Below, piece after piece: positions 1 through 64,000 of a stretch of 64,000 bases of DNA; within the stretch, counting starts at the first letter, position 1; every line of letters starts with the position of its first letter. Under the pieces are notes generated by a model. It saw only the letters and a list, made by a program, of their open reading frames with translations, did not search any database and was not told the DNA's origin. The translations under genes and the position numbers were made by a program. This DNA is from Asterochloris sp. CNOR1 (lineage: Eukaryota; Chlorophyta; Trebouxiophyceae; Trebouxiales; Trebouxiaceae): the NCBI GenBank assembly GCA_963969365.1, contig OZ017746.1, positions 2,914,001 through 2,978,000 of the forward strand. Reading direction: 5' to 3'.

Positions 1-2824
1 CCTCCTTGCCTGCTCATCCAAGCCTGTTCTGCAGGGATGTCCTGCTCAAAGAGATGCCTGCTGCGGGTGTGGAGCCCAAGCAAGCACACTGGCTGGCACT
101 GGCACAGATCCATGCTGTGCGCACGCCAGCTATTCTGCTGGTGCGTAGTTGCTGTGGACCCCTCTGTTGCGTCTTTTAGCAGTGTGAATGCTGGACTGCC
201 CGCCTCTGAAGACCGATGTTCAGCTCATCATCCTCTGTGACAAAACTGCAACTGGCAGTGCCCATGGCATCGTCCCTGATGTTTACCTTGATTCCGCAAA
301 AGCACTGCATTCACATGACCTCTGAAAAGTTTCTTAGGTCGCCATCTGCCTCACGGACTCTGCCTTCCTTGCGGTCAGACGACGCTGGAGGTCATGCAGC
401 AGGCTGGCTGCAAGCTAGAGGAGGACGTTAGGGCTGAGATCATCATGCTCTGCTATGTTAAGGCGCGACAGCCCGACATGGTGCTGGCAACCCTTCAGGA
501 CTTCATTGACGGTGGCGGGCAGGTGAGTGGCAGCAGGGTGCTTGCAGATGCTGAGCAGGTGGGCCTGGTGGATAGCAGAGCAAAGAGGCTGCCTTGTGCG
601 CTGCCAGGCATGTGCACGCCAACCTGCTGCTGTGCCAGAGCAACCAGCTCGGCTTGGCGGCGCTGCCAAGCATCCAAACTCCTGCGGCCAGCCATCCACC
701 TGTTTGCTCCCGCCCTCGCCATTACAGCTTTGGCACTGCTGGCCATGTGCCGGACATGCATATGTCTGTGTGGTGCTCACAGCCTGGACTCCACGTGCCT
801 CTCATTGATGCAGGCTTTCCATTTCCTTGAGGAGTCCAGCGCTGTCGAGCTGCATAGAGCCGTGAAGGGAGTGTGCACACGGTGGCGTGCCCTGCATGGG
901 CTTGGAAGATCTGCCGGGGCAGCCCCTGAGCTGCAGTTGTATGCGCGCAGGTCATCTCAACAGTCATGCCGAGCATGAGCAGCCTCTTGAGCTCTTGTCT
1001 GCACTTGCAGGTGTCCCCCTCTCACATCACCCTCACAGCCAGTGCCTGTGCTGATGCTGGGCAGCCGGCGGCCGTGCGCACCCTGATGCAGCAAGCTAAG
1101 GCTGCTGACCTCGGGACGGGGCAGTTCTTGTGGAGCGCGCTGGTGTCTGCCCACATAGCGGCAGGTGAAGCCAATAAGTGAGTCAGCTGATGTCGATCAG
1201 GATTGTGTGTGCTGATGCCTCTAACATCGCTTGAGGTGACAGGTCCTCTGGCTGTACAGGGCGCTGGCTGTCAGGGAAGAGATGGAAGGTACCCCACACG
1301 TCTTTGGGCAGATTGAGTACAACAAGGTCATGACGGCCTTTGTTCACCAGGGCGACTTTGCTGGCGCTCGCCACGTTTGGGCCGCCATGCAGCAGGGATC
1401 CTGGCATCTGCGGCAGCGCGACTACGGCGTGCTGGTGCAGAGTTGCTGCAGGCAAGGGGACCTGGAGGGCGCAGAGGTGGGCTCAGCCGTCTTGGGACTG
1501 AGGAGGTTCCCTCTGCAGGGCGTGAGGGGCAGGTGGGAAGGGAGCAGACAGGAGACTGCCTCGGGAACTGTCTGCATGGAACTCTAGGACCACGATCAAT
1601 TTGAGGCTCGCTGCGCCATCCATCTACATTTGTGCAACTACCTGAGTTGGACTACACGCTAGGTTCTGCGGCGCCCATCAAAGGCTGCACGCAGCCAGCA
1701 GCTGTTTCCCTGTACACTGCAGCAGCCAGCAGAGCCAGCAGGAGCAGAGGATAAGACGGCAGCTGCTGGCCACCAGGATCAGTATTGAGCAGCACACTAT
1801 TTGCCTGTTGCCAACACTGCTTGAACAGGGCAGCCCCAGCAATTTTTGCTAGGGCAGGCTGCACGCAAAAGGCAGATGGTCATGGTGCCTTGAGTGTCTC
1901 TGGCTTGATTTTGATGCTGAGACAGGCTGTGGCTGGCCGGCAGCCAGCCAGTGATTGCAGACTGCAGCAGCAAACCCTCATGTATGGCGTCAGTCAGCGG
2001 CACCAGCCCTGGACACTGCTGGGGCTGAGCAGCATCTGTGCTGGTGCAGGCTGTCATCAAGCAGATGCATGAGGCGGGCCTGGACGCAGGCTTTGTGGTG
2101 GAGCTGAACATGCTGGAAGCCACCATGAAACGCTGGGCAAGGCAGGGGCGTCCCGAGGGCAGCCCTGCCCTTGATGCAGCACAGAAGCACCTGGCAGCCG
2201 CCCTCAGATCCCAGAGTGCCCCCCAAAATTGTGCTCTGCACACACAGAGGTGTGTGTCACGGGGGTGCAGCGCTGGGGAAAGCAGCATGCCGAGTCAGGG
2301 TGACCCTCCTGCGTCACAGCTGCTTGAGAGAACGCAGTCAAGGACCTGAAGGGGCCCCTCTGGAGATTTGACATGTCTGTGTGCAGGCTGGCAGGCACCA
2401 CTTATACAGTGGTAGACCTGCATGGCTTTGCTTGCTGGAGCTCTCAGCTCGTCATCCTGCTTCGTTTTCAGCAGCTCATGGAGCAGTGGCGCAAGACACA
2501 ACAAGCCCCCTCTGTTCTGGTGAGAGACTCTTTGTAGAGGTGCCTGTCACCTGCCATCACTGAACCCTCCCTATTCCCGTGCAGATTGCCTTTGGGCTAG
2601 GGACCCATAGGAAGGCACCATTTGGGGGTTCACTGCGTCGTGTGGTGGCTCCATTCTTGAGTCAGTTTGTGCAGGTCACGCCTGTCTGGAACAATGGGGG
2701 GGCTGTGCGCATCAGGCAGGGCAACATGCACAAGCTGTTCCGCAGCTTCACAGAACAGTGCATGAGCTTTGATCCCCAAACTTTCTCACAATCTTTTGAG
2801 CAGAGCTACCCTGCTCGCCAATGA
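1..2824 (+). CDS. PPR-SMR protein, 5' truncated by window edge
   Basis: Pentatricopeptide-repeat protein ending in an Smr-like domain; plant relatives (the GUN1/pTAC2 type) act on plastid nucleic acids. Helical PPR pairs are visible near 38-130 (VLLKEMPAAGVEPKQAHW), 393-520 (EVMQQAGCKLEEDV), 1010-1180 and 1260-1475 (NKVMTAFVHQGDFAGARHVW). The C-terminal part has the Smr hallmark DLHG near 2417 and a later GLGTHRKAPFGGSLRR exon (about 2585-2655), matching the Smr G-x-G-x-H plus basic stretch. The stop is at 2822-2824. At least eight exons with GTGAG-type donors. The 1160-1260 intron junction (leftover AA joined to G) rejoins ANK and ALAVREEM in frame. The start lies outside the window. Plastid or mitochondrial targeting cannot be judged. 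The exact exon list between 560 and 1000 and between 1480 and 2040 is uncertain. Confidence 0.75.
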
Positions 2825-3418
2825 ACACACTCAATCGCAGTTATGTCATTTCATGCATTTCATTGTCTCCCTGAGTTGCATCCCTGCCTCCCTGCCTCTG
2901 CACTCCTGCAGCTGATGCCCTTGGATTGACTGCATTGACTTGCTGCAGTCAATCGAGTTGCTAGTTCAGTGGTATGTTAGGTCAATGCCAAACAATTTTT
3001 GCCTGCACGAGCTGACGTGAGGAGGGGGCCATGACGGCACCTGATCAGATGCCACATCACGCCCATCGCTTCGTGCCCATTGAAAATTGACATTGCTGTG
3101 ACATCAATGACAACCTGACTGCTTGCAATGGATCAGCAACCAATCGACACATTGCCGCAGCCATCAGCACACCCTTGCAGTAGGCTGGCCTTCTGTTCCA
3201 GTGATGGTCTGCAACAGCAGTTAGGCCAGTCTGGAAATCCTCTTATCTTGCTGGACGCATATGCAGCAGACTGCCAGTTGCCCAGGGGCCATGCGCACGC
3301 ACTCCACACTGCAGTTCAGAAGCAAGAAATGGCTGCCAGGTGCGTGGCAGTGCAAGTCAGGCACAGGAGCTGACTGCTGACAGGCACCCCTGCCAGCTGG
3401 CCCTCTTGTCCCAAGGCA
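2825..3418. other. Intergenic region between PPR-SMR and carrier genes
   Basis: This is 594 bp holding the 3' region of the PPR-SMR gene, a perfect inverted repeat (2924-2954), and the likely 5' region of the carrier. An open stretch at 3128-3373 has no recognisable domain and could be a 5' exon or leader of the carrier. Confidence 0.5.
2924..2954. repeat. Perfect 11-bp inverted repeat
   Basis: GATTGACTGCA (2924-2934) is followed by 9 nt and then its exact reverse complement (2944-2954). It lies 100 bp past the PPR-SMR stop, so it would form a hairpin in the 3' UTR or flank. Confidence 0.7.
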
Positions 3419-6098
3419 TTGCCTGACAGGTTGGCTGGGTCATCTGGCTGCAGCGCTCAAAACATGCTCGCCTTTGTTGAAAGACGTGATGTGGAGCTGG
3501 AACGGGCCTTCTCAGCTTTGAGCACAACAGAGCCTGGCGTCATCCGGCCACAGGAGCTTGCACAGGCGCTGGCAGGCACAACCGCAGGTCAGCTTGACTT
3601 AGCCTCAACTGCTAGGCTGCATGGCGGACGCAATGCAATTTGATGACCCTCATTTAGCTCAGCGAGCTGTCCTGCGGGCCCTCATTCAGCTCAATGAGTG
3701 TAAGGAGTGAGTGGTTCCTTGCCAGCATGCATCGATGGAGCGGAGCTGCTCGCCAGACTGCTCTGCATGGCTGCAGAGCAGGCTCAGGGCTTCCACAGAT
3801 TCCAGTGCACACCTGGTGGAGTGCGGCAGTTGGCTGCCAGGCTGGTGGACCGTGGCAGCGTGACGAGGCCCCAGTGGCAGCAGTTCTTCCAGGTGCTGCC
3901 CTCGACCAGCATGATGGGCGACTACTGGCTCACCTCCAGTTGCAGCAGGGAGGAGGGCTGCAGGAGCGAGATCATCGATGTGCCTCAGGTGTGTGCATGC
4001 GAGGCCGCCTTTCCCATGCCTGCTGCAGACTTCCAGCCTGTGCAGGGCAGGGACCGCTTTCATGCTGGGCCCTGCTAGCCGTGCCTCTGCCAGCAGCCTG
4101 CTTTTGTCAGGGCATGCAATGGGTCATGCCAGCCTGTGTGACATGCCAGCATGTGTGTTTGGTCACTCAAGTTAGACACAAGACGAGGATCCAGATGGAA
4201 GCACCCCATGCCTCCTGCAGGCCCAGTGGCGCACCCTGCTGGCTGGGGCGGCAGCAGGCATCCTCTCGCGCACAGCCACCGCCCCGCTGGAAACGCTGCG
4301 TGTGCAGGCAATGATTGCCCCTGCAGCCTCTGTGTCAGGGCACCACAGGGTGCCGACAGCAGGGCGGCAGCTGCACGCCTCTGCCAAAGCAGGCCTGGCA
4401 GCCTCCCACCCAGCCACACTGCTGGGACGGGCTGGAGCTGCTGCCGGCGCCCTCGCCAATCGCCCTGCTGCAGCCTCTGGTGTGCTCACAGCCCCACAGG
4501 CAGCGCAGCAGGCCCAGCAGCTCCTGCTGCGCCCTGTCCAGAAGCCGCTGCGGCTCATGGGCCGCCTGTGGCAGGCTGCTGTGCTGATTGTTGGCCGTGA
4601 TGGCTGGAAGGGCTTGTATCGCGGCAATGGGCTCAACACTCTACGAGCCGGCCCACAGAAGGCTTTCGACTGGTTCTTCTTTGAGACCTACAGGGTGAGG
4701 AAAGGGAGCATTGACTGTCACCACCTGTGCACTGCCAGTGCTGTCTGCTGGCACAGTTGGCCACTGGCCAACATGCTGTCTGCTGCACAGAGTCAAAGCA
4801 TGTATCAGGCCCAACAAGGCAGCACCTGCAACAGGCTAATGGCAGCATGAAGCAATTTGGTTTTGTCGTCCCCAGCTCTTTACCTTCTTCTGATGCTGAT
4901 GTAGGCCCTGCCATGCAGGGTCTGCTGCATGCCCACTTTGGCCCCACCACATCTGCAACCCTAGCTGCGGCTGGCCTGGCAGGGACTACCACCTGCGTCA
5001 TGCTGCACCCCCTGGAAGTCGCACGCACACACCTCACTGCGGACACCGCACACCGGTTCCGCGGGCCAGTGCATGCCATGAGCACCCTGCTGCGCACGGG
5101 TGGCCTGCCAGCCCTGTATCGTGGGCTGCAGCCCAGCATGATGGCTATTGTGCCTGAGGCAGCTGTTGTTTACGGCAAGTGCCTGCAGGGTGCCAGCATG
5201 CATGCATCAGGGGTGGACAGTCCTCTGGTGCCCACCAGGAGTGCAGCCATTGTGCTCTGAAGCTGCTGCTGCAATGTTTGAGTTGCTGGGATGTCAGCAT
5301 GCCTCAGGGCTCACCGCACAGGACAATTTGCCAGCATGCTTACCACAGTAGGCTGCTGTTGTGTTACTGGACGCCCTGGGCCACGCCATGCATGGACTGG
5401 AAGCTTGAGGTTCTTGTGCTGGGGCTTCAACTGATGAAAGGGTTACTGCAATAGTTGCGACTGCTGTGCAGGTGCCTTCGATGTCCTCAAGGTACAGTAT
5501 CGGCGCCGGCATGGCAGGGAGCCAGGGGTAGCCATGACCCTCGCTTTTGGGGTGGTCTCTGCCTGGGCGGGGCAATCACTCTCCTTCCCCATTGAGGCAG
5601 TTGCACGGCGCATGCAGGTCAGCCAGCCTGCTGTGCCTTGTGGAAGGGTGTAGCAGCATTCTTGGCAATTGGCATGTCACTGCCCACAGGCCTCTGCAGC
5701 TGCCAGGCGGAGCCTCGGCATTGCAGGGTGGTTGAGCCTGAGGACACTGGTGAGAAAGTACAGCTATGCTTTCACACTCATGAACCCTGCTGCAGGTGTC
5801 GCAAGGGCAGGCCAGCATTCAGACTGTGCTCAGACAGGCTTCGAAGCAGCCTGGCGGACTGCTCAGTTTGTATGCTGGATATGCACCAGCAGTTCTGCGC
5901 ATGATCCCAATGGCTTTGGTATCTTTTGGCACCTACGGATTTGTGCAGGGGTGGCTCAGCGAGCTGGCAATTCAGCAGGCCACCAGAAGGGCAGCAAATG
6001 ACCGCATGGAGTTATTGCAGAGCATAGGCCGCAGCATGCAGGACCAGCTTCAGAGCAGTCAGCAGGACGTAAGCAGAGCCATGTATGCAAGACACTGA
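3419..6098 (+). CDS. Mitochondrial carrier (MCF) with degenerate EF-hand-like N-terminus
   Basis: Inner-membrane solute carrier of the SLC25 fold. All three repeats carry the P-x-[DE]-x-x-[KR] signature: PLETLR (repeat 1, exon 4221-4694), PLEVAR (repeat 2, about 4900-5174) and PIEAVAR (repeat 3, 5472-5617). The last exon starts at 5796 and runs to the stop at 6096-6098. Upstream exons (3450-4000) resemble a Ca2+-binding regulatory arm as in ATP-Mg/Pi carriers, but no EF loop is intact. Repeat 1 carries about 80 extra Ala/Gln-rich residues between PLETLR and GLYRGN, in the matrix-loop position. Intron 5175-5471 has a GC donor (TACG|GCAAGT) and rejoins as YGAFDVLK. The substrate cannot be called. 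The start is tentative. The gene ends 42 bp from the stop of the opposing EMAPII gene. Confidence 0.8.
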
Positions 6099-6140
6099 CT
6101 GGCTTGACCAACATTTCATCATTTTGTTCCTCTTAGACTA

Positions 6141-7468
6141 TCACGAAATCCCGCTATTGCTCAGTGTAGCAGCTGTCACAGGCCCTTGTGATGTCATCAT
6201 CACATGCCCCTGATATGCAGCCTGGCAGCTCTCGTTTGTTCTGAGCTCTGGCTGCACTTCCTCCCACATCTTCTTCTTTTGGACCTGCATCCATTAAAAC
6301 CCAGGCATACTTGTCTAGCAAGGCTCTTGCACAATCGCACTGCTGGTACTAACCTGCATCAGGACAGCAGCTCCACACCCCCTCACCTTATTGGGAGTCT
6401 CAGCCTCAGGCTGGCCGGCTGGGCCCCCCTGGCTAAAGAAGACACGCTCCCCAACCTGGGCACCCTCTGGAGGGGTGAGGGGTTCCACCTGGTCATGTGT
6501 CTCGTTGGAGGCGCACAGCAGCATGCCATGCGACTTGATGCCGCGCATGTTGCGCGCCTTCAGGTTGCACAGCACAATGACAGGGCGATCCTGCACAGAC
6601 AGACCGAAGGTGACTGGCTCATGCTGACTGTGTTGTGCCTGACAACATATGATGGCGCAGCAGATACACCATATGTTTCCACGTCTCTCCTTCCCCGGAG
6701 TGAGGCTTGGAAGCTTGCCAGCTGCATGTTCAGGAGGCAAAGCTGCCACTGGCCCAACATGGCAGACTGTTGAGACAGTCCAACAGGTGACTGCCCTGCG
6801 ATATCGGCGGCAAGTCAGAGGGAAGCAGTGTTGCTGTGGGCGCAGCTTCCAAACCTGCATCTGCTCCAGTGGCACAAACTTGACCAGCCCACTGACGATG
6901 GTCCTGGGCTCCTCTTCGCCCACCTCCACTTGTTCAACATAAAGGCTGCAGGTCAGAAGGCAGCATGGGGCAGGCTCTTCGAGCCAAGTCGCAAGGATGG
7001 ATAAGTCTGGATGCTGCACGTGAACCCGCCCAGCAAGCCTAGATGGCCTTGTGCTACAGGTATGCAGCTGACGATGACCAGGCCTGGTGTGGCTTACATG
7101 CCCAGCAGGGGTGGCCGACCTGTCTGCATCTGGATGCAGCTCAGCCTTCAAGACTCTGCCAATACGAATGTCCATTCTGTCAACATCCAGCGCTGCCGCT
7201 GCAGGAGCTGCTTCTGCACCTGGAGATGAGCACTGTTCTGGCACAAGGCAGCAACGAGAGTCACGCGGCTGCCGAGCACAGACTTGCCTCTAGCATCCTG
7301 CTCCACAGCAGCAGAGCAGCACGTCTGCAGGGGGCGCCTGCACTGGTGGGCTCCATGCCTGCTGCGTGGGAGGGCAGCAGATGGCAAGCAAGATTGTTGC
7401 GTGCTTCTGAGATGCTGTAAACATCCAGTGCATCTCAGAGCTGTCTTCAGCGTCTGCTGAGCGAACAT
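6141..7468 (-). CDS. EMAPII/Arc1-type tRNA-binding OB-fold protein, organelle-type leader
   Basis: C-terminal tRNA-binding module of the AIMP1/EMAPII type, which delivers tRNA to synthetases. Five exons (7288-7468, 7120-7198, 6855-6945, 6387-6590, 6141-6284) join without a frame break into 232 residues. Hallmarks: LDVDRMDIRIGRVLKAELHP, SLYVEQVEVG, TIVSGLVKFVPLEQMQ, VIVLCNLKARNMRG, then QKKKMWEEVQPELRTNESC and a final LSNSGIS, the conserved EMAPII end. The first 55 residues are rich in Arg, Ser, Cys and Ala with no acidic residue, typical of a transit peptide, so an organellar site is inferred. Intron 1 has a GC donor (AGAG|GCAAGT). Unlike longer animal and plant relatives there is no N-terminal domain beyond the leader. 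Gene symbol left blank because several paralogue names are possible. Confidence 0.9.
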
Positions 7469-7548
7469 GGCTGCGGCAATGTCAGATAGGACCTAGGCGG
7501 ATGTCTGATACTACAATTGCTGACCTACCTGCCTAGCTGACTGCCCCC
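7469..7548. promoter_or_regulatory. 80-bp shared promoter interval, EMAPII / EF-P
   Basis: Start codons of two divergent translation-related genes face away from each other across 80 bp, which must hold both 5' UTRs and core promoters unless transcripts start inside the opposite gene. No TATA box is evident. Confidence 0.6.
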
Positions 7549-9478
7549 ATGTCGAGGGCAAGGTCAGTCTCCAGGGTCAGCCAGTTCCTCCTGTCAGGCC
7601 GGCAACAGTCCGACACATGCTATGTACCAGCTGCGGCTGCACTGCAAATGCTGCACGTCAGGGGACTGAAGAAGCAGGCCAATGAGGTGTGGCACAGTAA
7701 AGGAGTGACTGGCCAGCCGTCGTCAAACTTGACATTGACAGTCCGATCCATCTTACAATGGCATGCAGGTGCGCCCTGGCAATGTTCTGGAGATGAAGGG
7801 GCGCTTGCTGCAGGTCATGAAGTTCCAGCACACTCAGGGGGCTGGGCGCCAGCTGGGGAATGTGCAGGCAAGCTTGCATGCAGGCACGACATCAAGCAAC
7901 ACCTTCCAGATGCCCTGCACCCACAGGTGTCTGGCCTCAGTTTTGGCCAGCTACAAACTGCTGTCCCCTGGATGCAGCTTGAGCATCGGAGCCTGGCAGC
8001 AGGCGGGGCCGGTGCAGAACTCTGTTTGTAGCTTGTGTTCTGGCAGCGGAGCTCTGGCAGGACATCCCACAGCATGTGCTCGACTGCAAGACTCTGGCCT
8101 GTCACACAACAAATCTCCCCCTCTGCTTACAGCTTGAGCTGCGCGACCTGAAATCTGGCAGCCGGCAAAATGAGCGGCTGCGCTCGTATGACCAGGTGGA
8201 GGTCATCCGCTTGGAGCAGCAGTCCTACACATATCTGTATGAAGAAGGTGGGGCCTGTGTTGGAGCTGGGGGCTGCGGGCTCCATTGCCGTCTGGTCTGC
8301 TCACCTGCGCTACTGTATCACATGGTTGCTAAGGCTGTGCCGCTGCAGCAGGGTCTATGTTGAATGCTCGGCAGTTACAGCTTCATGGTGCACTTCACAG
8401 CCCGGCCTGTGTCAGGCTGTCTCACGCAGGCCGCATAAGCAAGCAGCACAAGGCTGGCTGTGCTGTGCCTTTCTGCAGCTGCACCTGAAGGGCTCAAGGC
8501 ATGGCTGGGTTGAGTGTGCATTCAGGATGCAGGGGCTGCACTGTGCACCTGTGGATGCTGCCTGCAGTTCTGCACCATATGCACATCTGCAGCGTGTATC
8601 ATTGAGTGATTGAAGAGCAGCCTTCCGGCCTGATGGGCACCTGGATTGCCCTGTTCAGGCTCACAGGTCCACTTGATGCACGCTGACACATACGAGCAGG
8701 AGACAGTGGACAAGGTCCTCTTTGGGGAGCAGGCGAAGTTGCTGGCTGATGGCATGGAGGTCATCTTGGAGCTTCATGAGGGCCAGGCACTGTCTGGTGA
8801 GCAGCCTGGCAGGGTACAGCCAGATGTCTGACGAGCTTGCATCTCAGGGGCTGTGCCGCCCGTCACCCTTGTGCTTTGCACAGTGCATGGCATGCAGCCT
8901 TGCATTGCATGCTGATGCACTTTCAAAGCTGCAAGACAAGGCAATTGCACAGCCCTCTGCCTGCTCTGCAGGCGGATGGCGGGTGCCCAATGTGCAGTGC
9001 ACAGGCATGCTGCAAGCTGCAGGCTTGCTCCTCTGCCTCCAGGGCAGGCATTTTGCATGTGATCCTATATGAGAAGGATGAGCCAGGGCGCTTATCCATG
9101 CTCATTAGAATGGAATCCACAGGCCCTGCCTGTGCCTGCAGGCCGGCTGCCCACACATGTGACCCTTAGGGTGGAGACAGCTGACCCCTACGTCCAGGGG
9201 GACCGGGTTTCCCCGCAGTATAAGCCCGCAACCATCACAGGGGGCACCATCATTCAGGTGCCGCCGGCACTGCACATGCTGGCGGTGCCTTTGCACTGCC
9301 CCAGTACGTTGTTTGTGCACATGGTGTGACTCTGAGGCAGGCGCAGTTGTGCATGATCGAAGCTCCATGCCCCGCCAACAAGAAATTAGGGTACCTGCAG
9401 GTGCCGCCGTTTGTGATGGCTGGCGAGAGCATCATTGTGGACACCCGCAACAGCACCTTTGTGAAGCGCGTGGGGTAG
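7549..9478 (+). CDS. Elongation factor P, probably mitochondrial paralogue
   Basis: Translation factor that relieves ribosome stalling at the E site. Six exons (7549-7686, 7769-7867, 8133-8247, 8659-8796, 9142-9257, 9401-9478) give 227 residues with all phases matching. Domain I follows a basic N-terminal extension (MSRARSVSRVSQF) and has ANEVRPGNVLEMKGRLLQV. Domain II has YLYEEGSQVHLMHADTYEQ. Domain III has LRVETADPYVQGDRV, ATITGGTIIQVP and the C-terminal VDTRNSTFVKRVG, close to the bacterial VDTR-x-G-x-Y motif. Spacing to E. coli EF-P is conserved throughout. The loop-tip residue equivalent to modified Lys34 is Arg (residue 73, in GAGRQLG). Intron 2 uses a GC donor (GTGCAG|GCAAGC). Intron 5 is bounded by the same 12-mer on both sides. 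Plastid targeting is the alternative to mitochondrial. Confidence 0.92.
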
Positions 9479-9773
9479 CTGTGGCTCGCGGGCTCCTGCT
9501 GTGGTGGGCCACACAGATGGCAGACACCAACAGAGGCCGGAGTGCCTGCACAGGGGCAATAAAGTGACCCTGCCCAGCAGAGGCATGGCAGTTATTGAAG
9601 CGGCTGCTGCACTTGGGGGGCTGCAGCCTCAGCGGAAGAGATTGGCCTGACCTGATTCCAACTTCATCTGCATGAACACTCAGCCCTGCCAGCAAGCAGG
9701 TCTCCTCATCTTCAGTGTATGCTGGATGGGCATGAGATACTTGCACTTCATCCTCTGTTCAGTGGCAGTGCAG

Positions 9774-10962
9774 ATGTCCAAGAGTGAAGAGCAACGAATA
9801 TATACTACTTTCGGTAAGCTCGGCCCCACATTCCAGAGCAAGTGGACTACCACGCACTTATGTGCAGTCTTCAGACCCAATCTGTGTCCTTGCCAGACCT
9901 CATGGTCTGACGGTATGGCACCGATGTATTTTGGATTTCAAACTCTTCAGAGACGAGCTTGCTTCTGCATCATCAGCCATGTGCAGAAGCAGCAGCAACA
10001 GGGTTGAATGGGTCTGCCCTGGCTTTGTCACATGAGGAGGCATCGCCTCAGGAACAGTCTGGATATCCTGCTCAAGGTGTCGTATACTGGCTCCAAGTGC
10101 TGGCCTTTGCGACTTCCATTGTGCCTTTGCTCAACTTTATGCAGAGCCATCCTGCTCCTGTATTTACTGCTTCACCTAGTTGTAAAAGTGAACTGCTGAA
10201 ACGCTGTCTTGCAGCGTAGGGTCTCAATGTCTTCCATCTGCAAGCAGGGGCTGGCTGACAGACAGCCCTGTGCCAATTCATGAAAGCTTATGCATGCTTG
10301 CCAAGGTGATGTGATTCTTGTGGGGACCTATCAGCCCCAAAAAGGTGCTGACAGGCATGACAGCTGCAGGTGAAAGATGGCAGATCAAGGGGGAGCCTCG
10401 GCTGTTGCTCATCTGCAATCCTGTCCAGAGTGTGACTGCCATGTTGTTGTTCTAGGCAGTGTTTGATGGCACACCCAACAAGTATCCCCAGGCTCTGGTG
10501 TACCCTGCTAGCTTTGATGCATTGCAAGAAGGTGGCAGCTCAGGCAGCGCCATGAGGGGCTGTTGGCGGGAAGTTCAGCTTTCACATACATGCAGATGCC
10601 TGGCTTTACCAAAGTGTACACCATGCAAATTACAGTTAGTACAAAAGAGGCCAAGCACTGCACAAGTCCCTGGCACACACTGGCTGCAGCAGCCACAGGT
10701 AAAGACTTGCGATGGGCTGCTACACAAGCCAGACACTCAAGGACATGCAGCATCTGCAACTCAGCTGCAGCCATGTAAGACGAGCAGCACATCTTGGTGC
10801 ACAACCCCCAGCTTGATTATCTGATCACCTGTCTACCAGCCAGGACAGCCTTTGGCAGACCTCTTTGGTGCAGCACTGCTTCAGCAATACCTTAGCGCTT
10901 TTGCTCTCTTCGAATCTGTGGGTTGTCTTTGGCCCGTGCAGTGCGGCCTTTGTAGGACGTAG
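9774..10962 (+). CDS. Unidentified multi-exon protein
   Basis: Not recognised. Several stretches read as protein and have good splice sites. Exon 9774-9813 starts at an ATG (MSKSEEQRIYTTF) and ends at a GTAAGC donor. It joins in phase to an exon at 9836 reading EQVDYHALMCSLQTQSVSLP. Further coding-like stretches: MRRHRLRNSLDILLK before a donor near 10077, VFDGTPNKYPQALVYPASFD from 10459, EQHILVHNPQLDYLI near 10780-10822, and a final exon with ADLFGAALLQQYLSAFALFE ending at the TAG at 10960-10962. The joins between the later exons are unresolved, and the first ATG may be internal because it follows a CAG acceptor. Not part of EF-P, whose stop is at 9478, nor of PEX3, whose start is at 11375. 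Confidence 0.4.
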
Positions 10963-11374
10963 CTCCCAGGATTCTCAAGCTGTGCACACCCTGTCTCATG
11001 GGTGGGAGAGACCAGGCAGTGGAGGACTGGTGCCTAGGAACCCGCAGGTCTCTGAGACTTCAACAGCAGATTGCGGATGCCAGGTTGCATAGTGTAGAGG
11101 CCACACTCAGCCTTGCACATTGAGTGACCAAGCAAGGCTGCTGACTCCTCACTATCAGAGGCTGATCTTGGGAGCAGGGAGCCTATGCCTCAACTCCCTG
11201 GCAGACCCACTCCCTTTTTTGCACATTGCGCGGCTGGCTGATTGTGGCAAGGTAGATCCAGCAGAATGTATGCAGGAATCAAGAGGTGAGAAAGGCCATA
11301 GCTGGAGGCATGGCCGTGTAGCAGATTTGCACCTCATTGCAAGTGCCTGGATCATGTGTGCCAGGAGCGATGCA

Positions 11375-14300
11375 ATGCCTGCCAGGAACCGGAAGCGAGT
11401 CGCGGCAGTGGTCACTATTGGAGTGGCATCAGCCTCAGCAGCTTACTATGTCTACTCCAAGTGAGAGCACACTGCCTGGCCGTATGGGTCATGCTGTACG
11501 CCATCATCGTTGCTGCCTCTGACGGTCTCAGGAGCCCAGTTGCTGGCATGCAGCTTGTGCCCACCTTCAGATGCTCTGTGTCTGCCATAGCAGCCTTCAA
11601 TGGCAACCTGCAGGTGGGATGAGCTCAAGAAGGCACGCGCGGCTTTGTGGCACTTACACGACAGGTGCGCAGCTGCACAGGGCCCTCAGGCCGTAGACTT
11701 GGACACAACTGCAATGGCAGACATCGACTGCCGGGCTGCCCGCGCATAGCCATCATGTGCCGCTGTCAGAAGGCCGCTTGGCGCGGCACTGTGTGTGCAG
11801 GCAGCAGGTGCCTGCACTTGTGTTGGTGATGGCCTGCTGCAGGCAGCAGCTGACTAACCTCGCTCTGATAGTGGCGTGCTGTGCAGGCAGCAAATGGGGG
11901 CAGCTCCAGAGATGACCATGCAGAACCGCAGCATGGAACTGGTCGAGGGTCGCGGCAATGTGCCCCTGACAGATGATCACGAGGATGCCCATCAACCCAG
12001 CCTCGACACAAAGGCAGACACAGACCGTCACCTGCAGGCAAGGCCCACACCACAGTGTGCATCAGCTTGGTGCTGTCCCTGCTCTTTAGGCAGCTAAGAG
12101 CAGATGGAGCCTGGACAGCAGCTGGGGCTGCACATCACATCAGCATGTTGTGGGGCACACTGTACAATGCAGGTTTCAAGCCCCCCTGTGCGCATTGAGC
12201 TCTGGCCTGTGCCCCTGCAGGCACATTACGACAGTGTGCAGCAGATTGTGGCAAGCACAACAACGCCCAATCTGCTGCCCCGCCTTGCAGAGAGCCTCAG
12301 CAGGAACACAGACTACAAGCCGCTGCTAGAGGCACTCAGGTACGCCATGAAGGCCAGCTCTGCACACCTGTAACCTTCGGACTGCCTCATGTAGGGTCAG
12401 CAGTGTCCGCACAGGCCTGTCCTTGTGCAAAACAAATTGCCAGAGCATGGCACAACAGTAGTAACATCTTGTTCATATGCTGCATATAGATGGTTGATCT
12501 GATTGCTGCAACTCCTCACCATAGCAGCCTGGCTGCCAGGCTTGGCCTGAAAATGGAGCCCTGGTGGCTGCATTTGTCCCTATTGAAGCAGTTTGTGGCC
12601 TGCTCCACTGGCTGCACCTGGGCACTTGCAGTCTTGCATCTGCAGGGCTGCTCATGTGCAGGGTCGGCAGGCCAGTCTGTCATGGTGCTGCCCAGGCCTC
12701 AATGGGCCAGGGCAACTAGCAGGCACGAGCTGCCGCACTGCAGGACTGGCAGCCTCAGCGGGGGAAGGCCACTCTGAAGGGCTCGCGCAGGGTGATGTCC
12801 TCCAATTGAAATTGTAGGGTGGAGACATCAATCCCATCCCCTGCAGGGCTGCTCGATGTCCGCAAATTGCAGTCTGAACTCTTTCCCTACTCATGTTGCT
12901 TTTGCCTGATCATGCTGCCCGTCCCTGCAGGGCTGGCGGCCTCAGCAGGCAGGCCAAGCTGGATGTGTGGGAGCGCATCAAGGCCCTGACCTTCACGCGG
13001 GCCTTGGCAGCTTCCTGGATGGTGGCCCTCCTGCACCTGCTGAACAGGGTGCAGCTCAACATCCTGGGGCGCCACCTCTACCTGCAGAACAACACCCATG
13101 ACAGCCAGTGAGCCGAGGTTGCCTGCTGCCTGCTGGGTAGTAGGCCCCCACCAGGCTGCTGCAAGTGCAACTGCCCACTGGCCAGATCTAGCCAGCTTCC
13201 TGCACAGCATCTGGGGCCAGTGCGCTTGGAACAAGTGCTCACAGAACAGCGCTGTGCCGGCTGTGGCGGCCCTTTTGTTGTCAGCTGAGGCATGTTGGCT
13301 GAACTTCAATGCCCCTTCTGATGCCCCTTGCTGCTGCCCTGTCGGTCACTGATCTTGGGTCCACCTTGCGGGCAGCCACGTGCACACCTAGGCTGGCCTG
13401 CGCAGTCTTGGGCCCTGATCCTGCTGCAACCGTCAGCTTGACCACAGCGCTTTCACCTGTGAGCCAGACTGCCTGCTATATTCACGGAGGCTCTAAGCCA
13501 TGATACACTCCATGCTAATCTGCTTTTGGACAGCCCGTGTCTCTGAATGCATCCCCAGCGTGATGTGTGCCGCTCCTCCAGGAGACCGCATGCTGCAGGC
13601 CCCACAGCAATCCACTCTCTCGAGCAGCCCCTGCCGTCCACTGCAGGCACCCTCAGCACAGCGCAGTCCACAGGCCTGATTGACATGCTGAACAAGCTCT
13701 GCTCTGACACATGGGCCAGCCTTGCAGGCACCCGCAACACAGCATCCTGTCCCACCAGGAGGGCGACCACCTCACCATGTCGGGGCGCGCTCAGGAGCTC
13801 TTCCTGGCCCACGCTCACTTCTGCTCCGACGGAGGCGTGCAGCCCCTGGTGCCCATTGTCAGGGAGGCTGTGCTGCAGGCGTTGGATGGTGTCGACCTGG
13901 CCACGCCTGTGGAAGCCTCACGCATCCTGCGGGTTTTTTCGGACGCCCATGCAAGTGAGGATTGTGGCAGAGCTTGGGCAGCCTGAGCTTCTCAGGAGCC
14001 CATGCAAGCGCCATCCTGGGAGCTTCTAGTGCATGACAACCCAACAAGCAGCACGGCAGGCACTGCACATCGCCGTCTGCTGGTGCCCAGACCCATCTTG
14101 GTCGGACAGGTGTTGGCGCAACATGGACTGCTGGAACGATGCAGTTGGAACACTTGCTGGGCCTAAGCACAGCCAGCACTTTGCATGCAGGAGGTGTGTG
14201 CTGGTACCTGCTGCGCTGTTCTGCTGCTGCTGTCATACCCCAGTGCTTGCCTGCCCATGCAGCTGTGGCCGTCAGGCTGTCTCAGCAGGGCTTTGAGCAG

Positions 14301-15262
14301 TTCCTGCTGCCCAGCCCCCAGCAGCGCAACATGTGGCACTCCCGCTCGCGCCTGTGGCCAGACGACAACGTGCTGCAGCCAGATGCGCCCACACCCTCCT
14401 CCTTTGACGACGATGTGGTCGACGCCCTCGTCACAGAAGTACGGCAGGTCATCACCAGCCCCAAGTTTGGTGCAGCAGTGCTGGTGAGCACTGGGCGTCT
14501 GCTCGAGACTGCCATCTGTGATGGATGTCACGACATTGCAGCTGATGCAACAACAAATGTGGGCAGGGCTAGGTGGGTGCCTGGTGATGTTTTTCTGCCA
14601 GAATGATCTCTCTCTGATTATGCACAGTTGTGTGGCAGGTCATCAACAGCTGCAGCACTGCAGGTGAGCTTAAAATCTCTGCTTGCGCCCTCATGTCTGG
14701 CATGAAAAGATCAACGATGGAAGTTGTCAGGCTGCATCTGTGCCAGCTGCAGCATACTTTGTGAAGGTTGAGCAGGGCTGATGGGGTTTCTGGTAGAGCT
14801 GCAGTGCTTGCTGCCCAGCATAGGAGTGCGGCAGAAAAAGCAGGGCTGCCTTGCGGCCTGGCACTGCAATGGGTCCTTCGTATCGTCGCTGGGTGTGCAC
14901 CTGCTGCCCTCTGCCCTCAGGGAGGGCGGCCGCCGTGTGCTTTTTGTCGAATGAACCATCAAACCTGCCCTTGGGCAGAGACTAGTCTATTGGCAGTCAC
15001 TGGCAGCTGTGGAAGTGTGCTGAGTACAAGGGCGATGCTGCTGCAGGTGTCAGTGCAGGAAGCAGCCAAGGTTGTGGCTCACGAGCTGCAGCAGGAGCTT
15101 GGAGATGCCAAGCTGCCCATGGCCAAGTTGTGCTCCCGCGTCGGGGGCCTTGCAACCAGAGTGCTAGACAAGAACAACAATGAGTGCATGCGCAGATTTG
15201 CAGATCTGAAGGAGGTGCAAAGCCTCAGTGCAACTGTCTACTGCTGCGGCCCGCCCCTCTGA
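11375..15262 (+). CDS. PEX3: Peroxin-3, peroxisomal membrane biogenesis factor
   Basis: Membrane anchor that recruits PEX19 with its cargo to peroxisomes. Exon 1 (11375-11460) encodes RNRKRVAAVVTIGVASASAA, a basic cluster followed by a transmembrane segment, the usual PEX3 N-terminus. Exon 2 (11614-11664) gives KWDELKKARAALWHLHDR. Exon 3 (11887-12037) is joined through a GC-AG intron (CTGCAG|GCAAGG) to exon 4 (12221-12339, QAHYDSVQQIVASTTTPNLL). Exon 5 (12931-13107) holds the strongest family signature, FTRALAASW then RVQLNILGRHLYL. Later exons (about 13740-13950, 14290-14480, 15050-15262) carry the C-terminal helices and the stop at 15260-15262. Exons between 13108 and 14280 are only partly resolved. 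The intron before exon 5 contains a copy of that exon's start. A TGTAA motif near 15404 could be the algal poly(A) signal. Confidence 0.88.
12739..12955. repeat. Partial duplicate of PEX3 exon 5 acceptor inside the preceding intron
   Basis: The segment beginning GCAGGACTGGCAGCCTCAGC near 12741 matches the true acceptor and exon start GCAGGGCTGGCGGCCTCAGC near 12927 with two mismatches in 20 bases. The copies lie about 186 bp apart. Confidence 0.6.
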
Positions 15263-15557
15263 CAGCAGTCACATGACCATCATAGCACACGGCTGGTCCC
15301 ACCACTTGACAGAGTCTGTAGCGCAAGCCTTGAGCGAGAGTGAGATTGTGCCTTACCACTTGGCCTGAGGTCTGCTGAATCAGTGCTGCTTGAACATTCA
15401 CTCATGTAATCAATTTTCCTGACGTCCCTGGATCATTGTTGCTTGGTCCCTGTTCCACATGAAATGGTCAAAAGGTCTGTCCAAGGGTTGTTTGGTGTCG
15501 ACCTGCAAGCTGCTTGCAAGATGGCTCAACACTGCATTTTGTCTGGTCCAGTCAGCA

Positions 15558-17137
15558 TCAGATCTCCTCATCGTCCTCATCAGAACTGAACTCCTCGTCA
15601 ACAGCCTTGCCCTCAGGATTGAGCTCAACATCAAAAATACTGGCCCTTTGCATAACCGGCTGAGGGCCAGCAGGCTCCAAAGGCTTCTGCACGACAGGGC
15701 GAGGGGCAGCAGGCTCTGGCTCAGGGGCTAACGCCAGCCCCGCCAGCGGTGCTGCTTCCCGTGCCGGTGTTGCAGCTAGTGTGCTGGCTGGCGCGGCAGC
15801 TGCTGCTGCAGGGGCACCAGCAGTACCTGCTGCCAGTGCTGCCTCTCTCGCCATGGCCAGCACCTCGTCCCTCGTCAATGGCAGGCTGCCGCCATGCTCC
15901 TTCTGAAAATCAGCCCAGATGTGCTCAGCTTCGGCCTCTGCAGGGCAGCACATTCACAGGTAGGTCAGGCACTGGATGCGTGCCCAGCCACAGTGCTGTA
16001 TGCAGGGGGGCAACAAGGTTGGAGGCACTGCGTCTTAGCAGAGAACTCAAGAGGTGAAACGGCAGGGGCTGGTGAGAAGCGTCAGAGGCTCAATGTTGAA
16101 GACTGGCACTGGACACCAAAAGTATGACAGCCAGTGTGATGGTGACCTGACAGTACGCCCACTGGTGCTGGCTGCCCAGTCGGTGGCAGGGCTGGCGGTG
16201 GCAAAACGCCCAAAAGACTGTGGGGGGCCTCCTTGACACTGTCAGCGTGGACCGTCAGCAGCCCAGCCCGCTTCTGCTGCTGGCGCTGCGCCCACTCACC
16301 TGCAGTGCAAACATGCTCAGATGGAGACAAGCACTTGGGGTTGCTTGTGTGACGGAAGCTGTGGCTTGCCCTCACATTCCCCGATGGCGCTGAGTGCTCA
16401 CAAATTCTCATGCTGCTTGGCACACAAATCTGGCAACTTACAAGCAGCCCATCTCCCTATTCACCTGCAGCGCAGGCATGCTCAGATGCTGACAGGCACT
16501 CATGCTGCTCGCCCCAGGAGCCCCTAGTGTTGGGCCTCTTCATATATCTGCATGCTGCTCATGCCCCAAACAGCCCCACCGGCACCTTGAACAAGGAGCA
16601 GCATCTGTGCATGGCACATCAAATGGTGGAGCACGCAGACCTGAGGAGCTGTGCAGCTGCGAGGCGCGCATCTGCCAGTCCTGCGGAGCGGGCGGCCGGA
16701 AGTTGGGGGGCAGCGGCTGCCCGGTGGTGTGGCCTGGCGGGGCAAAGGTGGTGTAAGCCAGCCGGTGAGCGTAGTCCAGCAGCTGCCGCACAGCTGCTGG
16801 CGTGGCCGGCAGCTGGCTGGCGGCAGCCCCATCTGGCAGGGCTATGTCATCCAGGGTCTGCTGAATGTCCTCTGCCAGGGCCTGCAGCACTGTTTTGCGC
16901 AGAAATTGGCAGACATTGCCTGGCGTGCAGGACAATCGTGTGTGGGAGCTGCTGTGCTGCTGGCTCAATGGCTGCTGCTTCAGTGCAGATGCTGACCTGC
17001 AACTCTGAGACAAAGCATTGCAAGGTGGCACGCTGCTGGGCAACATGCTTCTTGCCACAAACTGAAGTCTGCTGGGCAGCCTCTAGCATTTTCAAGTGCT
17101 GCTTTAAGTGAGACTGGAAGAGCACGTCTGGCTCCAT
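15558..17137 (-). CDS. MED4: Mediator complex subunit 4
   Basis: Middle-module Mediator subunit linking regulators to RNA polymerase II. The N-terminal exon (16997-17137) encodes a helical stretch (SHLKQHLKMLEAAQQTS). The diagnostic exon (about 16641-16950) has LDYAHRLAYTTFAPPGHTTG followed by NFRPPAPQDWQMRASQL, which is the plant/animal MED4 signature (YAHRxxxTxxAPP then PxPxxxxMRxxxL). An exon at about 16152-16303 continues with WAQRQQQKRAGLL. The last exon (15558-15940) starts EAEAEHIWADFQKEHG, passes through an Ala/Pro-rich stretch and ends in an acidic tail (FDVELNPEG then SSDEDDEEI), typical of MED4. The junction between the first two coding exons does not close in frame with the simplest splice sites, so a small exon or alternative acceptor is missing. 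Tail-to-tail with PEX3. Confidence 0.85.
16293..16500. repeat. Duplicate of a MED4 splice acceptor region
   Basis: On the + strand TCACCTGCAG then ATGCTCAGATG occur at 16296-16321 and again at 16461-16486, followed in both by a GACA-GCACT stretch. The first copy is the branch/acceptor zone of the WAQRQQQ exon; the second lies 165 bp upstream within the intron. Confidence 0.65.
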
Positions 17138-17738
17138 CAGGCAAGAGCTGAGTTAGGCTCCATGGCACGCAGGCAAGCCATCACAGCTGCCTGATCAGAC
17201 TTCATCTACACCACAGTGCAAATTGACACTCATTTAATTGACCTATATGGTCAACGATGTTGTGCGAGAGATCTGCTGCCAATGCGCGTGTGCACTGCTC
17301 CCTGGTACCTTGGTCATTGGCACAAGACGACATATTGAACGCCAGGTTGACTTGTCAGATTTGGCCCCTGTCCTCTCGTCGGGCTCTTTACACTCACTCA
17401 CTCACTTGTGAGCAGCACCTCGTCCCAAGGCAAGCCATGCTTGTTGGCCGTCTCTGCAGCAGATGGCCACGCAGATGAGATGATGTAACCTCCCTCACTC
17501 AATCTGGGCCTGATGTGTGTGTGTGCCTGCAGCACAGGCAGTGACGCAGGAAGTGTTCTGTAACAAGCTGGCCGCATCCCAGGCGGTGAGGACAGGAAGG
17601 CTTCTCACACAGAAGGAGCCCGGTCCCACTCAACAAATATGGTGTTGCTGCCCGGCAGGAACCCAGGTCAGGCTGGTACTCTGATGTCTGATGTCTGACA
17701 TTGGCAGACGTCCAGCTTTCACGTGTCTCACCAAGTTC
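17138..17738. other. Divergent interval between MED4 and the RING gene
   Basis: No gene recognised. It contains short microsatellite-like tracts: CACTCACTCACTCACTTG near 17391 and alternating TG near 17514-17525. A short tandem of TGATGTC lies near 17682. It probably holds the MED4 5' UTR and the promoter or upstream exons of the RING gene. Confidence 0.5.
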
Positions 17739-19315
17739 ATGGGCCTGCAGGTGTTCATTTTCAGTAGCCCTCAGGCAGTGGCAACTCCTGGTGGAGGTGG
17801 GCAGCATGCCTGCCCAATGGCTTAGCACTGCAGTCATTCCAGCGACACTTGACCCACCTTGGACTAATTGCTCCCCTCTCTTTGCAGCTGCGGCCTGCTG
17901 CTGTGGCCCTGCTGGAACCTGCTGTGTCCCTGCAAACACACTGCCACCATCAAACAGCACCGGGGGCAGCACAGGCTCCAGCAGCGCGCCTCAAGTTCAA
18001 GCCATGGTGGGGCTGGGAGCAGCCTCCCAAGCCCACTCCTTGCAGTACAAGCTGTGCCTGTCGCAGCCCCGCCTGTCCGCCTCTCTCGCACTCCTCTGCA
18101 TCCTTGGGCATGGGGCCGTCCACCAGTGTTAGAAAAGCTCTTTTGCTCCTTCTGCACCCCGGGCGAAGTCAGTGTTGAGTCAACCCAACATCTGCCAGCT
18201 TGTGCAGGTGGTGGGCATTGTGCTCGTCTTTGCGGCAGTGATCATCGCCTTCTTCACCTTTGCCTGCTTAGCACGCAGACGGCGCAGGGCTGCTGCCAGG
18301 CTGGACCAGGCGCGCAGCCATGTCCCGCCAGGTCAGGCGGTGCATGCCGCCCGTAAAGGGGACTTGTGCTGGCTGCCTGCATCTGGGCTGTGGTGCCTGC
18401 ACACCGTTCAAGCTCCGCCCATATCTAGCCTGGGCTGACCACTTGCACAGTGACTAAGCCCCTCAGGTCAGCCTATGCATTGACTGCATGCTGCTTGCCT
18501 GCAGCAGAGGTTTGACTGCCAGCTGCAGCAGTAGTCTCTGGTGCCTGCATCTCTGCTTGCCCACAACAAGGGCTGGGCTGCCTCCCACAGCAGCAGTCCA
18601 GGACACCAGCATGCATGCTGCTTGCACGCAGCTCTGCTGCGCCGTGCAGCAGGCGCTGTCTGTTCCTGGCTGTCTGAGGGGAGGAACCCTGCCCCCAAGA
18701 TGTGTGTGAACACCCTGCCATCCACGCAGGCTTGGAGGTGCCCGCTGTTCACCGTGCAGGTGCCCAGCTCCTCCCCCCAGCGTGCGGCTGGATGCTGCTT
18801 GTCCCCAGCCCTTCTGCCTGCAGCTCTCCTGCCCTGCCGCAACAGGCAATGTGGTGTGAGGTGCCTGCCCCCAGGTAGACGCTGCTCTCGTCGCACCTGG
18901 AGGTGCCCCTGAGACATCCTCCCTGCGCCGTGCAGGCGCCCCATGTCCGCCCCCTGGCGTGCGGCTGAAGCCCATTGATACACATGATCCCAGCGCCGAC
19001 CAGGAGGGACAGGCGAGGGAGTGCCCGATCTGCCTTCAGGAGTTCACGCAGAACCAGGATTGGCTCCTGCTGCCGTGCGAGCATGGCCTCTGTCGCCCCT
19101 GCTATGGCTCGTTGCTGGCAGTCGATCAGAGTCGCATCACAAATTGCCCGCTGTGCCGCCTGCCCCTCCTGGAGCCAATTGCTGCTGACCAGACACAACA
19201 TGATGAGCATCTTGAGGAGGGACGCCCCGCTGTGGAGGGCCGGCCCCCTTTGCAGCAGGCTCCTCCGCCGCCGCGAAGGCCAAGGCCGCAGGTGGTCACC
19301 TTTGGCTATCGTTGA
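17739..19315 (+). CDS. Single-pass membrane RING-HC E3 ligase-like protein
   Basis: Predicted membrane-bound ubiquitin ligase. An exon starting near 17888 encodes a Cys- and Ser/Thr/Pro-rich lumenal or extracellular part (CCCGPAGTCCVPANT, then SNSTGGSTGSSSAPQ). The next exon (about 18208-18331) starts with a clear transmembrane helix (VVGIVLVFAAVIIAFFTFAC) followed by the stop-transfer cluster RRRRR. It joins in phase to an exon from about 18936 encoding PCPPPGVRLKPID and then the RING finger: CPICLQEF, LPCEHGLCRPC, CPLC, a C3HC4 arrangement (about residues 19020-19165 in DNA terms). The protein ends in a Pro/Arg-rich tail (PPPPRRPRPQVVTFGYR) with the stop at 19313-19315. The ATG at 17739 is in phase with the second exon but no clear signal peptide is seen, so the true start may lie upstream. 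Substrate unknown. Confidence 0.65.
18731..18970. repeat. Duplicated acceptor/exon-start region in the RING gene intron
   Basis: GGAGGTGCCC, then CCGTGCAGG, then GCGTGCGGCTG occur at 18734-18789 and again at 18899-18968. Only the second copy continues into the RING exon in frame; the first reads into a different frame. Confidence 0.6.
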
Positions 19316-20004
19316 CAGGCCTATGTGGACTCAAACTTGACCAGCACTGCCATTTAATACGTGAAGTATGCTACTCAAACAATTGCTGGACTGGACTCCA
19401 TGTCATTGCTGAATACTGACCCGATGCCTGACCAGTAATCAGTGATGGTCTGGAAGCACATCTTTTGCCATTATCTTGAAGTGACACTAACTTTCTCGGG
19501 TTGGGGGAGTTCACTCAGTCACTCACTCTGCAACCCGATCTCACCGTTGGAGGGCACTGGGAGCTTCCAGAGCCGGTGCTGCAACCCAGGGGCGTCAACG
19601 CAAAGGCGCTTCAGTTCCGCTCAGGTACTGATCCGCTGCGCTATTTTGACGGCAGCCTCCTTGAGAGGCCCGCTGAGCCTGCCAGAATGCGGTCTGGGTG
19701 CTCTGATGGCATGTTACGGCTGAATCTGCTCAGCAATTTTGTGACCCTTGGGTGCTTTCTTTTGCCGACCGCCAGCAGCACCTCCAGATGTGGCGTCTCA
19801 CAACATGCCCAGGGTCCCCTGCCATGTGTGCCAGCCACATGGGGCCCATGACAGCCCCAGCCTGGCCAGCTCACTGCTCGGCCTCCTTTGACCATTTGCA
19901 GAGCTGCAGCCACCCCTGCCTGCAGGAAGCGGATCAGGCTGCTGCCCACCCTGCCTGCTCTCTCCTGGGACGTCTGAGGTCGCTGCCGCCGCAGCACAGC
20001 CATC
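19316..20004. other. Intergenic region upstream of AMT
   Basis: This 689-bp stretch is the 3' region of the RING gene and the promoter/5' UTR of the ammonium transporter. An open reading stretch at 19501-19700 looks protein-like but matches nothing I recognise and has no join to the AMT start. Confidence 0.5.
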
Positions 20005-23000
20005 ATGCCACCCTCGCCTGCCCCCCCACCAACAGGTCCCATCACCGTGGCAGAGGTGGTCACAGCCTTCTCTGCAGCCAGCCCTGAGCTCCCGGGAGCT
20101 TTCTATGAGGTGAGGAAGTCTAATGGTCTGCTGTTGGGGACCTCATGCTGCCTGCATTCCAAAGTCTGCTGCATCAGCAGCAGCCGCTGATACTGCCCAT
20201 GCTCCTGCTGCAGGCCAATGAAGGGTGAGGGTGTCTCATACGCGCCTGCTGCTGCAACCTGCAAAGTGGCAGTGCAAGTTGCCACCTCGCCGAATGGCCC
20301 TCTAGCTACATGGCCTTGCTTGGTCCTGCTTGCAGTGACGCTGACGTGATTGTTGTGTGTCAGCTGCCACTATATCCGTGACTGCTCTGCAGGTTTACCA
20401 TGATCTCAGCGTACCTGGTGTTTTTCATGCACTGTGGTTTCGCCATGGTGGGCACCCACTGACTTCTGATGCATCGTTCCTCTGCACTCAGCCTTCAGTT
20501 GCACTTTCATAAATTTCTATATGAAAGGGTTTTGTGTGCTGCAGATATCTATTGGATGCGTCAGGCAGAAGTTTGCCAAGCACATTGCCATCCTGATCTT
20601 GCTGGATGCATGCGCTAGTGCGCTTGGGTTCTACTTCTTTGGGTGAGCGTGGCGCCTGCATTTTGCCCCTGCGGCCCCAATACACAACTGTGTCGCTTGG
20701 CTGAGATCAAGCCCAACAGCTGCTGCATCTATCACCAGCTGGCCAGCTGCCAGCCCCTGTTGGCAGCCACTTTCCAAGCAGCCCCAACAGCCAATCCAAG
20801 CTGAAGTTAAAACCTTGTTCTGATGCTGCAGCTACGCCTTTGGCTTTGGCGACCGTATCGATGCAAATGGCGGTTACTATGGCAACCCCTTCGTCGGATC
20901 CCAATACTTTGCGCTCAGCGGTCTGCCACCCACCCAGTACTACCTGTGGTTCTTCCAATGGACTGTGAGTCACTGCATGCTGCACCATGAGGCGCAGATG
21001 ATTTGCTGTCGAGAAGATTATGTCATCAAGTATCAGTGCCCAGAAGTGCCAGCTGTAATAGCACAGTCTGAGCTGGCTGTGCCTGCTGCAATGTGCCTCC
21101 AAGAACGCATCAGCTGCCCGCCAGCAACTGCACTGCAGGCACGTGCATCCATGCTGCACCTTTGCCTAGCCGCAGCAAGCGCTGCCTGCACAGGGCCCTT
21201 GTCGAGTGGTCACCTTGTCAAAACTGAGCCTACAGCTGTTCTTTATGCCTGACCTGTGCCTCTGTCTGCAAAGGCATCTTGATGCCGCCTGCATCTCCCT
21301 ACATGCCTTGGCATCCTAGGCAGCCGCCCAGCCCCTGCCTGCAGCTCCAAATCTGACCATGTCTTCCCCTTGCAGTTCGCAGCCACCGCCTGCACAATTG
21401 TGTCTGGCGCCATCGCTGAGAGGACTCGCTTTGAGGCTTACGCCTGCTACTCCTTCTTCATGAGTGCCTGGGTGTACCCCATCATTACCCACTCTGCTTG
21501 GAGTTTCCAGGGCTGGGCCTCCATGTTCAAGTGAGTCCTGACTCATCTGCAGCAGCTGGCCACACTCAAGGTGATGTTTAGGCAGATCTCTGTGGTCCAC
21601 CAGTGTGTTAACTCCTCTGTGTTGCCTGACCAGCTGACGCAGCTGCCCTGCTTGAGGCTCTTAGGCCGCGCAGCCCATGTGCAACTGAGGTCAGGGCCTG
21701 CCTTGCCCTGGCCTGCAGCTGTTTTGAGCCTGAGATTGGGCCATCTGGACTGCCTAAGTGTGTAAGGGCTTGAGCCACTGTGCTGACATCAGCATCTTAG
21801 CCACCTAATCACAAAAGGCCGTGCAACAACTTAAAACAGTCCTGCCGGACAAGACTGTCTGTTCATGTCGCCCCATTGTTCAGGCTGTTCACAGCCTTTT
21901 CTGGCGCCCTTGCCCCACACCTCAACTTGTGTTGCAGGACCACTGCCCACTCCACCAACTACCTGTTCGGGTCTGGTGTCATTGACTTTGCTGGCAGCGG
22001 TGCAGTCCACATGGTGGGCGGCACTGCAGCGCTGTGGGGAGCTGTCATCGTGGGCCCCCGCATTGGCCGCTTCCTCTCCGATGGCACGGTGAGGCATCCT
22101 GTGCAGTGCTCCTTGTTCTCATTCTGTGATTAGGGCCTGTCTGGGTTTGGGGCAATGGTTGTGTCAAGCACTGCGGCAGTGTCTTGCCTGACTGGACTTG
22201 GTGGCAACTTGGGCCATGGCCAGACAGCCAAATTTGGTGTTAGGTTGCGCCATAACCCCTCTCGGTTTCCTAGCTTGGCTGAACACCCTGTCATGTGCCC
22301 CTGCAGGTTGTGCAGATGGATGGCCACAACTCTAGTCTGTTTGTTCTGGGTGTTATGATCTTGTGGTTCGGCTGGTGAGGCAGCTGGACCGTCATGTGCG
22401 TGCCTATGTGCGCCTGCCTGACGTGGCAGCGCATCCTGCCTGGTGACAGCGTGTCTGCAGTGCGCTGTGCAGTTGGCAGTCAATTGCATGGTCTGGCCTG
22501 ACACTGCTGCTGTGGTGCCAGGTACGGATTCAACCCTGGGTCCCAGCAGGCCATCATTACTGCCAATGGTGGCACATGGTCTGTGGCCTCGTCTGTGGCT
22601 AATGCTGCTGTGACCACTACTCTCTCACCTGCAGCCGCAGGCCTTTCTGGTGAGCACCAGTTGTACCAGGGATGTTGCCTGACACCACCTCTGCTACTTG
22701 CTACTTCCTATGCACTGGCACTGCTGCCCTGCTGTGCATGCTCCACCTCCTCGCACAGGCTCAATACATGCTGCAGGGCTGCTAGTCAAGGCCATGCTCC
22801 TCAAGATTGAGACTGGCACCCTAGTATGGGACATCATGACCATGGGCAATGCCGCTCTGGCTGGCCTGGTGGCCATCACGTCTGGCTGCTCCGTCATCCT
22901 GCCATGGGTGAGCTCCTGTGCCTGCAGTGTTACTATGTGAGGGCTTGCTGTGTCTGCTTGCCTGGCGGGTGTCACCTCTGGCAGCTCCTTCTAACCTGCC

Positions 23001-24880
23001 TGGTATCACCTTCACTGCATTGCATGTTTCGTGCCTGATGCGGTGTCAGGATCCACTTTTTGCTCTGGGTGGTGCTCAGCTTGCCGGGTTGCTCAGTCAT
23101 GCCATGGGTCAGCTAGACATAGCACAGGCTTTGCATACCTCAGGTGTAGTAAGCTCAGCATTTCTGGGCCTGTGGCTGTAGGCAAAGCAGTGTGTGTTTG
23201 CTGGATCGGAGTTGTGAGGGGGTGATAAAGCTTTTGGTTGTACTGAGACCTGCTTTGTGATGCCTGCAGGGGGGTATCGTGGTGGGTATTGTTGCTGGTA
23301 GCCTGTATGTGGGCGCTTCAAAGCTGGTCGTGTTCATGAAGGTGAGGCCTGCAGCCTGTTTTGCTTTGTCCTGGTGCTCAGTTGGTGGCTGGAAAGTAAC
23401 TGTGCTACCCTATGGGGTGGCAAGCCCAGCCTGATCCACACCCTGAACTATGTCTGGTCGCCTGGCCAGATGCACTCGAGCTTTGCTTCTTGAGTAGAGC
23501 TGTGCACGGCACTAAATAGCGTCTGTGGCTGCAGATTGATGACCCTCTGGATGCCATTGCTGTTCACCTCTTCAATGGTGGGTCTGCCTGCCTGATCCCA
23601 TGTTCTTCCAGCCTGCCAGTTGAGCACGGCCGCAGTCGCTTTGCATGTCTCCTGTCTCTGTGTCTGTCTAGATCACTGTGCACCATACACACCCGGCCTC
23701 TAGCTTGCTTGCTACCCAGGTTGCAGTCGTGCTTCCCCACTCTGCAGCAACCTCATAGCCTGTTGTGAACCCTCAGGCTGCCACCTGCCACTCTGCAGGT
23801 GCATGGGGTGTCATTGCCGTCGGCTTCCTTGCCGGCGAGCATCAGATTTTGGCCTCATACGGCACCAATGTGTTTACTGGCGGCAATCGTGAATATGGAT
23901 GCTTCCTGGGTGGCTCTGGCCGCCTGCTGGCTGCCCAGCTGGTGTACACCTGCTGGATCTTTGGTGAGTAGCTCAGTTGGCCAGCCTTGTACCACTCCTT
24001 GCCTGCTGGCCATCTGCTGGTGTGAATTCTTGACCCTGGGCGCGCTGCCCAGCTGGCCACTTGGTGGACATGCTCCTTTGCAGCGTCAAGGGAGCCTGCT
24101 GCAAGCGCAGCCTAGCTTTGTTGCCTGTAAAGAGCAGCGAGGCTGCTACCTGGGTCGACCAGCTTCTGTCTGCTGGGTCTGAATTTCCTGGTCAGCACTT
24201 CTTGCTGGGCCTGAACTGGCTGGGCAGCACTTCTCGGCAAGTCTCTGACAGGCTTGCAGGTGTCCCCCCACTCAGACATGTCAACATGCTAAGGAGATGA
24301 TCCTCTGCCATGCAGCTTGGGTGACGTGCATGATGGTCCCCCTCTGGCTGCTCCTCAAGATCGTTGGCCTCCTGCGCGTGGACCCTGCCCATGAGACTGC
24401 TGGCCTGGATGTCAGCCACCATGGTGGCTCTGCCTACCCTGGCGGCACTGACTTGGAAAGTAGCGATCACAAGGGCCAGCAGTACAACACTGGCATGGTG
24501 AGCTCTGCTTAGCCCTGCTCTGCAGTGGAGTGCATCACACCCTCAAGCTGTGTCACGTTGCATCAAAGGCTATGGTGGCACGCTCTTTGGCGTCGCTTCA
24601 GCAGTGTCAGTTGCAGTTGCTGCACCTTGTGCCGGTCTGCACCCTCTGCAAACTTCCTGCCCCTACCTATTGACAGCCAAAGCTGAGCTGCAGCGCTGCA
24701 TGTATTGCAGTCTCACACAGCTGTTGACAGAGCCATCTGCCCCTGCAGAATGGCAACGGCAACCACCACGACCTGACTGACATCCGTGCTGAGATTGCTC
24801 AGCTGCGCAAGCAGCTGAACGCCGAGAGCACGCCCCAGAACCCTAAGGGCACTACTGTCGTCAGCTCTGGGACCCGCTAG
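20005..24880 (+). CDS. AMT1: Ammonium transporter, AMT1/Amt family
   Basis: Plasma-membrane ammonium uptake channel (11 TM helices, trimer). Fifteen exons rejoin perfectly: 20005-20109, 20214-20224, 20393-20447, 20545-20642, 20832-20964, 21376-21530, 21938-22088, 22307-22374, 22522-22649, 22777-22907, 23270-23341, 23535-23577, 23799-23963, 24316-24497, 24749-24880, giving 542 residues. Signatures: [12 protein letters not shown] (TM1), [20 protein letters not shown], the Amt signature [13 protein letters not shown] with the first pore His, and [18 protein letters not shown] with the second pore His. The soluble tail carries [10 protein letters not shown], as in plant/algal AMT1 C-termini that control trimer gating. 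Exon 2 is only 11 nt. All introns are GT-AG, unlike neighbours. The final exon ([15 protein letters not shown]) may form a short coiled coil. Expression under nitrogen limitation is family knowledge, not seen here. Symbol is family-level. Confidence 0.95.
20214..20224 (+). other. 11-nt micro-exon of the AMT gene
   Basis: GCCAATGAAGG sits between CTGCTGCAG and GTGAGG. It is needed to carry the frame from FYE (exon 1) to FTMISAYL (exon 3), adding Ala-Asn-Glu-Gly. Without it the two exons do not join in phase. Confidence 0.75.
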
Positions 24881-25433
24881 ATACTGTATAAGTCTACTCT
24901 GTGGGTCCTTGCGCAAAGTGCTTTGTCTGGCATGCTCTGTTTCAATACAGATTGCGCTCAGCAAGCAAGCCTCAGCAGCCCCTTACCCATTTTCCTGAGA
25001 AGTTTCCTCGATTCTTTGCTTGTCAATGACATGCTAGTTCACTTCGTATAGTGAGCTAGCACTCCACTTACAGATCTGCCCCTTTGCAAGCTTTGCCTCA
25101 GCACAGATCTTTGCCCCCTGACACACTTCAAGGAAGTAACCCTACCTCGTTCCGTCGCAGCTTGTGGCCATCTAGATGTATGTGGTGTAGCATCTCTGTT
25201 GCTGTCAGAGGATCTGTACCTCTGTACCTCATGTCTCCAGAGTTATCTTTCCAAGCTTGAATTTAGTAGCGTTGCTGCTTGTATAGACCTCCTTATGCAA
25301 TACTCCCAAAGTTTACAAACAGAAAGCTGGGTCCAGCTTGCAATTGGGTTGTGGAAATGCAATGCTTCTACAATAGCCATATTCAGCAGATTCATTGTGC
25401 AGAAGTGGTGCTGTGGGTGAGAATGCTGCCATC
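24881..25433. other. Tail-to-tail interval AMT / RCC1 gene
   Basis: These 553 bp between opposing stop codons probably hold both 3' UTRs. The stretch is more AT-rich than its surroundings. No gene is recognised. Confidence 0.6.
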
Positions 25434-28400
25434 TCAGTATAGAGGCTCAGCAAGCTCTAGCACTGCTGCTGTGTGGTTAAAGCCACAGGCAACCTGCTTT
25501 ACCAGCCATAGCACCTTCCCAGCTTCAGTGTCCGCATGCTGCTGGGCCACAGCGCCCTGCTGATCTTGAATGCTCTGCACACGGGTGGGGCCCCACCAGT
25601 CCAGCTCATTCCCTAGCCCCAGCTGGCCCCCACTAGAGTGCTGCTTCATCATGGGCGTCGTTGTGCCCATAGAGCCACCCCAGCCCCAGGTGTGCAGCCT
25701 CCCAGATGCAGAGACGGCAGCGCTGTGCTTCCATCCAGCAGCGGCCTGCATGGCAGCAGGCCAGCCTGCCAATGGTGTGGCTCCTCATGCTTGGCAAGCT
25801 GCTCTGACGCAGCTGAGCATGCAGACAGCAGTAGCTTAGGACACAGCAGGGTGCTGCACAATGGTTCGTGAAAGCCACAACATCACGCTTGCGTACAGTC
25901 AGATGACAGCAGATAGTTGTATTGGGTGCTACGAGTTCGTCAACTGGGAAGAGAGGAGATTGCTTGACTTCTAAGCACGCTGCAATGTCTGTGCAGTGCT
26001 GTCCAGGGGACCACAGGCAATTCACAGCACATCCAACCCAACCTGGTCGCAGAAGATCTTGGGCACAAGGGTTGGGGTGGCAGCGTCACTGCTGTTCCCC
26101 CGCCCCAGGCCCAGCACCCCATTCTGGTTGCTGCCCCAGGCCAGCAGCTCTCCTGTGAAGCGCACTGCCAGGGAGTGGGACCCCCCCAGGGCCAGCTGCT
26201 CGATGCCGTGCAACTTAGGGACCTGCAGAGGTGCGCGTATAGCATTCAAGTGCCTCCTGCAACGACTCTCTGCCGTCATAATGCTATCTTGCAGCATGCA
26301 ACTCCTGCAGCGCCTGGTTGCATGCAGGGGCGCAGAGGCATCACATCGCATCTACACAGCAGCTACTGCCTTTGCCTGTTGCCTGACAGGCAGCTGACGC
26401 CCCATGCTGCCTTCAAAGCAGCCCTGCCCTGTCAAACATGGCGCTGAGACGCAACAGTTGCAGGTCTGAGGACCCGACAGGGGCTGCTGGCACCACACAC
26501 CTCTGACCTGCTGAGGGACTGCCTGATCCTGCTCCACAAACCTCTCACGGGGCAGGCCCAGTGCCAGGAGGCTGCCGTAGCCCCAGGTGTAGACGCAGCC
26601 GCTGTCGTCCAGGCAGCCTGTGTTGCAGAGGCACAGCATGGGGGACCTCGCCACGTGGCAGATTGCACAGCATAGGGAGACTTGCTCTCAGTCCTGGCAG
26701 CCTGCGCTGAACAGGGAGAGCATGAGGGACGCCAGAGGTGATTGTGGCTTTGCGCCACCTGCACACGCACGTTGAAACGTTTCCATCAGGGGGCCATAAC
26801 TAACGACACAGGCACACATCATGGAGAACTTGCTGCTGATTCCGATGGCCTGTAGGGCACAGCATGGGCTTCCAGCTGGTAGCACAAGCAACTTTCCAGC
26901 TGGTGGCACAAGCACTTTCCAGCTGTTGCGCAAGCTGTGGCTGCCATGGGGTTGGCATGCATGTGCAGACACATGCAGGGACAGCAGCTGCTCGCCAGGG
27001 CTTGCAGCACGCACAAGCTGCAGGAAGGCAGATGTGAGGCCTGTGCTGCGCTCCCTGTGCAGCACACGGGCAGTGCAGAGCAGCAGCACACAGTGGTGCG
27101 AAGCAGCCATGAAGGTGCTGCAGCATATCGCCCCAGAGACACTGCCAGGGCAGGGCTTGGACTGCTAAGGCCCTGGTCCACCGCACTGCCCAGCAGTGGT
27201 GCGCACGCAGCAGCCTGATCTGCACGCATGTGCCTGACCCCCATGCGCCGCTTGGGGGCTTACTGCCTGCCAGGTGCTGCACAGAGGGATTGGCAACCCT
27301 GCAAGCTGACCTGAGTGCATGTGTCCAGCCGCTACGCTCCTGATGGTTTCCCCTGCCAGGTGATTCACACGGCGAGGCAGTGCCTCGTCCCTGTTCCAGA
27401 ACCACAGGCGCCCGCCGGCCTCTGCGTGCCCCAGACGCCCGTTGGCTCCGTGCCCCCACGTAAAGAGCTCCCCCGTCACAGAGACAGCGAGCGCATGCTC
27501 AGCGCCAGCGGCTACACTGGTCACTTGAGCACCTGCAAGTCAGTCAGTCCAGGCTCAGCCAGTGTCCCGCTCGATGATGCCGTACCCTGCCCTCCTGATC
27601 CTTGTGCCTCCAAGCCAACAGCTCCTCACCCGACAACACAGCCAGCGCGTGATCAGCAGCGTCTGCCACGCCAGTCACTCGAGCATCTGCAGGTCAGCCA
27701 GTCCAGGCCTGATCCAGGGCTGCTGCTGATGCCCCCTTGAAGACCCTGGACACTGCCATCATGGTCAAAAATTTGCAGGTCCCTGGTTGTGAGGAACAGC
27801 ACGCGCATGCTCAGCGCAGCTGCCATGCCGCACCCGCAGGTCACGCTGCATGACTGACTGCGTTGCCTCACCAGGTCAGAGTGCTGCTACTGCCTTCCAA
27901 GGGGGAGACCAGTCATGAGACTGGCACCTGCCACTGCTGCACCCGCCAGGGCTGCCATGGCTGCACCTGGCGGCAACCTCTCAGCAGATCACGGCAACCT
28001 TCAAAGCGTGCACAAGCACCTGATGAGCGGCCCAGCAGCGACCGGCACGTCAGGTCAGCCAACCCAACCTGGGTTGCAGCCTCCTGGGCCCAGGCAGGTA
28101 GCTGCTACCAAAGATGCAGATGCCTGGCAGCAGCTTGGCCTGCATGTGCTCTCCAGCACCTGCTGCCCTGCACCTTGCAACAGAGGGTGTGGCGATCGCT
28201 CCCACCTTCCAGCGCCTTCACCCTCCGAGGCTCCCGCACCTCTGGCCCCAATTTGCTGCCCAGGCCCAGCTGCCCGCGAGCATTGTTCCCACAGGCCCAC
28301 AGGTTACCCGACTGGGCCAGCAGCAGGGTGAAATGGTGGCCTGCGGCTGCCTGCAGGATAGGCTCTGGCACGGGCACTTCCTGAGGGACCTGCAGGTGGA

Positions 28401-29097
28401 GGGCAGGCTCCTCAAGCTGCAGCATGGTAGGGAACCTGGGTCATGCATGAGCTGCAACCGTCCCAGCAGGCCTCTGACCTTCCGCTGCAGGGGCTTGGTC
28501 CAGCTGTGCAGGGCTGTGGAGCAGCTAGGGCCACCACTGGCTGGGGGCGCAATGCGCTGCTGGCTGCAAGGCCGACTGGGGCAGAAGGGCAGAAGGCCTC
28601 ATAGAGCTGGGCCACTGGGTGCTGGGCTCAGCAAGGTGGTATGACATGCAGCCATTGCTCCTGAGTCAGACAGACGGCCACTCACAGGGACATAGGGGGC
28701 GTGGGGCGAGTGCCCAAGCTGGCCATTTGAGTTGAGGCCCATTGTGAAGACACTGCCATCATCTGCAGGCACCACCGCATGCTCAAACTCTGGCTCCATA
28801 ACCGCAGCACAGGCTCAGCTTGTCCTAGACGCAAGCGCGGCTGGCATGTCAGGTCATTGAGCTGCACCACAGCAAGCTGCTCGGACTCGATTGGTCTGGC
28901 GTGTCAGGCCAGCGGTCTGCACCTGTCACTGCTACTGTGTGAGCCCCACCGCAGGCAACCTGTTTCAGGCTGACATCTGCCAGCGCAGCAACGACTCTTG
29001 GGACCTCCTCATTGGCACATTCCACGCCATGTCCCAGGCGCCCCAGATCCCCATTGCCCCAGCAGGCCAGCAGGCGTCTGAGGGGCCTGGCTGACAT
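25434..29097 (-). CDS. RCC1-repeat (seven-blade propeller) protein
   Basis: Beta-propeller of the RCC1/UVR8 superfamily; such proteins act as exchange factors, light sensors or scaffolds, and which applies here cannot be told. Exons from N to C: 29097-28925 (CWGNGDLGRLGHG, VACGGAHTVAVT), 28799-28685 (VFTMGLNSNGQLGHS), about 28370-28200 (AAAGHHFTLLLAQSGNLWAC, NNARGQLGLGS), 27660-27580 (degenerate blade, ADHALAVLSGEELLAW), 27524-27310 (VAAGAEHALAVSVTGELFTW), about 26612-26500 (VYTWGYGSLLALG), 26230-26050 (LALGGSHSLAVRFTGELLAW, NQNGVLGLG) and 25772-25434 (AAGWKHSAAVSASGRLHTWG, VACGFNHTAAVLE). The start at 29097 opens directly into blade 1. Only one blade has a GWxHS motif, so this is not a clear UVR8 orthologue. 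Intron boundaries between 27500 and 28150 are confused by duplicated units. Confidence 0.75.
26870..26936. repeat. Three tandem copies of a ~24-bp unit
   Basis: TTCCAGCTGGT-GCACAAGCA recurs three times with spacing 24 then 23 bp, the third copy diverged. It lies in an intron of the RCC1 gene. Confidence 0.8.
27500..28100. repeat. Imperfect tandem repeats spanning RCC1 exon/intron boundaries
   Basis: The + strand segments around 27510-27560 and 27655-27715 share TCACT[T/C]GAGCA[C/T]CTGCA and then GTCAG-CAGTCCAGGC, about 135 bp apart. More diverged copies occur near 27810-27860 and 28035-28075. The repeated unit covers an intron end, acceptor and blade start. Confidence 0.65.
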
Positions 29098-29479
29098 GCT
29101 GGCAATGCATCATATCAGTGTCCTTGCCACCAACTGCATGCTGCTCTTCTACAAGAGGCTATTGAATGGCTCGTTGCATGACGTGGCGGCATTCAGCAAT
29201 GATATATTGAGCAGTGTTTCGAGATCGCCTCTGTCGCACATGCATGTTTGCAGAGGCAAATGCCCCATTCTTGGCCCAAGCAGGCCAAACTCCCACAGGA
29301 GTTGTGATCGTGCCCAGTCTCTGATCTGTCTCAGCATGACATCTGACCATGACAGAAAGGTGCCATGGCGGCCATCTGCCTGCTGCCCAGCGCTCCTCAG
29401 ATGCTGCAGGCTGCATGCAGCCTGTACTCCTGGTGCAGGGTGACCTGTCATGGGATGCTTGACCTCAAACACCCCTTCC
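29098..29479. promoter_or_regulatory. Divergent promoter interval, RCC1 / histidine phosphatase
   Basis: About 380 bp between divergent start codons. No motif is recognised. It could also contain an upstream exon of the phosphatase gene, because its proposed ATG overlaps an ATGCAG acceptor-like site. Confidence 0.4.
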
Positions 29480-30744
29480 ATGCAGCTTGTGCACTGGATG
29501 AGGCACGGCAGAAGCCAGATGAATGACTTCCTTGCAGAGCATCCATACAAGTCCCCCGGCTTTGAGGATCCGCTTCTGTGAGCTGCTGTTGCAAGTCATG
29601 CATGCTCACGGTGCACAATGTAGCCTGAGGTGCCTCCCTCTGCCCATGAAGATATGACACCAGGCTCACCCAGTATGGCGCTCAGCAAGCGGAGGCTGCC
29701 AGACCAGATGCTGAGAAACTCAATCCTAAGCCGCAGGTCTTGATCCTGTCTCCCCTCACCAGAGCCCTTCAAACAGCAGAGCTGGCATTTGCAGGCAGGT
29801 GACCAGGGGCAGCAGCTGATTGTTGCAGCACACCTTGCAGGTCTGCAGCAGACCCCGAGGCAGCTTGGGCGTCGTGCTTTGAGAGTCATGCCTACATTCC
29901 CGCTGGCGCAAGGGGGTTGCCTTCCCTCATCCACATTTGCATTACATGGGACCAGGATCTGAGGAGTCTTGCTGCAGTCTGAACAGCGGCCTAAGGCTTG
30001 CCATGCAGGCTTGGCATGCAGGCACATGTGAGCGCCATTGCCGCTGTGGTCAACATTATGCCTAGATGCAGGCATAGATGACTGCCCCCGAGTGCTGTCG
30101 CCGCTGTGCTCAGAGCGCATCTACCTGTCCAGCGATGTGGGCAGAACCAGTGGCGAACTTGCCCAAGAGTTTGACCATGACTTCAGCGAGCTGGAGGGGC
30201 TGTGGTGGTACAATGAGGGCTCACAGGACGCCAAGCACATTGCAGAGGAGCCTATGGGTGAGATGCCTTGCTGCTGCTCATCGCTGCACTGTTAGTTCCA
30301 GGGTCCACGGATGGGGTGGCAACAGCCTGCCTGGCGTCTATGCTGCACTGCTTTGCTTATGGCAATCATTGATGTGAGAGGGAGGGGATGACCAGTTTGA
30401 CGGTGGCACATGTGCAGGCTGCTTGTCTGACAGGCTGGCGAGACTTGCTGTGAGCTTTGTTGAGGGCTTTGCCGTTCTCAAGTCATCATTTGAAGCCACA
30501 ATCATTCTTGCAGACAGGTTTCAGCAGAGGATGCAGGCCTTCAAAAAGTACCTGAAGCTTAGACCTGAGAATGTGCTTGGCGTTGTAGCTCATCATGGTG
30601 TCCTTCATGAATTGACAGGAAAAGACTTCAGGTGAGGCTCCCTGGGCTGAGGGGTCAGGCTATGCACAAGCCACTTCATAAGCCTTGCTATTTGGCTGCA
30701 GCAACTGTGAAATCTGGAGCTGCTACCTAGATGAATTGCTATGA
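29480..30744 (+). CDS. Histidine phosphatase superfamily (phosphoglycerate-mutase-like) protein
   Basis: Phosphohistidine-based phosphatase/mutase fold; substrate unknown, most like the plant PGM-like proteins. Five exons (29480-29577, 29664-29794, 30072-30257, 30514-30631, 30702-30744) give 191 residues without frame break. The catalytic RHG motif is at residues 8-10 (VHWMRHGRSQMND). The second phosphate-binding Arg is in ILSPLTRALQTAELAF. PLCSERIYLSSDVGR follows, and the second catalytic His is in LGVVAHHGVLHELTGKDF. The last exon adds SNCEIWSCYLDELL. The intron after exon 2 has a GC donor (TTTGCAG|GCAGGT), needed to give ELAFAGIDDC in frame. The start at 29480 makes RHG unusually close to the N-terminus; a missed first exon is possible because ATGCAG also looks like an acceptor. 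Its 3' end faces the next gene at 138 bp. Confidence 0.82.
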
Positions 30745-30882
30745 TGGCGATGCATGAGTGACATCTGATAAACTATTGAGCTGGTCCTCTGAAACAACAT
30801 CATCACCAATGACTTCCCAAGAAACACATGTCAACACGAATTTATAGACAATGCTGACCGCAAGATACTGGCAGTGAATGTG

Positions 30883-33239
30883 CTAAGGAGGGGCATCAGC
30901 ATAAGTCATCCCCGCTGGCCTTGGATGGCCTGAGGCATCGAGTCCTAGGTATGCTGCAGGCCTGGTGGGTGCTTCAGTGTGGGACTTTGAGAGCTTTGCA
31001 TCTGCCATAGCAGGCCGGCCAGGTGGCTGCATCTGAATATTGGCTGTCGGGTTTGTGGCTGCAATCTGGGACAGCAGGTCTGCCAGCCAGGCCGCTGCAG
31101 CTTGCACAGGCACAAAGAAGAGCGGCCCTGCACCATGGATCTAAGCACGTCGACAACACAAAAAGCATTGGCCCCCAATGGTGGCTGGCAATGCACTGTC
31201 TGCAGCTGGTGACAAGCATGGCAGGCTGCACAGCACTGATGCTCACCAATGAAGGGAATGGACATGAGCAGAATATGGGGTGCCAGGAAGAGGGAGATTG
31301 TGATCTCGTGGTCCCTCATCCATTCCTGGCGGTGCTCAGGCTGGACAGTGTGGGCAATGTACTCATCAAGCACTTCTGGGGCCAGGACGTGGCTGTACCT
31401 CCATATCTCAACAAATCTGCAGGGGCGGTAGGGGGAGTCTGAGGGAGTGCTACCCAGCAGGCTGGGCATGTGGTCCAGATGTCCACAATGCCACCAAGCA
31501 GGCTGCGCACATGGGCATCTGAGGGGGCGTTCCAGGTAGTGTCAGCAAGTTTACACAAGCTTGGGGGTCGGCACATGGTTGCACCCTCAGACCTCAATAC
31601 CCTGGCAGGGTAGAGAGAGCCTGAGCATACCTGGCCAAGCCTGCAAAATCTGCCTATACTTCTGCTCAACAGACCTAGATGGCTGTGTGGGAGAGGCTGC
31701 ATGTTCCCGTGCAAGGGGTGTCATAGTTGGTTTAGGCGCCACTGCACCCCGGCCGAGGCTGTGACACAAGGCCACCAGGTGATGAGGGCAGCGGCAGCCA
31801 ACTTCAGTGCGATGGCGCAGGTGCAGCAGCCGGTGAAGCTCAAGTGCTGCAGGCCAGCGCACACCAGGGCAGGCAACTGCAACACAGCATGCCAGAGGCA
31901 GACCTGACAACACAAGGCTCCAGCCACGGCACCAGGCCCACAGCTGATAGGGCCAGCGCCCGTTGGTGCCCCAGGTTGCGCTGCATCGTGGAAAAGTGCA
32001 TTACCGGCGCAGCCAGACGCCCGATGTAGGGAATCTGCCGCCAGACATACAGCAGCAGGGACAGGAGCACCAGCCTGGTGACCTGCAGCCAGGGAGCAGA
32101 TGGCTGACAGGGACCTCTTGATGGTGACAGGTCACTGCAGCTGAGCTGCTGGACATGTCGCTCCAGGCTAGCCTGGCAAGACTGCAATGCACAGGAGCTC
32201 TGCTGAGCACTACTTACCTGCGCAGCTGGCACCCCTGCATTGCCGCCTTTCTCTTGGTGTGCTGGGCTCACCCTCTCAAAGGTCTTGTCGAGCTTGGCAT
32301 TCAGGTTCTCCCGCTTGCTGCGCTTGCGCTGGCCAGACAGCGTGAGGCGTGGTGTCTCCTCGACCACACGAGCCAGAGCAGGGTTGCGCAACCTGAGCAT
32401 GTGGATGAACGTCTTGGCTAGAGGGTGCCGGATGACTGCAGACACCACTGCCTGGCGTCAGCAATGTGAATGGATGCGTTGGGCAGAGGGCTGCCTGAAA
32501 GCAGACACCACTGATCTGCACCCCATCTAAATGCAAAGGGTGCTGGACGACTGCAAAGGCTACTGCCAGCGTGAGCTCAGCTGAAAGCTGCCAGGCAATC
32601 ACCAGGCAGTCAGGTGGTCTGCTGCCACTCAGAAGGCTGCGTGCCCACTCACATCTTCTGGCCACAAGCATTCCAATCATGGGTGCAAAGGCTGTTGCCT
32701 CGCGTACCCATCGCGTAGTGGCTTGCGCAACTGTCTCCGTCCTCAACAGGCCAAGTGAGGCAACATGGACCTGCACGAATCTCTGAGGTCAACTGTTGCA
32801 GAGCAGCTGCCTGATGGCTGGTGTGGGGCAAGAAGGACTTTGGGCAGCACTCATTTCCTCTGCATAAACCTAATTAGCAGACGCTTGTCTCTCAGTTCAA
32901 GGCGTGTCTGCACGGCTGGTGTGTATGCATAGTGATCTCAAGGCAACAACAAACAGAATTGCTCACGGCGACTGCTATGACCCTGATGGGGGCTGTAAGG
33001 ACCAGGCTGAGGAGGAAGAAGGTCAGAATCAAGCCAGCAATAGGCTTGATGCATCTGCAGGAAGCCAGAGGTGGGTGCACTTGATCTGCAGGCTCACGCT
33101 GTGCAGTGAGTGACAGGGACCACACTTACTTTCTGGTCTTGTCCAAAGTGTATGGATGCACCCCTGCTGTGAGCAGGGCTTGTACTGAGATTGCCAAAAC
33201 CTTCACAGAGTCCATGGAGAGGATATGCTCCCGCCCCAT
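30883..33239 (-). CDS. Multi-pass membrane protein of unknown function
   Basis: Not confidently recognised. Exons that join in phase: 33239 onward (MGREHILSMDSVKVLAISVQ, then HPYTLDKTRK), then about 33060-32970 (CIKPIAGLILTFFLLSLVLT, first hydrophobic helix), about 32787-32650 (ATTRWVREATAFAPMIGMLV), about 32440-32280 (HPLAKTFIHMLRLRNPALAR followed by a basic stretch GQRKRSKREN), and about 32090-31930 (LVLLSLLLYVWRQIPYIG, a second helix). After an unresolved part, the exon around 31410-31250 gives IWRYSHVLAPEVLDEYIAHT and ISLFLAPHILLMSIPFIG, and the last exon ends at 30883. The length, the Tyr/His-containing amphipathic helix near the C-terminus and the final hydrophobic segment recall the EI24/CysZ-like superfamily, but this is a weak guess. 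It diverges from PIG-P with 134 bp between starts. Confidence 0.5.
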
Positions 33240-33373
33240 CTCTGCACCAGCAGGTGAGGCCAGGCAATGTCTTGACAGGTCTGTTCACAACAGTCAACTG
33301 AAACCTATGATCTATTATGAGTTGACCTGAAAGCGGGAGCAGGCTGCCTGAAATGTGAGAGCACGCTGCAGCC

Positions 33374-34161
33374 ATGGCCCAGGAGGCCATTGCACCTGAG
33401 GTCGCCTACACCGCAACAACGAAGGCACTGGTCCTGACAGTGCTGGGTGCGTCCTGTCCTGGCCGCCCATCAAATAATGCCCATACAAGACGACCACATC
33501 TCTGATCTTTGCAGCCCTGTATCTCTGCTGGACCTTTGTGCCAGATCCTCTGCTGCGCTCCCTGGGCATCACGTACTATCCAGACAAGTCAGCAGCTGTT
33601 TGCCCATTGGCATGCTTCTGAGGTGCCCAATTCCACATATCAGTACATCATGGCCTGCAGGCAGCTCACTGCAGCTCTGCCCCTGCTGCTTTGCGCCACT
33701 GTGGTGGCCGCCTTCTGGGTGTATGAGGGGTGGGTTCTGAGATTTTACGTGTCACTGCTCTGCTTGTAAGATGCATCTTGTAAATCTGGATGCAGCTCAT
33801 GCCGCAGGTTACGAATGAGCTGCTCTGCCTGCAGAGTGTGCTGCGCACTGAAGCCATGATGCTGCTGCAGTGTGAACATGGCATCGGTGCCACACCTGGA
33901 GAGCCCACGCACCATTGCAGGTTAGAAGCTAAAACATGGTGTCTGCATCGATACAAGCAGGAGGAGGTTGTTGGCAGCTGAATATCCCAGTGTTGAACTG
34001 CAGACTCCAACAGCAAGGCGCCTGTCGATATAGGGAGCGTGTCCACGTATTGCTGCAGAAGGGAGTCAGTGCCGCCCGTGATGGATATGCCTGCAGTTGA
34101 GGCCAGCAGAGTACTTCATGCTAGTCAGGCAGCAGACCATGATCAGTCGTGCAGCGTTTGA
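33374..34161 (+). CDS. PIGP: PIG-P, GPI N-acetylglucosaminyltransferase subunit P
   Basis: Small two-helix subunit of the ER complex that starts GPI-anchor synthesis by adding GlcNAc to phosphatidylinositol. Five exons (33374-33446, 33515-33587, 33661-33729, 33871-33920, 34004-34161) give 140 residues. Hallmarks: a first TM then LYLCWTFVPDPLLRSLGITY, closely matching the family FxPxPxLxxLGITYYP motif. A second TM (LPLLLCATVVAAFWVY) leads to YEGVNMASVPHLESPRTIAD, the family (Y/F)xGxNxxxxPxxxSxxTIxD block. The C-terminus PPVMDMPAVEASRVLH corresponds to PPIxDIxIxxVNxxLY. The usual TyrTrpAlaLeu after YYP is replaced by QLTAAL, so exon 3 may start elsewhere. All introns are GT-AG. Confidence 0.87.
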
Positions 34162-34222
34162 ATTCCACAAGGCTGAATGGGCCAGAGGAGTGTTGAAGGC
34201 CTCAGTAGTAACCACTGGACTG

Positions 34223-34311
34223 GCAGTGAATGTCGACAGCATGTGAGCAGATGCGCAGGGGAGGAGTCAGCACTGGACTGGCGAGGCCACTCCTCCCCCT
34301 GCATTCACTGC
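34223..34311. repeat. Nested inverted repeats between two convergent 3' ends
   Basis: Outer arms GCAGTGAATG (34223-34232) and CATTCACTGC (34302-34311) are perfect complements. Inner arms 34255-34267 and 34289-34302 (GGGAGGAGT / ACTCCTCCC core) pair over 13 bp with one bulge. Together they could fold into a long stem that sits 62-150 bp past the PIG-P stop and overlaps the 3' UTR of the gene on the other strand. Confidence 0.75.
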
Positions 34312-34324
34312 AACATGTCTGAAC

Positions 34325-37300
34325 TCAGTTGTCAGAGCTCTGTTCAGACTGGATAAAGGGGCCAGGCTGGTCAGCCTGCTGCCCAGAATCCTCTGCTGCA
34401 GCAGAGTCAGTTCCGTCAGGCAGCAGGCTGCCCTCCATTTGAGGCTCAGACTCCTCAGGGCTCCCTGACCGGCGTTGCCGGACCTCTCTGCTGGTGGGGA
34501 GGCGCTCTTCTTCTGAGCTGTCTGCATCTTCGCTGCCATTGCCGTCCTGCTCCATCTGAAAGTCCTCATCATCTTTGTCAGAGTCCTCCTCGGACCTGTC
34601 ATCCTCCAGCCCCTCGTGGGCTGCATCAGCGTTGAGCATTTCAAGGTCCTCGTCCGCACTCTGACCCCGCTGATGGAGAGGAGCTGGCTGTCCGAGGACC
34701 CCAGCAGGCTGGCTGCTGCCCTGAGCAGGTGGCATTGCTGAGGGTGACCCTGGTGCTGGGCACACCGATGAGGCCGCTGCAGTGCCTGGCAGCTTGCCCG
34801 TAATGACGCGAGGCGGCCTTGAGTCTGCAGAAGGCGGCACCTGGTCCCTTGCGGGTTGTCTGAGAGGGGCTGCCTGACTGTCTGGTGGCTGCAGGTAGGG
34901 TGCAATCAGCCGCTGGTAGTGACCCCTGCATGCAAGCAGAAATGCAGATGAGACACGCAGCAGGTTCCCCCAGGAATGTGGGTCCTTGTTGAAACATTGG
35001 GGAGCTCTCTTGGCGTCAGAGGCCCAGTTGAAGATTGCAGCTAAGATCAGTGCTGCCATCATGCTCTCTTAAGATTGAACTTGCAGATTAGTGTCAGGCG
35101 TGCCTACTGTGATGCTCAGTGATCACAAGACGCACCGGTGGAGAGGCAATGCCATGCTGTGCTGCATGCAGCATGCAAATCACCAGCTCAGGCGTCTCCC
35201 TGCCACAAGCATCAGTGCAGGCTTTACTTGAGAAGGTAGCCTGCGTTTGTGATGACGTTGGTGTCGATGCCCAGCTTCTTGGCAATGCTGGAGAACTTCC
35301 TCTGCGCTGACGCAGCTTCATAGCCGCCAAACTCTTGCACTGCCTCGTAAAACTCCCGCAGGTTGAAGTCTCGCCCTGCAGTCGCTCGCATAGACTATGA
35401 GCTGCAACCTGGGAGGCACAGAGCCTTCTGGCAGCAGCAAGCAGGTCCTGCTTGGAGCCAATCTTGGGCAAAGCATCTGGCAGCCACAGTGCAGGTCTGG
35501 CAGCGGTGCTCTCCAAGAGAGCAGACCTTGTGGTGCTGAGCCAAGAAGGGCCAGCAGCAGGAATGCCTGGTGACCCAAGACACTTGATGCAGTGCATGCA
35601 CGAAATCCACAACGGGCAACTTCATGCGGCAGCACCAGTGCTGCTCAACACTGTCAGATGCAGCATAGCCGCCAGCACTGAGATGCACCTGCCCAATGAT
35701 GCCAAGCCCAGCCAACAGCAGAGAACACACCAGCTATGAGGGGCGGCCGTGACATGCCAAGAGCCTCCCATGGAGCCTGCTCTGCCTCGCCGTTCAGGTA
35801 AGCTGACAGAGCCGCCTGTGCCCGCTGCTTGTGCACTGCCACTGCCGGTCCTGCCGAAGGCATCGTGGTGCGCTGCTTGCGAGGCACCTGACCTGCAGGT
35901 CGAGACACAGAATGGGTGCCAAAGGTGACGCAAAGCTCTGGAAACCTCCCCAAATTGAGGTCGCCCTTCACGGCTTGACACTAGAATCTGCGGGGCCAGC
36001 TGACAATTGCACCGCAGATGGCAGAGGGCAGTGACTTGCTGCCTAACATGCCATTGCCAGGGGTGCCCAGCTGCAGATCGCTCAAGCACACAGCCATCTG
36101 TGCCTGCGAAGGGACTGACTGGCAGCACTGCCACCGGTGAGCGCCCATGAGGAGGCCTGACAACCCAAGCACAGAGTTCTAATGCATCCCACCTGTGACA
36201 AACGCCTGCCGACTGGCCTGGACGCCCGGCTGGCGCTCCAGCAGGGCCCTGCAGGGGTTGGTGGCGGAGGCAGCTGACATGGCCATCAGTGCCTCGTGTG
36301 ACAGGGCAGCCACATCCACCACCACTGCCCCCTCCTCTCCAGCCTCCTGGGTGGGCAGGCCCAAGTCTGCCCCTGCCAGGCCAGCGTTCTGAGCTGCCGA
36401 CAGAGCGGCGGCAGCCTGGGACAGCACAGCGCCGGCATCTGGCCGCGGGGGCAGCTCATCAGCTGTAGAGCCTGTCTGCAGCAGGCTTGCGGGCTTGGCA
36501 GCATGCAAGGACCCCTGGGCAGCCTGGCCGCTGGGGGGGTGCAGCACTGCGACCCCGCGGGGCTCCGCATGGTCTGGTGAGAGCCCACAGAGGCGCTCCA
36601 GCGAGGCCAGGATGCCAGGCAGCTGCTGCAGCGAGGCAGCCAGATCCAGCGGCATGGTCCCCGCAGCAGGCGACTGCTGCTGGGAGCTGGCAGCAGCCTC
36701 TCCAGGGACCTGCCCTGAGACAGCACTGGGCGCTGCAGGCCCCAGGTTGCTAGGCTGCAAGCCAGGAGCAGTCTCCCCTGAAGCCTTCCCTGCAGCTGCC
36801 GCTGGCGGCTCAGGTGGGCTGGAGGCTCTAGCACTTGTGGGGCGACCAATGCCTGGTATGGCAGCATCCTTGGCTGGAGGGCTGCTGTGGGCTTGGGCCA
36901 CGCCGCTGACACTGACCTGGTGTCCTGCCTGGGATAGCCCTCCGGGCTGCTCTGCTGCTGCTGCCTCAGCTGTTGCCGACAGAGCCCTGGCAGATCGCTC
37001 CCCTAGCCTTTTAGGTAGGCGGGCAAATGTGAGGTCTGGATCGCCTGCCCGCAGGCCAATGTATCTGCAGGTGCAGAGGGCAGGTGGGCTGTGCTTCAAA
37101 GACACAGATATGTGGGCCATCCACAAGGGTTCCACTTGTGACCTCAGGTTGCATGCCTGTCATTGCAATCACCCTCTTGGCAGGGCACAGCGTGCTGTGT
37201 GGGAAGTGATCAGCAGGGTTGTGTCTTGCGCATGGGGGTCCAGGCTCAAATGTGTTGCACCTTGAGGGTACAAGTCAGCCAGCATCAGTTGCTCAATGGG

Positions 37301-40300
37301 AGGCAGATGGAGACTGAAACAGCTGGGCATGCTCACTGGCGGGCCAAGTGTCCCTGGAAGTCCAGGCGTGGCTGATAACCCCTCATTGGCGCTGCTGTCC
37401 CCGTGGAGGGCTCTGAACTCTGCACTGGAGCAATCTGCAGCAGCATAAGCACTCAGGGCATGGCCTGCAGCCTCAGAGGCACCTCAAGCATCAAGGAGCT
37501 GCACCTTTCCAAATGACAGATCTACTCATAAGCAGCTTTCAATAGACATTTGCTCATGGTTGTCAAGGGCAGCTGGAATTGGGTGTACATGACAGTAATG
37601 CCTGAGGCTGGTTGCTTGCCTTGGGTGCAGCAGCCTGTTGCATTGCAGCCCCTCTTCCCTGCTGCATTGCAGCGCCAGTGTGAATCAGAGCAGGATAGGC
37701 CCGCTGCAGCGCCTGCACAGAAAAGGACTCAGCACTTGCTCGGACAGAGATGCGTGATCTCCACTACTAGTGGTAACAACCAGGGATCTGATGCACTGTA
37801 AAGGACACATGATGCCCACAGCTGCCATCCGCTCAAGACCCACCATCCCAGCTTCCCCACAGGTAAGGCCTGAGGATGATCCAAGCAATGCGGTATGGCA
37901 AGCATTTAGAGGCACAAGGGTGGCAAACTCCTTGTTGCACAGCCCAAGGCCATGGCCGGCAACCTGTCACATCTGGAATCGCCATGCATCGGGGGGCAAT
38001 ACCTCCAGTTGTGCCCGCATGAGCTGCCGCTTCATCATGGTGATCTGGTGGAGCTGCAGCTGCTGCTTGCGGCGCTGCTCCGCCGCCAGCTGCTGCTGCT
38101 GCTGGGCTGGCATGCCCTGCTGAGCAGGCGCTTCCAATGCTCCTTGCTGCTGTGCAGATGCCCGTTGACTTGGCTCCAGCTGTGCAGGCGGTCCCTGCTG
38201 TTGGGCAAGCAGCCCCTGCAGGTCAGAGGCCAACTGCTGTGCAGGTAGGCCCTGCTGTGCTGCCAGTGGCGCAACCATGCGCGGCTGCTGCTGGGCAGGT
38301 GCCACATGCCGGGCAGGTGCCACCCGCTGGTCTTGGGTCACTGGTGCAGTCAAGGGCCTGACGAGTGGCACCGCTGGGCCACGCACAGCTGCCAGAGGCA
38401 AGGGAGCTGCCTTGACCAGCGGCGCAGGCTTGTGGCCCGCCAGGCGCTGGATGCGACCGTCTGCAGCCGCAGCAGCTGACCGCGCTTCTCCTGTCCTGAT
38501 CAGCCTCTCCTTCCTGATGTCCAGGCCAAAGCGCTGCACAGGAGAGGATATGGCTTCTGAGGGCTCAATGATGGCAGGACAAGGGAGCCTGTACACCTCT
38601 CACCAAGCACCCAGCTCTCCACCCAAGCTTCTTGCAGATAATCAGAATAGTGCCTGCCATTCGATGGCTGACGTAGGCAGGATCACATGTTTGGCATCTC
38701 CTTGCCAGCACCACATGATCTCAGGCCCAACAACAGCAGACTGCAGTGCCCGCACTGAGGGCCGTACCTGCAGCCAGTCCCCAATGGTTTCCCCGGTCGT
38801 GCCGTCCTCATGCAGGACGCGCACGCTGGCCTTCCACTTCTTGGCCTTCTCCTTGCCAGACACCTTCTCAAACTCGGTGCCCGTCAGGCGCCTCCCTGCG
38901 GAGTGAAGCGGAGCCACCAATAAGCTGTTGCTGCCCAGCAGTCGCCAGCCACCTCAGCCACAGCCCTGTGTGCTGCATTGCTGGCCGCTATGTCTGGGGT
39001 TGCAGTCACGCCAGCTGCTTGCTACCGCGTCCAATCCTTGTTTGGTCTGGTGTGCAGGCTACGTCTGGGGTGCAAGGAGGGCAGTTGCTGGGCCAGGCAG
39101 TCCCACTTGGGACCACATACTATCAGTATGCGTCTGCATGGTCTCAGTTGGCATGTGACGAGGTGCAGAAGGCGAGCCAAAGGGGCCGCACTCACCTTCG
39201 CACTGCACCCAGGTCTGTGCCTTGTCATGGACCATCCTCAAGGTGCCCTGCGTGGTGCCACAGATGACAGCGACTGCACTGGGTGCGTCAGCAGGGACTG
39301 CCGCTCTGGAGGTGGCTGGTCCTCCTGCCTGCTGCTGCTGCTGCCCTACTGCGTAGGCTGGCCCTGCCGCCTGGCCTTTGATGCCGCTGGCGGCAGCAGC
39401 CAGTGCAGCAGGTGACATGCCGTTGCCTTGCTGCTGCACTGGCGCAGGGGCCACGGTGCCAGGCAGGGCCAGGTGCGGCGGCATGCTCTGCTGCTGTTGC
39501 CTGCCACCGTTTTCAGCTTGCATGCTGCTCATGATGTCGGAAGCCAAGGACAGCATCTGGCCACCAGTGGGTTTGGCACCAGTGGGGGCTGGCTGGCCAC
39601 TGGTGGGACCTGCTGGCCTTGGCTTTGCCTGCTTTGCCTGGACAGCCAGCAGTGCAGCCTGTGCGGGGCTGATGCGCGTCTGATACCTGCATAGAAGGCG
39701 CTGCTGGTTGGCAGCTTGCACGCCTGCTGGGCCCGGTGACTGGCTGGTGACAGGGAAAGTGGGGGCCCCAGCCATACCAGCCAGCTGCTGCCTCTGCCCT
39801 GTCTGCTGACTGATTGCAACGCGGGCAGGCACAGCAGGCAAGGATTGCACAGGCAGTGGCTGTGCCCCAAGGCTGGCAGGCGCCATGCCGGGCTGATCGG
39901 GCCTGTGGCTTCCTCTGAAGCCAGCCCTGCTCAGGGAAGCATCTGGCACCGGCAGCATCTTGGCCCGCTTAGCAGGGGGCTGCTCCACGCGAGGGCCTGC
40001 CGGCGGCGCGTCGGAGCCTGACTCTCTGCCTGGCAGTGCCCCACCGGTGCCAGCCGCGCCGGGCCTGCTGCTGCTGCTCTTGCGTGGAGGGGCGGCAAAC
40101 TCCTTGGCGGCCTCTGCTGCCCGTCTGCTGGCTGCAGCGGCCAGCTCCACAGCAGAAGGCTTGCGCTTCCCAGCAATTGGTGCAGATGTCCTGCGCTGAG
40201 CGGGCTGAGGGCCAGGCTGAGCAGTGGCCTGAGGTGGCAGCAGGCCGGCAGCTGCGGCTGCTTGCAGGAGCTGGCCAGCATCAGGGACTCCTTGCAAGCC

Positions 40301-40339
40301 TGCCCCGCTGCTGGGAAGACAGCCGCCATCTGGTTGCAT
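34325..40339 (-). CDS. SAND- and ARID-domain nuclear protein (one gene, possibly two)
   Basis: Probable DNA-binding chromatin/transcription regulator. The N-terminal exon (39196-40339) is Ala/Pro/Gln-rich with a nuclear-localisation-like cluster (PPAKRAKML) and ends GTLRMVHDKAQTWVQC. The next exon (38768-38895) gives RRLTGTEFEKVSGKEKAKKW then GETIGDWLQ, matching the SAND core (TxxEFExxSGxxxxKxWKxSxR). The exon from 38533 is Gln-rich. A GTGACA donor near 37972 joins in phase to 37072 (IYIGLRAGDPDLTFARLPKR). The 3' part holds an ARID domain: FYEAVQEFGGYEAASAQRKF, SSIAKKLGIDTNVITNAGYL, then HYQRLIAPYLQPP, and an acidic Ser/Asp/Glu tail ending at 34325. The join LLK/GHYQ is in perfect phase. The 900-bp intron 37073-37971 is the weak link: the gene might be two, with the second starting near 37135. 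ARID helix 1 exons (35400-35640) are unresolved. Confidence 0.65.
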
Positions 40340-40885
40340 ACTGCCAAGTCGCCACCGGCAGGATCAACCGGCCTGACTGCAGCCTTTGGCCCAGGGCTCT
40401 GGCATCAGATGCCCAGCCAGCCCCTGATCAACACCCCCCACTGCAATGCAGTACGATCAGACAGATTCAGGAGAGCCGATAGACATAATGATCATAATTG
40501 CGATCATAATTAGATGGCCTGATGATTTGGTTCAATTGGATGCATGCTCAGCACACTGAACAAGGCTCAAACAGCCAGATGTCAGCATAGGAGCACCTTG
40601 AAGGATTTCGGGTAGGTCAGCAGATCCTGGATGAGGTCTATTAGGCTGATGGGGCAGATGGTTCAGGAAGGGTGCTGCACTTGGTTTGTTGTATGGGTGG
40701 CAGACTGCTATCAGTCTTTAGTTCTATGTCAGCATCATGAGCCAGGCTGGTCTCGGCTGAGAGCACGAAACAGCGAGGAGGCAAGATTTGATTGCAGCAC
40801 TCCATGCTGTGCATTCAGATTCCTCAGGGTAACCTCCTCACAGCACTAATTTGCCTAAAGCCTGTGAGCAGCTCGGCCGGGGATC
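40340..40885. promoter_or_regulatory. Divergent promoter interval, SAND/ARID gene and MPDU1
   Basis: 546 bp between divergent starts. It includes an AT-rich stretch with GATCATAATT twice (about 40490-40511), 14 bp apart. A 13-base match to the 5' end of SSU rRNA near 40360 is judged chance. No gene is recognised. Confidence 0.45.
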
Positions 40886-42380
40886 ATGTCAGTGCACCTC
40901 AGTCTGCTCCAGTTGCTGAAGGCCTGTGGCAAGTCCGTTGCCGATGGCAGGCTGCCAGCTCCTGATCTCCTCACCAAACTGGCCAGCAAGGCAACTTTGC
41001 TGCTTGAGACCGGAGAAAAGCTCTTCAATGACATGATCAGCTTATGTCTTGGCCCTTCAATGCATAGTTAGCTTAATGCTGAGCTGACAAGCGCTGCCAT
41101 GTCTCTGCAGGCGCTGGGCTATGCGATCATTGCTGGGGCTGCCATTGTCAAGGTGCCGCAGATCCTGACCGTGCTGCGCTCCAAATCAGCAGAGGGCCTC
41201 ACATTCATGTCCTTTGAGCTGGAGAACATCGCCTTCTCCATTCACATGGCCTATGGCTTCCTCATGGGGTTGCCTTTCAGCGCTTTTGGAGAGGCTGTGC
41301 TCATCCTGGCACAAAACACTTTCCTGCTGGCCCTCATCTACTACTATGCCAAGGCCTCGTTGACGCGTGTGTTTGCCATGATTGGCGCCACCGCTGCTGG
41401 CGGTGCAGTGGCCCTGTCAGGTGAGAGTTGGCAGACATGCTTGCCACAGCTGGCTGACCCGCAGAGGCTCCTTCGTGCTGCCTGCCTGTCCTTGGCAGCG
41501 ATGCCAGCAGCGCAGTGGCCACGTCAGGTGAGGAAGCAGTGGCCCAAGTGCACGCCACAGTCCACCACTGCTGCTGCCACCGCAGTGGCTTTGTAACCGC
41601 CAGGAAGGCTGCCATTGCACATCATTACCTGCCTACCTAGGATGTGCAGTCATGCTGTCTGCAGCATGTCGGTCGTCTCTCATGCACAGCACAGCCGCCT
41701 GGGGCTCACTTGCATTGAGCAGCACCAATGCATCTGCTTTAAGTACCATCTGATTGACTGCTGCAGGGTCTCTCACCACTGAGACTCTGCAGGCCCTCTA
41801 TGACTTCAACACTGTCATCATGACAGCTGCCAGAGTGCCCCAGATCTGGTCAAACTACAAGGTGGGAGGCAAGCCTGTTACAATTGGTGCACTTGAGCCT
41901 GCTTTTGATTGATGAGTGTGGCTGCAGGCCAAGAGCACAGGTCAGCTCAGCATTTTTGTATTTGTGATGAATTTTGGAGGCTGCCTAGCACGAATCTTCA
42001 CCAGTATACAGGAGGGAGGCGGCATTGCAATGGTCCGAGCCTACGTCATAGGTACCTCTGCCAACACTCTCCAGAAGGGAACATGTGCTGTTCTTTCTGT
42101 GGCCTGTCAGAATCCAAAACATCTGGCCATACTGATGCCATTGCTGTTCTACAGGTGCTGTGCTCAACTTTACCCTGATGGCTCAGATCTTGTGAGTGTT
42201 GCCTGCTCTTGTGATGTGCTGAGGACTCCTGATGCTATGTGCTGAGGCTCATTGTCTGCCTGCTGAGTTTCTTCAACTACATGCAGATATTACAGCAAGA
42301 GCTCCAAGGGCAGGCTACAGGCAGGTTCAAAAGGCTCAGCTGCTAATGGCCAACCAAGTCAGTCAAAGAAACTGAGTTGA
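40886..42380 (+). CDS. MPDU1: MPDU1, mannose-P-dolichol utilisation (PQ-loop) protein
   Basis: ER membrane protein needed for use of dolichol-phosphate mannose and glucose in N-glycan and GPI synthesis. Six exons (40886-40990, 41111-41420, 41767-41861, 41928-42051, 42155-42191, 42287-42380) give 254 residues, the family's usual length. Two PQ loops: IVKVPQILTVLRSKSAEGLT (about residue 50) and AARVPQIWSNYKAKSTGQLS (about residue 163). NFGGCLARIFTSIQE is the most conserved family block. The C-terminus is basic (KSSKGRLQAG). Intron 1 has a GC donor: AGCAAG|GCAACT joins SK to ALGYAIIAG exactly in phase and as in plant homologues, while reading on gives a stop. The intron after exon 2 contains a near-copy of its donor. 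Ends 97 bp from the Sec24 stop. Confidence 0.93.
41405..41532 (+). repeat. Duplicated splice donor of MPDU1 exon 2
   Basis: GCAGTGGCCCTGTCAGGTGA (41405-41424, true donor) recurs 107 bp downstream as GCAGTGGCCACGTCAGGTGA (41512-41531), two differences in 20 bases. A further weak copy (CGCAGTGGC) is near 41581. Confidence 0.8.
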
Positions 42381-42477
42381 TCTTCATGAAAGGGTGGGTG
42401 AGAATCTCGTTTTGTTCAGTGTACTCAATCAGATGGCACTGCCAGCATGCAATGTATAAAATGACAACAGTAAAGTT

Positions 42478-45400
42478 TCACTCCTGAAATTTGCTCTGGA
42501 TTTGTTTGTGCACAGCACACAAAAATTCAACATAAGACAGACCAGCAGGCGTTCGGTCCTCTACCAGGGCATTAAAGAAGGCTGACTCTGACTGGTGGCC
42601 CCTGGCAATGACTCGTAGGGACATGAATGCAAAACGCTGCTGCCTGATGGTGTCTAGGATTCTGTTGAGCAAGCGACTCAGCCCATTATCAAGCTGTGGT
42701 ACCCCAACAGGTTGGCGGGGGTCGCTGGGCATCTGATTTGAACTCTCAATGCCTGCAGAGCACACCAGCGGGATGCGCCACTAGACTCTGCATGCAGTGG
42801 CATCCCTGTGCTATGCTTGTGACCATGTGGTGCTGCCCACTTCGCAGGTTGCCAATCGGCCCCACTGTGTGCCGTTTTTGAAGCTTCAGAGGCAGCAGTG
42901 AGCTCAGTTCATGCAACATAGGACACAAGGGAGCTGGCGCCAGCTCTGCAGCTTTCAGGTCCTCACCAAACAGGGCTCGAAGAAGCTGAGGTGGGGCCTT
43001 CCTCTGGATGAAAATGAGCGCTTCAAAGCCATTCTCAAACAGGTAGACCCCATCTTCATGCAGCTTAGCTGTGCTGAGTGGCAACCCCTCTGGGATATCG
43101 GGTGCCTGGTCCTCGTCTGCAGCAGCCTGCAGGGCAAGGAGCTGGGGGTGTTGTGCCATTTGCCACGCAGTCTGCAGACTGCCACCAGAGAAGGTGGCCA
43201 TGGTGCAAGAACAGACACAAGGTGTAAAACAGGACAGTATGAAGCCTGACACTCTGACAGTAGATATCAGGCGCAGTGAGCCTGACCGCAGTGCAAGGAG
43301 CAGCTCTGCGATCAACATCGCCTGAGGCATGGGGCGGTGCCAGACTGGGTGAGTACTCAGCAGCTCAAGGAGCACGGTGACAGCCAGCATGTGGTGCTGG
43401 TCTGACAGACGTAGCCAGCTACGGAGGACAGGCAGCTGCACAGGTGCAGGCCAGATCATCCTGGCGGAAGATGCTCATAAGCAGCACATGGAAGCGCACC
43501 TCTGGCGTCAGCATCTGGTGCAGGGGCAGCAGCCTAGGGAAGACCATTGCCAGGCCTGTGCTGAGTGACATGGTCAAGAACCTGGTGACCCAAGCAGACC
43601 GCGTGTCAGGGGACACATCTGACCTGCAGGCAGGAGGCGAGCACGATGAGCGCCTGTGCTGCAGGGCAGTTGTTAATGGCTATGCTGCAGGTGAAACCAA
43701 GCGTGACAGTGCTGCATATTGAGAGACAAGCATGGCAGCGCTGCAGGCAGAGAGATCAGCATGGCAGCGCTGCAGGCAGGAGCACAATAGTAGCGGTACT
43801 GTAGGCAGGCTATGAGCAGGCAGCGCTGCAGAGCAAGCCATGTCACGAGGGCGCGACTGGCAGTGACAGGCTGCCAACAGGGCCAACTGGAAGGACTGTG
43901 GGGTTCTGTTGCTACTTGGTGCTAGCTGGACGACGCTCTGCTGGCTGGACGACGCTATGTTGGCTGAAATACATGCTCAGCCAGCCCCGCCCGCCTCAGC
44001 TAGTCTCTAACGTAAGAGGTCAGTCTGTGCATGGTCTCTGACAGGCCTGTTGCGTCACCTGAGTAGCTGGTAGCCCAAAGCTGCCACCACATGCAGGTGT
44101 GACAGCCTCACCTGAAGCAGGGGGATTTGTACATGCCGAGGCTGAAGGCTGGCAGCAGCTTCAGCGCCTGGGGCAGGATTAGCTGCCCCGTCGCAGGAGA
44201 GGTGGTGCAGTGCTTGCGGTAAGCAAACAGGGTGTTGATGCAGCCGCGTGAGATCTGGTCCCGGCACACGGATAGGGGCGCGGTGGGGATCTGGCTTGCG
44301 GCCATGCGCGCCAAGAAGTTGACCTGTGCGTCCTGATCCGACATTAGGAACATCTGGGCGATGTTGGCTGTGATGGGGATGCCCATGGTGTGCACCCTGC
44401 ACATCAACGGCCCAGTGCAGCGTGCCTGACCTGGCAATCAAGCGCAGCAGGGCCATTGACAGGCACGCAGATGCATCAGTGGTCTCATGGGCCTGTCTGC
44501 AGGCAAGTGCGGGCCCAGTGCTGCATGTCTCACCTCACAAGTCGCTGCCCGGAGGTGCTGGTGTACAGCAGCGCAAGCTGCAGGTAGGCCTCCACCCCCT
44601 CCTGCAGCTTCTCATCCAGGCGCAGCTGCACAGCAATGCTCTGGTCGCTGTTGATGGAGGGCAGGTCGATGTCGATGGGTCCCCGCCGGTGGAAGCTGCC
44701 AAAGTAGCCGGCCACAGACAGGCCTCGGCTGCACCTCAGGCGTGCCAATGCCTCCATACCCTGCAGGCATTGCAGGGGAATAATTGGTAACGCAGTGGAG
44801 CTAGGGCCATGATCTGGCCATAGAGGAGTTGCTAACCCCTGTAAGTTGCCAGCATCTCTCCCGCAAACAGCACATGTGGCATATGCATGCTTCAATGTCC
44901 AGACCATCAGAGCGCCCCAAAGTGAGCATGCGGCAGGCCAACAGCACACTCTGAGGCAGCTGCAGCCCACCAGCATCCTCTGAGATGGCTGCAGCCTCTG
45001 CAGGTTCCTGTAGAAGCCACCATTTACCTATACAGCAGACCACGCCCTTTTGTGAATCACCTGCGGCCTCTGTAAGTTCCAGCGGAGATCATTCTCCAGC
45101 TGATCAGCGTCCAGGCGCACGTCCCAGGGAAAGTAGTGGCACAGCTGACCGCCAGTCCCCTTGCACAGTGCGCCCAGCGTCGCCAGATCGCAGCTCTGGC
45201 GCGCCATGACAAAGAGATCAATGCAGACCTGTGAAAGGGGGCAGGAGAGGTCAGCTGGCTGCCACAACCACATTGCAGGATGCTGCTGGAGAGGCAGTGC
45301 TCATGCAGGCATTGCTCCAGGCATGCCTTTGCAGACTGCCACCAGATCTGCCTGAGACGCTGAGAAAGCGCATCTGAACAGCGGGTACACAGATTCAGCT

Positions 45401-48400
45401 GCTACGCAGTGCACAGCAGCACTGCCAGTAAGGGCAGCATGGCCCCAAGATCAGGAGCAGCAGCCTGGCTGTGCAGATGCAGTGACTGCCCACCTGATGC
45501 TCAGCAGCCTCGCCAGCAAGGGCTGCATAGTCCTTGCTGGCGGGCTGCATGATGGTCTGCGCTGCGTAATCGTCCCCCTTCTGGACAGACGCGCCCGCTA
45601 AGGTGAGGGCATGAGCCCCCAGCTTGGGTAGGGAGCTCATGAACACAAGGACTTTGCCTCCCCAGCGCGCCTGCAGCCACGGCAAGTATGCAGGGCTTAG
45701 CAGGCAGGAAAATGGGGAAGGCCAGGCGGAAAGGCCAGGCAGGGAAAGTGAGCCGGGGCAAAGCGGGCCATATCTCAATCATCTTGCTGCAATGTATGAG
45801 GCTCAGCAGGCAGCAAACGAACCCAGCAGAATCAAGGAAAAGCAAATCCAGGAAGAATTCAGGCAAGGCAAGCCCATGTTGTGTGGCAGCGGGCCCAACC
45901 CCGTGGGAGATGCAGGCCCTGAGCAAGGACATACCTTGAGCGTCTGCACGGCTGCCTGTGTTGCGGCTGCCATGCAATTTTCCTGCACCTGATTACCCTC
46001 GAAAAGCGAGGGAATGCTGTTCAGCAGGTCCTCAACCTGCATGGTACCTTTTGGTGTTAATTGACTGCAGCAGCCTTTGGGATGCTGTATTCAGCTGCAA
46101 TATGACCAGAGCCTGAGGTTGAGCTGCACACAGCCTGCACATCAGCAGACTTAACCAGACCCAGGAGGCAGCGGTCCCAGCTTCAGGTGCAAGCCTAAGG
46201 GTGACGTGCTTTACCGCAGCTAGAGTGACGTGCTTTACCGCAGCGCACCCCACAGAGCAGCAATCCTAAGCAACTCACCATGCTCCTGGAGCTGTGGAGT
46301 GGCACCACCACAGATTCAGGCAGGGGGCTGTAGGGCTCGGCTGCATCAGGGATGACCAGCATGTGTGCCTGGGACTGAGAAGGGCGCAGGCTGTAGTAAT
46401 GGACGGTGGCATCAAAGGTGGCAATGCCAACGTGAGCCCGCTTGCCACCTGCAGCGCAGATGCAGACACGGTTCCACAGTCTGGCATGTGGCTTGATCTT
46501 GAGGCTCATTGCACCACAGCTCGCCATCTGGGCTAAGAGCGAAGGCTTCATCACAGGCAAGGTGTTGCAATGCACCATCTGCGCTGAGGTTGAGGTCTGT
46601 CACAGGGCATCAGCATTGCAGTGTGCTCAGCAGCGCGCCCGCATGTGAGGTTGCATGCAGCACAGCAGCCTTGCAAAGCTAGTGGGAGCTGCAGAGCTGT
46701 CCATTGCTGCAGCACGCTATGTCAGGCGCTTGCCCAGTGACATGCAGAGACGCAGACTGAGGCTCCGGTTCTGGTGGCTGCTGCTGCTGCAGACTCTGGG
46801 CAGGTGTGCAGGTGGGTCACCCTGCAGACCCCTGCCCTGCAGGCCCACCTTGGATGTCGTCCAGCACTCTGAGGATGGCCGCACATGCCGCAGAGGTCAA
46901 TCCAGATGACACGGCAGGGTAGCTAACATCTATGAGGAACAAGTATGTGGGAGGCATGGGCGGCCGCACCTGCAGCAGCCACAGCTGGTGCAGAGGCACG
47001 CAAACAGAGGAAGACACAAGGTGCCTTACAGCCACTTCAGCAGATCAGCTAGACGGCAAGAGTTGATGCGCAGATAGCTAAGCCAGCAGGGGGTTTGCTC
47101 ACCACACCTGTTCAGACTTGCTGTACACCACACCTTTGTGGTGTGCTCTTGCCCCATGAGCATCAATTGCTCACAGCAAAGCACCCAGCACGTCTGCAAG
47201 TGCCCTGAGCCTGCTGCCAAACAGCCCTTAAGATGCAACCCTGTTGAATGGTGCAAGCCTCACGGGATTGTGCAGGCCACCCACGCCTAACATGCGCCCC
47301 TCTGCATTAGCAAAGTCAAAGGCCCACATCCACTGCTCACCATATAGCCCTGTGCCACAGCAAAGTCCACCCCACCCCGGCTCAGCTCAGGGCGCTCATG
47401 TGCATCATGTCGCCGCCCGTCCGGTCCTGTGTTGCATATGTAGTCTGACGGCGTTGGGGAGGATTTTAAGCAGAAGTTGCACAGGAATGTGCGGCCATCA
47501 GCCTCCCATTTCAAGTGGGGGTTGACATACGCCTTGCAGTGGGGGCAGCGCAGGGGCCCAGACTCCCCAAAGTCAACCACCTGCAGATGAGCAGAGGCAC
47601 TGAGGCAGTTGTGGTGTCATGTGTGGCAGTGAGGGTGTGTCATCACTCATCCCACATCAGCCTTCACTTTAGCACTTGCCCCATGGGCAGGGCGGCCGTG
47701 CAAGATGAGACCAACTTCATGGCCGCCTCAGCGCTGCAGTGTGGCCTGCGCAGGTGGCCTCTCCTGCCAAAGCCAGCCTGCGCATATCAGATGAAGGCAT
47801 TGAGCCAGCTATGATGTCCGCTGCATTGCATGAGTGCCTGCGTTGGTGCTTTTCCCTCTGCTGTGGTCACTGCGTGCCACCACTGACGGTGTCTTGTTGT
47901 TTGAATTTCACGCGGAGTGTTGTGGTGGGCAACCTACACTGCAGGCATCGCCACACATGATACATTGCATCAAATACAGTGCAGTGCGCTGATCGCACTT
48001 TGCCTCCCTTACACCGCACTGCTATGCCTGCCCGGCATGCTTGCAGGTCAGCAGGTCCCATAACAGCGAGCGTTGAGCAGGTGGCACTTGTAAGCCCCAA
48101 CATTGTTGAGCACTCACTGGTATCTGGTCGTCCTGGGGGTGCCCCACCGCAAAGGGCTGCCAGATGACAGCCAGTGGCGTGGCGGCCTGCTTGAGCAGGT
48201 CCGGAGTGGTGGGCATTGCGTGCATTGTGCAGCGCATGTTGCGGGGGCTGGCGTCGCCAGTGTCCCTGACAATAAAGCGTGTCTGCAGGGGTGGCATGAA
48301 GTGTGGAGGCAGAAGGAGTCACAGTCAATCTAAGAAGCTTTGGGACAAACGGCTGATGTCTTTACCAGAAGATAGGACTCTGGGCCCCACACCACAGGAT

Positions 48401-50164
48401 GAAAGTTGCAAGCTACGGCCATGGTAAGTCAGTAAAGTGGTCATCTTGGTGCAAGTCCTCTCATGGACTGGGTGAACAGCAAGCACTGTACCTGAGCAGA
48501 GGGAGGCACAGCATGATGGCCGTCTTGTCTTGTTTCGAACTCTGCTGTCTCCCTACTGGTCACCCTGTCTGCTGGTCGCGGGATCTGAGAAGGGTCGATC
48601 TTGGGCGAGCTGCCCTGCCCTGTCATGTGTTGCTGGGCCGGTGCTTGGCCGCGAGCCGGTTGGCCAGGCCCGGACTGACGCGGGAAGCCGCCAGGCTGCT
48701 GCGCCTGCAAAGCAGTCAGCAAACACATGAGCCTGGCTGGCACTTGCCACCCCCACAGAGGCCAGCCTCCCCATAGCAGGCAAGCAATGAGGGCATCCTG
48801 CTTTGGGAGTTGACAGGATGAAAGAACAAGCTACACAGTGGGATGGAGCACTTCTGGCCCATCAAGGCAGAACCTGCTCTGCCTGCAGTGCAGCCATGGA
48901 GCCTTGCTGTCACGTATGCTCCCTGTCACGCCCAGCCAAAAGCAGCACATTGCATCTGGGGCATCTGCTGCTCTGCAGACAACAGGAGTGCCCTGTTCAG
49001 CCCAAGCTGTGGGAAGCCAACCATTCTAGACAGACCACTTCTGAACTGGGCTGCCTGGCACGCACCTGCTGCTGAGGAAGGCTGTTACTAGGCCTGCCAG
49101 GCTGCTGCATTCCTGGGGGCAGAGGACCGCCAGCTGGGCCCACGCGGGTGGGCCCCACACCCTGCCCTGGCCGGACAGGCGACATGGGCATGCCAATCGA
49201 AACGCCGCGCTGCTGGGGCGACTGCTGCCAGTGCTGCTGCTGGCCGCCTGGCATGCCTGCATGTGGGCTTGGATATGTAGTCCCCAGGCAAGACTTGCAG
49301 CTTTCTGTGCAGGCGCAACACCTCTTAAGAAGACGCGGGGCACTCACCCCAGAAAATCTGGTGGTTGCAGATGGGCAGCGACCTCACTCGGCGCCTTCAA
49401 TCCAGCTTGATGCAGGCAGCCTGGTGAGGTGATGCAGGCAGCCCAGCAGGCAGCCCACCTCCAGGAGGACGGAACTGCGGCCTGCCTGGCCCTGGTGCCC
49501 CAAACGGCGGCCTCAGTTGCTGCTGCTGCCCAGGCACCGGGGCTGGCCCAGGCCCAAAAGGCGGCCTCGCCTGCTGCTGCTGCTGAGGAGCTGGCGCCGA
49601 TCCAGGCGGGAAGGGTGGCCTCAGCTGCTGCTGCCCAGGCAGCACGGCACCCTGGGGCCTAATCCCAGCCGGTGGCCTGAAGCCGCCTGACTTGGGACCC
49701 TGCATCTGCCCTGGCGGCTGCCCGCTGCCTGGAGCGCTGCTCCCGGAACCAGGCAGCCTGCCAGCTGGTATGGGCTGCTGCTGCATACCAGGTGGCCCGG
49801 CAAGCCCATTGCCAGGCAGCATGCCGAGCCTTGGTGCAGGCATGGCAGGCCCTGGCCCAGCAGATGATGCCTGGAGTCTGGCGGGGCCATTCGAGAACAA
49901 GCCCTGCCGGCTCCCCGCCGCCTGAGACGGAGGGCGTGGGGCCCCGGCGGGACCCGTGGCGGGTGGGAGCTGGCCCCCTGGCTGCTGCAGCAAGCTGGGG
50001 GTGGTGGTTGGCATGGACCCCGCCCCTGGCGGCGGGCGGTGCTGGAAGGGGCCGCCTGCAGGCTGCCGGCTTGGCGTCGAGCCTGGCGCAGACCCGCCGT
50101 TGCTGCTGGCCATGCCCAGCACTCCTGGCGGGGGCCGCATCTGCCCATCCCGCTGCTGCTGCAT
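42478..50164 (-). CDS. SEC24: Sec24, COPII cargo-binding coat subunit
   Basis: Inner COPII coat subunit that binds cargo signals at ER exit sites. N-terminus (50164 to about 49400) is disordered and Pro/Gln/Gly-rich, as in all Sec24. Then the zinc finger (47580-47340): [16 protein letters not shown] and [10 protein letters not shown] with four Cys, followed by [12 protein letters not shown] and [12 protein letters not shown]. The trunk (vWA-like) includes [15 protein letters not shown] (near 46950), [15 protein letters not shown] (near 46400) and [15 protein letters not shown] (45640). The helical part has [18 protein letters not shown] and [14 protein letters not shown] (44340-44190). The gelsolin-like part has [20 protein letters not shown] (about 43050) and [12 protein letters not shown]. 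The C-terminus is [20 protein letters not shown], then the stop at 42478. About 15-20 exons, boundaries only partly placed. An open stretch upstream (50522 leftward, [12 protein letters not shown]) could be a first exon but overlaps the Rab1 leader. Confidence 0.93.
43730..43779. repeat. Two copies of GCATGGCAGCGCTGCAGGCA
   Basis: Near-perfect 21-bp copies at 43730 and 43759 (period 29), with degenerate relatives on both sides (43700 to 43830). In a Sec24 intron. Confidence 0.8.
43925..43962. repeat. Tandem 19-bp duplication
   Basis: GCTGGACGACGCTCTGCTG is followed directly by the same unit with two changes. In a Sec24 intron. Confidence 0.8.
46201..46244. repeat. Two perfect copies of a 20-bp unit
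   Basis: GTGACGTGCTTTACCGCAGC occurs at 46201-46220 and 46225-46244 (period 24). In a Sec24 intron, just upstream (in gene direction) of a trunk exon boundary. Confidence 0.85.
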
Positions 50165-50522
50165 GCTGCCTGTCCAGACAGTGCATGACAAGGGTGGGGT
50201 AAGGCTTGTCAGATCCAGATACAGCATTTCTTGAATCATCTGGCAATCAGAGCATCAGGGGCAATCAGGGAGCCCACCTGCGCCCTGCATCTGCCTCTTT
50301 TGCTCATCCAGATCACCACTGTATTGCAGATTCCCCTGCATCTGGGATCTGTGGGAGCAACCTGCTCCCAGAAGCTTCACAAGGACATCAGTCCTGATTG
50401 TTGTTCCATTGGTCCGTTTAACGATAGTCGATTGAATTTTAGGAAACTTGACTTTCTTGTCCAAGCGCTCCCTGTCAGCTCCAGCACTGCCTCCAGCTGC
50501 CTCTGGATACTCTGCTGCAGCC
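50165..50522. promoter_or_regulatory. Shared promoter interval, Sec24 / Rab1
   Basis: 358 bp between divergent starts of two ER-to-Golgi trafficking genes. The Rab1 ATG lies in a CCATGG palindrome that also provides an ATG on the minus strand opening an 80-odd codon frame (50255-50524). Confidence 0.5.
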
Positions 50523-53087
50523 ATGGTCAATCCTGAGTAGTGAGTATAAGCAAGGGCAATCCTGCCTGTCTTGTGGGGTGACAGCTCGCTCTGATACATT
50601 GTTGGTGCCTGTGACCCACGGCCTGCTCAAGGCCGTTCTGCGGGCCCGCCTTCTGGAGCGACTTCCCCCCTGGCCAATCAGCACCTGATGAAGCTGTATG
50701 TGCCCCTGATGTAGTGACTACCTGTTCAAGCTGTTGCTGATTGGCGATTCAGGCGTGGGCAAGAGCTGTCTCCTGCTGCGATTCGCGTGAGTGGCCATGC
50801 GGCCTGCCCATATTGAGCGCGCATGTTAGCCTGCTGCTGTCAGCTGATGGATGCATCAAGGCGCCATGCCTGGCGCCCGTGCATGCGATCCTGCAGGCTT
50901 GGCTGCCTGACAACATGGCACCCCCCTGATCCCTGCTCACGCCTGACCTCGCCCGCACGCCTGCAGGGATGACACATACACGGAGTCATACATCTCCACC
51001 ATAGGAGTTGATTTTGTGAGTAGCGCTGCCTGCTTGCGCATTTGGTGGAGCATGTGGCACCGGTCAACAATGCCCACGCACACCGCGCACACCCACCATC
51101 GCTCAGCTGCTCTGTCTGCACAGCGCCTCTAGTGTGGCACACAGGCAGCCTTTAACGATGCCCATTCAACGTTGTGGGCGCTGTTGCCCCATCAGTGACC
51201 CCTCCCTCTGTCTGTGCTGTAGAAAATCAGGACAGTGGAGCTCGATGGCAAGGTCATCAAGCTACAGATCGTGAGTGCTGGGGTCAGCAATGAGGCCAGT
51301 TGTATCCGAAAATTGGCGCCACAGTTGGCACAGCCCTGGAGCATGTGCAATGAAAGCAGTTCAGGATGGACAGCTCTGGGCAGCGTTTGCGCCTTTGCCT
51401 GGGCAGACCGGCTTGGGAGCGGTGCTTGCCAGGGGCCATTACTCCCTCCCTGGGCACCACTTTGGTGTACAGCTCCGCAGGGAGCTGTACAGAACACTAG
51501 CTGCTGAGCACACACTGCTGCTGCACAAGCCGAGCAAAGGCATGACAGCGCCCTGGACAGAACTTGCCCTTCTGGTGGGCCCCTCTGCAGCCCCTTGACG
51601 CGGTGCCTGTGCTCCTGCTGTGCAGTGGGACACAGCAGGGCAGGAGCGCTTCAGGACCATTACCAGCAGCTACTACCGGGGAGCACACGGCATCATTGTG
51701 AGCGCTGGGCGCCACCATCCCGTCCAGGGGTCACTGCTGCACTGGGCACCTGCTGCAGCGTGCACATGCATGCGGTGCTTGCCTGAGCCGCCAGCACCAC
51801 TGCCCTGCAATCCCTGGACGCTGGCTGCAGCCTGCTCCTGCTCACTGCCAGCTTCCCCTGCTGAAGCCAGGACTGGGCACTGCTGCTCTGCACACCTGCT
51901 ACAGCTTGGTCATGCCCCCTGCAAGCTGTGCCTTCTCCATGCAGTTTCTGGGCCAGCTGCAAGCTGCAGCAGCCATTGCAAGGCGTGCATTCCGGCTGGC
52001 TGAGACCACTGCCACCGTCTGTGACCTTGCTTCAGGGACTGTTGTCCTCAAGCAGCAATGAATACTCTCTTTTGCCTCCGCCAGGTTGTGTACGATGTGA
52101 CAGACCAGGAGAGCTTCAACAACGTGAAGCAGTGGCTCAATGAGATTGACAGATACGCCAACGAGAATGTCAACAAGTTGCTCGTGGGCAACAAGAGTGA
52201 TCTGACGGCAAAAAAGGTGGTGGACTACCAGACAGCAAAGGTGAGGCAGGGCTGACAGGAGAGGCCACCAGGACTGCACTGAGGCCAGCACCCCTGCCTT
52301 GGGCTCTGGGTGGGGTGCCAGGTGAAGGGACGATCAAGCATTCAAGCTTACATCTTGGCGCTTGCTGCATGCCTGCATGTCTGGTGGTGTACATCATGGT
52401 AGCAAAGGTGCGCATCACAGGGGAGGCTGCAGGAGCAGTGCAGGGGTGCTAGTTCACGGGAGAGAGGGTTGTGACAGTCTCAGGATTCATGTCAACCTGC
52501 TGTGTGGCTTAGACAGCCTTGCAGCAGGTAAACTAAGCACATCCAGGCCAGGTGCATGTATGCGGGTTTCCAGGTTGCTGAGCAGCAGCACAGCAGCTGC
52601 TTAGTTGTGTTGTGTTACAGCGCGCACCTTCTGTTCTGCTCTCGACTTGCAGGCCTTCGCTGATGAGATTGGGATCCCCTTCCTGGAGACTAGCGCCAAG
52701 AACGCCACAAATGTGGAGCAGGCGTTCATGACCATGGCGGCAGAGATCAAGAACAGGCAAGGCAGTTAGGGGCATTGGGTGCTTTGAAAGGCCTTTCCCA
52801 CCCCTGGAGAGGTATTTGCAACAGCTGGGCCGCTGGCGCAGCTTGCAGTCATGCAAATTCCTTGCAACTCTGTTACCTTTCTAGCCTTGGTCCAGCAACT
52901 GCTCTTTTGCACGTGCTTGCTGGCACAGACGGCTGTGCCCCTGTTGCAGCTTGCTGTTCTGCGTGCCTGACGAGCTTCAGCTGATCGGTGCAGGATGGCA
53001 AGTCAGCCAGTGACGGCAAACAAGGCGGGCAACATCCAACCCACGAAGGGCAAGGCTGTGAACACCAACAAGTCAAGCTGCTGCTGA
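50523..53087 (+). CDS. RAB1: Rab1/Ypt1-type small GTPase
   Basis: GTPase for ER-to-Golgi vesicle tethering. Eight exons (50523-50539, 50715-50786, 50967-51015, 51223-51270, 51626-51697, 52085-52240, 52653-52756, 52994-53087) give 203 residues, the standard Rab1 length. Exon 1 is 17 nt (MVNPEY). Motifs: P-loop GDSGVGKS (residues 16-23), switch I/effector YISTIGVDF, Rab[17 protein letters not shown], switch [22 protein letters not shown], guanine-binding NKSD and ETSAK, and the C-terminal double cysteine (KSSCC) for geranylgeranylation. Plant RabD2/Rab1 is the closest known type. Intron 7 has a GC donor (AACAG|GCAAGG), required for KNRMASQPV. The gene shares its 5' interval with Sec24. Fully supported. 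Confidence 0.97.
51466..51491. repeat. Perfect hairpin in Rab1 intron 4
   Basis: TGTACAGCTCC (51466-51476), loop GCAG, then its exact complement (51481-51491). An 11-bp stem with a 4-nt loop. Confidence 0.8.
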
Positions 53088-53549
53088 GCAATCAGCAGCG
53101 GCAGGTTCAAGAGATGGCAAGCGCCTATGGCAGGACAGCATTGCTGACAGTTGTTGCCAGCTGCCAGAGCCTCAGTCCAGCTGAAGGCGCAAGCGAGCTC
53201 TCCAGCCAATGAGGTGTATCATATAGCCAAAAGCAACGCAGTGCAATCCATGTTCATAAAGCTCAAGACCAGGCTTCCTCTAGTTGCTGCTCCAAGAGGC
53301 CTTCTGTCATCTTGCTCTGCTGTAAACATGCATGGATGGCAGCTGTTGGGGTTTCATTATTGCGGTCAGCAGGGCAAGTCCTAATTACTTGTTCTGAAGG
53401 CGTTATTAGCCAGCCACGTAACTGGCAGTGGCTTTATCAAGCAGCAGCAGACAGGAGGGGAGAGGCTGGGAGCAGGGGAGTGAATCTGGTGTTGCGTCAT
53501 TGCTATCTGAGCTCAGGTCCTTCTGGAGTTCAGCTTGCTCAGGCTGGCA
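53088..53549. other. Tail-to-tail interval Rab1 / channel gene
   Basis: Probable 3' UTRs of two convergent genes. A TGTAA motif near 53322 could be the Rab1 poly(A) signal. No other feature is seen. Confidence 0.5.
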
Positions 53550-56500
53550 TTATTCCACTGAGCTTGCCTCTTCTCCCACTCCTGCAGCCCATGCACTGTA
53601 TGGCATTGACAGAGCAACAGGCTGACACATCACATGAGCCTGCAGGGAAGCATGGCAAGCGCACAAGCATTGCATGAGTAGCAGCACGGTCGAGGTGCAG
53701 GCCTTTGAACGTTTCATCAAAAAGCCCACCTCAAAGAAGAATTCATTCTCACGGCCCAGCTGCATGGTGCGCTCTATGAGCACTGGGATGCTCTGAACGC
53801 AGCTGGTGACAGCTTCCAGGGTCAGCCACAGCTGGGGACAAATCATTCTGGTCATGGGGGCTGAGCAGATCCTGCGACTGCTGCTGCTGGCCACCACCTC
53901 AGCCATCTGCATGATGGCACTGATGGCCTGCTTGCTGGCTTTGCTGAGGATGGCCTCCATCTCATCCTGCAGGCAGAGCAGGTGACTGCAGCACCCAGCG
54001 GTCCATACTCCTGCATCAGTTGGCTGCCGGGCCCATTGCATATCTGCATGGCCGCCTTGGCCTGGAGCAGCAAGCCAAGCACTCTGTGCACGATTAAATC
54101 AGGCATTGACGCCCATATACAGTCTCTGGATTGGCAAGGCTCCAGTATGGCACGCCGTCTGCACAGCGCACAGGTTATCTATCAGCACTGGCGGCTGCAC
54201 CACTTCAGGTAGTTGGAGCAGCAAGACATGCCACCTCTGGATCACCTGCAGAGAAGAGGGCACCCCTCAAAGCAGTGCACACTTGGCCAGGCCCCATGGC
54301 AGCACATCATTGGCCGGCAGACAGGCCTTCGCCCTGGCAAGCCATGTCAGCTGTCATGGTACCAGCAATCCCAGAGCAGCCCCCACCTTGGCAGGGCTCC
54401 ACCGCAGGCCTGAGATGCCGATATCGGCCACCTCCTGCAGCATCCACTGCGTCATGATGCAGCTCTGCTCGACCTCGTGCACGTGCACGTCGGCGGCCCC
54501 CAGCAGACGCTGCAGGCGTCCCGCTAGCGCCATCTCGGGGGACGCATTGACGACACGCTGCACCTTCTCAACGCGGCGGTGCAGGTCCTGCTGCTTGCGG
54601 CGTTCCTGCAGGCCAGAACCCAAGCTGGTGTACAGGTGCGCGGAAAGCAGGTCAATACTGCTGTGAAGCGCATGAAGTCTGCAGGTCCTGCTCCATGTGG
54701 GGCATTCAGGACATGGCCGGTGATCCCCTCCACGCAGTGCAGCAGGCCATCTGGCATGAACTGCAGCAGAGGTTGCCAACCATTCTGCAGGTGAGAGGCT
54801 GCATGAGCAAGCCTCTGAAAGATGTGAGGGGGACAGGAACACAGCTGTAACAGCGATTCTGCAGGCCAGGGGGCAGCTTGTCCTGCCAGCACATGGATGC
54901 AGCGCTGGAGGGCTTGCTGCTTGTGGCGCTCCTGCTGCAGGCGTGGGCATCTTGAGGAGCACGGGTCATGATGTTTGAGTGCAGGGAGTTGAACAGGGGG
55001 GACAGGTCTATCGCTTCAGCACCACCTGAAAGTCCCCCTTCAGAATGAAAAGTCAGCCGCCCTCAGCACAAGTTGCTGCAGGGTGTGGACAGCTAGCCGC
55101 AGACAGCCTCGTGAGCAAGCAGGCAGGCACAGCCCTGAGTGGGCTCATGTTTCCTCAGGATGAGGAGAGTTTGGTTGCCGGCACTCACCGTCTGGTTCTG
55201 CAGCTTGGCCTTTATGGCACCATCGTCTGACATCTTCGCCCCTGCGCGCTCCAGCATGGCATACATCACCTTGTCGTGCACCAGGTAGGCATCCTGGAGG
55301 GGGGTGGCCCCCCACCTGCAGCAGTGACCAGAGTGCATCAAGCGCCACAGCAGCACCAGGCAGCCATCTTGGATGAACATGGCCCCACCTTGCAGCCAAG
55401 CAGTGGCTTGTGGGAGCCTCAGCATGCAGCGCTGCGCTGACACCCCGCTTCAGCACAGCTGATCTCAGCAGATGTCAGGCATACGCTGCATGATGGCCCT
55501 GCTGCACTGCATGTGCTGGGACTTCAGCGGAGAAGCGGGCAGCCCGTTCCACTGCGCCTGAAACGCTGATGCTGACCTGTCCACCACATTGACGTCAATG
55601 CCTGGCAGGTTGAGGAGGTAGAAGCCAACCTCTGGCCTCCCCCGGCAGGCAGCCACGTGCAGGGCTGTGCGCTGCTCATAGTCGCCTGTGTTCAGGTCAA
55701 CGCCGTTGGCATGAAACACCTGCAGGAGCAGTCAGTCAGATGGGCCCCAACAAACGCAGCACAGGGCCGCAAAGCATCAACAGCATGAAAGGGCGGGCCA
55801 AAATGTGGCCAAGGCATCGCAGCCAAGCAGCACGGTGCGATGTGCGTCAGCATCAGCCACAGCTGAAGCCACAGCAGCAGCTGTGGCAATCCAGCAGCCA
55901 CGTCGTCAGCTGGGCAGCTACCTGGAGGGTGGCCAGGTCGTTCTCTGCGGCTGCCAGGCACAGCTTGTCGGCGACCTGCGCGCTGTCCAGGGAGGCCCCT
56001 GCCGCCCGTAGGGCCGCCTGCACCTCTGTGTGGCCATGCCGGATGGCGTCCATCAGGGGGGTGTTACCCATGCCGTCCACCGCACCCAGGTTGATGCCCT
56101 GCACAGCCACAACAACCGCATTGGTGACAAGGCCGACAGGTGCCGGGCCCTGTCGCATCAATCGAGCCTACTGGTCACAAGACACGCCTGGCAGGGGCCA
56201 CCTCCTGCACAGCAGGTGTTGCAGGCTGCAAGCTCCTGAGTGGAGAAGGGCAGGCTTCTGTACATGCTGCTCATGCCGTCCACCACTCTGATGCCCTGTC
56301 AGCGCAGAGGCACAGGCGCAGGGACTGTGGCCAACCTCAAGAGAGGGAGCGCCGTGTGCTGCAAGCTGCTGAGTGAGAAGGAGCAGTTTTGAATGTGCGG
56401 TCCAGGCTGTGGTCACACCCAAATGGTGCCCTGCAGGGAGGCCACATCCTGCCACAGCACAGAGCACTAGCAGCTGCAACACAGCAGCCAGCGGGCGGCG

Positions 56501-59500
56501 CCAGCACAGAGGCCAGACCTCACACAAGCAGAGCCCAAGCACAGAGGCCCTGCCTGGCCCACAGGAGGGGCTCTGCACTTGGGTCTGTACTTGACCTTCA
56601 ACACTTACTTCACCAGGAGGCAAAGGCTTCCTGCTCAGTCGTGCACCCCTTGAAGTCAGCCTTGGCACATGCAGTGCTGGCTTGCAACAGCTGCCGGCTG
56701 CACAAGCAAGGGCACGCCTGCCCAGCCCCTACACCCAGCATGTAGCGATCTGCAGCATCACCTGCTGGCTGCACAGAAACTGCACGATGTGCACGTGCCC
56801 GTTGCTGGCGGCCAGGTGCAGCGGCGTGCGCTGATTGTAATCGCTGGTGTTGGGGTCCATGCCGTTGGAGATGAGCAGCTCCACATAAGCAGCATCGCTG
56901 TCCACAGATGCCGTGAAGAGGGCGCCTGTAGGGCTCAGGCATGCAGGCGCTTGTCTGGAGGGTGTCCAGAAAGTGGCTTTTTGAAGGCAGCGCTACAAAT
57001 GACGGCTGCTGCAAAGATGTCTTGGGCTGCATTCCTGAGGGTAGCAGCATGCAGCAGCCCATGGCAGCTTGGCAATTGCGCCAGACTGAGCAAACAGTCT
57101 ACAAGAGGAGCTTGCTGGCACCCAGCTGCATGAAACGGCATCCACTGCGGCGGCATGGAGGACCCGACTGCTCATTGATGATGCAGCCGCTGCAGCTGCG
57201 CTTGCCTTTGGCTTTGTCGTGGTGCAGCACTGCTCCACTCCTCTTCAGGAAGGCAACCACCTCGCTGTGCTTGTGGCGAACGGCATCCATGATGGGGGTG
57301 CCATTGTACCTGGGGGCAGGCAAACAGCCCATCAACAACCCAATTATGCGTCATGCAGCGTTGCCTGGCAGCACCTGCAGCAGCAGGGCGCCGTCCCACA
57401 GGCAGGCAAGGTGTCATGTTCTTTTGCATCTGGAACATGTTCTGCTGGGCAGCGCCTGCAGCTTGGGTGATGGTTGCCTCGACACAGCAGCTTGCTCAGG
57501 CAGCTTCTTGCAGAAAGTGGGCAGGCAGCCTTGTTCGTGACCGCAACAAGCAGTCCTGGCGGGGCAGCACCTGCTGCGTGGGGTGGCCACCACAGTTCGC
57601 GCTGGGAAGGGGTGAATTGCTGTTGACAGCTCTGGCCACTTGCTGCAAGCAGTCCTGCCTTGCAGCACCCTCAGCTTGTGCCCCTGGCATGAGCAGTCAG
57701 CAGGTGACTGTCCCTGGAATAACTGCGTGCGCAGGAACTCCCGGCACCTGACCCGGCAGAAGGGCTGCTCTGCATGTTGTGGCTGACAGCACCCACACAT
57801 GTGACCGATGGCACCCAGCGTTTGACTGAGTCGGGGCTCACTGTGCAGGAGGGGGAGTGCACACCTGTCGATAACGTTCATGTTGGCGCCGTGCACCAGC
57901 ACGAGGTGACGAACCATGGCAATGTGGCCGTTGCTGGCCGCGAGGTGCAGCGCGGTGCGCTGGTGGTAGTCGCTGTCGTCCACCTCCACATCATTGCTGC
58001 TCAGCAGGAGTTGCACCTGCAGCAGAGCAGGGGCCACAGCGTGAGCTGCGCGCGCAGCCAGACCATTGTTGCTCAGGAACCTGCACCTGCAGGAGCACAC
58101 AGGCGCAAGCCACCAGAATCTGCACAGCAAACTCTGCTACATGCGACCTCACTTGCTCACTACCACTCACAGCCCAAGCTACATGTGCATCTGGGAACCC
58201 ACATGTGCCTGCCACGATGTGCAGGTACAGGGCACACCCTGCCCTATGCAGCTCGCTGCCTGCTCTGAGATTGCCCTGCCTGCTCAACCTGGCCCCCTCA
58301 CAAGGCGATGGTGATGCTGCCAGCCCTGTCATGAACAAAGGCTGCCATATTTCATAAGGCGCTTCACCTCTTCAATGGTCCGGTGGGCGGCTGCGTCCAC
58401 CGTGTGCGTTGGGTGCTTCTCATGCAGCTTACGCAAATGAGGACATGCTTGTCGCACATCTCCAGGTAAACCACCCCCACCTCTTCAATGATGCCCCGTG
58501 CAGCGGCATCGACCATGCGCACCACGCGCTCGCTGCGCTTCTTGCGCTTGGCCACCTCCAGGACGCGCTTGACCTCCGCGTGCATGGAGCGCTGCACATC
58601 CCAGCTCTTCAAGATATTCTTGGTGATCTGCTCCTCCTGCAGGCACACAGACGCTGTGGCAGCACTGGAAGCCTGTTATGCCGGCAAGCAACAGCCTCGG
58701 CCCGGTGGCTGGAGGTATTTCACTCCGTCGGGACTTGAGCCTACTTCCCTGTCACACACAACCCATGATCGTGTGCAACTTCCATCATGCCCCACTAGGC
58801 GAGCGAGTAACGGTCTGCTCACACAGCACATTGCTTCTCAACTCAATTTGCACAGCTGTTGCCAGTCCTCTGACGCGCAAAATATTGTAGGGCTTTGTGC
58901 TGGCACATTAGCTCATTCTGCTGCAGCTCAATGCTGCCCCACCTGGTCAGGGTAGAGCTTCACCAGCTGACTGTAGTCCGCCTTTGGCAGAGCAAACAGG
59001 GTGGCATGGGAGCTGCTGGCTGCTCGAGCGTGGGTGATGTGACGCATGCCAAAGAAGAAGCCCATCTCACCCACCACCTGCAGCAACTGATGTCATAACC
59101 TCAGCTGAGCACACAACCAGAGCAAAGCAGTGCGCAAGGGTGATGTTTGGTGAAGAGCGGGGAGACGTGATGCGTGTCGCGTGAACAGACGCTGTAGATC
59201 CTCCTGCAATGCTGTCACTTTGGCAGAAGGAGACTGACCTGCCCAGCGCTGCGCACGCTCTCAGTGATTTCTGACTGGTCCTCCTGCTCAATGAGCAGCT
59301 CCACTACCCCGCCTGCCACAATGTACAGCTCCCGTGACACGTCGTTCATGCGGAACAAGTAGTTGTCTGGGCTGAGATTGACCTGCAGCATGCACCATCA
59401 ATCAGGACATAGCCAGCAGGCAGCTTGCAACTGTGAAGGGCTGGCTGGTGGCTTAGGCAGCCAGCAAGAGTAGCTCATGCTTGGGAGCGCTTGCTGCAGG

Positions 59501-62500
59501 CAAAGCGCCAACCAAGCACAGTATAATACGTCTGACAGCAAGCAACCGTAAGGACTCAGCAACATCCCAAAAGAACACAGTATGAGCGTAGCGCATGAGT
59601 GTGGACCTGGCGCTTATACTCATGGCAAATGCCAGGACATTTTCAAAATATTTGGATGCAGCATTGCCCCGGCAGCATTGCCCCGGCAGCATTGCCCCGG
59701 CAGCAGACATTCCATGCTCACCTCATGGCACAGCACCGAGAGAGAGTCCAGAAAGTTATCATTGCAGCCCTCAAAGGTCTGCACCACACTGATCAGGCTG
59801 CGGCTCATGTGCTTGGCCACCTCCACCTGCAGGCAAGCAGCAACCGGTCTGATGAGATTTGCCTGAGGGCTAGCACTCTCCATAGAGAGGCTCAGCTGGC
59901 AAGATAGGCCGCCAGTCAGCCAGTCATCTTGATCAAGTGAGTTCCTGCTTACTCAATACTCCCTCATGTAGCGTCCCCCTGACACAGGAGAGTCAGAAGG
60001 AGCTGCAGCTCTGACTTGGAGTCTCTCAAGCAACAGGCAGCATTGCCTGATGCAGGCAGGCTGGCTCCATCTGCATCAGGCTTGACAGTGCCACCTGGCA
60101 GTGCAGCAACGCGCTAAGCGCCAGTCACGGACAGCAGCTGCCAGAAACATGCCGCCAAGGCCACCTGCAGGGTGTGGGAGAGGGTGGAGAAGACGTCTGC
60201 ATCCCCCTGCTCCTGATGCATGACTTGGGACGTCTCCACGTGGCGCGAGATGTCCTCACATAGCTCCGGCGGCAGGTTACGGTTGCTGACAAACTTGTTG
60301 ATGGCTTGCACCTGCAGCACAGGGGCTCTGCATCTGAGGCAAGGGTTGCAGGATGCAAGTCTTTGGGACTTTGTGTCCGGCCCAGATCTGCAGCTAGGTC
60401 AGTATGCAGGCTTGTGGCCCTAGTATTCAACTGCTCAGCCTTAGCACAGCACATACAGGCAGACCTGGAACCAGCCAGCAAAGTGGCAGCCTCAGCTGCC
60501 AAAAACATGGAAAGAGCTAAGGGCAGACAAGCCATAAAGATTGAGCTCATGTGGATCCCGCTGAGCTGCCCAAAGGCTGTGGTGTGCTGCTATACTGCAG
60601 AAACGTACTTGGGACCTTATCTTGACCAGCTCTGCATCCTGGTCCATGACTAGATTGGAGATCTCTCCCAGCAAATAGGCAAAAACTGTAAGGGAAACCA
60701 CCATGGCCACCATGGTGTACAAGATCTGCATGCAGCAAAACAATGGCTCAGCGCCTGTCTATGGCTCTGACAAAGCACAGTGCACATCTGAATCATCATG
60801 ACTGCAGCCGCTCTGTACGCATGCACAGGGTGTGCTGTCACATCTGGTGAGGCCGCAGTACAGATGGGCCTTCTGGCGGGAACTCGAATGCTGTTGTCAA
60901 CAGTGGCGGGCAAAATGTGGCTGCCCTCGCACCTCTGACATGTTCTTGGGCGTCATATTGCCTATCTGACCGTTGGTGCTGAGCGTGGCCACCACCCAGT
61001 AGAAGCTGAGCAGATACTGCTCCCAGATGGTGCCCTGCTCATAAATGTCCTGTACGCCAAAGCCTGCAGTGCGGTAAAATATGGCTGCTGAGCAGGGAGC
61101 AAGTTGAGGGAGCCAATGTGAAGGATTTGAACGCCAAAGCTTGCAGGGCAATCAGGGGCTGGCTGCTGATCGACATGCAAGCCAGAAAGCCAGTGTGCAC
61201 CCTCATGAACAGTACACTCCTGGACAAGAGCTGCTCATGCAGAACAGGACATGGGGCGCGTTGATTTGAATGGCCTGCCTGCTAGCATCACTGATCGCGA
61301 CCAAATCACAGGAGCAGAAGGAAATGGAGCCGCCCACCTCCATAAGCGCCAGGCCAGTGCTGCGTCAGGTCATATTCGTACACGGGATAGCTGATGTTGT
61401 GGGCTACAAAGGATGGGGTGGGAATGCTATTGTTTCCAGCATCAACATAGATCCCGTCGTCCAACACAAGGTAAGTGTTGCTGGTGAAGATGTCGGGCAG
61501 GCCTGCCGTGCCCACATACCAGAGGATGCAGGCCATGATGTGACTAACCCCCAGCATGATGGGCACAAGGAAGCGGAAACGGGAGCTGATGGAGTCTGCA
61601 TCCAACTCAGACTCCTGCAGGCCCAGAAACAACGCTGACTCAGTCAAGCCAGCAGCAGGACTTCACTGGAGCGGGCCAGCACCAGGACACTGCACATACG
61701 CTGTACCCAGCGGAAGGGCTGCGGCCTTTCACAGCAGGGCTAGAGGCAGCAGCAGGTGGCAACACCTCAGCCCCTAGACATGACACACAAGCCCACAAAG
61801 ATATTTGCAGCTCACCATGCCTGAGCCAGTGATGTAGGCAGCTCAGGGTTTTGAGCAACCTGCATGGACATCAGTGGTGTAAGCAGCCTGCGTACCTTTC
61901 TCAGGTACCAGACGTACACCCTGTGCAGCCTCAGCAGCTTGGGCACGCGCAGCCAGGCCTGGTACTGTACTGAGCCGCCAGCTGTCTTGACCAGCAGGTC
62001 ATAGGGGCAGGAGGAGATGAAGTCCATGACAAAATGTTTGCCTGAAGTCACCAAGCCATCTTTAGGCTTCTTGTGCAGTAGTGGGCCTCACTGTGGGACA
62101 GTGTTGCGCTTCGGGCATCAGACAGTGCAGCTGCCTGATGCAGCAGTCACCTAAATAGTTTCTGCGGATCTTTGATAGCTCAACGACCAGAACACTCTTC
62201 TTGTTGGGGTAGGCACGAAAAAAGTGAAGGATAACATCAATGACAAGCAGGCAATCAAGGACCTGCACAGCAGCAGCTTGAATGAGAAGCATATCAGGTT
62301 GAACAACTCTGAACGTTCCACAACATTTCTTCAAGCAACAGCTGGAGAGGATCCGAGAGGAAAGAGGGGGTGCAGAGTTGGATGAGAGAGGAATGAACAG
62401 GCTGGGATGTGGAGCAAGGCGTCCTCAGTGTGGTGACGGTTCGGCACAAGATCACAGCAGTCACCTGAATGGAGATGTAATACCAGTGCGCGAGCCGTTG

Positions 62501-63886
62501 TTGGCCCCTAAAAGCAATGTCCATGGGAATCTGAATGAAGAAAAAGACTGCCAGCCAGCGCACCAGGGCATCCCACCACAGAATTCTGTGGCTGCCAGGT
62601 AAAATAACGTACCATGGCCGGTCACGGGGCATCACAAAGCCTGCAGACAGGCACGCTGTGTTCACATTTGGCGGAGGTAGGAGTGCAGCCTGCCAGTGCT
62701 CTCATGCAGGCCAAGGCGCCAGGCAGCCTGCTTTGCACTGCTGTCAGCCAATTGGCCAGCAGCCTGGGCACTCACCCTCGGAGCCATGCAGCTGCATGAA
62801 TCCAGACTGCTTGAAGGCAGCCCTCCACTTCTGGGTGCTATCACCCTTCAACATTGGCACCATCACCTGCAGGCGGCAGCTGTGAGACCGCTGTGGCCCA
62901 CACATCTGGCATGACTGCCTGCAGCATTGCGATATTGCAAGGGCAGGTTGCCTGTTTGCCACACAGATTGACAGGTGCTGTGTTGCAGCCTGCAGTGAGC
63001 TCCAACAGCAATGGGTTGCTGAGCTGACCATGCAGCATGCAGCAGTGTCCAACAGCTCTAGGCTCACCCTAATGAATTCATCAAAGGTGATGCGCTTGTC
63101 CTTGTTGGTGTCCAGACGGTCCATGGCACTGCGTACTGTCTTGTGGGTGATGATCTGTGAAGCATCATCTGCAATAGTCATCAACAGACGCTCCACCTCT
63201 CTCGCCTCCAGGGAGCCATTCTTGTTGGCATCAATCTGCAGCATATGCAGGTGTGAAGGCAGGCAAAAGCATCAATCTGCATCTGCAGGCACTGGTGATG
63301 GCAGGCATGACATGCTTCCAATGGCCTGCAACCAGCGGTGCAGGAGGATGACCAGCCTGCCGACAAATGAGCAGGCGAGCTGACCAGCAGACAGCGGCCC
63401 TCTCAGTACATGAATGAGTCAGCAGACCTGTTACATCACGGCATCGCATTGGGAGCTCCTCAGCTTCCGCACCTGATGGAACATGGCCTCAAGCGTCATG
63501 AGCTTATTGTTCACATCTGCGTCTGGCGGCGGCGCAGTCACTGCCCTGAGCACGTTTTCCTTGGCGCGCCGGAAACGCTCCACCAGCGGCGGGCTGCGCA
63601 TGTGGCCGCTGTTGGTCACTGTCAGCAGCTTGCTGATACCTTTTGGCGGCCCAGCTGCAGGCATAGGGCTAGCCCGATCACGAGCAGGCACTGCAAAAGC
63701 ATGCAGCGCTGCTGGCTTGGACTGCAGCTTGCTCCAGTCAGCCTTGTTGTGCGGGAGGTCGTGCTGCAAGGAACTGCTTGCCACTTTGAACACTTGCATG
63801 CGCTGCTTAGACTTCGGCAACTGTGTGGCCCTGCAGCAAGTGTCCAGACTGTGGCCACCAGGCCGCCTTGCTGCAACAGTTGACAT
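53550..63886 (-). CDS. Voltage-gated-like cation channel: EF-hands + 6TM + cNMP-binding + ankyrin repeats
   Basis: Large multi-exon channel. N-terminal exon (63886 to about 63471) is disordered and ends MFHQ. The next exon (63241-63070) has two EF-hands, DANKNGSLEARE and DTNKDKRITFDE, both with complete 12-residue loops. S1 is ILWWDALVRWLAVFFFIQIP (about 62590); then S2 (LDCLLVIDVILHFF), S3, S4 (WLRVPKLLRLHRVYVWYLRK) and S5 (PIMLGVSHIMACILWYVG). The pore exon (61067-60933) reads YWVVATLSTNGQIGNMTP. S6 is VAMVVSLTVFAYLLGEISNL. A C-linker and cNMP-binding fold (NYLFRMNDVSRELYIVAGGV; MGFFFGMRHI) follow. Six ankyrin repeats in three exon pairs (57990-55200), plant K+-channel type (DYHQRTALHLAASNGH / NGTPIMDAVRHKHSEVVAFL), come next. 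After them come helical exons (54620-53700) whose link to the channel is uncertain. The pore lacks the GYG filter, so ion selectivity is open. Confidence 0.8.
55200..57990 (-). repeat. Three tandem two-exon ankyrin units
   Basis: The order is A-B-A-B-A-B. A exons: DYHQRTALHLAASNGH (about 57960), DYNQRTPLHLAASNGH (56850), DYEQRTALHVAACRGR (55680). B exons: NGTPIMDAVRHKHSEV (57310), GNTPLMDAIRHGHTEV (56070), GATPLQDAYLVHDKV (55310). Introns fall at equivalent points (NVIDR / NVVDR before the B exon), showing duplication of a two-exon block. Confidence 0.8.
59658..59705. repeat. 14-bp minisatellite
   Basis: GCAGCATTGCCCCG repeated three times exactly, plus a partial fourth copy. In an intron of the channel gene. 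Confidence 0.9.
61050..61150 (-). repeat. Duplicate of the pore-exon acceptor in the upstream intron
   Basis: On the minus strand the exon start CTGCAGGCTTTGGCGT (about 61067 downwards) is preceded 80 bp upstream in the intron by CTGCAAGCTTTGGCGT (about 61146 downwards), one mismatch in 16. Confidence 0.7.
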
Positions 63887-64000
63887 CAGCTCAGCGAGAG
63901 CAGACTGCAGACTCTGTGGGCCTCACTTGAGTACAGAGACTGTGTCCCCAGGGACTGCGTGGTGGGCCAGGAGGTCAGGCTGAGGGAGTGCTGCATGTTG
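63887..64000. other. 5' flank of the channel gene
   Basis: Upstream of the proposed start at 63886. Too short to tell whether it is promoter, leader or intron of an upstream exon outside the window. Confidence 0.4.

Follow-up and report, generated by a model that had tools for sequence, protein, structure and literature searches.

Few motifs are as strongly conserved as the selectivity filter of K+ channels, and to our knowledge changes in its length are rare. Ankyrin repeats are typical of AKT, SKOR and GORK, and T-x-G is found in the filters of animal CNG channels. Excerpts of the literature give T(V/I)GYG as the signature common to prokaryotic and eukaryotic K+ channels (PMC6259924), and describe in green algae a large structural diversity of voltage-gated K+ channels, Shaker-like ones included (PMC3410407). 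For plant CNGCs, which pass Na+, K+ and Ca2+ (PMC8886624), the excerpts list the filter triplets GQN, GQG, GQS, AND, AGN and GN-L (PMC8886624; likewise PMC7830781). The Gln after the filter Gly is highly conserved among plant CNGCs, and in the cryo-EM structure of MtCNGC15b, whose filter runs from Ser344 to Gln347, the Gln347 side chain constricts the pore path; as excerpted, the same source gives a PCa/PNa of ~1.03 and low K+ conductivity for this channel, and reports that Q347E abolished its Ca2+ currents (PMC12284214).

We examined the genome of Asterochloris sp. CNOR1 (56.4 Mb, 21 contigs), and within it a window, by which we mean the whole analysed stretch of 64,000 nucleotides, that carries a channel gene with an altered filter. 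The genome has 31 matches to PF00504, the chlorophyll a/b-binding family, at E 0.001 or better, which marks its source as a photosynthetic eukaryote. The gene lies on the minus strand, where 15 stop-free exons run from 63799 to 57865 across 14 GT-AG introns of agreeing phase. Joined at their GT-AG borders into a splicing model, these exons give a protein of 794 aa, in which Pfam domains follow one another in the order EF-hand_7 (E 6.5e-12), six-transmembrane Ion_trans with S4 (PF00520, E 8.8e-12), cNMP_binding (PF00027, E 1e-10) and Ank_2 (E 2.4e-8). The features are as follows.

63473..63799, minus strand: N-terminal linker exon, begun at an ATG, with an uncertain 5' border
63068..63235, minus strand: exon of the EF-hand pair (DANKNGSLEARE, DTNKDKRITFDE), Pfam EF-hand_7 E 6.5e-12
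62776..62866, minus strand: linker exon between the EF-hands and S1, placed by its splice borders
62151..62640, minus strand: S1 and S2 exons (62640..62465, 62262..62151)
61896..62041, minus strand: S3-S4 exon, with S4 reading WLRVPKLLRLHRVYVWYLRK; Pfam Ion_trans spans aa 217-504
61338..61614, minus strand: exon of S5 and the long extracellular turret, where NNS and NIS form two N-x-S sequons
60933..61063, minus strand: pore exon, with the pore helix and filter ...WEQYLLSFYWVVATLSTNGQIGNMTPKNMSE, placed by splice borders, phases and the GORK and AKT1 pore alignments
60957..60980, minus strand: codons of the filter STNGQIGN
60609..60725, minus strand: S6 and the start of the C-linker in one exon, aligned to S6 of AKT1 and GORK
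58943..60311, minus strand: C-linker and cNMP-binding-domain exons (60311..60165, 59826..59722, 59382..59239, 59077..58943), the source of the PF00027 match
57865..58636, minus strand: helical linker and first ankyrin repeats, exons 58636..58481 and 58016..57865, Ank_2 E 2.4e-8
55465..57350, minus strand: more ankyrin exons, ORFs 57099-57350, 56729-56992, 55853-56167 and 55465-55731, borders unsettled

It is on the joined exons only that the channel domains exceed Pfam cut-offs. Single exons are weak (the pore exon matches Ion_trans_2 at E 0.11, below cut-off), and the S5 and S6 exons alone have no Pfam match. Genome-wide searches with Ion_trans and Ion_trans_2 included none of the exons among their matches, which indicates that the sequence is divergent, and the genome-wide cNMP_binding search found one CNBD exon of the gene, below cut-off. 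The GC content at codon positions 1, 2 and 3 of the modelled exons (0.58, 0.37 and 0.733) compares with 0.563 in the introns; taken together, the splice borders, the phases and the third-position GC point to a working gene. As an observation on its outer face, the turret at 61510-61338 is predicted to be extracellular, a long stretch between S5 and the pore in which both sequons lie.

Upstream, the gene probably extends beyond the window, and the locus L002 there contains an additional clear EF-hand (EF-hand_6 E 9e-7) and, possibly, a second, degenerate one. An extra first exon at 63996..63927 breaks the reading frame; the model leaves it out and starts at an ATG in the next exon. Downstream the gene probably continues with further ankyrin exons: three of the six ORFs scanned there match Ank models at E<=1e-3, ORF 57099-57350 does so weakly (E 0.027, below cut-off), and 55145-55474 and 54354-54965 match no Ank model. 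A KHA domain was matched neither in the C-terminal ORFs scanned nor in the genome, the control of the genome search having matched nowhere and the last exons being unsettled.

The filter itself is carried by exon 61063..60933, which encodes WVVATLSTNGQIGNMTPKNMSE and sits between S5 and S6 of the six-transmembrane channel. Bounded by AG on the acceptor side and by GT on the donor side, this exon enters in phase 1 and leaves in phase 0, and its 43 complete codons translate as FGVQDIYEQGTIWEQYLLSFYWVVATLSTNGQIGNMTPKNMSE, with STNGQIGN standing 24 bases ahead of the donor. Phmmer places TLSTNGQIGNMTPKN over TLTTVG-YGDLHPVN of AKT1 with one gap, inside the filter, and continues ungapped across the donor junction into S6; more fully, 'tlstngqignmtpknmse' stands against 'TLTTVG-YGDLHPVNTKE' of AKT1 and 'TMATVG-YGDIHAVNLRE' of GORK, the latter aligning in two stretches, S1-S5 and then pore-S6. 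T-x-G-Y-G-D, the defining Shaker filter, is absent, and TNGQIGN stands at its place. In the HMMER alignment Gln falls opposite the gap and Ile opposite Tyr, and the alternative placement, with Gln on Tyr and Ile inserted, suits the sequence equally well.

A sequence-only reading of this DNA had described a filter one residue longer than usual, with Gln-Ile where Tyr stands, in a protein with the ankyrin repeats of plant AKT/SKOR channels. Both points are upheld, the first by the one-residue gap in the GORK and AKT1 alignments and the second by Ank_2 together with the further downstream repeats. A canonical filter elsewhere, which that reading had named as the finding that would count against it, did not appear: no word of the GYGD type ([TSC][TSVI][VIALTMN]G[YFL]G[DNQE]) was present in the six frames of the window, a search that intron-split words escape. 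Between exons 61614..61338 and 60725..60609, moreover, the sole fitting exon is 61063..60933. A canonical filter elsewhere and an alternative pore exon were both rejected on these grounds.

Across the 56.4 Mb genome, codons for TNGQIGN are found at this one place. The triplet GQI with an extra residue is not among the CNGC triplets in the excerpts of PMC8886624 and PMC7830781, and the extra residue with a retained G-N, in an EF-hand/ankyrin body, appears to match no known filter. The coding feature is real and well supported and its filter is unusual; its function we infer from sequence.

With regard to kinship, a search of the PDB (phmmer, 692-aa model) matched GORK at E 1.1e-32. Among the best 60 of 113 matches of the full-length model, the plant Shaker channels lead (GORK 116 bits, AKT1 104, SKOR 102, KAT1 94), followed by a small margin by the prokaryotic 5v4s (91) and SthK (90), and then by HCN4 (89), CNGA1 (86) and TAX-4 (82); no CNGC occurs among these best 60. 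The 108-aa piece of pore, S6 and linker has AKT1 as its top match (E 3.6e-13) and KAT1 as its second, with 53 and 50 bits, ahead of SthK (48), CNGA1 (37), GORK (33), SKOR (29), HCN4 (27), CNGC15b (26) and CNGC1 (24); SthK, 5v4s, KAT3 and CNGA1 all rank over GORK and SKOR here. For the CNBD piece the scores are 36 bits for CNGB1, 29 and 26 for SthK and 24 for GORK. Judged by these scores, the Shaker kinship is not uniform across the pieces, although the full length favours plant Shaker channels and the protein is nearer to these than to CNGCs. The unevenness touches the family label more than the claim about permeation.

Relatives were sought in the alga's own genome and in viral and prokaryotic collections. 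Scanned with six short peptide patterns, which reach close relatives only, the viral contigs gave no match and the prokaryotic genome contigs gave six, none of which encodes a relative. DNA words for TNGQIGN (viral, 27 loci) and for T-L-x-TNGQ-[IVM]-G (prokaryotic, 7 loci; a degenerate base code that also admits a few neighbouring residues) fell in a channel pore in none of the 34 loci, as judged from the translations and from a tblastn search with the 794-aa model at E 0.01. In the alga's own genome the loose word T-x-G-Q-x-G-[DNS...] had 14 matches, this gene included, against 19 for the reversed control, and is thus at chance level. Papers that contain TNGQIG-type strings deal, by their titles and abstract starts, with antigens, with plant or phage genomes, with clinical subjects and with a conference, and not with channels. 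No description of an algal EF-hand/ankyrin/CNBD channel was found in a literature that left subscription papers mostly outside its scope; excerpts of PMC6259924 and PMC3410407 describe none, nor do those of PMC3410407, on green-algal K+ channels, describe a filter of the TNGQIGN kind.

Within its own genome the TNGQIGN pore piece matched nothing beyond the two exons that encode it, save for a weak match (E 0.67) to a neighbour. This second channel gene (L052, C1:2982000-2991990, minus strand, outside the window) lies on the same strand, and its pore at C1:2989608-2989700, ~14.7 kb from the TNGQIGN pore, reads ITLYKGLNGMANLGYDPTVPE. Its filter, MANLGYDPTVPE (NLGYDP, with GYD for GYG), aligns ungapped with AKT1; CNBD-like and ankyrin stretches are recognised in it by similarity to the TNGQIGN gene, and its two joined pore exons match Ion_trans at 18.5 bits, below cut-off. 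Ion_trans_2 had eight matches genome-wide, six of them over cut-off (L050 and L051 lie below), whose filters were read off the open frames. TVGYGD pores are present in half of the eight (L044, L047, L048 and L050). The pore exon of L046/L089 (C13:2562500-2566500) reads VTTVGQGDIVPNTPVEE, with TTVGQGD, a Gln at the K+-channel Tyr at canonical length, and has a weak CNBD match (E 0.096) ~1.2 kb downstream; that of the related L045 (C4:3706889-3707014) reads VTTVGNGDIVPNTPVEE, with TTVGNGD, an Asn at the same Tyr and again at canonical length. Pore-like exons at L049 (C9:397806-397910) and L051 (C9:1848189-1848269, below the Pfam cut-off) have the filters ALAGYGD and CAGFGD, respectively. The filters of L052, L046 and L045 indicate that altered filters are not confined to the TNGQIGN gene. 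Elsewhere, two clusters on the minus strand (C7:1409-1424 kb and C7:1553-1568 kb) each hold many Ion_trans matches, all on one strand; four-domain voltage-gated channels of the Ca2+/Na+ type would give such a pattern, and we take the clusters to be of this class.

The best explanation, which we favour on balance and with some reserve, is a CNBD-type cation channel subunit with a Shaker-like body and a pore that passes Na+, K+ and probably Ca2+; the protein is most likely a non-selective, possibly Ca2+-permeable and Ca2+-regulated channel subunit. Its subunits would assemble as the tetramer of a six-transmembrane CNBD-type cation channel. T-x-G would still form the inner part of the filter, the Tyr that keeps the K+ filter rigid would be lost, and a Gln side chain like that of plant CNGCs, together with the extra residue, would leave the outer filter wider and more flexible, so that the ions would pass with little preference for K+. 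Gating would proceed through the S4 voltage sensor (WLRVPKLLRLHRVYVWYLRK) and through Ca2+ at the EF-hands, the former pointing to control by voltage and the latter to control by Ca2+. The Arg-Thr pair of the phosphate-binding cassette has a role in functional cyclic-nucleotide binding, and in the alignment of the CNBD to CNGB1 I-T-H-A stands opposite R-R-T-A of the cassette. Since the pair is absent, the domain probably has the structural role of a CNBD-homology domain, like its counterpart in plant Shaker channels, and cyclic-nucleotide gating appears doubtful.

The expectation of a non-selective, perhaps Ca2+-permeable pore comes from the CNGC precedent for Gln. The sequence-only reading had held the filter to be unlike those of plant CNGCs, which goes too far, as CNGC triplets include GQN, GQG and GQS (excerpts of PMC8886624 and PMC7830781). 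Its statement that selectivity cannot be guessed was likewise too strong in view of these Gln filters and of Gln347 of MtCNGC15b, which is needed for Ca2+ currents (PMC12284214, in excerpt). Non-selective or Ca2+ permeation, which it named as a possibility, stands as a reasonable prediction. It mentions neither the N-terminal EF-hands nor the other changed filters of this genome (NLGYDP, TTVGQGD and TTVGNGD), and it did not draw on the CNGC precedent for Gln after T-x-G.

Alternatively, the protein might be a silent or modulatory subunit, which joins other subunits, alters or lowers their conductance and carries no current as a homotetramer. The neighbouring same-strand gene, whose filter is also changed and which has CNBD-like and ankyrin stretches of its own, would suit such a role, as would KAT3 (AtKC1), a Shaker-type modulatory subunit of plants that occurs among the full-length phmmer matches. 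KAT3, however, works with a near-canonical filter. In a plant CNGC, moreover, a Gln filter does conduct (PMC12284214, in excerpt), and we regard a silent role as unlikely.

A second alternative is that the channel is still K+-selective, the extra residue being taken up as a bulge and I-G-N replacing Y-G-D. Phmmer does set Ile on the Tyr column and G-N on G-D, the best scores of the full-length body are to plant K+ channels, and the G-N retained after the insertion could provide K+-like coordination, which speaks against our main reading. The extra residue would nevertheless break the carbonyl register beside the central Gly, and the signature T(V/I)GYG, shared by K+ channels according to the excerpts of PMC6259924, is lost; this loss and the register shift make K+ selectivity unlikely, and we give the bulged K+ filter only a small chance. 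Finally, a decaying gene or an assembly error, with a filter free of selection, would account for the unusual filter and for the failure of the genome-wide Ion_trans and Ion_trans_2 searches to find any exon, but seems highly improbable given 15 stop-free exons with 14 GT-AG introns of agreeing phase, a strong codon-position bias, a match to AKT1 at E 3.6e-13 over the surroundings of the filter (pore helix, S6 and C-linker), and an in-frame insertion of three bases, which is atypical of sequencing errors.

A natural channel that combines a Shaker-like body with a lengthened Gln filter makes it possible to test directly on which filter residues the selectivity for K+ against Na+ and Ca2+ depends, and would show whether Gln filters like those of plant CNGCs have arisen repeatedly. 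For algal signalling, a cation channel that senses Ca2+ and could carry it as well would be of interest. More tentatively, and with the odds in our judgement against it, we speculate that the protein belongs to a distinct algal class with EF-hands, a CNBD-homology domain and ankyrin repeats, whose lengthened T-x-G-Q-I-G filter arose within a Shaker-like lineage independently of CNGCs; if so, one inserted residue and the loss of Tyr would have converted a K+-channel body to Ca2+-regulated Ca2+ entry.

As compared to known systems, the protein resembles the plant Shaker channels GORK, AKT1, SKOR and KAT1 in having six transmembrane segments with a charged S4, a C-linker, a CNBD-type domain and, as in the first three, ankyrin repeats, but it has TNGQIGN where they have TVGYGD, EF-hands added at the N-terminus, a turret between S5 and pore with ~54 unaligned residues against 16 in GORK, and a CNBD piece closer to CNGB1 than to GORK (36 against 24 bits). 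With the green-algal voltage-gated K+ channels tabulated in 2012 (Kc01 and others), the filter is compared by description only, as given in excerpts of PMC3410407. Animal CNG channels and TAX-4 likewise have a CNBD and, after T-x-G, a residue that can line the pore with its side chain; in TAX-4 and CNGA1 this residue is Glu (PMC12284214, in excerpt), whereas here it is Gln, the acidic ring at the filter of animal CNG channels is missing, and so is the phosphate-cassette Arg-Thr that is present in CNGB1. Plant CNGC15, CNGC1 and CNGC5 share the Gln right after the filter Gly (GQN, GQG, GQS), six transmembrane segments and a CNBD. They differ in that one extra residue and G-N follow their Gln counterpart here, and in that ankyrin repeats and EF-hands stand here against CaM-binding/IQ sites in CNGCs (PMC8886624 and PMC7830781, in excerpt); the pore piece, at 53 bits to AKT1 against 26 to CNGC15b, does not have CNGCs as its closest relation. 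What was already known, then, is Gln after T-x-G in plant CNGCs, and what appears new is the extra residue with retained G-N in an EF-hand/ankyrin Shaker-like body. We would class the protein neither as an AKT K+ channel nor as a CNGC, but as a Shaker-like channel of the CNBD type whose filter recalls those of CNGCs.
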